Source of the DNA: Spirochaetales bacterium
GTDB lineage: Bacteria > Spirochaetota > Spirochaetia > Sphaerochaetales > Sphaerochaetaceae
Assembly (NCBI GenBank): GCA_017629575.1
Contig: JAGBWX010000042.1
Coordinates: 1 to 44,755 of the forward strand
Length of the DNA stretch: 44,755 nt
Reading direction: 5' to 3'
The notes under the pieces were generated by a model. The model made no database searches and was not told the DNA's origin. It saw nothing but the letters and a program-made list of their open reading frames with translations. Shown here piece by piece: positions 1-44,755 of this stretch (position 1 is its first letter; every line of letters starts with the position of its first letter). The translations under genes were made by a program, and so were the position numbers.

Positions 1-64
1 CGCCGAACTGGAGGACTTTGATTGGTCTCTCCTGCTTTACTACTGTTTCCTGAATTGTCTGCAT
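1..64 (-). CDS. N-terminal fragment of a UxaB-like tagaturonate reductase (mannitol dehydrogenase family), cut by the window edge
   Basis: Reading leftward from an ATG at 64 gives about 21 residues ending in RPIKVLQFG, which matches the start of the Rossmann NAD-binding domain of tagaturonate (altronate) oxidoreductases, where VLQFGEGNF is characteristic. UxaB reduces tagaturonate to altronate in galacturonate catabolism, in the cytoplasm. An AAGGAG lies at 77-82, 12 bases before this ATG; such long spacings recur elsewhere in the window (8836, 37742). An in-frame ATG at 91 is an alternative but has no ribosome site. It is divergent from the regulator at 361 and close to a GH105 gene, which fits pectin use. 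Only the first residues are visible, so UxuB or another family member is possible. Confidence 0.55.
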   Translation of the reverse strand, partial: MQTIQETVVKQERPIKVLQFG

Positions 65-108
65 GATTGCCGCTTTCTCCTTTGCTGTCATTCAGTATTA
101 AATTTTCG

Positions 109-132
109 CTATCAATCGTTTTCCTATCAATC
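109..132. repeat. Two direct copies of CTATCAATC, 15 bp apart
   Basis: CTATCAATC occurs at 109-117 and again at 124-132, just upstream of the UxaB-like start. AraC-type regulators bind direct repeats on one face of DNA, and the divergent gene at 361 ends in an AraC domain, so this may be an activator site for the minus-strand gene. No experimental or comparative support is visible. The rest of 133-289 is AT-rich, with a small dyad GAAAC-ATA-GTTTC at 197-209. Confidence 0.3.
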
Positions 133-289
133 AGGATGAAAAGGTCTTATTCGAGCCTCAATCATCGAGCTTTTTTGTTGCCAAAAAAAGGAAAACGAAA
201 CATAGTTTCATTTTAAATCTGCGAAATATTGTTGTCAAACGGAATTGCAGTATATAAGGCGTTAAATATTAAGGAGTTACGATTTTTTG

Positions 290-349
290 AGTACGGAAAA
301 GTACAAATTTTGTACACAATATAAATTATCTATTGTATAATTCCGTACT
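290..349 (+). promoter_or_regulatory. Palindrome-rich promoter/operator of the AraC-type sensor gene
   Basis: AGTACGGAA at 290-298 is repeated inverted as TTCCGTACT at 341-349. Between them lie a 15-bp dyad, GTACAAA-T-TTTGTAC (301-315), and an inner inverted pair, ACAATA (316-321) with TATTGT (331-336). A consensus -10 box TATAAT lies at 336-341, with a poor TTGTAC at 310-315 as possible -35. A GAGG ribosome site at 351-354 leads into the GTG start at 361. The nested dyads covering the core promoter suggest autoregulation or an RNA hairpin just before the start. Confidence 0.5.
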
Positions 350-360
350 AGAGGTGCGAT

Positions 361-3300
361 GTGGGTAAAAAGACTGGTTTCCTGATGGCCACAGTACATC
401 AGGGCAGCGCTACTGCTATGTGGAAAGCTCTCGCGGAAGAGACTTCCAATCATCCTGAAGATGCATTGTTTGTTTTCCCTGGAGGAAGGATATCTTTCCC
501 TGAATCTAGCGAATATCTCAGAAACGATATTTACAGCCTTGCAAACTCTCAAAATCTGGACGGACAGGTTATTTGGGCATCGACTCTTACAGGAAAGGTA
601 GGAGATGAGGCGGCCAAGGAGTTTGTTAAATCCAAGGCCTCAGATATGCCAGTAGTATCAATCGGTCTTTCAGTTGACGGTGTTTCCTCTGTAGATTTCG
701 ATGCATATTCTGGAGTGTTTAAGGCGGTAAGCCACTTGATCAATCACCATGGAATCAGAAAAGTCGCATTTTTAAGAGGCCCAGAAACCCATCCTAGCGC
801 AGAGGCTAGGTACCAAGCATATTTAGACGTTTTAAAGGAATATTCAATCCCTATAGACCATCGCATCATCTCTTCTCCTCGCCCATGGAGCGAAGGTGAA
901 AAATCGGCAATTGAGCTCCTAGATGAAAGAAAGCTTATTCCGGGGGTGGATTTTGAAGCAGTTGTAGCGCCTTCTGATTACATTTTGTTCTGGGCAATCA
1001 AGCACTTCGAGAAGAGAGGTGTAAGGATTCCTTCTGTAGTTAAAACCATTGGCTTCAACGATAGCTGGGAAAATAAGATGAATGCTGTTGCAACATCAAC
1101 AGTAAGAATGCCAATTACAAGCTTGGCTACAACATCCCTTAGCCTTCTTGGAAACATGATAGATTTCCCATCTGCTACTGCTCAGAATATCCTTCTTCCA
1201 ACAGAACTGATTCTTAGAAGAAGCTGTGGATGCGTTGATTCATTTGGCGGAAAGGAAAAGGCAAGAAGAGAAATCTATGATTGGCAGTCCTTGCGAAGAT
1301 GGATAGGTTCTGTTTCTGAGAGTCAGAAGTGCGCAGACGCGCTCTATTCTATTCTTAGAGAACTTTATGTTGTAGGTTGGTCTGCAAGAGGTGAAAGTGC
1401 AGATGCAATCAATGCTGCTCTTGAGATTTATTTCGACAATGGAGGCACTTCAAACATTCTCTTTGAGAGTATGAAGTGGAGCGAAGAGCTTCTCGGTGCA
1501 ACAAGACTTGGCATAGAAGAGAGAGAGGTTCTTCATGCATTTGCAGTGCATCATACAGGTAGAGTAAATGCCCTTTCCTCCTTTGAAAAGAAGTCTATGA
1601 ATGAGTTTCTAGATGCTTTTAACATGGAGCTTCTAGCAACAAGTTCTCTTACTCAGCTATTGCAAAAGATGAGAGAATCCTTGCCTAAACTTCATGTCAA
1701 AAAGGCCTTTATTGTATTAAGAAAAGATGACAATACATCTGTGTTTGCAGGTGGTTATGATGGCAGTGAACTATACAAGGATAAGGTTGAATTCTCAGCT
1801 CATTTGATGGTCGATAACAGCCATTTAGATAACATTTCGAAGGGAATGTTTATTATTGAGCCATTGATTTATGATAATAGATGCATTGGATACGTCATCT
1901 TTGGAGTAGATGAATCAATCTCTGGAACAATGCTCGAGAGCCTTAGATCCATGCTTTCTGCGGCCTTCAAGTCAATCGAACTTTTCAAGATTGCGGCAGA
2001 AAAGAGTGCAAGCGCAGAGGCCGCCGAGAAGAAGTCATCAGAGTTCTACTCGAATCTCTCCGAAGGTCTCAGAGAACCTCTGACATCAATTCGTGCTTTG
2101 GCTGATTCAGATGCGGAAATTGATAAGGATGAGCTTAGAAATCATGTAACCAAGGCAGCTCATCTCTTAGAGCTTTCACTCTCTGAAAGAGGCGAGGTTG
2201 CAATTAAGCCTTCCTTTGTTCCTCTATCAACTATTTTAAGGGAATTGGAATTGCATCTTTCTGCAGAGGTGCTGACCGAAGGAACCCTTCCTTCTGTTGT
2301 TATAGATAAGAAATACCTTTTGGATGTATTTAAGATTATCAAAGGTGTAATCTCTGCGCGTGGCGATAAGATGGTCGTAAGTGCAAAGACTTCGAAAACA
2401 TCATTGGTATTTTCTGTTAAGGGCAAGGAGGATCTTTGGATTCCTAGAGACAATGAGAGTGACTCTTCAATGCTTTTGGCTGAGAAGATTATCATGCTCC
2501 ACTCAGGTTCATACAAGTTTGGATCTTCTTCATTCTCATTTGAATTCCCATATCCAAGGCTATCTGGAGAAGTTGGACTCTTTGCCAACGATGGAAGCCT
2601 GGTCTATATCTCAAACGGGGAAGCGGTGCCAGAATGCTTGGAAAAATTGGGTGCTGTTGTCGTTAGAGAAGATGCTCTCCTTCAGGCATTCTCCCTTCCA
2701 GATGATACAGTCGCAATTGCTTGGGATGCCTCTCAGGAAAGAAAGTCCTCAACAATCATCCTAAATCTCCTTAAGAGCCATGTTTCCACAAAGAATCTTC
2801 CATTCCTCTGTTTTGGAATCGAACAGGAATGTATTTCGCTCATTACAGCATTGGAAGGATCTCTTCCTCAGTCAGATAGGGCTACTATCTTCTCCTTTGG
2901 CCACTTCCCTTCCACTTTGAAGAAGTTGGCCGAGTTTGGAAGTGTCGTGGAAGTGACTTCGCTTTCCGATGCAGAAGAGGGAGATGGCGAAGGTGCTCTC
3001 ATGGTCTTCTACGACCTCGATATAGATTATATAGGCAAGGTGAGAAGCTCTAGGAAGTTTGGCAGAACTCCAATCCTCATTGTGAAGGATACCTTTACAG
3101 CAAAAGAAGCAGAGCTGCTTTCAGAGACCCCAAGCGTACTGATGGTAAATACCTCAATTACAGAATCTGAGGAGTTTATATCCAGAGTTGTTGGTATCTT
3201 CGGAGGTGGAGAGCTTCTCCCACCTTTGACTAGTGCACTTGTAAAGAGATCCATTGCGTTCATCAATAAGAATGCTTCTAGCCAGATATCTCGCTGGCAG

Positions 3301-3546
3301 CTTGCTGCGGCCGTAAATATCAGTGAAGACTATCTAACTAGGATATTCCGCAGAGAAATTGGCATTTCTCCTTGGGATTACCTCAATAGGTATAGAATCC
3401 AGCTTGCTTGCAAGATGCTCACTCAGACAGGAGCATCCGTCAATGAAATTGCGAGCGATACTGGTTTCCAGGATCAGGCATATTTCTGCAGAGTCTTCAA
3501 GAAGGTCAAGGGATTCCCACCTGGCCATATCAGACAGCGCACATAA
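361..3546 (+). CDS. Large one-component sensor-regulator: LacI-like sugar-binding domain, GAF-like domain, degenerate histidine kinase, receiver-like regions, AraC DNA-binding domain
   Basis: A 1061-residue cytoplasmic transcription regulator. Residues 5-285 resemble the sugar-binding domain of LacI/XylR regulators and end in RSCGC (287-291), the usual closing motif of this domain. Residues about 415-545 look GAF-like. Residues 561-750 follow a histidine-kinase layout, but the H-box reads NLSEGLREPLTSI, with Glu568 where the phosphorylated His should be, and the ATP-binding N and G boxes are unrecognisable, so it cannot act as a kinase. Residues about 755-950 are weakly receiver-like. Residues 955-1058 are a good AraC/XylS double helix-turn-helix. 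The GTG start follows GAGG; an overlapping ATG at 359 is out of frame and stops quickly. It sits between UxaB-like and GH105 genes, so it probably senses a pectin-derived sugar (inferred). Confidence 0.85.
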   Translation: MGKKTGFLMATVHQGSATAMWKALAEETSNHPEDALFVFPGGRISFPESSEYLRNDIYSLANSQNLDGQVIWASTLTGKVGDEAAKEFVKSKASDMPVVSIGLSVDGVSSVDFDAYSGVFKAVSHLINHHGIRKVAFLRGPETHPSAEARYQAYLDVLKEYSIPIDHRIISSPRPWSEGEKSAIELLDERKLIPGVDFEAVVAPSDYILFWAIKHFEKRGVRIPSVVKTIGFNDSWENKMNAVATSTVRMPITSLATTSLSLLGNMIDFPSATAQNILLPTELILRRSCGCVDSFGGKEKARREIYDWQSLRRWIGSVSESQKCADALYSILRELYVVGWSARGESADAINAALEIYFDNGGTSNILFESMKWSEELLGATRLGIEEREVLHAFAVHHTGRVNALSSFEKKSMNEFLDAFNMELLATSSLTQLLQKMRESLPKLHVKKAFIVLRKDDNTSVFAGGYDGSELYKDKVEFSAHLMVDNSHLDNISKGMFIIEPLIYDNRCIGYVIFGVDESISGTMLESLRSMLSAAFKSIELFKIAAEKSASAEAAEKKSSEFYSNLSEGLREPLTSIRALADSDAEIDKDELRNHVTKAAHLLELSLSERGEVAIKPSFVPLSTILRELELHLSAEVLTEGTLPSVVIDKKYLLDVFKIIKGVISARGDKMVVSAKTSKTSLVFSVKGKEDLWIPRDNESDSSMLLAEKIIMLHSGSYKFGSSSFSFEFPYPRLSGEVGLFANDGSLVYISNGEAVPECLEKLGAVVVREDALLQAFSLPDDTVAIAWDASQERKSSTIILNLLKSHVSTKNLPFLCFGIEQECISLITALEGSLPQSDRATIFSFGHFPSTLKKLAEFGSVVEVTSLSDAEEGDGEGALMVFYDLDIDYIGKVRSSRKFGRTPILIVKDTFTAKEAELLSETPSVLMVNTSITESEEFISRVVGIFGGGELLPPLTSALVKRSIAFINKNASSQISRWQLAAAVNISEDYLTRIFRREIGISPWDYLNRYRIQLACKMLTQTGASVNEIASDTGFQDQAYFCRVFKKVKGFPPGHIRQRT

Positions 3547-3669
3547 GAGCTAGAAAATATGAAGAGGTCTGAATAATGCAACTGGTGGCTTGCAATATCT
3601 TCTTTTGCCTCAATAGACTATATATTGACGGCTGTAAAGCAGAACTCTCTAAAGAATAAGGAATAAAAA

Positions 3670-4761
3670 ATGAAATCCAACCTTCCTCTTTCACTTCAGA
3701 TGGCAAAGAGCGTAGAAAAGCGCTATCGCCCAGGCATGATGCAGTGGCACTATGAGCACGGACTCGTACTTTATGCTAGTCTCAGAGCTGCTGACTATCA
3801 TGGTGATGACTCAATTTATCCATGGGTTTATTCAATGTATGATCGCCTCATTGGTGAGGACGGAACAATCGCAACATATAGAGAAGGTGAATTCAACCTT
3901 GACCAGATCAATGCAGGTAGAGGTCTTTTCCCTCTCGAAGATAGATCAGGCGAAAAGAGATTCGCACTTGCTCAGGATGCTCTAAAGAGTCAGCTCATCA
4001 AGCATCCAAGATGTCTCAACGGCGTTTACTGGCACAAGGAAATCTATCCATGGCAGATTTGGCTCGATGGCTTATACATGGAAGGACCATTCAACGTTGA
4101 ATATGCTGCAAGACATAACGACATGACAGCAATCAACGACGTAGTTAACCAGCTCATCCTTACTTACGAAACACTCATCGATAAGAAGACAGGCATGCTT
4201 TACCACGCATACGATGAATCAAGAGGCCAGAGATGGTCTGACATCAATACAGGTCTTTCTCCACACTTCTGGTCAAGATCAATTGGCTGGTACATGATGG
4301 CTATCGAGGATGTTCTCGACTTCGTTCCAGAAGGACACGCAGGCAGAGCAAGACTCATTGAAATCATCCAGAACCTCTGTAAGGCAATGCTTCCATTCCA
4401 GGATGAGAGCGGCATGTGGTATCAGGTAACAGACCAGGGCACAAGAGAAGGCAACTATCTTGAGACTTCAGGTACTTCAATGTTTGCATATTGTTTCTAT
4501 AAGGGTATCAGACTTGGATACATCGATCCTTCATACAAGGCTTATGCAGATAAGGCAATGGAAGGCATCAAGAAGCTTTATCTCACAGAGGAAGAAGATG
4601 GCGAGCTTCACCTTGGAGGCATCTGCTCTGTAGCAGGCCTTGGTGGCAACCCATATAGAGATGGTAGTTTCAAGTACTACATTCAGGAAAAGATTGCAAC
4701 TGACGATTTCAAGGGAGTTGGACCATTTATTCTCGCTCAGCTTGAAAGCGAAAGAGCATAA
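3670..4761 (+). CDS. GH105 unsaturated rhamnogalacturonyl/glucuronyl hydrolase (YteR/YesR type)
   Basis: A 363-residue protein of normal family length, with no signal peptide, so cytoplasmic. GH88/GH105 enzymes hydrate and cleave the 4,5-unsaturated uronic acid left by polysaccharide lyases from oligosaccharides, here probably rhamnogalacturonan fragments. The expected acidic residues are visible: Asp78 in NLDQINAGRG and Asp133 in QIWLDGLYMEGPF, the family's general acid/base position. Aromatic (alpha/alpha)6-barrel motifs such as FWSRSIGWYMMAI follow. AAGGAA lies 6 bases before the ATG. It is about 120 bases after the sensor-regulator in the same direction and ends at a strong terminator, so it is probably that regulator's target. 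Confidence 0.88.
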   Translation: MKSNLPLSLQMAKSVEKRYRPGMMQWHYEHGLVLYASLRAADYHGDDSIYPWVYSMYDRLIGEDGTIATYREGEFNLDQINAGRGLFPLEDRSGEKRFALAQDALKSQLIKHPRCLNGVYWHKEIYPWQIWLDGLYMEGPFNVEYAARHNDMTAINDVVNQLILTYETLIDKKTGMLYHAYDESRGQRWSDINTGLSPHFWSRSIGWYMMAIEDVLDFVPEGHAGRARLIEIIQNLCKAMLPFQDESGMWYQVTDQGTREGNYLETSGTSMFAYCFYKGIRLGYIDPSYKAYADKAMEGIKKLYLTEEEDGELHLGGICSVAGLGGNPYRDGSFKYYIQEKIATDDFKGVGPFILAQLESERA

Positions 4762-4784
4762 TAAAGCATTATCGAATCCTTTGA

Positions 4785-4811
4785 CAGGCTGCTTCGGCAG
4801 CTTGTTTTTTA
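4785..4811 (+). terminator. Rho-independent terminator after GH105
   Basis: An 8-bp stem CAGGCTGC/GCAGCTTG with a TTCG tetraloop is followed by six T residues. It ends the regulator/GH105 transcription unit. The following 160 bases up to the promoter at 4973 are AT-rich and hold no recognisable gene. Confidence 0.9.
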
Positions 4812-4972
4812 TTGTCTTTTGGTTCAAATGAAGAAAGTTTAAATTCAAGTCACGAAATTTGTTGCATTTTGTTGTAATTAGAAAAAAGAAGTAAAGTTTT
4901 AAATCTATTTTAAGTTACTATTCTCAAAAGAATTAGATATAAATGTCTCCAATATGCTTTTTTAGAGATAGT

Positions 4973-5001
4973 TTGACACCATCTTTATTGATAGGTAGAA
5001 T
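4973..5001 (+). promoter_or_regulatory. Strong sigma-70-type promoter of the nucleoside uptake operon
   Basis: TTGACA (4973-4978), a 17-base spacer and TAGAAT (4996-5001) form a near-consensus promoter. Transcription should begin near 5008, leaving a leader of about 30 bases with GGGAG (5026-5030) before the ATG at 5038. Confidence 0.85.
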
Positions 5002-5037
5002 GTATTCATTGAAGAAAACTCTAATGGGAGACAAAAA

Positions 5038-6099
5038 ATGAAAAAGACAATCGCACTTGCTCTTATGCTTCTTTGCGCATTTGCTGTATTCGCAGAAGGC
5101 GCTAAGGAAACAACAGCTACAACAGCTGCTGCACTCAAGATCGGTATGGTAACAGACGCTGGTACAATCGACGACAGATCATTCAACCAGGGAACTTACG
5201 AAGGCGTTAAGAAGGCTGCTGACGAACTCGGCCTCGAATGCACATACCTCAGACCAAACGGCACAACAACAGCTGAATACGTAACAGCTATCTCTGACCT
5301 CTATGACGCAGGTTACAGATTCATCGCATGCCCAGGTTACCTCTTCGCAGAAGCTGTAACAGAAGCTCAGAAGATGTTCCCAGATCTCATGCTCGTTATC
5401 CTCGACTCAGAGCCAACAGAAGCTGGCGCAAACACTGTATCTATCTACTTCAAGGAAGAGCAGTCAGGCTTCGCAGCTGGTCTTGCAACAGCTCTCCAGC
5501 TTAAGGATGCATCAGTTGGTTTCGTAGGCGGTATCGAGATTCCTTCAGTTCAGAAGTTCAGCTGGGGCTTCCAGCAGGGCGTTAAGTACGCTAACGAGAA
5601 CTACGGAACAAAGATCGCTATGGAAGCACAGAACTTCGTATACTCAGGTTCATTCGCAGACCTCGCACTCGGTCAGCAGCTTGCTAACACAATGTACGCT
5701 TCAGGCGTAGACGCAATCTTCGCTGCAGCTGGCGGTACAGGCGTTGGCGTTATCAACGAAGCTAAGAACAGAAGACTTGCTGGCGAAGACGTTTGGGCAA
5801 TCGGCGTTGACGTAGACCAGTACCTCGTTGGTGACATGGGCAATGGCCAGTCATGTATCCTCACATCAGCTATGAAGAACGTTGGTGAAGGTGCTTATGC
5901 TCAGGCAATCTCAGCAGCTAACGGCACATTCGCTGGTGGTTCAATCATCACACTCGGCGCAGCAGAAGGCGCAGTAGGCATCCCAGCTGACAACCCTAAC
6001 CTCGACGACGACGTAGAAGCTAAGGTTCTCGCAGTTCTCGCAGACATCGCAGCTGGCAAGCTCGTTGTTGCAGACACAGCAGATGGCTTACACAAGTAA
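5038..6099 (+). CDS. BMP/PnrA-family nucleoside-binding protein of an ABC importer
   Basis: A 353-residue exported substrate-binding protein. The N-terminus is a signal peptide (MKK, hydrophobic core, cleavage near VFA-EG). Cys13 sits inside the hydrophobic core and no lipobox is seen, so it looks soluble in the periplasm, unlike lipoprotein relatives such as Treponema PnrA/TmpC. DDRSFNQGTYEG (about 45-56) is the family's nucleoside-binding signature, and the later GVDVDQY also fits. It delivers purine or other nucleosides to the ATPase/permeases encoded next. Codon use is strongly biased (AAG, CTC, AAC, GGC), suggesting high expression. Separated from the transporter genes by a terminator hairpin, consistent with an excess of binding protein. 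Confidence 0.9.
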   Translation: MKKTIALALMLLCAFAVFAEGAKETTATTAAALKIGMVTDAGTIDDRSFNQGTYEGVKKAADELGLECTYLRPNGTTTAEYVTAISDLYDAGYRFIACPGYLFAEAVTEAQKMFPDLMLVILDSEPTEAGANTVSIYFKEEQSGFAAGLATALQLKDASVGFVGGIEIPSVQKFSWGFQQGVKYANENYGTKIAMEAQNFVYSGSFADLALGQQLANTMYASGVDAIFAAAGGTGVGVINEAKNRRLAGEDVWAIGVDVDQYLVGDMGNGQSCILTSAMKNVGEGAYAQAISAANGTFAGGSIITLGAAEGAVGIPADNPNLDDDVEAKVLAVLADIAAGKLVVADTADGLHK

Positions 6100-6121
6100 G
6101 ATTTAATTGAGATTTAACTCA

Positions 6122-6149
6122 GAGGCCGCCTCTCTTTGGCGGCCTTTTT
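6122..6149 (+). terminator. Partial terminator between binding protein and transporter genes
   Basis: GGCCGCC (6124-6130) pairs with GGCGGCC (6138-6144) around a 7-base loop, followed by five T residues. The same-strand operon continues 45 bases later with no obvious new promoter, so it probably lets some transcripts through and lowers expression of the membrane components. Confidence 0.85.
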
Positions 6150-6194
6150 GGGATTTATAGAGTTACGGTATAGCCGTCCTCATGGAGAAATTCA

Positions 6195-7709
6195 GTGAGT
6201 AACTATGTAATTGAAATGCTGGGCATCCGCAAGGAATTCCCAGGAATCGTAGCCAATGATAACATCAACCTCCAGGTAGAAGAGGGGGAGATTCATGCTA
6301 TTCTTGGCGAAAACGGTGCAGGCAAGTCTACTCTGATGAGCATTCTTTTTGGTCTTTATCAGGCCGATAAAGGTGTTATCAAGGTTAGAGGCAAAGAGGT
6401 ATCAATCCATAGTCCTAACGATGCTAATGATCTCGGCATTGGAATGGTACACCAGCACTTCCAGCTTGTTCACAACTTCACAGTTGCAGAGAACATCATC
6501 CTTGGAAAGGAAGGTAGTTTCGTTTACGACATCAAGAAGGCTAGCAAGAAGATTAAGGAAATCTCAGAGCGCTATGGCTTGGCTATTGAGCCAGACATGG
6601 TAATCGAGGACATCACTGTTGGTATGCAGCAGAGAGTAGAAATTTTAAAGATGCTCTACCGTGATGCAGATATCCTCATCTTCGACGAACCTACAGCTGT
6701 TCTTACTCCTCAGGAAATCGATGAGTTGATGAACATCATGAGAAATCTTGCAGCAGAAGGCAAGTCTATCATTATCATCACACATAAGCTTGAAGAGATT
6801 AAGGCTGTTGCAAAGCGCTGTACAGTTATCAGACGCGGTAAGTTCATCGATATCGTTGATGTTGCTACAACAAGTGCGGCAGAGATGGCAGCTTTGATGG
6901 TTGGAAGACCAGTTAACTTCAAGGTTGAAAAGCAGGAATCTGTACCAGGAGAGCCAATTCTCTCAGTTAAAAACCTTAATGTAATGAATGCAAAGAAGGT
7001 TCTTGGCGTATCAGACTTCTCTCTTGATGTTAGAGCAGGTGAGATTGTTGGTATTGCTGGTGTTGACGGCAATGGACAGAGCGAGCTTGTTGAAGCTATC
7101 TGTGGTCTCAAGCCAATCGAATCAGGTTCCGTTTATCTCAATGGAAAGGATATTACAAATATCTCCATCAAGGAGAGAAATGACCTTGGTCTTGCACATA
7201 TTCCAGAGGATAGGCAGAAGAGAGGTCTTATTCTCAATGCACCTCTTACAACAAACATGGTCATTAAGGAGTTTGATAAGGCTCCTTTTAGCAGCAAGGG
7301 CATTCTAAACTACTCAGAAATTGAGGAATACTCAAAGAAGATTATCGAGCGCTTCGACGTAAGAAGTGGCGAAGGCATCAATTCTCGTGCAGGAAAGCTC
7401 TCTGGCGGTAACCAGCAAAAAGCTATCGTTGGTAGAGAAATCACATCTCAGCCAGAGCTTTTGATTGCAGTAAACCCAACAAGAGGCCTCGACGTTGGTG
7501 CTATTGAGTACATTCACAAGGAACTCGTTGCAGAGCGTGACAAGGGCAAGGCTGTTCTTCTCATCTCCTTCGAGCTTGATGAAATCTTCAACCTTTCTGA
7601 CAGAATCGCAGTTATCAACGCAGGTAAGCTCATCGATATCGTAAACACTAAGGAGACAGATGCTCATAGTGTTGGACTTATGATGGCTGGTATCAAGAAG
7701 GAGGCTTGA
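6195..7709 (+). CDS. Nucleoside ABC importer, double ATP-binding protein (NupA/YufO-like)
   Basis: A 504-residue cytoplasmic ATPase with two fused nucleotide-binding domains, the size usual for sugar/nucleoside importers. The first domain has Walker A GENGAGKST (38-46), Walker B ILIFDEPTAVLTP and a degenerate signature VGMQQRVEI. The second has a Walker A lacking the usual lysine (GVDGNGQSEL) and a good LSGGNQQK signature. This asymmetry is normal in the family. The GTG start follows GGAGA with a 6-base gap. The stop is 1 base before the next ATG, so translation is coupled. Confidence 0.92.
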   Translation: MSNYVIEMLGIRKEFPGIVANDNINLQVEEGEIHAILGENGAGKSTLMSILFGLYQADKGVIKVRGKEVSIHSPNDANDLGIGMVHQHFQLVHNFTVAENIILGKEGSFVYDIKKASKKIKEISERYGLAIEPDMVIEDITVGMQQRVEILKMLYRDADILIFDEPTAVLTPQEIDELMNIMRNLAAEGKSIIIITHKLEEIKAVAKRCTVIRRGKFIDIVDVATTSAAEMAALMVGRPVNFKVEKQESVPGEPILSVKNLNVMNAKKVLGVSDFSLDVRAGEIVGIAGVDGNGQSELVEAICGLKPIESGSVYLNGKDITNISIKERNDLGLAHIPEDRQKRGLILNAPLTTNMVIKEFDKAPFSSKGILNYSEIEEYSKKIIERFDVRSGEGINSRAGKLSGGNQQKAIVGREITSQPELLIAVNPTRGLDVGAIEYIHKELVAERDKGKAVLLISFELDEIFNLSDRIAVINAGKLIDIVNTKETDAHSVGLMMAGIKKEA

Positions 7710-7710
7710 G

Positions 7711-8832
7711 ATGGCAAAGAATACTGTAAAAATCAAAAAGCCTTTGATGGAAATACCATTTATTAAGTCAATGATTGTTTCCCTCACAACAGTTCTTCTT
7801 GGACTTATTGTTGGTGGCATTCTCATCATTGCAATCGGAAAGAATCCTATTGAAGGTTTCCAGAAGATTGTCTTTGGTGCTGTATCAAACACTAGAAGAG
7901 TTGGAAATACAATCGCTTATGCAACACAGCTGATCCTTGTTGGTCTTTCAGTTGCATTCGCCTTTAAGACAGGTCTCTTTAACATTGGTGGTGCTGGCCA
8001 GATGCTCATGGGTGGCCTTATGGCATCTATCTGGGCTCACAATGTAACATTCCTTCCTCAGCCAATTTACTACCTTTCACTTATCCTCGTAGCAGGTATC
8101 TCAGGTGCTATCTGGGGTCTTGTTCCAGGACTATTGAAGGCAAAGTTCAACGTACATGAGGTTGTTGGAACAATCATGTTCAACTGGATTGCATATTGGA
8201 TTGTATACGATGCAGTAAAGGTATTCATTGTTGACCCTACAATCATCGTTAAGAGTAAGCCAATCCCAATGCAGCAGTCTCTTAGAACTGAATGGCTTGC
8301 TTCTATTACACAGCACAGCTACTTCAATATCGGCTTCTTCATTGCAATTATCGCCGTTGTCGTTATCTGGTTCATTCTTGAAAAGACAACACTTGGCTTT
8401 AATCTTAAAGCAGTAGGATCAAATAGATATTGTGCTGAATATGCAGGTATCAAGGTTAACAGATCTATCGTAATCTCAATGGGCATCGCAGGCTGTCTTG
8501 CCGGTCTTGCAGGTCTCACATACTTCCTCGGATTCTCAAACATTATGGAAATCGGAAAGTCTCCATCAGAGGGTTTCGACGGTATCGCGGTAGCACTCTT
8601 AGGTAACTCAAACCCACTCGGAGTATTCATCTCAGCCCTCTTCTTCGGAATGCTCAAGATGGGTAAGGGTAGCTTGACTGCTATTGGTATCCCAACAGAG
8701 ATTGCAGACACTATCATTGCTATCATCATCTACTTCACAGCTACAAGCGTCATCATTCAGGGCTTCTGGGAAAAGATCATTAAGAAGCACTCAGAAAAGA
8801 AGCTGCTGAAGCAGGCAAAGGAGGAAAAATAA
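7711..8832 (+). CDS. Nucleoside ABC importer permease (NupP/YufP-like)
   Basis: A 373-residue inner-membrane protein of the BPD_transp_2 family, with roughly 8-10 hydrophobic segments from residue 14 onward. The cytoplasmic coupling region ANRYCAEYAGIKVNRSIVISMGIAGCLAGLAG is only partly quoted here: NRYCAEYAGIKV and GCLAGLAG are typical. A lysine-rich tail (KKHSEKKLLKQAKEEK) faces the cytoplasm. It pairs with the next gene product to form the channel. GGAGG within the end of the ATPase gene serves as its ribosome site. Confidence 0.9.
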   Translation: MAKNTVKIKKPLMEIPFIKSMIVSLTTVLLGLIVGGILIIAIGKNPIEGFQKIVFGAVSNTRRVGNTIAYATQLILVGLSVAFAFKTGLFNIGGAGQMLMGGLMASIWAHNVTFLPQPIYYLSLILVAGISGAIWGLVPGLLKAKFNVHEVVGTIMFNWIAYWIVYDAVKVFIVDPTIIVKSKPIPMQQSLRTEWLASITQHSYFNIGFFIAIIAVVVIWFILEKTTLGFNLKAVGSNRYCAEYAGIKVNRSIVISMGIAGCLAGLAGLTYFLGFSNIMEIGKSPSEGFDGIAVALLGNSNPLGVFISALFFGMLKMGKGSLTAIGIPTEIADTIIAIIIYFTATSVIIQGFWEKIIKKHSEKKLLKQAKEEK

Positions 8833-8835
8833 GTT

Positions 8836-9777
8836 ATGTGGTCAGTTATTCAGATTATCGTTCCATCAGCTATTGCTTATTCTATTCCTCTTCTGATGGG
8901 TTCTCTTGGCGGTCTTTATTCAGAGAGATCTGGTGTTACAAACCTCTGTATTGAAGGTCTCATGCTCTTCGGTTGTTTCTCTGCCGCTGCATCAATTGTT
9001 AAGCTTCAGCCAATCATTGGCTTCAACGCAGGTATTGTTGTAGGTATTCTTGTTGCCATTGTTTGCTCAACACTTCTTTCTTGTCTCCATGCCTTTGCAT
9101 CAATTAACCTTAAGGCAGACCAGACAATCAGTGGTACAGCAATCAACATGCTTTCAACAGCTCTCAGCCTCTATATGGCTCAGACAATTACAGGAAGCGG
9201 TAACATTACAATTACTAGAGGTATCATCAGATACAACATCCCTGTGCTTTCAAAGATTCCTGTAATTGGAAAGCTTTTATTCTCACAGACATACTGGACA
9301 ACATGGGTTTGTTTGGCATTGTGGGCTCTTAGCTGGTTCCTTCTTTACAAGACAAGCTTCGGTCTCAGACTTAGAGCTTGTGGTGAGCATCCAAGCGCAG
9401 TAGCATCTGCTGGTGTTAAGGTTAGAAAGATGAGATACATCGGAGTTCTTCTCTCTGGTGCTCTCTCAGGCATCGGTGGTGCATGTATCCTCGTTACATA
9501 TGCTGGCGAATACAATGCAGGAAGTGGAATCAACGGTCTCGGATTCTTAGCAGTTGCTGCTTTGATCTTCGGTCAGTGGAAGCCTCTTGGTATTCTCGGA
9601 TCAACATTCTTCTTCGGTCTCTGTATGACAATCGGAAACGTAAGTAAGGTTATCCCTGCATTTGCAAACATTCCATCAGGAATGCTCAGCATGTTCCCAT
9701 ATGTAGCAACACTTATTGCTCTTATTCTCTCAAGTAAGAAGAGCAGTGCTCCTCTTGCTTCTGGACAGCCATTCTAA
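8836..9777 (+). CDS. Nucleoside ABC importer permease (NupQ/YufQ-like)
   Basis: A 313-residue inner-membrane protein, the second and shorter permease of the BMP-type importer. It begins SAIAYSIPLLMGSLGGLYSERSGVTNLCIEG, of which LYSERSGVTNLCIEG is the conserved family motif near residue 30; the coupling motif RACGEHPSAVASAGVKV is clear near 180. The ATG lies 3 bases after the previous stop. GGAGG is 11 bases upstream, a long spacing that recurs in this genome. It forms a heterodimer with the 7711 product. Confidence 0.9.
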   Translation: MWSVIQIIVPSAIAYSIPLLMGSLGGLYSERSGVTNLCIEGLMLFGCFSAAASIVKLQPIIGFNAGIVVGILVAIVCSTLLSCLHAFASINLKADQTISGTAINMLSTALSLYMAQTITGSGNITITRGIIRYNIPVLSKIPVIGKLLFSQTYWTTWVCLALWALSWFLLYKTSFGLRLRACGEHPSAVASAGVKVRKMRYIGVLLSGALSGIGGACILVTYAGEYNAGSGINGLGFLAVAALIFGQWKPLGILGSTFFFGLCMTIGNVSKVIPAFANIPSGMLSMFPYVATLIALILSSKKSSAPLASGQPF

Positions 9778-9778
9778 A

Positions 9779-10132
9779 ATGGAAGGTTTTGTAGTACATA
9801 TCTTCGTTTTATTAATGTTCATAATTCTCTCTGCTACTTTTTATAGTGGCAGAGGGAGTTTTTTGATAGCTGGCTATAATACAGCATCAGAGGAAGAAAA
9901 GAGTAATTTTGATGAGAAGGCACTTTGCCGCTTCATGGGTATGTTTTCAATGGTTTTAGGCCTCTGCTATGCCTTTCTCGCAATTTCTATATACTTTCTT
10001 CCAAAGCCATGGTTCTATGTATCCATGGTTACATTTTTTGCCGCTACAATAGCAGGTGTTATTTATGCCAATACTGGCGGCAGATTTCTTAAGAAAAACA
10101 GTTCAAACAACGGTGAGGTAAACAATGGATGA
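9779..10132 (+). CDS. DUF3784 small membrane protein
   Basis: A 117-residue protein with three hydrophobic segments (about 5-22, 55-76, 80-98) and the DUF3784 hallmark FLIAGYNTASEEEKSNFDEK followed by LCRFMG. The family's function is unknown. The ATG at 9779 is 1 base after the permease stop and has no separate ribosome site, so translation is probably coupled; the open frame extends further upstream but only inside the permease gene. It overlaps the phosphorylase start by 8 bases. The position inside a nucleoside operon suggests an accessory role in the membrane, which is not proven. Confidence 0.8.
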   Translation: MEGFVVHIFVLLMFIILSATFYSGRGSFLIAGYNTASEEEKSNFDEKALCRFMGMFSMVLGLCYAFLAISIYFLPKPWFYVSMVTFFAATIAGVIYANTGGRFLKKNSSNNGEVNNG

Positions 10133-10967
10133 ATTAATGAAGAATCTCAGCGAAACAGCTGAATATATCAAGTCAAAGGTAGGCGAAGAAAAGATTGAGA
10201 TTGGTCTAGTTCTCGGTTCTGGACTCGGTGACTTGGCAGATGAAATTGAGAATGCAGTTGTCATTGACTATCATGACATCCCACACTTCCCAGTATCTAC
10301 AGTTCCAGGCCACAAGGGCAGACTTGTAATTGGCAATCTTGAGGGCAGAAGAGTTCTTTGTATGCAGGGTCGCTTCCACTACTATGAAGGCTGGACAATG
10401 CAGCAGTGTGTATATCCAATCAGAACAATGAAGGCTCTTGGAATCAATTCACTCCTTCTTACAAACGCAGCAGGATGCGTAAACATGGATTGGCAGCCTG
10501 GTGATTTGATGATTATCAACGACCACATCAAGCTTATTCAGGACAACCCTCTCAGAGGCATGAATCCAGATGCTCTTGGCCCAAGATTCTTTGATATGTG
10601 CACAGCATATGATCCAGACCTCATCGAGGTTGCAAAGAAGGCTTCAGCTACAACAGGTGTTGATACAAGAGAGGGCGTATACATGCTCTTTACAGGTCCT
10701 TCTTTTGAGACTAAGGCAGAGGTAAGATTTGCTCGCATCTCTGGTGCTGACGCTGTTGGCATGTCAACTGTTCCAGAGGCAATCACAGCATCACACATGA
10801 AGATGCATACTCTTGGAATCAGCTGTCTTACAAACATGGCAGCAGGTATCCTCGATCAGCCTCTTAACCATGAAGAAGTAATCGAGACAGGCAATAAGGT
10901 AAAGGCTAAGTTCACAAAGCTTATCAGAGAGATTGTTAAAACATGGCCAAAGTCCAAGACAGAATAA
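10125..10967 (+). CDS. punA: Purine nucleoside phosphorylase, trimeric inosine/guanosine type
   Basis: A 280-residue cytoplasmic enzyme that splits inosine or guanosine with phosphate into base and ribose-1-phosphate. Family motifs appear in order: GLVLGSGLGDLAD near residue 28, STVPGHKGRL near 60, GRFHYYEGW near 85, TNAAGCVN near 114, GPSFETKAEVR near 194 and GADAVGMSTVPEA near 210. The length is normal. GAGG precedes the ATG by 7 bases and the start overlaps the DUF3784 stop. It processes what the upstream importer brings in; adenosine would first be deaminated by the enzyme at 23892. Confidence 0.93.
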   Translation: MDELMKNLSETAEYIKSKVGEEKIEIGLVLGSGLGDLADEIENAVVIDYHDIPHFPVSTVPGHKGRLVIGNLEGRRVLCMQGRFHYYEGWTMQQCVYPIRTMKALGINSLLLTNAAGCVNMDWQPGDLMIINDHIKLIQDNPLRGMNPDALGPRFFDMCTAYDPDLIEVAKKASATTGVDTREGVYMLFTGPSFETKAEVRFARISGADAVGMSTVPEAITASHMKMHTLGISCLTNMAAGILDQPLNHEEVIETGNKVKAKFTKLIREIVKTWPKSKTE

Positions 10968-11368
10968 GAGAACTAAGCTTAATGCCATTAGAGGGAGAAG
11001 GTGGATATTTCCGCTTTCTCCACCTTTTTGGTGATAGCGCAGGATGCATTTATTATCTTATAACTCCATCTGATTTCTCTTCTCTTCACATGCTTGATGG
11101 AGATGAAGTTTGGTTCTTCCTTGAAGGAGGAAAAGCTGAACAGATTACCTATTCAGAGGGTGGCTCTATAAAAAAGAGGATCCTGGACTCTAAGAATAGG
11201 AACTGTCTTGTAAAGAAGGGTGAGTGGCAGGCAACAAGGCTCATTGAGGGAGAATATGCACTGTTCTGCACGATTATGAGTCCGCATTATGAAGATAAGC
11301 TCTACCATGCCCCAGAAAGAAGACTACTGGAGCTATGTCCAGAACTTAAGGAATATACCCATCTATGA
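10943..11368 (+). CDS. DUF985 / cupin_5 family protein
   Basis: A 141-residue single-domain cupin. Recognisable DUF985 features are LEGEGGYFR near the start, AGCIYYLITPSDFSSLHMLDGDEVWFFLEGG (quoted in part: IYYLITPSDFS and DEVWFFLEG), GEWQATRL and CTIMSPHYED. The biochemical role of the family is not established; structures resemble sugar-phosphate or keto-sugar binding cupins. The ATG at 10943 lies 25 bases inside the phosphorylase gene, and the stop overlaps the next gene as ATGA, so it is firmly within the nucleoside operon. A later start at the Met before PLEGEGG is possible. Confidence 0.8.
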   Translation: MAKVQDRIRELSLMPLEGEGGYFRFLHLFGDSAGCIYYLITPSDFSSLHMLDGDEVWFFLEGGKAEQITYSEGGSIKKRILDSKNRNCLVKKGEWQATRLIEGEYALFCTIMSPHYEDKLYHAPERRLLELCPELKEYTHL

Positions 11369-12027
11369 AAGTTTTGATTACAGGTGGATTCTCAACTTTG
11401 GGAAGAGCTATTGCAAAGGAATTCTACTCAAAAGGGTGGAATGTCTATATTACAGCAAGAGAGTACAAGCCATCGGATTATTTTAAAGTAATTGAGATGG
11501 ACGTCACCGATGGAGAAAGCATCGAAAAAGCTCTTTCCTCCCTCGATAGCTTAGACGTACTTGTAAACAATGCGGGAATATTCACAGAGGGTTATCAGGA
11601 TGAACTTTCAGATGAGCTCTTTGACAAGGTCTTTGATGTAAATGTAAAGGGCTTGTTCAGGGTTACAAAAAAGCTTCTTCCTCTCTTGAAGGCATCCAAA
11701 GGATCCATTGTAAACATTGCATCAATCAATGCTCTTCATCCTGGATTTGGCAAGACAGCTCATTATGATGCTTCCAAGGGTGCAGTGAAAAGCTATACGG
11801 CATCTCTTGCAGCCGAGACGGGTCTCAGAGTAAATGCTGTTGCACCAGGCTTGATTATGACAGATAGGCTCAAGGGGAGCGAGTTAGAATCTTTCTATAG
11901 TTTACACTCTGTCGAAAGGTCCATGGTCAGAAGCGAAGATATAGCAAGCGCTGTATATTTCTTGGCAACAGCAAAGGGCATATATGGACAGACCTTGACT
12001 GTCGACAATGGATATTTGCTCTTCTAA
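11365..12027 (+). CDS. Short-chain dehydrogenase/reductase (SDR)
   Basis: A 220-residue classical SDR, slightly short. It has the NAD(P)-binding glycine motif TGGFSTLG (6-13), the NNAG motif near residue 67, a catalytic Ser in NIASINALH, and the YDASKG Tyr-Lys pair near 135. The substrate is unknown. ATGA overlap with the cupin gene makes it the last gene of the nucleoside operon, ended by the hairpin at 12035. One possibility is oxidation or reduction of a ribose-derived compound, but nothing in the sequence decides this. Confidence 0.85.
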   Translation: MKVLITGGFSTLGRAIAKEFYSKGWNVYITAREYKPSDYFKVIEMDVTDGESIEKALSSLDSLDVLVNNAGIFTEGYQDELSDELFDKVFDVNVKGLFRVTKKLLPLLKASKGSIVNIASINALHPGFGKTAHYDASKGAVKSYTASLAAETGLRVNAVAPGLIMTDRLKGSELESFYSLHSVERSMVRSEDIASAVYFLATAKGIYGQTLTVDNGYLLF

Positions 12028-12034
12028 TAACGTT

Positions 12035-12067
12035 AAAAAACAAGACCATTTAAGTGGTCTTGTTTTT
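12035..12067. terminator. Bidirectional terminator between convergent genes
   Basis: CAAGACCA (12041-12048) pairs with TGGTCTTG (12055-12062), flanked by A and T runs on the two sides, so it can work on both strands. It separates the SDR gene from the convergent flavodoxin-like gene. Confidence 0.88.
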
Positions 12068-12092
12068 GTTTAATGAAATAATAATGAATATA

Positions 12093-12635
12093 TTATGATG
12101 CAGTGATTATAGCGTTAGCCAGAGACTCCGCTATGTCATCTATCTCAGAAGATGGCCTATTTGGCATCAAAACTCCATCCTTGTGGATGTAGGAAGTGTA
12201 AGGGATGTATTCCATCTTTTGAATTCTTGCCCAAGAGTAGAGACCGGAGACTGCATTTTTGCCATCTTCCTTTGAAATGCTTGAAGAACCGAATCCATAG
12301 AAAAGCTTTCCCTTTAATTCTTCCTTTTCATAAAGAGGCCATGTTCCATCTAAAAAAGCCTTCATCTCTGCAGTTGGCATTCCAAACATTGAGTAAGTTC
12401 CTACGATTATGGCATCACCTTTGATGAGTTTAGAGTTGGAGATTACAGGAAGGCTGATGATATCTTCATAGTATTCGTTTACGTCATTTCTTATATTTGC
12501 AGCCAAATGAAGGTCAGAGTCCTCGACTCTATAGAGTCTCGCATCTATTCCCTTTTCTATGAATTTTTCCAAGAAAGCATTGGCGATGATGTACAAGTTG
12601 CCGGATATTGAGTGAATGATTATATTTGCACGCAT
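12093..12635 (-). CDS. Flavodoxin-fold protein (flavodoxin / NADPH-dependent FMN reductase family)
   Basis: A 180-residue protein with the flavodoxin layout: first strand and phosphate-binding loop IIHSISGNLYIIANAF (about 5-20), then DAIIVGTYSMFGMPTAEMKAFLDG (about 73-96, quoted in part: VGTYSMFGMPTAEMK), and GKLFYGFGSSS where flavodoxins contact FMN. It probably carries electrons or reduces a quinone or metal, cytoplasmically. AGGAGGG five bases before the ATG is a strong ribosome site. It is a single-gene unit with terminators on both sides. Confidence 0.75.
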   Translation of the reverse strand: MRANIIIHSISGNLYIIANAFLEKFIEKGIDARLYRVEDSDLHLAANIRNDVNEYYEDIISLPVISNSKLIKGDAIIVGTYSMFGMPTAEMKAFLDGTWPLYEKEELKGKLFYGFGSSSISKEDGKNAVSGLYSWARIQKMEYIPYTSYIHKDGVLMPNRPSSEIDDIAESLANAIITAS

Positions 12636-12709
12636 AAAGACCCTCCTAGTATTAAGTTTAATGCTACTTTTGACTAACGTGTGGATGAAATATCAAAAAA
12701 ATATGGAAA

Positions 12710-12737
12710 GGAAAAGCCTCCGATTTTAACCGAAGGC
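12710..12737 (-). terminator. Terminator of the orphan ABC ATPase gene
   Basis: On the minus strand GCCTTCGG pairs with TCGGAGGC around a 6-base loop (12716-12737) and is followed by TTTTCC. Two G-T pairs weaken the stem slightly. Confidence 0.65.
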
Positions 12738-12790
12738 CTGTTTCTTATATGACAAACGATGGTCTATTGATATTTTCATTTATCGAAGAC

Positions 12791-13570
12791 TTAGCAGAAT
12801 GCAGTATAGATGCCATCCTTTTCAGCTACGGTGACATTATGGCCATATATTTCTGAAAGGATTTCAGATGTAAGAAGATCCTCTTTTTTTCCATCAAGCA
12901 TAATCTTGCCATCTTTCATCAAAAGAACTCTATTCACCTCTGGAATGATCTCTGCTAGTTCATGTGTGACCATGATTATGGTTCTTCCTGATGTAGCATA
13001 TCCAGAGATTATCTTTCTCAAGTCGGCTCTGGATGGGAAGTCTAGGCCATTTGATGCTTCATCAAGGAGCATGATTTCTGGTTCTGTTATTGCAGCTCTA
13101 GCTAAGAGAACTCTTCGTTTTTCACCAGTGGATAATGTATTCATTGCTCTATTTGAAAGAGCTGTTAGCCCGGCTTTTTCCAGAGCCTTGTCAGCCTTTT
13201 CCCAGATTTCATCTCCTACGATATGGTGGAAGTCGAAGCCGAGAGAAGAAAAGAGTCCTGATGCAACGATTTCTCTTACTGAATAGGTTGTGATGAAGAA
13301 GTCATCGTAGCTTGGAGAGACTATGCCAAGCCTTGGCTTTAATTCCTGGATGATCCATCTTTCTTTGCCAAAAATAGAGTTTCTGTAATTGTCCTTTGCA
13401 AGAGGGTAGGTTCTTCTTGCAATTACATCAACCAATGTTGATTTTCCTGCGCCAGTTGGTCCGATGAGGGCGATTCTTTCTCCTTTTTCGATGGCAATTG
13501 ATACGTCATCTAGGATAATATTTCCGTCCCTTCTTACCGTTGCGTGCTCTATTTCTATGATTTTAGCCAT
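12791..13570 (-). CDS. Orphan ABC-type ATPase (YlmA/ModF-like)
   Basis: A 259-residue single nucleotide-binding domain with Walker A GPTGAGKST (37-45), Q-loop region LGIVSPSYDD, signature NTLSTGEKRR and Walker B IMLLDEASNGLDFPSRADL, then the HELAEI switch histidine. No permease or binding protein lies nearby. Similar stand-alone ATPases are called YlmA or ModF-like and have uncertain roles. Upstream of the ATG there is no good Shine-Dalgarno sequence (only an AGTT-rich stretch), and it is followed by its own terminator. Confidence 0.82.
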   Translation of the reverse strand: MAKIIEIEHATVRRDGNIILDDVSIAIEKGERIALIGPTGAGKSTLVDVIARRTYPLAKDNYRNSIFGKERWIIQELKPRLGIVSPSYDDFFITTYSVREIVASGLFSSLGFDFHHIVGDEIWEKADKALEKAGLTALSNRAMNTLSTGEKRRVLLARAAITEPEIMLLDEASNGLDFPSRADLRKIISGYATSGRTIIMVTHELAEIIPEVNRVLLMKDGKIMLDGKKEDLLTSEILSEIYGHNVTVAEKDGIYTAFC

Positions 13571-13727
13571 TTTAACTCCATCCGTAGTGTAGAAAGAATG
13601 GTTGTTTTCTTCAATCTAAGCGCTAGAAAAGATACAAAGTTATTCGAATTAGTCTGGAAACAGTAAAATAATACAAATAGACCTTGTGTTACAGTTGCGT
13701 TTAGTTTGTTTCAATGAGAGAATAGAC

Positions 13728-13821
13728 GGGTCACGTTCGGAGATTGACCTAGCTAGTTCGTGATTACCCCGAAAGGGGACAAGGAGGTTGCCGCTGGAAA
13801 CAGGAATCCAGCGGTTTTTTT
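13728..13821 (+). ncRNA. Candidate structured RNA ending in a terminator
   Basis: A 94-base stretch in a 397-base gene-free gap (13571-13967) folds into three elements: GGTCA/TGACC (729-733 with 745-749 after 13000), CCCC-GAAA-GGGG (13767-13778) and CCGCTGGA/TCCAGCGG (13791-13814), followed by seven T residues. GGGTCACG (13728-13735) can alternatively pair with CGTG...ACCC (13759-13769), which would open the first two hairpins, as in riboswitch-type switching. AAGGAGGTTG (13781-13790) lies unpaired just before the terminator. I do not recognise an Rfam family; SRP, 6S, 5S, tmRNA and RNase P motifs are absent. It could be an sRNA or an attenuated leader of the gene at 13968. Confidence 0.5.
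13791..13821 (+). terminator. Rho-independent terminator of the candidate RNA
   Basis: An 8-bp perfect stem (13791-13798 with 13807-13814) with an 8-base loop is followed by TTTTTTT. It lies about 146 bases before the next start codon. The bases between, 13822-13967, are AT-rich with no clear promoter or ribosome site. Confidence 0.9.
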
Positions 13822-13967
13822 ATTTCTTTAAATTTACTGTTTTTCCTTTTTTTCTTATGACACCATTCAAAAATCATACAAAAATTCTTGCATTTATATT
13901 TTTTAGTTAGTTTTTATTTTTTTTCGTTGACCATGAAACCGAAAGAATGTCAAATTGTTTATAAGAT

Positions 13968-15272
13968 ATGAAGAAGTTTTCCATTATATTATTATTAGTT
14001 CTTTTAGCATTCTCTTCATGTTCTACAAACAAGAGTTCTGGGCATGTTGAAGAGACAGTGGTAGTTGCACAGGAAACTGTTGCATCTGTAACTCCAAGGG
14101 AAGAAGTTCCTGCTCCTGCTCCTGCACCTGCAGTGGAAGCTGTTGTTGATGTTGCCGAAGTAGTAGAGGTAATATCCAGCGAGCCGGAAGTTTCTGTAGT
14201 TGTACCTACTGAATCTAAGGTAGAAGTTCTTCCTGAACCAGAGCCAGAAGCAGTGGTTGAAGTGGTTGCAGAGCCTGTTTATGCGGAAGCTCCTAAAGCA
14301 GAACCTGCTCCTGTTGTAGAGGTTGTTTTGGAAGAGGTTGCTCCTGCTGTAGAAGAAGAGCCTGTTATTATAGAAGAGCCTATTGCTGTTGCTCCTGTTG
14401 AAGAGCCAGCTGCAGTAGAGCCTACTGCTGTAGAGCCAGAGACTTTCATCTATGGCGAGTTAGAACTTTTTGGAAAGACTGCTTCAATCAAGATGGGCGA
14501 GACTAAGTCTGAGATTGAGTATCCAGAGGATATTATTCTTGATTCAGATATTGCTGCTTTCATTGAGAAGGTTGGTCCATCATACAAGGATTATATTGCT
14601 GGCGTAACATATAAGATTCTTCCTGATGGAAAGGCAGAGGTTTATTATCCTGCTATCTCTAAGGAATTTGGCTTTGAGATTCTCAAAGTCCTCGAAAAGG
14701 AAATTCTTCAGTACGTAGAAGATCTCTATGCTTCTAAAGCTGACGTTGAACATCCCTTTCGTGAAAACGCTGCAGAAGTTGCAGCACCAATTGTGGAAAT
14801 TGTACCAGCACCAGCAGATGCACCTGCAGATGCAGAGGCGCCTGTACCAGCAGCTCCTGAGACAAAGACAGCAGCTTCAGAGACAGCAACAGTACCAGCA
14901 GCTTCTAAGGATATTCCTGTAGAGCCAGCTCCTGCACCTGTAGCAGAGAAGAAAGAAACAAAGGTTGAAGCACCTGTAGCAGTTGCACCAGTTGTCACAG
15001 TTCCAGTTATCGACAGCGACATGGATGCAGAGATGTTCTCCATGCTTGGAATCTTCATTGTAATCGTTGTTCTTTATACAGTTGCTGTTGCAATCAGAAG
15101 CATTAACAAGATGCCTCTCTCAAAGGGAATCTCCTTTGTAATCGCAGCCCTTTTGACAGCACTTTCAATTGTAGTTTCATCAATTGTAAGTGGATATGCA
15201 AATATCTATCTTGTATATCTGATCCTTCTCTTTACCTTCTTCGTATTCAGGTCAAAGGGTGCAAAGAACTAG
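13968..15272 (+). CDS. Lipoprotein with Pro/Ala/Val/Glu-rich linkers and three C-terminal membrane helices
   Basis: A 434-residue protein I cannot assign to a family. It starts with a lipoprotein signal peptide (MKKFSIILLLVLLAFSSC, modified Cys18, spirochaete-style relaxed lipobox). Residues 25-155 are a Val/Glu/Pro/Ala linker with no charge-neutral globular pattern; residues 155-260 look folded (GELELFGKTASIKMGETKSE); residues 265-345 are a second Pro/Ala-rich linker. Three hydrophobic helices occupy 356-376, 388-408 and 410-427. A lipid anchor at one end and membrane helices at the other suggest a tether across or along the periplasm. It is monocistronic, and its end overlaps the convergent ROK gene by 26 bases. 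The start has no visible ribosome site. Confidence 0.8.
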   Translation: MKKFSIILLLVLLAFSSCSTNKSSGHVEETVVVAQETVASVTPREEVPAPAPAPAVEAVVDVAEVVEVISSEPEVSVVVPTESKVEVLPEPEPEAVVEVVAEPVYAEAPKAEPAPVVEVVLEEVAPAVEEEPVIIEEPIAVAPVEEPAAVEPTAVEPETFIYGELELFGKTASIKMGETKSEIEYPEDIILDSDIAAFIEKVGPSYKDYIAGVTYKILPDGKAEVYYPAISKEFGFEILKVLEKEILQYVEDLYASKADVEHPFRENAAEVAAPIVEIVPAPADAPADAEAPVPAAPETKTAASETATVPAASKDIPVEPAPAPVAEKKETKVEAPVAVAPVVTVPVIDSDMDAEMFSMLGIFIVIVVLYTVAVAIRSINKMPLSKGISFVIAALLTALSIVVSSIVSGYANIYLVYLILLFTFFVFRSKGAKN

Positions 15273-16284
15273 ATTCAAGCTTCAGAAGCGCCTCTAGTAT
15301 ATTAGAGGCGTAGAAGAAGTTATCGAGAGCAAGAATGCTTGCTCCTATGCTAAGGCCTCCTTCCTTGCAGTTTGAGCGGAAGATGATTACATCCTTTCTC
15401 TCAGCTGGAAGATAGGAGGTCAATTTTGTCTGCATATCTGCATAAATCTGATCAGATAGGGCAGAGAGCTCTCCTGTGAGCATAACGCTTCTTGCACCTG
15501 TTGCCTGAACAGCTTGAGAGAGAGCAAATACCATTGCCCTTGAAGGGTCTCTTACAAAATCATCGTTTAGAGCAATCTCCCTCAGTGATCTGAGGCCCGT
15601 TGTCTCTCTTAAGCGCTCACCAGATGCCACGGCCTCAAGACAGCCCTCAGCGCCACAGCTGCACTTGCCGCTTTTGGCAACTCTAATGTGTGCAAAGCTC
15701 TTTATATCGAAAAGCTGGTTCTTTAGATATGCTGCCTCAATAGTCTCGTTCCATGAGACGAAATAAAAACCATCCAATGATGCTGTAACATAGTCGATTT
15801 CTGCTCTTGCTTCTGCAATGGCGGGGCATATTAGAATAGATGGCCATGGAAGATCGATTTCCACATCCTCATGCGATACAACAGCAGCGCCGAATATCTT
15901 GGCATCTTTTCCTAGTCTGTCGCATGTAGCCCTTATGTCTTGCCAAAGATTTTCGCTCCTTGGCATTCGTTCGAACCTCAGGACTCTTCCCAAAGTATCA
16001 GAAATGGATACAGATACAGAGGCCTTTCTAAGCTCGATGGAGAATACCCTTCCTGCATTTCTGTTTATCGATAGCTTTGTTGCAGGTCTGCCTGTTGTCA
16101 TCTCCTTTTCCATTTCAACGATGAGGCCATCCTTGATTAGACTTTCTGTTATATCAGAGATGCTGACCTTGTTGATCAGAAGCTCCCTAGAGAGCTCTGC
16201 TCTTGACATATTTCCTGTTCTGAGAGCGTTTAAGACCTTAATTCTGTTTATCTTTCTTGCATTGTCTGGGCGTGAGAAATCCAT
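15247..16284 (-). CDS. ROK-family transcriptional repressor (NagC/XylR type)
   Basis: A 345-residue regulator. Residues 12-65 form a winged helix-turn-helix (MSRAELSRELLINKVSISDIT). The rest is a ROK fold: the zinc-site motif CSCGAEGCLE near residue 210, preceded by FAHIRV with the conserved His, is intact. The phosphate-binding loop expected at the domain start (DIGGTK) reads IELRKASVS, so it cannot be a sugar kinase and is a pure sensor. ROK repressors respond to sugars or amino-sugar phosphates; the ligand here is unknown. It is divergent from htpG with about 105 bases between, and its 3' end runs 26 bases into the convergent lipoprotein gene. Confidence 0.87.
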   Translation of the reverse strand: MDFSRPDNARKINRIKVLNALRTGNMSRAELSRELLINKVSISDITESLIKDGLIVEMEKEMTTGRPATKLSINRNAGRVFSIELRKASVSVSISDTLGRVLRFERMPRSENLWQDIRATCDRLGKDAKIFGAAVVSHEDVEIDLPWPSILICPAIAEARAEIDYVTASLDGFYFVSWNETIEAAYLKNQLFDIKSFAHIRVAKSGKCSCGAEGCLEAVASGERLRETTGLRSLREIALNDDFVRDPSRAMVFALSQAVQATGARSVMLTGELSALSDQIYADMQTKLTSYLPAERKDVIIFRSNCKEGGLSIGASILALDNFFYASNILEALLKLESSSLHPLT

Positions 16285-16390
16285 ATGAGAATTTTACGGC
16301 TAAAATAACTAATTTGATAGCAAAAAGGTGTTGTCTTTGCAAAGTTTTGATATTATCTTTCTTGAGTAACTTATTTGGGAGAACAAACAA

Positions 16391-18268
16391 ATGGCAAATA
16401 AAAAGTTTAAGACAGAAGTTGCAGATCTCTTGCACCTTCTTATTCACTCATTGTATTCAAATAAGGAAATATTCCTCAGAGAGCTTATCTCTAATGCATC
16501 TGATGCGCTTGATAAGCTTAAATATCTTTCACTTACAGAGGATAGCCTCAAGGGCTACTCCTTCGACCCAAGAATCGACATCTCATTCACAGAAGAAGGT
16601 GAGAGACTCCTTGTGATCAAGGACAATGGCATCGGCATGAATGAGGAAGATCTCAACAATAATTTGGGAACAATCGCATCTTCTGGAACTAAGAAGTTCC
16701 TTGCAAATCTCACAGATGACCAGAAGAAGGATAGCAACCTCATTGGTCAGTTCGGTGTTGGCTTCTACTCAGCATTCATGGCAGCAAAGAAGATTACTGT
16801 AATCTCAAGAAAGGCTGGAGAAGATGCAGCCTATAAGTGGGAATCTATGGGCGAAAGCTCCTACTCAATTGAGGCTGCAGAGAGAGAAGAGCAGGGCACA
16901 ACAATCATCCTCCATCTCAATGAGGATAGCTATGAATATGCTAATCGCTGGGAGCTTGAGACTCTTGTAAAGAAGTATTCAGATCATATTGCTTATCCAA
17001 TCTATCTTGAGTATGACCAGGTTCATTACGAAGACGAAAAGGATGAGGAAGGCAATCCAAAGAAGACTAAGGAACATAAGATTGAGAAGATCAACTCTTC
17101 TTCCGCTCTTTGGAGAAGATCAAAGAGCTCAATCAAGGATGAAGAGTACAAGGAGTTCTACAAGAACAGCTACTACGATTCTGAAGATCCTCTTTTCTAC
17201 CTACATACAAAGGCAGAAGGTACAACAGAGTACACAACACTGTTCTACATTCCTGCTAAGGCTCCAATGGACATGAACTACGCTGACTATAAGCCAGGTG
17301 TTAAGCTCTATGTAAAGAGAGTCTATATCACAGATGACGATAAGACACTCCTTCCTCCTTATCTCAGATTCGTAAGAGGCATCATCGATTCAGAGGACCT
17401 TCCTCTCAATGTTTCCAGAGAGATTCTCCAGGAAAACAGAATCATGAGCACTATTAGAAACAGCTCAGTAAAGAAAATTCTTTCTGAGTTCCAGAAGATT
17501 AGCGATGGAAATCCTGACTTATATGAAAAGTTTATCAAAGAGTATAATAGACCATTGAAGGAAGGCCTCTATTCAGACTACATGAATAGAGATGCTCTCT
17601 TGGAGCTCATTAGATTCAAGAGCTCAGATAGAGATGGCTATGTTTCTTTGAAGATGTACAAGGAAAGAATGCCTGAGGACCAGAAGTCTATCTACTACAT
17701 TGCTGGTGGAAGGGAAGATGTTCTCAAGAAGTCTCCTTTGATTGAAGCATATAAGAAGAAGGGCTATGAGGTTCTTATCATGGCTGATGATATTGATGAT
17801 ATCATCATCTCCTCAGTTCCTACTTATTCCGAAATTCCACTTAAGGCTATCAACAAGTCTGGAGCAATTGAAGAAATCAAGAGTGCTGATGACAAGGTTA
17901 AGGAAGAGGCTAAACAGGGCGTAAAGGACAAGATTAAGGCTGCTCTTGGTGACAGAGTAAAGGATGTAATCATCTCTTCTCGCCTTTCAGATAGCCCAAG
18001 CGCTGTCGTTGTTGACGAGAATGACCCAACAGTCCAGACTCAGAGACTCTTGAAGGCCATGGGGGCTGGTGACATGCCAGAAGTTAAGCCAATTCTCGAG
18101 ATCAATCCAGATTCTCCAATCATTCTAAAGATTGAGTCTCTCAAGGATGATGACAAGGTCAGAATCTATTCAGAGGTTCTCCTTGACCAGGCACTTCTCC
18201 AGGAAGGCTTGATGCCACAGGATCCTGCTCAGTTCGCAAAGAACCTTTCAAAGCTTCTTTCTGAATAA
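16391..18268 (+). CDS. htpG: HtpG chaperone (bacterial Hsp90)
   Basis: A 625-residue cytoplasmic ATP-dependent chaperone of normal length. The GHKL ATP-binding motifs are visible: ELISNASDALDKL near 28-40, KDNGIGMNEEDL near 77-88, GQFGVGFYSAFM near 117-128 and GTTIILHL near 172. The middle domain carries the catalytic Arg loop LPLNVSREILQEN near 345. GGGAGA at 16377-16382 precedes the ATG. I found no CIRCE element (TTAGCACTC dyad) upstream; TTGTCT and TATTAT are present but badly spaced, so the promoter type stays open. It is a single-gene unit. Confidence 0.97.
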   Translation: MANKKFKTEVADLLHLLIHSLYSNKEIFLRELISNASDALDKLKYLSLTEDSLKGYSFDPRIDISFTEEGERLLVIKDNGIGMNEEDLNNNLGTIASSGTKKFLANLTDDQKKDSNLIGQFGVGFYSAFMAAKKITVISRKAGEDAAYKWESMGESSYSIEAAEREEQGTTIILHLNEDSYEYANRWELETLVKKYSDHIAYPIYLEYDQVHYEDEKDEEGNPKKTKEHKIEKINSSSALWRRSKSSIKDEEYKEFYKNSYYDSEDPLFYLHTKAEGTTEYTTLFYIPAKAPMDMNYADYKPGVKLYVKRVYITDDDKTLLPPYLRFVRGIIDSEDLPLNVSREILQENRIMSTIRNSSVKKILSEFQKISDGNPDLYEKFIKEYNRPLKEGLYSDYMNRDALLELIRFKSSDRDGYVSLKMYKERMPEDQKSIYYIAGGREDVLKKSPLIEAYKKKGYEVLIMADDIDDIIISSVPTYSEIPLKAINKSGAIEEIKSADDKVKEEAKQGVKDKIKAALGDRVKDVIISSRLSDSPSAVVVDENDPTVQTQRLLKAMGAGDMPEVKPILEINPDSPIILKIESLKDDDKVRIYSEVLLDQALLQEGLMPQDPAQFAKNLSKLLSE

Positions 18269-18289
18269 TTGAATATAAGCAATTGCAAT

Positions 18290-18323
18290 AATCGCTCTAG
18301 TGAAAAGCTATGAGCGATTTTTT
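18290..18323 (+). terminator. Terminator after htpG
   Basis: AATCGCTC (18290-18297) pairs with GAGCGATT (18312-18319) across a 14-base loop; six T residues follow. Confidence 0.85.
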
Positions 18324-18351
18324 ATGGGTTATCTTTTGAATCTATATCAAT

Positions 18352-18381
18352 AAAAAACTGGAGCACATTGATTACTCCAGT
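18352..18381 (-). terminator. Terminator of the esterase operon
   Basis: On the minus strand ACTGGAG and CTCCAGT (18357-18363 and 18375-18381) form a 7-bp stem followed by six T residues, six bases past the esterase stop. Confidence 0.85.
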
Positions 18382-18387
18382 CAAATC

Positions 18388-19716
18388 TTATTCGCCAACT
18401 GCTTTGTTGGTGAGCATTGTATGAATCAGCTTCAGCATCTTAGGCTTTCTCATTGCAGAGTTTTGCTCGCCGATGCAGAGAACTTTCTTGTTCCTCTTGC
18501 CTGCTTTTTCCCAAAGAGGAAGTGATTCCTTATTCGGATTTCCAGAGCTGGCAAAAGTACAAAGGCGGTCTACCATCTCATCGCTTAGCTTATAGTCCTT
18601 CTCCTCCATTGGTCTCCAGCAGTTTTCCAAGGTTCCGAACCAATACCACAAATCTGAAGAGTGCCATGCTCCATTGTCATCTCCAGGAAGCATTCTATCG
18701 AAGAACCAAACATAGCTTGGCTTAGTTCTCTTTGAGATCCACTTCTTGGTCAGTCCCAATAAAACAGGAGGTGCCATATCGTGGCTTGTAGAGCCTGCCA
18801 TATATGGAATGTCATGAGGAATGCTATTTTCTACAATTAGAGTTCCATCCTTTGTTGGAAAACCAGATCCTCCCTTCATATTCTTTTTTAGATTCTGCCA
18901 TATATTGAATATGATCTCTGCTGGAAGCATTCTGAACTCATCGATAGTTGCACAGCCAGCTTCCTTCATTTCAGCCTGCCAGAATGCAAAAGACTTCTCT
19001 TCGCTTCCAGCTGTCATAGTTGCCATGCCGCATCCACTTGATAGAACAGCCTTATCAAAGAGACCCTTAGTGAGAGGACTCTGACAAAGAAGCTGTACGC
19101 TCATAGCACCAGCGCTCTGTCCCATGATTGTGATATTGTCTGGATTGCCTCCAAAAGCTGCGATATTGTTCTTTATCCACTTGATTGCTGCAATCTGGTC
19201 GAATAGGCCATAGTTTCCAGTATGTCCAGATTCTTTTTTAAGCTCAGGATGTGCTAAAAATCCCATAGGTCCAAGTCTGTAGTTGATTGTTACGGCAATT
19301 ATTCCCTTCTGTGGCCACACAGGTCCATCGAAGTGCTTCTCATGTCCACATCCACCTGTGAACCCGCCACCATGGATATAGATGATGACTGGACGATTGT
19401 CTCCACTTTTGAAGTTCTCTGGCGCAAAAATATTCAGGAAAAGACAATCATCGCTATAGCTATAGCTTTCTCCCTTTCTGAACTCATTGTAATAGAAGTA
19501 TTTCTTCTCATTGAGCTCTTCATCATAGAAAGCCCTGGGCTGGTATGAACAGCTACGATAGTTAGTTGCATCATAGATGCCGTCCCATTTTGTGACAAGC
19601 TCAGGATAGCTCCAGCGCTTTGCTGTAGCATATCTGATGCCCTTGAATGCAACAGTGCCTGCAACTCTTCCCTTTGTTCCGATTATCTCACCACAAGGTG
19701 TCTTTACTATTTCCAT
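18388..19716 (-). CDS. Type-B carboxylesterase (alpha/beta hydrolase)
   Basis: A 442-residue esterase of the carboxylesterase/para-nitrobenzyl esterase family, somewhat short (usually about 500). Oxyanion motif YIHGGGFTGG, nucleophile Ser201 in GQSAGAMS, a candidate acid in GSTSHDMA, and the His region GAWHSSDLWYWFG are all present. No signal peptide, so cytoplasmic. I place the start at 19716, eight bases after the amidohydrolase stop, with GAGGT just before it; the frame stays open to 19824 but only inside the neighbouring gene. It is the last gene of a three-gene operon with a GPH transporter, so it probably cleaves an imported ester. The natural substrate cannot be read from the sequence. 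Confidence 0.88.
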   Translation of the reverse strand: MEIVKTPCGEIIGTKGRVAGTVAFKGIRYATAKRWSYPELVTKWDGIYDATNYRSCSYQPRAFYDEELNEKKYFYYNEFRKGESYSYSDDCLFLNIFAPENFKSGDNRPVIIYIHGGGFTGGCGHEKHFDGPVWPQKGIIAVTINYRLGPMGFLAHPELKKESGHTGNYGLFDQIAAIKWIKNNIAAFGGNPDNITIMGQSAGAMSVQLLCQSPLTKGLFDKAVLSSGCGMATMTAGSEEKSFAFWQAEMKEAGCATIDEFRMLPAEIIFNIWQNLKKNMKGGSGFPTKDGTLIVENSIPHDIPYMAGSTSHDMAPPVLLGLTKKWISKRTKPSYVWFFDRMLPGDDNGAWHSSDLWYWFGTLENCWRPMEEKDYKLSDEMVDRLCTFASSGNPNKESLPLWEKAGKRNKKVLCIGEQNSAMRKPKMLKLIHTMLTNKAVGE

Positions 19717-19723
19717 ATGTACC

Positions 19724-20584
19724 TCAAAGTCCGAATACTCTCTGAGCATTTTTTCTGCATATGTTGTCATATGCATCTTTGCTGAGCTTCTTCTTTTCAA
19801 CCATCTCATCAAGCCATGCACCAAGAGGGAATACCATATCCTTGTTTACCATGTCTGTTGCAAAGAAGAGCCTGTCTGAATATTTCTCTAGGAAGTCAAG
19901 GCCAAATTCTTCATCTCTCATTATGGCAGAGCTTCCGCTGTTTGCACTCAAGTCTCCATAGAGATTTGGATATTTCTCAAAGAGTTCAGGAACTCGTCCA
20001 CCTGGGACTACAGGACCCTTTCCCCATTGATTTCTGCCAACCTTATCCTTAGGAGCATCTGCGCTCATCTCAATCCAGAATGATTGGCTATGGCCTAAAA
20101 TCTTTAATTTTGGATGGTTTATAAGAACTTTTTCCAAAAGAGGAAGTCCCGGATCATCCACGACTCCATAGCTATAGCCAACTTCAGGACTCATGTGGAA
20201 TGTGACAGGCATATCGAGCTTTTCAGCAGCATCAAACAAAGCCTCTAGAAAAGGATCGTCCAGCCGTCTGTTGATTGTCAGCTCGCCAATTCCAATAGCT
20301 CCATCCTTTTTGCACTTCTCGAGTCTAGAATATACAGATTCTGGATCAGAGGGCTTAAGTGTGCACATCCAGCTATATCGATTAGGGAATTTGTCGCAAA
20401 TAGCCTTGTTTGCCTTGTTTGTGCCGAAAGGTAGCCCTTTTTCTGCACTGGACATCAAAACTCCCTTCTCGATGTTCAATTCATCGAGGTGAGGGAGCAT
20501 GTTTTTTGCACTTGTCAAATTCATCTTTCCAAGCTTTGGGAGCTGGAAAGGCGTTAAGTGCAGGTGAAGATCGATTTTCTTCAT
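19724..20584 (-). CDS. Amidohydrolase_2-family metal-dependent hydrolase
   Basis: A 286-residue TIM-barrel hydrolase with metal ligands His7 and His9 (DLHLHL), later His in VTFHMSPE, His in ILGHSQSFW and the terminal Asp in FFATDMV, the usual set for this superfamily. Members include lactonases, decarboxylases and amidases, so the reaction could be lactone or ester-derived acid processing. It begins 2 bases after the transporter stop and ends 8 bases before the esterase start. The three genes probably form one pathway. Confidence 0.83.
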   Translation of the reverse strand: MKKIDLHLHLTPFQLPKLGKMNLTSAKNMLPHLDELNIEKGVLMSSAEKGLPFGTNKANKAICDKFPNRYSWMCTLKPSDPESVYSRLEKCKKDGAIGIGELTINRRLDDPFLEALFDAAEKLDMPVTFHMSPEVGYSYGVVDDPGLPLLEKVLINHPKLKILGHSQSFWIEMSADAPKDKVGRNQWGKGPVVPGGRVPELFEKYPNLYGDLSANSGSSAIMRDEEFGLDFLEKYSDRLFFATDMVNKDMVFPLGAWLDEMVEKKKLSKDAYDNICRKNAQRVFGL

Positions 20585-20586
20585 TA

Positions 20587-21975
20587 TTAGTTTCCAGCAG
20601 CTGATCTGCGTTCAGCCATTTCCTGGTACATCTGGTCTGTCTTCTTCTTGTCGAGGTTGAAGATGAGACCGATGCCAATTAAGCAAAGTGCGTAACAGAG
20701 AGCAGGGATGATGTTGCAGACATAGTAGATGCCCTTTACAGCTTCTGCAGTCTGAACAACGTTTGTACCTGATACGTAGCCAACTAAGCCTAAGCTTGCT
20801 GCAATACCAGTAGATGCAACGGTTGAGCCAATCTTTCTGCTGAATGTATAGAGGCTGTACATGCTTCCATCGCTACGTACGCCAGTCTTCCACTCTGAGT
20901 AGTCCAAACAGTCTGATACCAAAGCCCAGATAAGCATTGTAAATGCTGTCTGTCCAAGAAGTGTGAGGATGTTGAGGATTGTGAAAAGCAATACGTTTTC
21001 GATGTAGAATACAATCTTTATAAGGCTGATTACGAAGCTGAATGCGCTTGTGTAGAGGATTACGTTTCTCTTTCCGAACTTTCTTACCATCTTAGGGATG
21101 AGAGGGAAGACAACAACCATGAAAGGCATAGCTGCAATAGTTGAAAGAGTGATCATATCTGTATTGTTGTAAACTTCCTTATAGATATAGCTATAAGTCT
21201 GGCTTGAGCCTGTGATTGTGAGCATTGAGCCAATTGTTGCTACCATTACGCCAATTAATGGACGGTTCTTGAGAGCTGCCTTGAGAACTGTCTTATACTC
21301 AAACTTTTCCTTAGCAGTTACGTCTTCTCTTACTCTTTCCTTTGTCATTGTGCAGAGGAGGATGTAGCAGACGATTGAACAGATGCCGAAGATTACTGCA
21401 AGAAGGGTGAATCTCTCAGGAAGAATGTTGCTGTCTCTATCGAAGCAGATCATTGGAACCATTGAAAGAGCAACAGCACCAACAAGGCCACCTCCTACGC
21501 TTCTAGCTCTGGAGAGCTTTGAACGCTGGATTGGGTCCTGTGTAACAACGTTTGCCATAGCGCCAAATGGCATGCTTGTGCCTGTATAGCTCATGCCAAA
21601 GAGGATATATGCGAAAGCAACATATGCATGGAGTAAAACACCTTCGAAAGGAACATTGCTGAAGCATAAGATACCACTTAATGCGAGAGGAATCATGAAG
21701 AGCTTAATCCAAGGAGTGAACTTATCCTTGCTCTTTCCAAGGTGCCATCTATCTGGGAAGGAACCGATGATTGGATCGTTTACTGCGTCCCAAAGACGTG
21801 CGACGAGGAATAAACCTGCCATCCAAGTTGCATTGATTCCCAATGCGTAAGTACAGAATGTAAGGAAATATGCATCAACAAAGAGATTTACGAAGCTTCC
21901 TGCCATATCGCCGAAGACATAACCAAATTCATCCTTTCCACTGAAAGGACGCACTGTTGTGTCAAGCTTAGCCAT
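20587..21975 (-). CDS. GPH-family sugar/glycoside:cation symporter
   Basis: A 462-residue inner-membrane transporter with about 12 hydrophobic helices. The N-terminus (GYVFGDMAGSFVNLFVDAY) and the loop DAVNDPIIGSFPDRW are the glycoside-pentoside-hexuronide symporter signatures. It imports a sugar, glycoside or uronide with Na+ or H+. GGAGGT five bases before the ATG is a strong ribosome site. It leads an operon with an amidohydrolase and an esterase, so the cargo may be an acylated glycoside (inference). Confidence 0.9.
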   Translation of the reverse strand: MAKLDTTVRPFSGKDEFGYVFGDMAGSFVNLFVDAYFLTFCTYALGINATWMAGLFLVARLWDAVNDPIIGSFPDRWHLGKSKDKFTPWIKLFMIPLALSGILCFSNVPFEGVLLHAYVAFAYILFGMSYTGTSMPFGAMANVVTQDPIQRSKLSRARSVGGGLVGAVALSMVPMICFDRDSNILPERFTLLAVIFGICSIVCYILLCTMTKERVREDVTAKEKFEYKTVLKAALKNRPLIGVMVATIGSMLTITGSSQTYSYIYKEVYNNTDMITLSTIAAMPFMVVVFPLIPKMVRKFGKRNVILYTSAFSFVISLIKIVFYIENVLLFTILNILTLLGQTAFTMLIWALVSDCLDYSEWKTGVRSDGSMYSLYTFSRKIGSTVASTGIAASLGLVGYVSGTNVVQTAEAVKGIYYVCNIIPALCYALCLIGIGLIFNLDKKKTDQMYQEMAERRSAAGN

Positions 21976-22045
21976 TAAAGACCTCCAAATTTAATAAACA
22001 ATTATTTACCGTGTTGTATACTATATTAGAATATTGGCCAAAGCT

Positions 22046-22085
22046 AGTGTTTAGGACGATATCTAGAACAATACTTGTAAACACT
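22046..22085. repeat. 8-bp inverted repeat between rlmE and the GPH operon
   Basis: AGTGTTTA (22046-22053) and TAAACACT (22078-22085) are perfectly inverted with 24 bases between. It lies upstream of the GPH operon and downstream of rlmE on the same strand, so it may be an operator for the operon. A second stem, CCTCGAT/ATCGAGG (22096-22102 and 22113-22119), straddles the rlmE stop codon but has no T tract. Confidence 0.4.
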
Positions 22086-22103
22086 GTATGAATTTCCTCG
22101 ATT

Positions 22104-22703
22104 TTACTTTTTATCGAGGCCGATTAAATAGATTTCGAAGCTATCATCTCTGCAAGCTTTTGGCTTGAATGCCTTTGCCTTGTTGAATAGAGTCCTCATA
22201 TTCTTGAGAACCTGTTCCTGTCCGCCACCCTGGAAGATCTTGATTACAAGATTTCCATGTACTTTAAGCTGTTCTTCTGCAAGGAAGACTACTTGCTCTG
22301 CAAGCCATTCAGACCTAGTTGTGTCTACAGTTCTATTTCCTGTTGTCATAGGAGCTGCATCGCTAATTATTGTGTCATATGGGCCATGCTCAACAAGCTG
22401 AGCTCTTATCTCTTTTGAGAAGGCATCGCCAGTGAACTCGATGACAGTAGGTGGAACTGGGTTGAGATTTAATGGATTTAAGTCAACAGAGACAATCTTG
22501 CCCTTGCCCTTGATGAGCTCTCTATGAGTGAAGAGAGTCCAAGAGCCTGGAGCTGCTCCAACGTCAAGAACGGTATCGCCTGGCTTAATCAGCTTGTGTG
22601 TCTGATTGATTTCCTCCAGCTTGTATACGCTTCTTGCTGGATATCCTTCCTTTCTTGCCTTGAGTGTGTATGAGTCTGCCTTGTCTCTGCGTGAATTAGC
22701 CAT
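22104..22703 (-). CDS. rlmE: 23S rRNA 2'-O-ribose methyltransferase RlmE (FtsJ)
   Basis: A 199-residue enzyme that methylates U2552 of 23S rRNA during large-subunit maturation. Motifs include the N-terminal RARSVYKL-type sequence (here YPARSVYKLEEI), SAM-binding VLDVGAAPGSWT (about 45-56), DLNP, the catalytic Asp in IISDAAP, Lys in LVIKIFQGG and Glu in DSFEIYLIG. The length is typical of FtsJ. It stands alone between gaps; the ATG has only a weak ribosome site. Confidence 0.95.
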   Translation of the reverse strand: MANSRRDKADSYTLKARKEGYPARSVYKLEEINQTHKLIKPGDTVLDVGAAPGSWTLFTHRELIKGKGKIVSVDLNPLNLNPVPPTVIEFTGDAFSKEIRAQLVEHGPYDTIISDAAPMTTGNRTVDTTRSEWLAEQVVFLAEEQLKVHGNLVIKIFQGGGQEQVLKNMRTLFNKAKAFKPKACRDDSFEIYLIGLDKK

Positions 22704-22749
22704 AATTAAGATATTAGATTAATTAGTGGATAAAATCATCACTTGAATG

Positions 22750-22801
22750 AAAAAAGAAGCGTCATTCCGGCTTTTTGGGAGTGGGAGAGGCCGGATGACG
22801 C
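22750..22801 (-). terminator. Minus-strand terminator-like hairpin upstream of rlmE
   Basis: A 12-bp stem with one bulge (22759-22771 with 22790-22801) is followed on the minus strand by TTCTTTTTT. Being about 50 bases upstream of rlmE on the same strand, it would stop a transcript coming from the 524-base gap, either an unannotated minus-strand RNA or an rlmE leader (attenuator). Confidence 0.65.
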
Positions 22802-22946
22802 AAAAAGTACGTATTGTAAAGGAGCGCAGTACTTCCTATCCTTTCACACCTACAAGTGCACGAAGCATGCCAATTCAATTAACTCTTTGTATATTAAGAA
22901 AATAATAAAATTAGACCGTGAAAAATCACTGTGAAAAATTTACATA

Positions 22947-22965
22947 GTGTGCAATTATTGCACAC
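22947..22965. promoter_or_regulatory. 19-bp palindrome, possible operator
   Basis: GTGTGCAA-TTA-TTGCACAC is a perfect dyad. On the minus strand it sits between a possible TTTTGT and TATGTA promoter pair. A second small palindrome AGTTGCAACT follows at 22977-22986. Typical of a dimeric repressor site; the regulator is unknown. Confidence 0.4.
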
Positions 22966-22984
22966 AAAATTTTCTCAGTTGCAA

Positions 22985-23135
22985 CTAAAGACAGGGACGA
23001 CCAGCGTCCCTGTCTACACTAAAAAGGAGGTTGTTGAAAAAACTGCTCTCAGCTCACCTTAGAGCTAAAACCTATCATGCATAATGCGTGCCAAGTCAAA
23101 AAAAGGGCTTAAAATGCATGTTTTTCAACATTTTG
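22985..23135 (+). other. Gene-free region with several RNA-type stems
   Basis: The gap between rlmE and the rhomboid gene (22704-23227) contains no credible protein gene. It holds an 11-bp perfect hairpin (22989-22999 with 23005-23015, loop of five), AAGGAGGTTG at 23024-23033, a small stem AGCTC/GAGCT (23051-23066) and a long-range 10-bp pair TGTTGAAAAA/TTTTTCAACA (23032-23041 with 23121-23130). This pattern suggests a structured RNA or leader but matches no family I know. The stretch 23136-23227 shows nothing further. Confidence 0.4.
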
Positions 23136-23227
23136 AACACAATATATAGATTTAATCTGTGAAATAACTTCACCATGTGAAAGTTTTGAATGTTTAAAGT
23201 TTTTCTTCTTTCTGTTATCTTTGATTT

Positions 23228-23851
23228 GTGCGTAATACGATAATTAACAGACAATTTAGGTATTCATATAACAATGGGGCGCTTGTCCTGGTCTTTTTAA
23301 ATATAGCAGTATACTTGGTAACGAACTTTTTCCCACAGGTGACATATTATCTGGCTATGGTTCCAACTCTTGTTTATTACAAACATTGGTATTGGCAGTT
23401 CTTTTCCTATATGTTCGTCCATGGCTCCTTCTCACATCTTTTGAGCAATATGCTCGGCATATTGATTTTCTCCGTTGCCTTGGAGCGAAAGATAGGAACT
23501 AAGGAGTTCTTGCTCTATTATCTCTTATGTGGAGTTTTGGCAGGAATTGCGTCTTATTTCTCATATTATTTTACAGGAATGAATGCAGTGCTTTTGGGCG
23601 CATCTGGCGCTATGTACGCTGTAATGCTCTTGTTTGCCGTATTCTTCCCAGGCGCAATCATCCTCATCTTTGGAATTCTTCCTGTAAGAGCTCCTGTATT
23701 GGTGCTCTTCTATTTCGCAATAGAGTTCTTCAGCCAGTTCTCAATGGATGGCATAGCCCATTCAACTCATCTTTATGGCCTTCTCTTTGGATTGCTATAT
23801 ATAAGGATTAGAATGAGAATTAGACCACTTAAAGTTTGGGGAATCCTGTAA
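23228..23851 (+). CDS. Rhomboid-family intramembrane serine protease
   Basis: A 207-residue membrane protein with six hydrophobic segments, the basic rhomboid fold. The HGSFSHLLSNM motif lies in the second segment, the catalytic Ser126 in LGASGAMYA, and the catalytic His181 in HSTHLYG. It cleaves membrane-protein substrates within the bilayer; its target is unknown. The frame opens after a TGA at 23222, so GTG at 23228 is the first possible start; no ribosome site is visible. The product is complete at the C-terminus and converges on add. Confidence 0.88.
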   Translation: MRNTIINRQFRYSYNNGALVLVFLNIAVYLVTNFFPQVTYYLAMVPTLVYYKHWYWQFFSYMFVHGSFSHLLSNMLGILIFSVALERKIGTKEFLLYYLLCGVLAGIASYFSYYFTGMNAVLLGASGAMYAVMLLFAVFFPGAIILIFGILPVRAPVLVLFYFAIEFFSQFSMDGIAHSTHLYGLLFGLLYIRIRMRIRPLKVWGIL

Positions 23852-23856
23852 AAGAT

Positions 23857-23888
23857 AAAGTCCTTCAGAACGAAACTGAAGGACTTTT
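23857..23888. terminator. Bidirectional terminator between rhomboid and add genes
   Basis: A 12-bp stem (23857-23868 with 23876-23887) with AAAG on the left and CTTTT on the right serves both converging genes; it ends three bases before the add stop codon. Confidence 0.88.
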
Positions 23889-23891
23889 GAT

Positions 23892-24971
23892 TTAGAGTGA
23901 GTATTCTTCGCGAATATCGCTGTAGCCTTTCTTGATTACATCGTAGATAATCTTCAGCTTTTTATCGTGATGGATGAATGCAGACTTCATTGCATTGATT
24001 GTGATCTTCTCAAGGTCACGAACATTCATGCCATATTTTTCTACAGCAATCTCCATTTCCTTGGTGAGGCCTGTGTCGCTCATCAATCTATTGTCTGAGC
24101 AGAGGAATACTCTGAAGTTATTCCTGAAAAAGAGTGGGAATGGATGTTCTTCATAGCTTTCTACAGCACCTGTTCCGACATTTGAAGTAAGACACATTTC
24201 AAGAGGAATTCTCTTGTCCTTAACAAAGTGTGCAAGGCTGCTCATCTTCAGAATCTGGCCATTCTCGATTGTCATATCCTCAACGAGTCTTGTTCCATGT
24301 CCAATTCTATGGGCTTCGCAAATCTGGATTGCCTGCCAGATGGACTCGAGACCGAATGCCTCTCCGGCATGAATTGAGATGTTGAAGTTCTTGTTTCTGA
24401 TGTATTTGAAAGCATCCTGATGCTTCTTTGCTGGGTGTCCAAACTCGTCGCCGGCAAGGTCAAAACCTACAACGCCCCTTTCTGAGAATGCAACAGCAAG
24501 CTCTGCCATCTCTAAAGAATGGGATGGGTCTAGATGTCTCATTGCAGAGATAATCACACCGAATTCAACACCTGTTTCCTTTCTTCCTGCCTCTAAGCCC
24601 TTGATTACAGCGCTTACAACCTCTTCGAGGTTAAGGCCCTCCCTTGTGTGAAGCTCTGGACAGAATCTGATTTCTGCATATACGACATTATCCTTAGCAA
24701 GATCTTCGATTTCTTCCTTTGCGATTCTATAGAGAGACTCCTTGTCCTGCATGACGGCAGTTGTGATTGCAAAGGTCTCAAGATAGAGTGCAAGAGACTT
24801 CTGCTTGCAGCCTCTGATGAACCATGCTCTGAGTTCCTCTGGGTCATGGCTAGGGATTTCTATATTCTTCTTTTCAGCAATTTCGATAATTGTCTCAGGT
24901 CTAAGTCCACCATCAAGATGTTCGTGCAGTTCGACCTTTGGCAGTTTTTTTATAATTTCCTTATTTAGCAT
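23892..24971 (-). CDS. add: Adenosine deaminase
   Basis: A 359-residue zinc enzyme turning adenosine or deoxyadenosine into inosine. The zinc ligands His16 and His18 are in KVELHEHLDG, the next His with the catalytic Glu in SIHAGE near 198-203, another in RIGHGTRL, and the Asp of SDNRLMSDT near 298. The length is normal. It supplies the inosine used by the phosphorylase at 10125, though it is 13 kb away. The start codon lies seven bases after a -10 box with no ribosome site, so the mRNA may be leaderless. Confidence 0.94.
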   Translation of the reverse strand: MLNKEIIKKLPKVELHEHLDGGLRPETIIEIAEKKNIEIPSHDPEELRAWFIRGCKQKSLALYLETFAITTAVMQDKESLYRIAKEEIEDLAKDNVVYAEIRFCPELHTREGLNLEEVVSAVIKGLEAGRKETGVEFGVIISAMRHLDPSHSLEMAELAVAFSERGVVGFDLAGDEFGHPAKKHQDAFKYIRNKNFNISIHAGEAFGLESIWQAIQICEAHRIGHGTRLVEDMTIENGQILKMSSLAHFVKDKRIPLEMCLTSNVGTGAVESYEEHPFPLFFRNNFRVFLCSDNRLMSDTGLTKEMEIAVEKYGMNVRDLEKITINAMKSAFIHHDKKLKIIYDVIKKGYSDIREEYSL

Positions 24972-24978
24972 ATTACAA

Positions 24979-24984
24979 AGTATA
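24979..24984 (-). promoter_or_regulatory. -10 box of add directly before the start codon
   Basis: TATACT on the minus strand ends seven bases before the ATG at 24971, where transcription itself should start. TTGCTT lies about 15 bases further upstream as a possible -35. No purine-rich ribosome site fits between. Confidence 0.5.
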
Positions 24985-25160
24985 ACATGAAAGACAAAAA
25001 AGCAAAGAAAGTGCCATTATTGGTAACATAAAATAATATTCTGTTGATATATTCTTAATTTAAATAAAATTATTTGAATAAAAATTGAATTTTTTAATGC
25101 ATTTGGTCTTTACATTACTTTGATAATAGTAGGATTATAATAATAACGGAGGCGGAAAAT

Positions 25161-25673
25161 ATGGCAAGAACAAACGAGTCAGTTAACAAGAAGCTCTTAA
25201 CAGCTGCTGTAAGCGCAACAAAGGCTAGGGAAATCAAGGACATCCTCGAGAAGGGTGCTGATATCCATACTCATAACGAATGGGGCTTAACTCCTGTCAT
25301 GCTTGCTGCTCAGTATAATCATTCAGTTGCAGTTCTCAAGGCTCTCATCGAGGCTGGTGCAGATATCCATGAGGCAGAGCCAAAGTATCGCTCTAACTCT
25401 CTTCACCTTGCAGCAAACAGCTCAAAGAACCCAAAGGTAATCGATGCACTTCTCGCTGCTGGCGCAAATATCGATGCAAGAAACTATCTTGGAGAGACAG
25501 CCCTCATCATGTCTGTAAATACAAATCCTGAGACAAAGATTACAACTCAGCTCATCAAGTGTGGTGCAGATATCAATGCAACAGACTATCAGGGACATTC
25601 AGTTCTTGATTATGCTAAGGCTGCGAAGAGAACTTACATCATCAACCTTTTAAAGGAACAGGGTGCAAACTGA
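25161..25673 (+). CDS. Ankyrin-repeat protein
   Basis: A 170-residue protein with no signal peptide, made almost wholly of about four ankyrin repeats: GADIHTHNEWGLTPVMLAAQ, GADIHEAEPKYRSNSLHLAA, GANIDARNYLGETALIMSV and GADINATDYQGHSVLDYA. Such proteins bind other proteins in the cytoplasm; no enzymatic domain is attached. GGAGG eight bases before the ATG is a good ribosome site, and a TATAAT lies at 25136-25141. It is followed by its own terminator. The partner is unknown; similar short ankyrin proteins are common in spirochaetes. Confidence 0.9.
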   Translation: MARTNESVNKKLLTAAVSATKAREIKDILEKGADIHTHNEWGLTPVMLAAQYNHSVAVLKALIEAGADIHEAEPKYRSNSLHLAANSSKNPKVIDALLAAGANIDARNYLGETALIMSVNTNPETKITTQLIKCGADINATDYQGHSVLDYAKAAKRTYIINLLKEQGAN

Positions 25674-25681
25674 CAGCTAAC

Positions 25682-25706
25682 AGAGATTCTTCGGAATCTC
25701 TTTTTT
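25682..25706 (+). terminator. Terminator after the ankyrin gene
   Basis: AGAGATTC (25682-25689), a TTCG tetraloop, GAATCTCT (25694-25701), and a run of T residues. Confidence 0.92.
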
Positions 25707-25755
25707 ATTTTCGAAATGCCTTTCTATTATTATCTTCACTTATGTGAGGAAAGAT

Positions 25756-25917
25756 ATGGAAGGCATTAATTCTTTTAAGCTAAAGTCGGATATTGATAGA
25801 ATATGCGGAGTTGGTCCGCTTCCTAACTTCACATCTGAGCCAAAGAGCGAATATAGAGACTTTTCTCGGCTTCGCTATCATGGCCATCAAATTCGAGGGA
25901 TAAAGAAAAGGCATTGA
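25756..25917 (+). CDS. Predicted 53-residue small basic protein
   Basis: An ATG at 25756 preceded by GAGG six bases earlier opens a 53-codon frame ending in TGA. The product starts MEGINSFKLKSDIDRICGVG and ends in a basic, aromatic tail (SRLRYHGHQIRGIKKRH). There is no membrane segment or signal peptide and I recognise no family. The frame lies between the ankyrin terminator and a second terminator ten bases after its own stop, which is the layout of a real one-gene unit. The basic tail might bind nucleic acid, but that is a guess. It could also be chance. Confidence 0.5.
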   Translation: MEGINSFKLKSDIDRICGVGPLPNFTSEPKSEYRDFSRLRYHGHQIRGIKKRH

Positions 25918-25926
25918 AACATAGAG

Positions 25927-25951
25927 AAAAGCAGATTTAATCTGTTTTTTT
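25927..25951 (+). terminator. Terminator after the small gene
   Basis: AAAGCAGAT and ATCTGTTTT pair around a three-base loop, with seven T residues at the 3' side. The short stem is AT-rich. Confidence 0.7.
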
Positions 25952-26008
25952 CATTTTATTTTAGTCTTGGAAAACTAGGTTATAGATAATCCCCTTAGAA
26001 AATAAAAC

Positions 26009-26068
26009 TTGACAGGTAAAAATTTGCAATGATACCTTAAAAAATAGGATTGTATGATTATCATACAA
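26009..26068 (+). promoter_or_regulatory. Promoter and GntR-type operator of the isomerase/DhaKL operon
   Basis: TTGACA (26009-26014) with a weak GATACC (26031-26036) may be the promoter; TATGAT at 26053-26058 is an alternative -10. A perfect 19-bp dyad TTGTATGAT-T-ATCATACAA covers 26050-26068, so a bound repressor would block either promoter. TTGT-ATNAT-ACAA with this spacing is typical of FadR-type GntR regulators, one of which is encoded at 35083. Confidence 0.7.
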
Positions 26069-26088
26069 ATTGAATTTTAGAGGTGTTT

Positions 26089-27498
26089 ATGCTCAGAAAA
26101 CCTGTATTAGGATTGATTGGATTCTCAGATGGAGATCCAGAAGTACACGAGCAGCTGAAAGATATCGTTCAGGCTCAGGTTGATGTAATAGCATCCGAGC
26201 TTAAGAAGGACGGCAGGGTGGATGTCATTGTAGCCGATAAGCTCGTCTCCTCCGTTCAGGATGCAAAGGAAGAAGCTGAAAAGCTCGCATCTAAGGGTGT
26301 TGATGGAACTGTATTCTCATATGGCGTATTCGCATTCCCTAATTTCTCAGCAATTGCTGCAAAGAATGGCAAGGGGCCTTTCCTTCTTGCTGCTAATTTA
26401 AATCCTGATTGGCCTGGCATGGTTGCTATGCTGGCAGCGGGTGGCGCACTCCACCATATCGGAATCGAGCACTTCAGAGTTGCTGGCGATTTCCGTGAGA
26501 AGAAGGTCTTGGATAAGATGGTTACCTTTGCTAAGTGTGCAAAGGTAAAGAATATGCTTAACGGCCAGAAGTATGGCCTCATCGGCGGCAGAAGCCTCGG
26601 TATGTACAGTGCAACTGTAAGTATGCAGGATTGGCAGTCAAAGTTTGGCATCGATGTTGATCACATGGATCAGAGCGAAATTGTAAGACTTGCAGATGAA
26701 GTTCCAGAGTGCCAGGTAAACAAGGCGTTTGATTGGCTTACTGACAATGTAGGTGCTATCGAGTACAACGGCACATCATTTACTCCAGATAAGCTTAAGC
26801 TCCAGATTAGACATTATGAGGCAATTAAGAGAATCGTAAAGGAAAACAATTATGACTTCGTCGGTGTTAAGTGTCATTACGAGATGAGCAGACACTACTG
26901 CACAGAGTGTATTGCTGCTGCATTTATGAACGACCCTTATGACTGGGATGGAAAGAAGGAGCCTTGCGTATATGCTTGTGAGGCAGATTCTGATGCAGCT
27001 CTTACAATGCAGATTCTTAAGATTTTGACAGACGAGCCTGTAGTATTCATGGACGTACGCCACTATGACCCAGAAGAAGATGTAATGGTCTTCTGTAACT
27101 GTGGTTCTGAGTCAACATATTATGCAACTGGAACAGAGGACTACAAGGAAAATCTTAAGAGGACAACGCTCTATCCATGCCTTCCTATATATGCAGGCGG
27201 TGGCTGTCACGTAAACCTTATGACTAAGAAAGGAAAGGCAACTATTGCAAGATTGAACAGAAACGAAGGCAAGTACAGAATGACAATCATTCCTGTAGAG
27301 TTCGTAGAGCTTGCAAAAGAGAAGATGGCAGAGACGACAATGGAATGGCCTCATGTATTCGCAAAGCTTCCATTCGACCATCAGATCTTCCTTGATAAAT
27401 TCGATGCAAACCATTGCCACGCTGTCTATGGTGACTGGACAGAAGAGCTAAAGATGATTTGCTCAATGATGGATATTGAAGTTGAAATGCTGGCTTAG
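26089..27498 (+). CDS. L-fucose/L-arabinose isomerase-like protein
   Basis: A 469-residue cytoplasmic aldose-ketose isomerase of the FucI-like fold. The metal-site region ACEADSDAALTM carries Glu298, and the C-terminal HCHAVYGD has His442/His444. FucI itself is about 590 residues, so this is the shorter 'fucose isomerase-like' branch, whose substrates are varied and often unknown. I start at ATG 26089, five bases after TTAGAGG; a GTG at 26083 would lie within that ribosome site. It is first in an operon with DhaK, DhaL and an RpiB-like isomerase, ten bases before DhaK. It probably makes the ketose that DhaK phosphorylates. Confidence 0.8.
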   Translation: MLRKPVLGLIGFSDGDPEVHEQLKDIVQAQVDVIASELKKDGRVDVIVADKLVSSVQDAKEEAEKLASKGVDGTVFSYGVFAFPNFSAIAAKNGKGPFLLAANLNPDWPGMVAMLAAGGALHHIGIEHFRVAGDFREKKVLDKMVTFAKCAKVKNMLNGQKYGLIGGRSLGMYSATVSMQDWQSKFGIDVDHMDQSEIVRLADEVPECQVNKAFDWLTDNVGAIEYNGTSFTPDKLKLQIRHYEAIKRIVKENNYDFVGVKCHYEMSRHYCTECIAAAFMNDPYDWDGKKEPCVYACEADSDAALTMQILKILTDEPVVFMDVRHYDPEEDVMVFCNCGSESTYYATGTEDYKENLKRTTLYPCLPIYAGGGCHVNLMTKKGKATIARLNRNEGKYRMTIIPVEFVELAKEKMAETTMEWPHVFAKLPFDHQIFLDKFDANHCHAVYGDWTEELKMICSMMDIEVEMLA

Positions 27499-27507
27499 GA
27501 GGACTTA

Positions 27508-28503
27508 ATGCAGCGTATTTTTAATAACCCAGACAATATTGTCGATGAGATGCTTGATGGCTTTGTAAAGGCTCATGGCGATATCGTTGAAAGAACAGAT
27601 AACAAGAGAGTAATCAGAAGTGTCTTCAAGAAAGAAGGCAAGGTTGGTATTGTCACAGGCGGTGGCTCTGGACACAAGCCAGCTTTCGTAGGCTATGTTG
27701 GAAAGAACATGTGCGATGCTGTTGCAGTTGGTGAGATTTTCTCATCTCCTACAGCTAATGCCTTCCTTGATGCATGCCGTGCTGCAGATTCAGGCAAGGG
27801 CGTAGCTTGTCTGTATGGCAACTATTCTGGCGACAACATGAACGTTAAGATGGCAATCAGAATGGGCAAGCGTGAGAATCTTGAGATTAAGACTGTTGTT
27901 GCAAATGACGATGCTGCATCAGCTCCAAAGGATCAGAGAGAGAAGAGAAGAGGCGTTGCTGGCGAGATTTTCATGTGGAAGATTGCAGGAGCTAAGGCAG
28001 ATGAAGGAGCATCTCTTGATGAAGTAATCGAAGCAGCTCAGAAGGCTATCGACAATACAAGAAGTGTTGGTATTGGTCTCACACCTTGTACACTTCCTTC
28101 TGTTGGTCATCCTAACTTCAAGATTGAAGAAGGCACTATGGAAGTAGGAATCGGACATCATGGAGAGCCTGGAATCGAGGTATGCAAGCTCGAGAGCGCT
28201 GCAGAGATGGCAAAGAGAATGTGCGATACAGTATTGAACGATCTTCCTTTCGAGTCTGGCGATGATGTAGCTGTTCTCGTATCAGGACTTGGCGCAACAC
28301 CTCTTATGGAGCTCTACGTTCTCTATAACGAAGTTGAGAAGATCATCACAGAGAAGGGAATCAAAGTTTATAAGCCATATGTCGGCAACTATTTCACATC
28401 CCTCGAAATGATGGGTGCAACACTTACAGTCATGAAGCTTGATGATGAAATGAAGAAGCTTCTCGATAAGCCTGCATATTCAGTTGGCCTCAAGCAGAAC
28501 TAA
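27508..28503 (+). CDS. dhaK: Dihydroxyacetone kinase-type subunit DhaK
   Basis: A 331-residue protein that binds a short ketose covalently through a histidine. The binding motifs are GGGSGHKPAFVGYVGKNM (about 50-67) and His218 in GIGHHGEPG, where the hemiaminal bond forms. The family includes dihydroxyacetone, L-erythrulose and apulose kinases, so the ketose need not be dihydroxyacetone. GGAGG follows the preceding stop and lies six bases before the ATG. The separate DhaL gene follows 11 bases later. No DhaM phosphotransfer partner is present, so phosphate may come from ATP. Confidence 0.92.
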   Translation: MQRIFNNPDNIVDEMLDGFVKAHGDIVERTDNKRVIRSVFKKEGKVGIVTGGGSGHKPAFVGYVGKNMCDAVAVGEIFSSPTANAFLDACRAADSGKGVACLYGNYSGDNMNVKMAIRMGKRENLEIKTVVANDDAASAPKDQREKRRGVAGEIFMWKIAGAKADEGASLDEVIEAAQKAIDNTRSVGIGLTPCTLPSVGHPNFKIEEGTMEVGIGHHGEPGIEVCKLESAAEMAKRMCDTVLNDLPFESGDDVAVLVSGLGATPLMELYVLYNEVEKIITEKGIKVYKPYVGNYFTSLEMMGATLTVMKLDDEMKKLLDKPAYSVGLKQN

Positions 28504-28514
28504 GGAGATAGAAC

Positions 28515-29162
28515 GTGAAGAAATTCTTGAACTCTGAGGGATATGTAATCCTCAGACATATGGTAAAGGCTATTCAGGATAATAAAGTTCTTCTTGGTGA
28601 TGTAGATGGTCTTATCGGAGATGGTGACCATGGCATGAACATGAACAAGGGCTTTACAACCTTCTGGGACAGAAATGGAGAGAGCAATCTTTCTTTTTCA
28701 GATGGTCTATTTGAGCTCGGCAATGTTCTTCTTGGTGAAATCGGTGGCTCAATGGGTCCTATCTACGGAACTATCTTCATGGAAATGAGCGACGCTCTCA
28801 CTGATGATGAGATTGGTGTTGGCGAGCTTGCTTCAGCATTCGAAGCTGGAAGAAACGGACTTTTTGAAATTATCGATGCAAGAGTTGGAGACAAGACACT
28901 TGTTGACGTTCTCAGCCCAGTTTGTGATTTCCTCAGATCAAGCGCAGATAATGGTGCTGCATTGGAGGATATCCTCTCTTCAATGAAGGCCATTGCAGAA
29001 AACGGAAAGGAATCAACAAAGGCACTCGAGGCTAAGTATGGTAGAGCATCAAGACTTGGTGCAAGATCAATTGGTGTTCTCGATGCAGGTGCTACCTCTT
29101 GCTGCATCATCATTCAGGCTATGGCATCTGGCATTGAGGAAATCCTTGGAGGCGCTGAATGA
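28515..29162 (+). CDS. dhaL: Dihydroxyacetone kinase-type nucleotide-binding subunit DhaL
   Basis: A 215-residue all-helical subunit that holds ADP/ATP and two Mg2+ ions. The Asp cluster DGLIGDGDHGMNMNKGF near 30-46 binds the metals, and LGEIGGSMGPIYG near 75 contacts the nucleotide. The start is GTG after AAGGAG. The stop overlaps the next ATG (ATGA). With DhaK it forms the complete kinase. Confidence 0.92.
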   Translation: MKKFLNSEGYVILRHMVKAIQDNKVLLGDVDGLIGDGDHGMNMNKGFTTFWDRNGESNLSFSDGLFELGNVLLGEIGGSMGPIYGTIFMEMSDALTDDEIGVGELASAFEAGRNGLFEIIDARVGDKTLVDVLSPVCDFLRSSADNGAALEDILSSMKAIAENGKESTKALEAKYGRASRLGARSIGVLDAGATSCCIIIQAMASGIEEILGGAE

Positions 29163-29596
29163 AGGTAGCTATTGGATGCGATCCAAACGCAATGGTTGAG
29201 AAGGATAGGATCAAGGCTCTTGTTGAAAAGCTTGGCCATGAGGTTGTCGATTTCGGAAGCGAGAACCCAATCTATGCAGATACAGCAATCGCAGTAGCAG
29301 AATATGTTAGCCAGAAGAACGCAGACAGGGGAATCCTTATCTGCGGAACAGGTCTCGGCATGTCAATTGCTGCAAACAAGGTAAAGGGCGCTTATGCAGC
29401 TCTTCTTACAGACCAGTATTCTACAGAGAGATCTATCAAGAGCAATAATGCCAATATCGCATGTTTTGGAGCATTTACTCTTGGTCCAAAGGTGATGGAA
29501 GCTTTGACATCTGCTTGGCTTGGATATTCATATACAGATGGTACTCCTTCTGCTAAGAAGATTCAAAGATTTGTCGATTACGACAACGAACGCTAA
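29159..29596 (+). CDS. RpiB/LacAB-family sugar-phosphate isomerase
   Basis: A 145-residue cytoplasmic isomerase. GCDPNAM at the start replaces the usual GxDHAG, and the catalytic Cys62 sits in ICGTGLGMSIAANK; SNNANIACFG also matches. RpiB relatives interconvert ribose-5-P/ribulose-5-P, allose-6-P, galactose-6-P or erythrose/erythrulose-4-P. The loss of the His in the first motif argues against plain RpiB. Its fusion by overlap to dhaL suggests it acts on the phosphorylated ketose made by DhaKL. It ends this transcription unit; a new promoter follows. Confidence 0.85.
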   Translation: MKVAIGCDPNAMVEKDRIKALVEKLGHEVVDFGSENPIYADTAIAVAEYVSQKNADRGILICGTGLGMSIAANKVKGAYAALLTDQYSTERSIKSNNANIACFGAFTLGPKVMEALTSAWLGYSYTDGTPSAKKIQRFVDYDNER

Positions 29597-29648
29597 ACAT
29601 AGCGATATCAATGGTTATCTACGAATGGCAATTGAGCCTAAAAAAAAG

Positions 29649-29683
29649 TTGACAATTGCTATTTGTCGTATAATACTACAAAT
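29649..29683 (+). promoter_or_regulatory. Promoter and GntR-type operator of the tctCBA operon
   Basis: TTGACA (29649-29654) and TATAAT (29669-29674) are 14 bases apart, or 16 to TAATAC at 29671. A 23-bp dyad centred on 29672, with arms ATTTGT-c-GTAT and ATAC-t-ACAAAT (29661-29683), covers the -10. Its inner 19 bases share the form TTGTNNNATNATNNNACAA with the site at 26050. Confidence 0.7.
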
Positions 29684-29753
29684 GAAACCAGCAGTCGCAC
29701 TAGCTATTTGTCTGCTGGACAGTGGTAAAAACACAACAAAAGGAGAAAGGAAA

Positions 29754-30713
29754 ATGAAAAAAGGTTTTGTTGTTTTAGCATTGGCAGTTCTTATTGCTGC
29801 TCCATTATTCGCAGAGGGTGCTACAGAGTCTAAGTTCCCTACAAAGTCAATTTCTATCGTATGTCAGGCAAATCCTGGTGGTTCTTCAGACCTCAACTGT
29901 AGAACAATCGCTCCTGGAATGGAAGAAATCCTTGGTGTTCCTGTAACAGTAGAAAACAGACCAGGCGCAGGTGGCGGTATTGGTATTTCATACGCAGCAG
30001 CAGCTCCAGCTGACGGTTATGTTATTGGCCATCTCCCAGTTGACGTTGCACAGATTAAGCCTGCTGGCAATGCAGACGTAACTCCAGAAGACTTCAGAGT
30101 TCTCGCTAGAGTATCTACACACCCAGCTGCAATCATCGTAAAGGCTGATTCTCCAATCAAGACAACTGAAGATTTCATCGCATATGCAAAGAGCAACCCT
30201 GGTAAGGTATCAGTTGGTAACTCAGGTACAGGCGCTGTATGGCACCTCGCTGCTTGCCAGTTCGAACAGGCTGCTGACATCACTCTCAACCACATCCCAT
30301 TCGAAGGCGCTGCTCCTTCAATCACAGCTCTCATGGGCGGTCACATCGACGCTATCTGCGCATCAGCAGCAGAAGTAAGAGCTCAGATCCAGTCTGGCGA
30401 CCTCAGAATCGTATGCGTACTCTCAGCAGAGAGATTTGGCCTCTTCCCAGATGTTCCTACAGCTAAGGAAGCAGGTTATGACATCAACGTTCTTTGCTGG
30501 CTCGGCTTCGGCGTTCCTGCAGGTACTCCAGATGACGTTTACAACACAATCCTCGACGCAATGAGAACTTCTTATCAGTCAGAAGCTTATCAGAACATGC
30601 TCGCAGCTAACGGCTATACACCAGCATGGCTCGAAGGCGAAGAATTCCAGAAGTATGCAATGGAAGAGTTCGAAATCTACAACGAGCTTATCCCAAGAGT
30701 ACTCGGATACTAA
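29754..30713 (+). CDS. tctC: Tripartite tricarboxylate transporter binding protein (TctC/Bug family)
   Basis: A 319-residue periplasmic substrate-binding protein. A signal peptide MKKGFVVLALAVLIAAPLFA is cleaved before EGATES, the same FA-EG site as the protein at 5038. The family's carboxylate-clamp regions ANPGGSSDLNCRT, ENRPGAGGGIG and HIPFEGAAPSITALMGG are clear. Members bind small carboxylates, so the cargo is probably a sugar acid or keto acid. I start at 29754 after AGGAG; the open frame runs upstream to 29520 but includes the promoter and operator. Codon use is strongly biased, implying high expression. Confidence 0.92.
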   Translation: MKKGFVVLALAVLIAAPLFAEGATESKFPTKSISIVCQANPGGSSDLNCRTIAPGMEEILGVPVTVENRPGAGGGIGISYAAAAPADGYVIGHLPVDVAQIKPAGNADVTPEDFRVLARVSTHPAAIIVKADSPIKTTEDFIAYAKSNPGKVSVGNSGTGAVWHLAACQFEQAADITLNHIPFEGAAPSITALMGGHIDAICASAAEVRAQIQSGDLRIVCVLSAERFGLFPDVPTAKEAGYDINVLCWLGFGVPAGTPDDVYNTILDAMRTSYQSEAYQNMLAANGYTPAWLEGEEFQKYAMEEFEIYNELIPRVLGY

Positions 30714-30732
30714 TTCAAATCTAATCATGTAT

Positions 30733-30756
30733 GGCCTCCTCTCGGGGAGGCCAATT
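30733..30756 (+). terminator. Partial terminator between tctC and tctB
   Basis: GGCCTCC (30733-30739) pairs with GGAGGCC (30746-30752), followed by AATTTT. The poor T tract suggests leakiness, which would reduce membrane-subunit expression relative to the binding protein. Confidence 0.7.
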
Positions 30757-30776
30757 TTAAAAGAAGGAAATGAAGT

Positions 30777-31232
30777 ATGATTGAAATCATCGTAAACGTT
30801 TTGGGCATTGCAATCGCCGCATTTCTATATATTTTCTCTAGAGATTTCTCTGTTTCTACAAGACCAGGAATTCCAAGTGCTGCATTCTTCCCAACTATTA
30901 TTTGTGTAGCATTATTAATTCTTGGTATCTACAACTTAGTTAAGATAATTGTTTTCAAGAAGAAGCATGTTGATCCTGCTTCTGAATCAATCCGCATCAC
31001 AAAGCTCAAAGTGCTTCAGATGCTTGCAATCGTTTCACTGATGGCTCTATATGCCGTTCTCTGGAACTATAAAATCGGACATTTCATCCTCAATTCAATC
31101 ATCTGTTTCACACCAATTTGTTGGTTGCTTGGAGATGAGGTTGAATGGTGGAAATCTGCAATATATATCGTAGGTCTTACAATTTTTATCTACTTACTCT
31201 TTGGAGTAGGCTTAAAAGTAAGAATTTGGTAA
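30777..31232 (+). CDS. tctB: Tripartite tricarboxylate transporter small membrane subunit TctB
   Basis: A 151-residue inner-membrane protein with four hydrophobic segments (about 2-20, 36-57, 80-100, 125-147), the TctB (DUF1468) layout including TRPGIPSAAFFP near residue 28. AAGGAA lies before the ATG, and the next gene begins 9 bases after the stop. Confidence 0.88.
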   Translation: MIEIIVNVLGIAIAAFLYIFSRDFSVSTRPGIPSAAFFPTIICVALLILGIYNLVKIIVFKKKHVDPASESIRITKLKVLQMLAIVSLMALYAVLWNYKIGHFILNSIICFTPICWLLGDEVEWWKSAIYIVGLTIFIYLLFGVGLKVRIW

Positions 31233-31241
31233 GGAGGCAAT

Positions 31242-32783
31242 ATGGATATCGGATTGATTATTTCTTCTATTCTTAGTCCTAATGTATTGTTATTTACAGT
31301 AGCTGGTATCCTTCTTGGTATGTTCATCGGAGCTATGCCTGGTCTCTCAGCTACAATGGGTGTTGCAATCCTTCTGCCTCTGACCTTCTGGGTAGAGCCT
31401 TCTGCAGGACTTGGTATGCTCCTTGGTATCTACAACTCAGCTATTTATGCTGGTGGTGTATCTGCTATCCTCTTGGGCGTTCCAGGCACTCCTGCATCAA
31501 TCGCTTCAACCTTTGATGGACCAATCATCTCTAAGGGTGGTCATCCAACTCTTGCTCTTTGGATTAATACAGTATTCTCTGTAATCGGCGGCTTGATTGG
31601 TATTCTTTGTCTTATCATTGCATCATTCCCAATTGCTAGATTCGCTTTAAGATTTGGACCTCCAGAGTATACAACAGTAGCTCTCTTCGGTCTTTCAATG
31701 ATGGTTGCTGTTTCCGGTAAGTCAGTAGCAAAGGGTATTTTCGTAGGATTCCTTGGCCTTGCTCTTTCAACTGTTGGAATGGACCCAATGAACGGTGTTA
31801 AGAGATTTACTTTCGGTAAATTTATCCTTATCGATGGATTCTCATTCGTTCCAATCATGATTGGTCTCTTCGGCGTTGGTGAGGCTCTGAAGCAGCTTTC
31901 TGAGACTCCTGCTGTAAAGGTTCGTTTTGTAAAGAAGCTTGAGAAGGAACAGAAGACAACAGTTTCTGACTTCATTCAGGAAGAGAAGGGGGCTCAGAAG
32001 AGAATGACTCTCAGAGAAGTCTGGGCTACAAAGTGGTCTATTCTCGTTACATCCATCATTTCTGTTTTCGTAGGTGCTATTCCTGGTACAGGTGGAGACA
32101 TTGCAGCTATCGTATCATGGACACAGTGTAAGAACTTCTCCAAGGATAAGGAAAACTATGGAAAGGGAAGTAGGGAAGCTCTTGCTGTAACATGTGCTGC
32201 TAACAATGCAAGTATCGGTGGTGCGATGACAACAATGCTTACACTTGGTATCCCTGGCGACTCTGTAACAGCAATCCTTATCGGTGCACTGATGATGTAC
32301 AACTATACACCAGGTCCTCTGTTGTTCTCAGAGCATAAGGATATGGTAATCATCCTCTTTGGACTCCTTGTTGTATGTAATATCTTAATCCTCCTCTTAG
32401 GAAACCTCGGCTCAAAGATTTTCTCAAAGTTCACAAAGCTTCCAAGAGCATGGATCAGCACAACAATCATCATGTTCTCACTCGTTGGTTCTTATGCAAT
32501 CCAGAACAGCGTATTTGATGTATTTGTTTGCTTAGTAGCAGGTATCTTTGGATTCTTCCTTTCAAAGGGTGGATTCCCAACAGGACCAATCGTTCTTGCA
32601 TTGATTCTTGGTGAAATGGTTGAGTCAAATTTCGTAAGAAGTATGATGCTTCCTCCTGGAACCTATTCTACATTCTTCGTAAGACCAATCTCACTCGTAC
32701 TGATTATTCTTACTGCGGTTTCTCTTATTGGACCTGCTGTAATTAAGCTTGTTAAGAAATCAAAAGAAAGAAAGGAGGCTTGA
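31242..32783 (+). CDS. tctA: Tripartite tricarboxylate transporter large membrane subunit TctA
   Basis: A 513-residue inner-membrane protein of normal length with about 12 helices. The conserved TctA sequences GAMPGLSATMGVAILLP (about 30-46) and GAIPGTGGDIAAIVSW (about 275-290) are present, as is the ANNASIGGAMTTMLTLGIPGD region (quoted in part as TMLTLGIPGD). It is the secondary transporter that receives the substrate from TctC. AAGGAGG precedes the ATG. Confidence 0.95.
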   Translation: MDIGLIISSILSPNVLLFTVAGILLGMFIGAMPGLSATMGVAILLPLTFWVEPSAGLGMLLGIYNSAIYAGGVSAILLGVPGTPASIASTFDGPIISKGGHPTLALWINTVFSVIGGLIGILCLIIASFPIARFALRFGPPEYTTVALFGLSMMVAVSGKSVAKGIFVGFLGLALSTVGMDPMNGVKRFTFGKFILIDGFSFVPIMIGLFGVGEALKQLSETPAVKVRFVKKLEKEQKTTVSDFIQEEKGAQKRMTLREVWATKWSILVTSIISVFVGAIPGTGGDIAAIVSWTQCKNFSKDKENYGKGSREALAVTCAANNASIGGAMTTMLTLGIPGDSVTAILIGALMMYNYTPGPLLFSEHKDMVIILFGLLVVCNILILLLGNLGSKIFSKFTKLPRAWISTTIIMFSLVGSYAIQNSVFDVFVCLVAGIFGFFLSKGGFPTGPIVLALILGEMVESNFVRSMMLPPGTYSTFFVRPISLVLIILTAVSLIGPAVIKLVKKSKERKEA

Positions 32784-32784
32784 A

Positions 32785-33555
32785 ATGAAGTCACTTAAAG
32801 AAAAACTCAGAGATTGTGAACTCGTTAAGGGTATGCATTCAACTCTCAATGATCCATGTATCTCAGAACTTTGTGGAAATATCGGATATGATTTCCTTTG
32901 GATAGATACAGAGCATTCAGCTATTGATTATGGCATGCTTCAGAATCATCTCATGGCAGCTAGAGCTGCTGGAACAGCATCTATTGTTAGAATTCCATGG
33001 AATGATCCTATTCTTGCAAAGAGAGTTCTTGAGCAGGGGCCAGATGGAATCATCTTCCCTGTAGTCAATACAGCAGAAGAACTCGATAAGGCTATGAAGA
33101 GTACTCTTTATCCACCAGAGGGAACAAGAGGCTATGGCCCAGTAAGAGCTGCAAAATATGGATTTACAGATGCTTTCGAGTATATCAAGAAGGTTAGCAA
33201 GGATGACTTTATCAGATGTGTTCAGATTGAGTCATATATCGCAGTAGAGAACCTTGAGGAAATGGCAAAGAATCCATGGGTTGACTGCTTCATCTTTGGA
33301 CCATGTGACCTTTCTGGATCTATTGGACAGCTCAATGAGGTATTCGAACCAGATACACAGGCTCTTATCAAGAAGGCTTGCGATATCCTCAAGAAGGCTG
33401 GAAAGAGCATTGGTGTTTCAACAGGTTCAGATGATCCTGCTGTACTCAAGTTCTGGTATGACCTCGGAATCAACTTCATCAGTGCTGGCACAGATTATCT
33501 CCATATCCTCTCTGGCGCTAAGAAGGTATTATCAATCCTCGATTCACTCGAGTAA
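32785..33555 (+). CDS. HpcH/HpaI-family class II pyruvate aldolase
   Basis: A 256-residue cytoplasmic enzyme of the HpaI/2-dehydro-3-deoxyglucarate aldolase family, which splits 2-keto-3-deoxy sugar acids or hydroxy-keto acids into pyruvate and an aldehyde. Features are KGMHSTLNDPCISELC, FLWIDTEHSAIDY (catalytic His), RIPWNDP, EGTRGYGP (Arg) and metal-binding VQIESYIAVENLEE with Asp in FGPCDLSGS. The ATG at 32785 is one base after the tctA stop, with AAGGAGG inside tctA; starts further upstream overlap tctA needlessly. It fits a sugar-acid importer next to it. Confidence 0.88.
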   Translation: MKSLKEKLRDCELVKGMHSTLNDPCISELCGNIGYDFLWIDTEHSAIDYGMLQNHLMAARAAGTASIVRIPWNDPILAKRVLEQGPDGIIFPVVNTAEELDKAMKSTLYPPEGTRGYGPVRAAKYGFTDAFEYIKKVSKDDFIRCVQIESYIAVENLEEMAKNPWVDCFIFGPCDLSGSIGQLNEVFEPDTQALIKKACDILKKAGKSIGVSTGSDDPAVLKFWYDLGINFISAGTDYLHILSGAKKVLSILDSLE

Positions 33556-33566
33556 GGAGAATCTTT

Positions 33567-34466
33567 ATGGTAAAGATGAAGGGCGTTGTTGTTCCAACAA
33601 TCACTCCATTTACAGCAGATGATCAGATTGATGTAGATGCTATTTACAGACTCGTCAATTACCTCGTTGATAATGGAGTAGATAGTATTTATCCTAACGG
33701 TACAACTGGCGAGATGCTTAAGCTTTCTTGTGAGGAAAGAAAACTTGTCGCTAAGGCTTCTGTTGATGCTGCAGCTGGCAGAATCCCTGTATTCGTACAG
33801 GTTGGTGCATCAACTACCAAGGAAACACTTGACCTTGCTGAGCATGCTCTTTCAATTGGAGCTGCGGGCATTGGCGTTGTAACACCACAGTTCTTTGGCG
33901 TAAATCATAGGGAGATGGTGAATTACTACACAACTGTAGCAAATGCACTTCCTGAGGATTTTGCTGTATATCTTTACAACATCCCTCAGTGTGCAGGCAA
34001 CGATATCACACCAGAGGTGATTGAGGATGTTCTTGCTGCAACAAAGAATGTCGTAGGCATTAAATATAGCTGGACAGATTTCATCAGGTTCAATAAATAC
34101 CTTCAGTGCGGCAATGGCACATTTGATGCCATCGTGGGACCAGATAGATTGTTCCTCCCAGGTCTCGCAATTGGCTGTGCTGGTGTTGTAAGTGGATGTT
34201 CTCAGTGCTATCCTGCTCCATTCGTTGATGTATATAAGCACTTCATGAATGGAGATATCAAGGCGGCACAGAAGGCTCAGGTGCAGGCAACTGAGCTCTG
34301 TGAGATTGTCAAGGCAGGCGCAAACATGGGTTACTTCAAGGCTGCATTAGAGTACAATGGCCTTGGTGTCATGCACATGAGAGCTCCTGCTCTTGATATC
34401 ACAGCAGAAGAGAAGAAGAATCTCTTCAAGGCATTGGACGATTACCATGCAAAGTATGGTAAATAA
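33567..34466 (+). CDS. DapA/NanA-family lyase
   Basis: A 299-residue cytoplasmic TIM-barrel enzyme. The Schiff-base Lys166 is in VVGIKYS and the catalytic Tyr137 in YLYNIPQ; PNGTTGEMLKLS carries the pyruvate-binding Thr pair (GTTGE). Members include dihydrodipicolinate synthase, N-acetylneuraminate lyase and keto-deoxy sugar-acid aldolases. The catabolic context (HpcH aldolase, TctCBA, YhcH) favours a keto-deoxy acid aldolase or dehydratase over lysine synthesis. AAGGAG precedes the ATG by six bases. Confidence 0.88.
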   Translation: MVKMKGVVVPTITPFTADDQIDVDAIYRLVNYLVDNGVDSIYPNGTTGEMLKLSCEERKLVAKASVDAAAGRIPVFVQVGASTTKETLDLAEHALSIGAAGIGVVTPQFFGVNHREMVNYYTTVANALPEDFAVYLYNIPQCAGNDITPEVIEDVLAATKNVVGIKYSWTDFIRFNKYLQCGNGTFDAIVGPDRLFLPGLAIGCAGVVSGCSQCYPAPFVDVYKHFMNGDIKAAQKAQVQATELCEIVKAGANMGYFKAALEYNGLGVMHMRAPALDITAEEKKNLFKALDDYHAKYGK

Positions 34467-34478
34467 AGGAATGGTATT

Positions 34479-34934
34479 ATGATCATTGATTCAATCTCAA
34501 AGCTTTCCAGATATGCAAAGGCAGTTCCTGGTCTCGATACTGTTGTAAAGGTATATAACTCTCTTGACTGGTCTCAGGTTCCTGTTGGCCAGTACACTAC
34601 AGATGATCCATTGGTAAGATACAATGTATTTACCTATGATGCGGCTGTAGAGGTTCCAGAGAAGGCCGAGTACCATAGAAGAGATATTGATGTTCAGATC
34701 ATCCTCTCGGGTTCAGAGTTCATGGAAGTTTCATGCGAGCTAAATGATGAAGTAGTTGCTGACTATGACGAGAATATCGAAGCAGGATTTATCAAGAGCA
34801 AGGGTATTGTGCGCTACTTCGCAGACAGTGGTAAGTTTGCACTCTTCTTTCCTGGTGAGCCTCATGCGACAAGCATTAAGCCATCCGATGGTGTTTCGGC
34901 AGTAAAGAAAGTTGTTTTCAAGATCATTGCATAA
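34479..34934 (+). CDS. YhcH/YjgK/YiaL-family protein
   Basis: A 151-residue single-domain cupin-like protein. The characteristic EYHRRDIDVQIILSGSEFM and FFPGEPHATSI motifs, with metal-binding His and Glu, are present. Relatives are found in sialic-acid, rhamnogalacturonan and keto-sugar acid operons and are thought to help open or isomerise sugar acids. It lies 12 bases after the DapA-type gene and closes the operon at the terminator that follows. Confidence 0.87.
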   Translation: MIIDSISKLSRYAKAVPGLDTVVKVYNSLDWSQVPVGQYTTDDPLVRYNVFTYDAAVEVPEKAEYHRRDIDVQIILSGSEFMEVSCELNDEVVADYDENIEAGFIKSKGIVRYFADSGKFALFFPGEPHATSIKPSDGVSAVKKVVFKIIA

Positions 34935-34950
34935 TAATACTGCAAAAAAG

Positions 34951-34989
34951 CTGACTAGCGTCTTTTTAGGTGTTTAGTCAGTTTTTTTT
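34951..34989 (+). terminator. Terminator of the tctCBA/aldolase operon
   Basis: CTGACTA (34951-34957) pairs with TAGTCAG (34975-34981), followed by eight T residues. A 12-bp palindrome TTAATCGATTAA (34997-35008) follows just upstream of the GntR gene. Confidence 0.88.
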
Positions 34990-35082
34990 ATTGATATTAA
35001 TCGATTAAGAAGTTACGATGGGGTTTAGTTTTGGGCGTTAACAGAAATTAATTCAATTAAGTTTTATGAGAGAGAGGGAAAG

Positions 35083-35787
35083 ATGGGGTTATCTATAAGT
35101 AAGAATGTTGTTGCTAAATCAACGCTTTATGAGCAGATTGCAGATTCTCTTGAAGCAATGATTTTAGAAAGCAATGAAGATAGCTTTAAGCTTCCTACTG
35201 AAAACGACATGGCTCTCCAGTTCGGTGTTAGCCGCACAATCATCAGAGAGGCAATGAAAATTCTCCGCGAGAGAGGTCTAATTGTTTCCAAAGTTGGAGA
35301 GGGCGCTTATACAACCCGCCCTGATAGTGAATACCTTTCAAGAGTGATTTTTAGAATTATCAAGAGTAACCATCTTTCTGATAGTGACATTACTGAAGTC
35401 AGACTTGTTCTAGAGAGCGAGAGCGCAAGACTTGCTGCCTATAATTCAACGCCTGAATTTATTACGGCCCTTAAGAAGAATCTTGAGGAGATGAAGAGTG
35501 CAGAAACTATAGAGCTTAGGGTTCAGAAGGATATTGAGTTCCATACTATGATTGCACGTCAGAGCAAGAATGATCTTCTTGTAATTTTCGTCGAATCCAT
35601 CAATGGAATCCTCAGCAAATACATCACAAAGAGATTGATTCTGAGACCAGAAGGTAAGGAAGACGGCAATAGATGGCATTCTAAGCTTGTCAATTTATTT
35701 GAGACAGCCAATCCTATAGAGATTGAAGATGCTATGAGGCAGCATCTCTATGATAGCTTCAAACAGCTCGAACTTATTGAAAAATAA
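35083..35787 (+). CDS. FadR-type GntR transcriptional regulator
   Basis: A 234-residue repressor. Residues 10-78 are the winged helix (PTENDMALQFGVSRTIIREAMKILRERGLI). Residues 95-225 form the FCD ligand domain, with metal-binding Asp/His in DIEFHTMIA, then WHSKLV and MRQHLYD. FCD regulators of this type sense sugar acids or other small carboxylates and bind dyads of the TTGTNNNATNATNNNACAA style, three of which occur in this window (26050, 29663, 37705). GAGGG precedes the ATG by five bases. It is transcribed separately from the operon it probably controls. Confidence 0.9.
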   Translation: MGLSISKNVVAKSTLYEQIADSLEAMILESNEDSFKLPTENDMALQFGVSRTIIREAMKILRERGLIVSKVGEGAYTTRPDSEYLSRVIFRIIKSNHLSDSDITEVRLVLESESARLAAYNSTPEFITALKKNLEEMKSAETIELRVQKDIEFHTMIARQSKNDLLVIFVESINGILSKYITKRLILRPEGKEDGNRWHSKLVNLFETANPIEIEDAMRQHLYDSFKQLELIEK

Positions 35788-35804
35788 ATCCTTGTTAAAT
35801 AAAG

Positions 35805-35833
35805 AATAATCGCCCTCAATGAGGGCGATTATT
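35805..35833. terminator. Bidirectional terminator between GntR gene and proS
   Basis: A perfect 13-bp stem (35805-35817 with 35821-35833) with a three-base loop lies between the convergent genes. It is AT-rich at its base, giving short T runs on both strands. Confidence 0.85.
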
Positions 35834-35838
35834 ATGTC

Positions 35839-37596
35839 TTAGTTAAGCTCTTTTTCAACGATTGCTTCGTCGATCTTTTTCTGCTCTTTTGCAATCTCTG
35901 CCTTGATCTCTGCTGCAAGGTCTTCAATTGCGTAGCTTGTTACCTCTCCAGTAGCTCTGAGCTTTACCTCTACCTTTCCTTCCTTGATGGATCTGTTTCC
36001 AAGTGTAAGGCGGATTGGAACACCAATGAGGTCTGCATCTGCGAACTTGACGCCTGCAGTATCCTTTCTATCATCGTAGAGAACTTCGATGCCTGCAGCT
36101 ACGAGGTCTTCGTAGATCTTATCTGCAATTGCAGTGTCCTTTACGAGAGATACAAGGTGTACCTGGTATGGAGCAACTGAAATAGGGAGCTTCAAGCCGC
36201 TTTCATCATTGTATTCCTCTGCAAGACAAGCAAGGAGTCTTCCGATTCCGATTCCATAGGAACCCATGATTACTGGCTGCTGCTTTCCTGTTTCATCCTG
36301 ATAGAAGCAGTTCATTGCTGCTGAATATCTTGTTCCGAGCTGGAAGATATTACCAACCTCAACACCCTTTGAAACATTCAGTGGCTTTCCGCATACAGGA
36401 CACTTGTAGCCGTCTTTTGCTGATGCGATATCTGCAACTGTGCCTGTGTAGTCTCTGCCGAAGTTTGTGTTGATGTAGTGGTAGCCTTCTTCGTTAGCGC
36501 CAGCAACAAGGTTGTTTGATTTTGCGACTGTGTCGTCAACGATTACTACATACTTGCCCTTAGCTCCAATTGGAGATGCATAGCCTGCAACCATACCGCA
36601 CTCTGCAATCTCTTCTTCGTGTGCTGGTCTAAGTGCATTAGCCTTAACAGCGTTTGAAAGCTTTGACTCTTCAACATCCATGTCGCCTCTGATGATAGCA
36701 ACAACAAGCTTTGTCTCTTCTTCGCCGTTTGTATCGTCGATGAATGTGCCAACCATGAATACAGCCTTAGCCATTCTTGACTTTTCAACATTGAGAAGGG
36801 CTGAAAGCTCTTCAATTGTCTTTGTCTCTGGAGTTGCAATCTTTTCAATAGTCTTCATTTCTTCTGGATAGTATTCCTTCTGGAATGAAGCAACCTGTCT
36901 GTTTGCTGTATATCCACACTCTGGGCAATAGATGATTGTATCTTCGCCAATTGGGCTGAGATACATATATTCGTGTGAAACCTTACCACCCATCATGCCT
37001 GAATCTGCACCAACTGCGATTACAGGAAGACCGCATCTTGAGTAGATTCTGAAATATGCCTTGTAGTGTGCCTTGTAGACTTTATCAAGACCTTCCCAGT
37101 CTCTATCGAAAGAATAGGAGTCCTTCATTGTGAACTCTCTAACTCTGATAAGACCTGCTCTTGGTCTTGGGTCGTCTCTCCACTTTGTCTGGATCTGGTA
37201 AACGAGAAGAGGGAGTCTCTTATAGCTATCGATTTCTCCTCTTGCGATATCTGTAACAGCTTCTTCGTGAGTCATTGCGAGAACCATGTCTCTGCCAACT
37301 CTATCCTGGAAGCGGCTCATTTCCTTGTCGATTGAATAGTAGCGTCCTGTTTCCTTCCAGATGTCTGCAGGGTTAACCAATGGCATGAGGATTTCCTCTG
37401 CGCCAATTGCATTCATTTCATCTCTTACGATGTTCTGAATCTTCTGTGTAGCTCTGAAGCCGAGTGGAAGAAGCGAGAAGATACCTGCGCCCATCTGGCG
37501 GATGTATCCTGCTCTAAGTAAATATTCATATCCCTTGCAGTCTGCACCGTTTGGTGCTTCTCTGAGGGTTCTGGAAAACATGCTGGACATTCTCAT
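35839..37596 (-). CDS. proS: Prolyl-tRNA synthetase (bacterial type)
   Basis: A 585-residue class II synthetase attaching proline to tRNA-Pro. Motif 2 region TKWRDDPRPRAGLIRVREFTMKD (in part RAGLIRVREFTMKDSYSF) and motif 3 GSYGIGIGRLLA are clear. The insertion between motifs 2 and 3 (about 225-400) matches the bacterial editing domain. I use the ATG at 37596 (MRMSSMFSRTLRE), after GGAG with 10-base spacing; an upstream ATG at 37680 would start before the promoter at 37619-37647. The housekeeping gene sits between two operons on the other strand. Confidence 0.96.
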   Translation of the reverse strand: MRMSSMFSRTLREAPNGADCKGYEYLLRAGYIRQMGAGIFSLLPLGFRATQKIQNIVRDEMNAIGAEEILMPLVNPADIWKETGRYYSIDKEMSRFQDRVGRDMVLAMTHEEAVTDIARGEIDSYKRLPLLVYQIQTKWRDDPRPRAGLIRVREFTMKDSYSFDRDWEGLDKVYKAHYKAYFRIYSRCGLPVIAVGADSGMMGGKVSHEYMYLSPIGEDTIIYCPECGYTANRQVASFQKEYYPEEMKTIEKIATPETKTIEELSALLNVEKSRMAKAVFMVGTFIDDTNGEEETKLVVAIIRGDMDVEESKLSNAVKANALRPAHEEEIAECGMVAGYASPIGAKGKYVVIVDDTVAKSNNLVAGANEEGYHYINTNFGRDYTGTVADIASAKDGYKCPVCGKPLNVSKGVEVGNIFQLGTRYSAAMNCFYQDETGKQQPVIMGSYGIGIGRLLACLAEEYNDESGLKLPISVAPYQVHLVSLVKDTAIADKIYEDLVAAGIEVLYDDRKDTAGVKFADADLIGVPIRLTLGNRSIKEGKVEVKLRATGEVTSYAIEDLAAEIKAEIAKEQKKIDEAIVEKELN

Positions 37597-37618
37597 ATGC
37601 TTTTTTCTCCTGCCAAAC

Positions 37619-37647
37619 ATTATATGTAAAGAGAGTTGTTTTCTCAA
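37619..37647 (-). promoter_or_regulatory. Consensus promoter of proS
   Basis: On the minus strand TTGAGA (37647-37642), a 17-base spacer and TATAAT (37624-37619) give a start near 37612 and a 16-base leader, which fixes the proS start at 37596. Confidence 0.88.
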
Positions 37648-37704
37648 GCTTAACCAAAGGTTATGGTTCTTCTCTCCCAATGTTTTTTCTTTAGATGTTT
37701 AACT

Positions 37705-37723
37705 ATGTAGTATAATAATACAA
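37705..37723 (+). promoter_or_regulatory. Third GntR-type operator, overlapping the -10 of the second operon
   Basis: ATGTAGTATAATAATACAA matches the dyad at 29663-29681 at 16 of 19 positions and covers TATAAT at 37711-37716, the likely -10 of the FGGY operon. AAGGAG follows at 37724-37729. Confidence 0.6.
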
Positions 37724-37741
37724 AAGGAGCGCACTTCGGAT

Positions 37742-39334
37742 ATGGATAGAGACCGTATTGCAGGATTCATAGAGGATGGTCTTGCTGTTCTTGGCATTGA
37801 ACTGGGATCAACCAGGATAAAGGCTGTTCTGATTGGTGAGGATAAGATGCCAATTGAGAGCGGAAGTTTCTCTTGGGAAAACAAAAATCAAGATGGCATC
37901 TGGACATACAGTTTAGAGGATGTTTTGAATGGACTTTCAGTCAGCTATGCATCTTTGAGAGACGCAGTCTTGAAGAATTATGGCGTTAAGATCAAGAATC
38001 TTAAAGCTTTTGGCATCTCTGCCATGATGCATGGATATATTGCGCTTGATAAAGATGATAATCTCCTTACTCCTTTCAGAACTTGGAGAAACAACATAAC
38101 TTCAGCTGAGTCGGAGAAACTTACAGCTCTCTTTGGATACAACATTCCACAGAGATGGACTATAGCGCATCTCACAAAGGATATAGATGAAGGTAAGCAG
38201 TACCTAGACAATCTTAATTATATCACAACCCTTTCTGGATATGTTCATTACATGCTCACAGATCGCAAGGTAATTGGTATTGGCGATGCATCAGGAATGT
38301 TCCCAATAGATATGGATAAGAAGGACTATCTTGAAAGCGCAATCAGCTCCTACCAGAGAGATTATGTTGATGGAAGATATGGCTGGAACCTTGCGGATAT
38401 ACTACCAAAAGTTCTACTTGCAGGAAGCGATGCTGGATGTCTGACTAAGAGGGGTGTGGAGATTCTTGATGGCAAGGGTTGGCTTTGCGATGGCATTCCT
38501 ATGTGTCCACCAGAAGGCGATGCTGGAACAGGAATGGTGGCAACTGATTCTATTCTTCCTCGCACAGGAAACGTATCTGCAGGAACAAGTGCATTTGCGA
38601 TGGTTGTGCTTGAAAGGCCTCTTTCGAAGGTATATTCATCGCTCGATATAGTCACAACTCCTGATGGATCGCCTGTTGCCATGGCTCATAGCAATAACTG
38701 TACAGGCAGCTATGATGCATGGGTGTCATTATTCCATGAGGTAATCAGAAGTGCTGGGTTCGAGATTGATAAAGGACGGCTTTACGATATCCTCTTAGAC
38801 AAGGCTCTTGCAGGAGATCCTGCATGTGGTGGCCTTTTGAGCTATTGTTATATATCTGGTGAGCATGTAACAGGTTTTTCAGAAGGAAGGCCTCTATTCG
38901 TCAGAAAGCCAGAATCTCCTCTCAATCTTTCTGATTTTATGAGATCTGAGCTTTATTCTTCCTTGTGCGCAATGAGGCTTGGTCTTGATGTGCTTTTTGA
39001 TCAAGAGAAAGTTAAGGTTGACCTTCTTTGTGGCCATGGTGGGTTCTTCAAGAGCGAGAAGTCTGGCATGATGGCATTGAGTGCTGCAGCCAAGATACCT
39101 GTCAGAGTTCTTGATACCGCAGGTGAGGGTGGTGCATGGGGCATAGCTCTTCTTGCAGATTATATGAGCCACACAGATATTAGTCTTGGTGTTTATCTTG
39201 ATGACAAGGTATTCTGCAATGCTTCATATAGGGTGTTTGATGCATCTGACGAGGATAAAAAAGGTTTTGATAAGTATCTTGACCGTTATAAAAGTGGTCT
39301 TGAAATAGAAAGAAGTGCTGTTAACTGCCTTTAA
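37742..39334 (+). CDS. FGGY-family carbohydrate kinase, divergent branch
   Basis: A 530-residue cytoplasmic sugar kinase with the two-domain actin-like fold. LGIELGSTRIKAVLI (about 18-32) is the phosphate loop, ISAMMHGY near 95 contacts sugar, and AGTSAF and LCGHGGFF near 440 bind ATP; TGSYDAW replaces the usual central motif. It differs from the xylulokinase next to it and is of the branch often left as 'FGGY kinase'; ribulose- or xylulose-like substrates are plausible. A 17-residue N-terminal extension precedes the fold. The ribosome site is 12 bases upstream, as elsewhere here. It starts a seven-gene operon. Confidence 0.85.
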   Translation: MDRDRIAGFIEDGLAVLGIELGSTRIKAVLIGEDKMPIESGSFSWENKNQDGIWTYSLEDVLNGLSVSYASLRDAVLKNYGVKIKNLKAFGISAMMHGYIALDKDDNLLTPFRTWRNNITSAESEKLTALFGYNIPQRWTIAHLTKDIDEGKQYLDNLNYITTLSGYVHYMLTDRKVIGIGDASGMFPIDMDKKDYLESAISSYQRDYVDGRYGWNLADILPKVLLAGSDAGCLTKRGVEILDGKGWLCDGIPMCPPEGDAGTGMVATDSILPRTGNVSAGTSAFAMVVLERPLSKVYSSLDIVTTPDGSPVAMAHSNNCTGSYDAWVSLFHEVIRSAGFEIDKGRLYDILLDKALAGDPACGGLLSYCYISGEHVTGFSEGRPLFVRKPESPLNLSDFMRSELYSSLCAMRLGLDVLFDQEKVKVDLLCGHGGFFKSEKSGMMALSAAAKIPVRVLDTAGEGGAWGIALLADYMSHTDISLGVYLDDKVFCNASYRVFDASDEDKKGFDKYLDRYKSGLEIERSAVNCL

Positions 39335-39345
39335 TTGGAGGTCCT

Positions 39346-40815
39346 ATGATAGTTGCAGGTATTGATGTAGGTACACAGAGCGCAAAAGCTGTTGTTTATG
39401 ACGCTGAAAGAAAGAATATTATCGCTTCAGGATCAATGGCAATCAATCTTATCTCAACAGAGGGTGGTGTCAGAGAACAGAAGGCGGAGTGGTGGATTGA
39501 TGCAATAAAGGGATGTTTTGATCAGATAGATCCAGCCATTAAGAAGGAAGTATCTGCTATTTCAGTATCTGGTCAGCAGCATGGATTTGTTCCTGTCGCG
39601 GAAAATGGGAAGGTTCTTTATAATGTAAAACTTTGGTGTGATACATCTACAGCTAATGAATGCAGCATTCTTGAGCGCTCTTTTGGAGGAGAGGAAAGGC
39701 TCTTCTCTGAGTGCGGAAATAGAATCCTTCCTGGCTATACTGCAAGCAAGATTCTATGGTTCTTCAATAATCATAAAGATCTTTACGACAGAATGAAATA
39801 TGTCATGCTTCCTCATGATTACATTAACTATTATCTTACTGGTAAAGCAATTATGGAGAAGGGTGATGCATCTGGAACAGGTCTTCTGAACGTTAGGACC
39901 GCAAAGTGGAACAAAGAGCTTTGTGATGCAATAAGTCCTAGCCTCATTGATAAACTACCTAGTGTAATTGAAGAGCCTGCTATTATTGCCGATATTCTTC
40001 CAGCTGTAGCCTCTGAATTAGGATTAAGCGAGAGTTGTATAGTAGTCTCAGGTGGTGGTGATAATATGATGAGCGCAATCGGAACAGGTACTGTAAAGGA
40101 TGGAATTGTGGCAATCAGCTTGGGGACATCTGGCACATTGTTTTCATCCGCTTCTTATCCTGTTGTCGATAAAAAAGGACGACTTGCAGCATTCTGCTCA
40201 TCCCATGGCACATGGCTTCCGCTGCTCTGTACTATGAACTGTACTGTCGCATCAGAGGTATTCAGAAAGCAGATGGGGCTATCTGCAAAAGAATTCGATG
40301 CAGAGGCTGAGAAGGCTCCTATAGGATCAGAGGGCATCGTCCTTCTTCCTTTCCTCAACGGAGAAAGAGTTCCGGACCTTCCAAAGGGCGAAGGTGTCCT
40401 TGGTGGCATAAGCATAGACAATCTTAAAAATTCAAATATCGCGAGAGCTGTATTGGAAGGCGTTACATTCGAGTTCCTCCTTGGCTTAGATGCCTTTAAG
40501 GAGCATGGCATGTCATTTGACAAGGCTATTCTGACTGGAGGTGGTGCTAATAGCCCATTCTGGAGACAGCTTGTGGCTGATATAACAGGGCTTCAGGTTG
40601 TTGTCCCTGCAATCAAGGAAAGTGCAGCATTTGGCGCTGCCCTTCAGGCATATGCTGTGGCTTCTGGAATCAGCGTTGAAGATGTTTGTGCTCTGCATGT
40701 TCTTTATGATGAATCCAAGGACGTTTCCCCTGACTTTGAAAACACCGTAAGATATAAGGCTGTTTACAAAAAGTGGATATCCTATGTATCTAATCTGGAG
40801 AGCTTGTTCAGATAA
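39346..40815 (+). CDS. xylB: FGGY kinase, xylulokinase-like
   Basis: A 489-residue sugar kinase of typical XylB length. GIDVGTQSAKAVVYD (5-19), ISVSGQQHGFV near 70, LWCDTST, GGGDNMMSAIGTG near 235 with catalytic Asp, SLGTSGT and LTGGGANSPFWRQ near 395 all match xylulokinase. It phosphorylates D-xylulose or a related ketose. GGAGG precedes the ATG by five bases. Two different FGGY kinases in succession suggest two ketoses or two steps. Confidence 0.9.
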   Translation: MIVAGIDVGTQSAKAVVYDAERKNIIASGSMAINLISTEGGVREQKAEWWIDAIKGCFDQIDPAIKKEVSAISVSGQQHGFVPVAENGKVLYNVKLWCDTSTANECSILERSFGGEERLFSECGNRILPGYTASKILWFFNNHKDLYDRMKYVMLPHDYINYYLTGKAIMEKGDASGTGLLNVRTAKWNKELCDAISPSLIDKLPSVIEEPAIIADILPAVASELGLSESCIVVSGGGDNMMSAIGTGTVKDGIVAISLGTSGTLFSSASYPVVDKKGRLAAFCSSHGTWLPLLCTMNCTVASEVFRKQMGLSAKEFDAEAEKAPIGSEGIVLLPFLNGERVPDLPKGEGVLGGISIDNLKNSNIARAVLEGVTFEFLLGLDAFKEHGMSFDKAILTGGGANSPFWRQLVADITGLQVVVPAIKESAAFGAALQAYAVASGISVEDVCALHVLYDESKDVSPDFENTVRYKAVYKKWISYVSNLESLFR

Positions 40816-40882
40816 TCATCTATGAACTTCAAGTAACTTTTATTGTGTGGAAGAACATACTCTGATGTGTTAGGATTTTCCT

Positions 40883-41506
40883 ATGACAAAAGAAGAAGCA
40901 AAGAGCTCGATTGCTTATTTTATGCATCGAGCATATGAAAGAGGCCTTACAACATCGACTGGCGGAAATATAAGCATGAGATTTGGAGATGTTATGCTTA
41001 TTACCCCTTCTGGAAAGGATAAGAATTCTCTTACCTGCGAAGATATTGCAGAGGTTGATCTTTCAACTGGTGAAAATCTTACACCTGAATTTAAGCTTTC
41101 AATCGAAACTGAAATGCACAGGTCTGTCTACCTTGAGAGAGCTGATGTAAATAGCGTTGTTCACTCTCATCCAACATGCTGCTGTCTTTTCTCCGCGTCT
41201 GAGGAGAAGATTGACATCTCTTTAATTGCAGAGAGTTGGTATCTTTTTGGTGGCAGAGTTGATAAAGCACCATATAGGCTGATGGGAACAAAGGATCTTG
41301 CTGATGTTGTTGCTGAATATGTAAAGAACAACGATGCACTTCTTTTGGAGAAGCATGGTGCTCTGGCTGTTGGCAAAACATTGCTTCAGGCTTTTGATAG
41401 AATCGAATGCCTTGAGCAGGCAGCCAAGATGACTTACATGGCTAAAGCAATTAAGACTGTTGGCCTTTCCACGGAGGAAAAGCACGGTATTGATTGTATG
41501 AAATAG
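40883..41506 (+). CDS. Class II aldolase/epimerase (FucA/AraD family)
   Basis: A 207-residue zinc enzyme. STGGNISMR near 25, catalytic Glu in SIETEMHR near 73, HSHPTCC (His pair) near 92-94 and EKHGALAVG near 155 form the site. The family includes fuculose- and rhamnulose-1-phosphate aldolases and ribulose-5-phosphate 4-epimerase. The length and context suit an aldolase giving dihydroxyacetone phosphate plus an aldehyde, or a 4-epimerase making xylulose-5-phosphate. A gap of 67 bases precedes it, with AGGA before the ATG. Confidence 0.87.
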   Translation: MTKEEAKSSIAYFMHRAYERGLTTSTGGNISMRFGDVMLITPSGKDKNSLTCEDIAEVDLSTGENLTPEFKLSIETEMHRSVYLERADVNSVVHSHPTCCCLFSASEEKIDISLIAESWYLFGGRVDKAPYRLMGTKDLADVVAEYVKNNDALLLEKHGALAVGKTLLQAFDRIECLEQAAKMTYMAKAIKTVGLSTEEKHGIDCMK

Positions 41507-41514
41507 GAGAGAAT

Positions 41515-42354
41515 ATGGAGATTGTAAAACTTGAAGCTCTGAAAGAAAGAGCATTCGAGATTCGCGTCAGAACAATCAGGGAGATTGCGGCATTCGGTTC
41601 AGGCCATATTGGCGGTGCGATGTCTATTACAGATGTATTGGCTTATCTGTATTTCAACGCAATGAATGTCGATCCTGAGAATCCAAAGATGGAGAATCGT
41701 GACCGATTGGTAGTTTCAAAGGGACATGCTGGTCCTGCTGTCTATGCAACGCTTGCTCTTAAGGGCTTCTTCCCAGAAGAGATGCTTGCAACTCTTAATC
41801 AGGGTGGAACAAAGCTTCCATCTCATGTAGACATGACAAAGACTCCAGGAATTGACTTTACTGCTGGTTCTCTGGGGCAGGGCTTTTCTGCTGCTGTAGG
41901 AATTGCACTCGCTAATAGAGTTAAGGGCATTGATGCTTGGACATACTCAATTATTGGCGATGGCGAAAGCCAGGAAGGACAGATTTGGGAAGCTGCAGGT
42001 TTTGGTGGAGCTCAGAAGCTCGATCACCTTATTGCATTCTTGGACCTCAATGGCCAGCAGCTTGATGACTATACAAAGAACATCATGCCTGCAGATGCAG
42101 AGGCTATGGCAAAGCGCTGGGAAAGCTTTGGCTGGGATGTCTATTCAATCGATGGACATGACTTCGAAGCAATCGATGACGCTGTTAGAAGCGCAAAGAG
42201 CAAGGCAGGTAAGGCTCATATGATTATCCTGAATACAAACAAGAGCCAGGGCTACATCCCAGGCGAGGGAATCAAGGGCAACCACTCTATGCCAATTACA
42301 AAGGATGGCGCAGAAGAGGCCATTCAGGCACTTAAGGAAAGAGAGGGAAGATAA
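41515..42354 (+). CDS. Transketolase-like N-terminal (TPP-binding) subunit
   Basis: A 279-residue half-enzyme. GSGHIGGAMS near 31-40, KGHAGPAVYA, GSLGQGFSAAVG near 122 and GDGESQEGQIWEA, which carries the TPP-binding Gly-Asp-Gly, are transketolase marks. AGGAGA five bases before the ATG at 41515 favours this start over one 21 bases upstream. It works with the next gene product; the stop and next start overlap as TAATG. Split transketolases occur in several sugar pathways, including that for apulose-4-phosphate. Confidence 0.9.
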   Translation: MEIVKLEALKERAFEIRVRTIREIAAFGSGHIGGAMSITDVLAYLYFNAMNVDPENPKMENRDRLVVSKGHAGPAVYATLALKGFFPEEMLATLNQGGTKLPSHVDMTKTPGIDFTAGSLGQGFSAAVGIALANRVKGIDAWTYSIIGDGESQEGQIWEAAGFGGAQKLDHLIAFLDLNGQQLDDYTKNIMPADAEAMAKRWESFGWDVYSIDGHDFEAIDDAVRSAKSKAGKAHMIILNTNKSQGYIPGEGIKGNHSMPITKDGAEEAIQALKEREGR

Positions 42355-43304
42355 TGAAGAGAGATGCTCATGAATTCAGCCATTTCAGAGATGCTGTAAC
42401 TGGCGCAATTATTGATATCGCGAAGAACGACGATAGAGTCGTATTCCTCGACTCCGACCTTTCTTCCTGCATTGGTTCAACTGCCTTCCAGAAGGCTTAT
42501 CCAGATAGATTTTTCAATGTAGGCATTGCTGAGGCAAATATGGTTGGCGTAGCAGCAGGTATGGCTTCTGCAGGAATGACACCTTTTATCCATTCCTTCG
42601 GATGTTTCTCATCTCGCCGTGACTACGACCAGCTCTTCATCTCTGTTGGCTATACAGGACAGACAGTACATGTAATTGGTTCAGACCCTGGCATCACAGC
42701 TCAGTACAATGGTGGAACACATATGCCATTTGAAGATATTGCGCTCTTTAGACAGATTCCAGGCTTCGTGATTGTAGAGCCATCAGATGGCGTATCACTC
42801 TATGAACTTGTTTGGCAGATCTACGAGAAGGGTCAGTCTTCTTACATTAGAACACCAAGAAAGGGCATCAACTTCCGCTATGGCGCAGATCAGAAGTTTG
42901 AGCTTGGCAAGGGAATTGAGCTCTTTGATGGCAAGGACGTGGCTATTATCGCAACAGGCGCACTCATGGTAGATGAGGCCGTTGGTGCACAGAAGATTCT
43001 CAAGGAGAAGGGTATTGATGCAACTGTTGTAGACCTTCACACAATAAGACCTCTCGACACAGAGCTTATTGAAAAGGTTGCAGCAAGATGCTCAAGAGTT
43101 CTTGTTTGTGAGAACGGACGCTACGCAGGTGGCGTTGGCGAGATGATCGCAGGACACCTTGCAAAGACAAATCCTGTTAAGATGGACTTTTTAAATGTAG
43201 GCGAAAGATTCGGTGAGGTTGGTAATCTCTCTTATCTTAAGAACGCTTTCGGATTTACAGCTGAAAATATCGCAGCTAAGGCAGAGGGGCTTATAAAGGC
43301 ATGA
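42354..43304 (+). CDS. Transketolase-like C-terminal (pyrimidine-binding) subunit
   Basis: A 316-residue partner of the preceding subunit. FLDSDLSSC, FNVGIAEANMVGVAAGMA (Glu that activates TPP), the catalytic His region in THMPFED near 120, and a transketolase C-terminal domain with VVDLHTIRPLD are visible. Together they move a two-carbon ketol unit between sugar phosphates. The last codons overlap the DUF6062 gene by 4 bases. Confidence 0.9.
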   Translation: MKRDAHEFSHFRDAVTGAIIDIAKNDDRVVFLDSDLSSCIGSTAFQKAYPDRFFNVGIAEANMVGVAAGMASAGMTPFIHSFGCFSSRRDYDQLFISVGYTGQTVHVIGSDPGITAQYNGGTHMPFEDIALFRQIPGFVIVEPSDGVSLYELVWQIYEKGQSSYIRTPRKGINFRYGADQKFELGKGIELFDGKDVAIIATGALMVDEAVGAQKILKEKGIDATVVDLHTIRPLDTELIEKVAARCSRVLVCENGRYAGGVGEMIAGHLAKTNPVKMDFLNVGERFGEVGNLSYLKNAFGFTAENIAAKAEGLIKA

Positions 43305-44050
43305 AAATAGTACTGGAGACAATACCTGTTTGGGATGGATTGAAAGAGGATTCTGAGTGTTTTCTCTGTTCTTTGATGAAGAGGGCTGAGAGCGATGCTA
43401 TTGGTTATTATCTATCCTCAGCGGTGATGACTCCAGAGGTAAGGGTGGAAACCAATACATATGGATTCTGCCCTCACCACCATAGAAAGCTTGCTGAGGC
43501 CAACAAGCCACAGGTTCTTGCTTTGATTATGGATACATACTATGATGAGAACAAAAAAAGTTTCTCATCGCCATTTGAAAAGATTGCATCTGCAAAAAAA
43601 GCGAAGAATGCAGAAAAGGCTATCAAGGAATTCAGCGAAGCTTATATGGGCAGAGAAAAGGGCTGTCTAGTTTGCACAAGAATGAATGACAGGCTCTATC
43701 GCTACTGCTTTACAATCGCGGCATTATTTGAGCAGGATGCTGACTTTAGAAAGGCTCTTTCCGAGTCCAAGGGATTTTGTGTTCACCACACTCTTGAACT
43801 GGCAAAGGTTGCTGGAGACGCTATTGGCGGAGATTCGCTTCTAGAATTCTACAAGACAATTTTCTCACTTCTTGAGAGGAATCTTGAGAGAGTGCAGAAG
43901 GATGACTGGTGGATGACTCAGAAGTACAAGAGCGAGAACAAGGATAAGCCTTGGAATGGTTGCGAAGATGCTCAGAAGAGAGCTGTTTATAAACTAGTCG
44001 GCGAGGCAGATGTAATAGATCCGCTGAAGGACAAAAAGAGCAGGATATGA
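43301..44050 (+). CDS. DUF6062-family protein with duplicated CxxC...CxHH motifs
   Basis: A 249-residue cytoplasmic protein. Two similar modules are visible: Cys20-Cys23 with Cys57-His59-His60-His61, and Cys122-Cys125 with Cys160-His162-His163, the CxxC-to-Cys distance being 34 and 35 residues. This looks like a duplicated metal site, probably Zn or Fe-S. I recognise the DUF6062 family; its function is not known to me. It overlaps both neighbours by 4 bases, so it is translated together with the transketolase and LUD genes. Confidence 0.75.
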   Translation: MKIVLETIPVWDGLKEDSECFLCSLMKRAESDAIGYYLSSAVMTPEVRVETNTYGFCPHHHRKLAEANKPQVLALIMDTYYDENKKSFSSPFEKIASAKKAKNAEKAIKEFSEAYMGREKGCLVCTRMNDRLYRYCFTIAALFEQDADFRKALSESKGFCVHHTLELAKVAGDAIGGDSLLEFYKTIFSLLERNLERVQKDDWWMTQKYKSENKDKPWNGCEDAQKRAVYKLVGEADVIDPLKDKKSRI

Positions 44051-44646
44051 TGAACAGAGAATTATTGGAAAAGAACTTTACTAACAGAGGATTCAAGGTT
44101 TCATTCTTTGATTCCAAGGAAGATGCAGCAGCTTATCTCTGCGGCAGTCTCGAAGGAAAGAAGCTTGCTTTCGGTGGCTCAGGCACTCTTAAGGAGATGG
44201 GCCTTTACGAGAAGCTTAGCGAAAAGAATGAAGTAATCTGGCACTGGGTAAACAACACTAAGGAGACAAAGATGGAAGCTCTCACAGCAGAGGTTTATCT
44301 TCTCTCTGCAAATGGTGTTTCAGAGAAGGGTGACCTTGTAAATATCGATGGCGCAGGAAACAGACTTGCAGCATCCCTCTTTGGACCTGGAAAGGTTATC
44401 TATGTAATCGGAAAGAACAAGATTGAAAAGGATCTTGAGAGTGCAATGTACAGAGCTAGAAATGTTGCTAGCCCACAGAATGCAATGAGATTCGGTCTTG
44501 ATACTCCTTGTGTAAAGGCAGGCGGCACAAAGTGCTTTGACTGCAATCATCCACAGAGAATCTGCAATGGCTTCTCAATCGTTGCAAGACCAATGCTTAA
44601 GCAGGAAGTCGAAGTTCTCTTTGTAGATGAAGTTCTTGGATATTAA
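44047..44646 (+). CDS. LUD-domain (LutC/DUF162) protein
   Basis: A 199-residue cytoplasmic protein. KLAFGGSGTLKEMGLYEKL near 38-56 and SANGVSEKGDLVNIDGAGNR are typical of the lactate-utilisation LUD domain. Four C-terminal cysteines (155, 163, 166, 173) could hold a metal or Fe-S centre. LUD proteins act in lactate oxidation, but small stand-alone members are found with sugar operons with unknown roles. ATGATG gives two possible starts at 44047 and 44050. It closes the operon. Confidence 0.83.
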   Translation: MMNRELLEKNFTNRGFKVSFFDSKEDAAAYLCGSLEGKKLAFGGSGTLKEMGLYEKLSEKNEVIWHWVNNTKETKMEALTAEVYLLSANGVSEKGDLVNIDGAGNRLAASLFGPGKVIYVIGKNKIEKDLESAMYRARNVASPQNAMRFGLDTPCVKAGGTKCFDCNHPQRICNGFSIVARPMLKQEVEVLFVDEVLGY

Positions 44647-44661
44647 TTATCCAGATCATAG

Positions 44662-44690
44662 AAAAAAGAAAGCAAAGCATCTGCTTGGCT
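44662..44690 (-). terminator. Minus-strand terminator of the last gene
   Basis: On the minus strand AGCCAAGC and GCTTTGCT (with one mismatch) pair around AGAT, followed by TTCTTTTTT. Confidence 0.6.
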
Positions 44691-44694
44691 ATTC

Positions 44695-44755
44695 TTATGC
44701 CTTTTTGTACTCGTATAGCTTATAAAGCTTCTTCGATATGCTACCTGCGTACATC
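44695..44755 (-). CDS. C-terminal end of an unidentified minus-strand gene
   Basis: Reading leftward, an open frame enters from the window edge and stops at TAA (44697-44695). It ends in a lysine/tyrosine-rich tail (SKKLYKLYEYKKA) and is followed by a terminator. Too short to identify. Confidence 0.4.
   Translation of the reverse strand, partial: MYAGSISKKLYKLYEYKKA

Follow-up and report, generated by a model that had tools for sequence, protein, structure and literature searches.

Organization of the locus

The window, that is, the whole 44,755-nucleotide stretch of contig JAGBWX010000042.1 that was analysed (a Spirochaetales bacterium, assembly GCA_017629575.1), contains at positions 13968-15272 (+) an open reading frame that starts with ATG and encodes a protein of 434 amino acids. 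Its first 17 residues (13968..14018, +) form a predicted type II signal peptide, a hydrophobic region ending in FSS ahead of Cys18 (14019..14021, +). The latter is the predicted lipidation site of a lipobox; it is followed by Ser at position +2 and corresponds to an invariant column in an alignment of 30 rows. Residues 19-157 (14022..14438, +) were defined by composition as a Val/Glu/Pro/Ala linker, 78% of which is P/A/V/E and which carries 32 acidic residues against 4 basic ones. A second linker, together with the approach to the membrane, occupies residues 263-357 (14754..15038, +), with a P/A/V/E content of 73% over residues 263-345. The lipobox Cys18 and both linkers had been called in the original prediction, and all were borne out. 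Between the linkers, residues of about 158-262 (14439..14753, +) make up a region, here referred to as the module, which was recognized by phmmer searching with the window copy and by profile A3. The match of this profile inside the window protein covers 14469-14726 (residues 168-253), the window copy being itself among the 45 rows from which the profile was made. Membrane helices were placed at residues 358-376, 388-406 and 409-427 (15039..15248, +) by hydropathy, alignments A1 and A2, and charges. Arg377, which follows helix 1, and Arg428, which follows helix 3, are invariant in the 30-row alignment, as are Met1 and Cys18.

The 3' end of the frame overlaps by 26 bases with a convergent ROK-family gene (15247..16284, -; Pfam PF00480), beyond which lies htpG, encoding Hsp90 (16391..18268, +; PF00183). 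A terminator-like hairpin upstream of the gene (13790..13825, +) was found by consensus scan only and is no evidence by itself, as the scan returned 1 such hairpin against 1.4 expected in shuffled sequences. Searches of Pfam and NCBIfam with the window protein assigned it to no family, the sole Pfam match being unrelated (E 0.58), and neither Rfam families nor tRNAs were found within the window. Further along the window, positions 31242-32783 hold a gene for TctA, which belongs to the tripartite tricarboxylate transporter family.

Conservation of the protein in the genus

A protein search of 60 genomes returned matches in 36, comprising all 36 members of the window's genus in that sample (its own genome included) and none of the 24 others, a few of these 36 genomes having matched through the module as well as, or better than, through the helices. 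With profile A2, which covers the last 95 residues and was made from 30 sequences, the helical part was detected in each of the 48 sampled genomes from the genus, which comprises Candidatus Ornithospirochaeta and its relatives; the protein is thus not peculiar to a single genome. The gene is single in 47 of these genomes and present twice in G002 (G002:C71 and G002:C31, read as L145 and L020), and the resulting 49 copies represent 48 distinct C-termini and sequences. It is also present in the named records Candidatus Ornithospirochaeta stercoravium and Ca. O. stercorigallinarum (L089, L091). In a sample of 297 genomes of the class, profile A2 matched 17/17 genomes of the genus and 1/280 of the others; that one match, in a sister genus (G231), is doubtful, with an E value of 4.6e-4 and three internal stops.

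The lipobox cysteine is found in 48/48 distinct sequences, preceded by a signal peptide of comparable layout in each, and the residue ahead of it is Ser in 37 and Ala in 11; Asp does not occur at position +2 in any of them. From 29 relatives that were read, 20 loci with long flanks could be compared, and the order of family gene, convergent ROK gene and htpG was the same in 20/20, with one (L062) having an extra open reading frame between the ROK gene and htpG. By Nei-Gojobori counts, the helices of six pairs had dN/dS values of about 0.02-0.15, compared with about 0.25-0.52 for the remainder of the protein in the five pairs with finite dS; the helices are under purifying selection. The possibility of a chance open reading frame, or of an odd low-complexity frame, was ruled out by the conservation, the gene order and the dN/dS values. 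A simple layout rule, requiring a lipobox and a first helix that begins more than 100 residues later and inside the last 130 residues, described 47/48 family proteins and 0/280 neighbouring non-family open reading frames, 15 of which do have a lipobox.

When the helices were compared with Pfam, no family matched more than 8 of 30 members, and among the matches listed (25 of 55) the best E value was 0.0025 and the families concerned were unrelated to each other. For the four members searched against NCBIfam nothing came close to a curated cut-off, and a literature search that covered mostly papers outside subscription did not find a description of the family.

Helix number and topology

Of the 48 proteins, a simple helix scan gave 22 with three helices, 25 with two and 1 with four, the difference between three and two arising because helices 2 and 3 are closely spaced. 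The claim of three C-terminal helices in the original prediction agrees with the hydropathy peaks of the window protein, whereas the scan separates three in just 22/48 sequences. On the basis of hydropathy, charge and one low-confidence model, the number is likely three. The net charge of the loop after helix 1 averages about +2.7 (47 measured) and that of the C-terminus about +2.5, the latter being 0 in the five sequences with the helical variant described below. Together with an exported N-terminus, the loop and C-terminal charges fit an N-out, C-in arrangement of three helices, suggesting an extracytoplasmic span and a cytoplasmic C-terminus.

A variable span between constant ends

What is conserved is a design of lipid, span and helices, and the span itself varies. 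It consists of a linker alone in 42 of the 48 sequences, of a helical domain in five, and of a linker plus the module in one, the window protein. The spacing from the cysteine to the first helix has a median of 158.5 and a minimum of 123 residues over all 48, lying at 123-188 in 42, at 229 in five and at 338 in the window protein, which has the longest frame among the 49 copies in the genus. The linkers contain no cysteine in any of the 48 sequences.

The helical variant occurs in genomes G022, G005, G030, G013 and G320 (read as L093, L090, L092, L118 and L098), an example being L092:1849-2826, in which the linker is replaced by a helical middle part some 185 residues long. In one structural model this part consisted entirely of helices between about residues 27 and 211, with a pLDDT of about 78-95 over most of its length, leaving about 7 residues after the cysteine and about 30 ahead of the membrane helices; the model as a whole had a mean pLDDT of 68.9 and a pTM of 0.53, and its membrane helices were of low confidence. 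For this domain, Pfam gave nothing convincing and the PDB no match at E 0.001 or less, and in the class sample of 297 genomes it was not found outside the genus.

Two short patterns recur in the linkers, as for example in L004:970-1770 and L012:1483-2247. Pattern A (DRTxxLxEAL) lies exactly 12 residues past the cysteine in 19/48 sequences and pattern B (RELVEEIS-like) in mid-linker in 8/48. The remaining 21/48, the window protein included, have neither by these patterns, although several of them, including the five helical variants with their DRTEKNIxEL, look related by eye. Shuffled linkers matched the patterns at rates of about 0.0001 and 0.0003, which show only rarity by composition, as both patterns were composed after the sequences had been read. 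The conservation of short motifs within low-complexity linkers suggests a binding partner.

The module

The search by phmmer with the window's copy of the module returned a 179-residue protein in L032 (E 3e-10) and many others. In all, 76 occurrences were counted in 31 open frames, a figure that covers the fetched stretches, which were selected because they matched. The module is about 90 residues long, as many as ten copies being detected in one protein, and examples of proteins bearing it are L037:362-5647, L035, L036, L038, L047 and L031:2014-5577. Its contexts are single-copy lipoproteins, tandem arrays, arrays ahead of a nucleotidase-like part, and proteins ending in a barrel-like part, the last two labels coming from reading of the sequences and not from a search. 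The module profile was found in 18/297 genomes of the class, namely 9/17 of the genus, one of them (G017) by a weak match, and a further 9 belonging to three different genera of the same family. Judged from these sequences, the module is a recurrent element of other, predicted envelope proteins in Sphaerochaetaceae genera. A profile search over the loci then gathered detected it in no further member of the protein family to which the window protein belongs. The small folded domain of the original prediction thus stands in that the region of about 158-262 is related to a domain of other proteins in the genus, and falls in that this region lies outside the conserved design of the family.

Alignment of the module suggests a duplicated beta-beta-alpha pattern. 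No Pfam family was found for the 45 copies searched, a single-sequence model of the fold reached a pLDDT of 57, and no PDB entry matched at E 0.001 or less. A match of profile A3 to adhesin 6vs7 (E 1.8e-5) was set aside, since it consisted of two short stretches with E values of 0.18 and 7.3 and is probably a look-alike hairpin. The module is probably a binding domain. Both the protein family and this envelope module are hereby defined, and no existing name was found for either.

Comparison with known systems

In the original prediction the layout was held to match no named family, which proved incorrect. The available text of PMC6139136 describes 58 unimolecular spanins (u-spanins) of phages that have an N-terminal lipobox, a C-terminal TMD and no periplasmic cysteine, and that are considered to link the inner membrane with the outer. 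The present family resembles u-spanins such as T1 gp11 in the N-terminal lipobox (48/48), in the C-terminal membrane anchor after a long exported part (47/48 by the simple rule) and in a periplasmic part free of cysteine (none in 48 linkers). It differs from them in having two to four helices by scan instead of one TMD, in a linker that is disordered and acidic in most members, and in being a core gene beside the ROK gene and htpG (20/20 loci) in 48/48 genomes, apparently outside a phage lysis cassette. There was also no convincing sequence match to a spanin, the best in PHROGs being that of phrog_456 (Rz-like spanin), with a best E value of 0.025 and 5/30 members matching. The family is therefore not classed as a spanin; by analogy, it may bridge in a spanin-like manner without lysis.

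The span of TonB between the membranes is rich in proline and glutamate, as in the present family, but its helix is N-terminal and its folded domain C-terminal. Here the layout runs the other way, with a lipid and several helices, and the window protein gave no match to the Pfam TonB C-terminal domain. CyoA likewise combines a lipobox with membrane helices, but the distance between its lipid and helix is short and it contains a named domain, whereas the present family keeps a spacing of 123 residues or more, in which no named domain was found. Pal and OmpA are tethers between the outer membrane and peptidoglycan. As far as the available texts describe them, so are Lpp (PMC12274547), OmpM and SlpA (PMC10628300, PMC9388160). 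With all of these the family would share the proposed role of keeping the outer membrane attached to the cell; they grip peptidoglycan, however, and Pfam shows no peptidoglycan-binding domain in the window protein.

Envelope gene content of the genus

Envelope profiles were searched in 24 genomes of the genus and in 16 from other families of the class. The PBP transpeptidase domain (PF00905) was found in 0/24 genus genomes as against 16/16 of the others, the OmpA domain in 0/24 as against 12/16 (and in 0/79 genomes family-wide), and flagellin in 0/24 as against 11/16. Omp85, in contrast, was present in 22/24 genus genomes, one of these under the curated cut-off, compared with 16/16; the two without a match were the window's own genome, which is 85% complete, and G015. 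YkuD (L,D-transpeptidase) was found in 0/23 genus genomes and in 2/79 across the family, and LolA in 1/23, weakly, and in 5/79 across the family, although a profile miss is no proof of absence, for LolA above all. The available text of PMC7738495 reports for Sphaerochaeta and Bullifex that homologues of PBP 1a, 2 and C are absent and murA-G present, and that muropeptides were detected in Bullifex. From these findings, the genus may also have peptidoglycan, without the usual cross-linkers.

A candidate envelope tether and its alternatives

For the question of how diderm Sphaerochaetaceae without the usual peptidoglycan cross-linkers and anchors keep their outer membrane attached, the genus offers a candidate present in 48/48 genomes. 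It is put forward tentatively, at somewhat less than an even chance, that the family is a genus-core envelope tether which joins the outer and inner membranes directly, the lipid residing in the outer one. The C-terminal helices would remain in the inner membrane, their C-terminal end being cytoplasmic, and the acidic, proline-rich, cysteine-free linker would span the periplasm as an entropic spring, so that the two membranes would be held together. The shortest spacing of 123 residues, at about 0.36 nm each, corresponds to an estimated contour of about 44 nm, enough for crossing the periplasm. In the window's species, the linker would additionally bear one copy of the recurrent envelope module. 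Layout, conservation, gene order and selection are demonstrated, whereas lipidation, topology, the membrane that holds the lipid, the tethering and the role of the module are inferred. The need for such a protein would arise because the genus has an outer membrane, yet neither the peptidoglycan cross-linking enzymes nor the OmpA-type anchors that were tested for were found in it, and a direct tether is plausible because Omp85 is mostly present while those anchors and enzymes were not found. Missing anchors alone do not require a tether protein, however, as other genera of the family are also without OmpA domains (0/79 genomes family-wide) yet show no convincing member in the class sample. The anchoring plan would be that of the phage u-spanins in a permanent, non-lytic host protein; if true, this plan is also used by cells, and the clear prediction is that a single polypeptide joins both membranes. 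The stronger proposal, that this one host protein bypasses peptidoglycan and replaces tethers of the Lpp/Pal/OmpA type in the genus as a permanent counterpart of the u-spanins, is considered rather unlikely.

The alternative that both ends reside in the inner membrane was given the same weight as the tether, likewise at somewhat less than an even chance. The protein would then be a lipid-pinned periplasmic loop on a helical base, serving as a sensor, scaffold or docking arm, whose linker motifs bind a partner and in which the module or the helical domain replaces or adds a binding surface. A lipid and helices do occur together in one membrane, for example in CyoA. Such a loop would accommodate the swapping of the middle part while lipobox and helices are kept, and also the short motifs (patterns A and B in 19/48 and 8/48, both composed post hoc). 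It also fits the helical variant, which spans little; with little flexible length, the compact domain in these five genomes would make a poor spring and argues against a tether. The lipid, however, looks redundant beside the helices in a loop of this kind, yet the cysteine is found in 48/48 sequences, and a linker of 123-188 residues is retained in 42/48. That a lipid useless beside several helices would hardly stay so constant speaks for the tether. As to the anchoring at both ends and the tether of the original prediction, the double anchor is conserved genus-wide and a direct tether is plausible, but the five compact helical variants do not fit the extended form that had been envisaged.

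Descent from a phage was also considered, in which a u-spanin, as a lysis protein, was recruited to the chromosome and retuned. The anchoring plan is identical and the linkers are free of cysteine, as are 58/58 u-spanins in the available text of PMC6139136, and the weak matches to phrog_456 were accompanied by similarly weak ones to two further PHROG spanin families, with 2 members each. These matches are near chance, however, and probably reflect composition; moreover, the family has more than one helix and a linker that is disordered and not beta-rich, none of the ten Pfam-named proteins of the window, which include htpG, ROK and an ABC ATPase, is of phage type, and a search of a plasmid collection gave no match. 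Such an origin is accordingly regarded as very improbable. A slightly smaller chance still is given to the idea that the module of the window protein is an assembly artefact, in which pieces of a module lipoprotein and of a family protein were misjoined. A span with the module occurs in just 1/48 genus genomes, and the window genome is fragmentary (131 contigs), but the frame is open from end to end, and the linkers on either side of the module are alike in composition and in GC3 (0.20 and 0.17).
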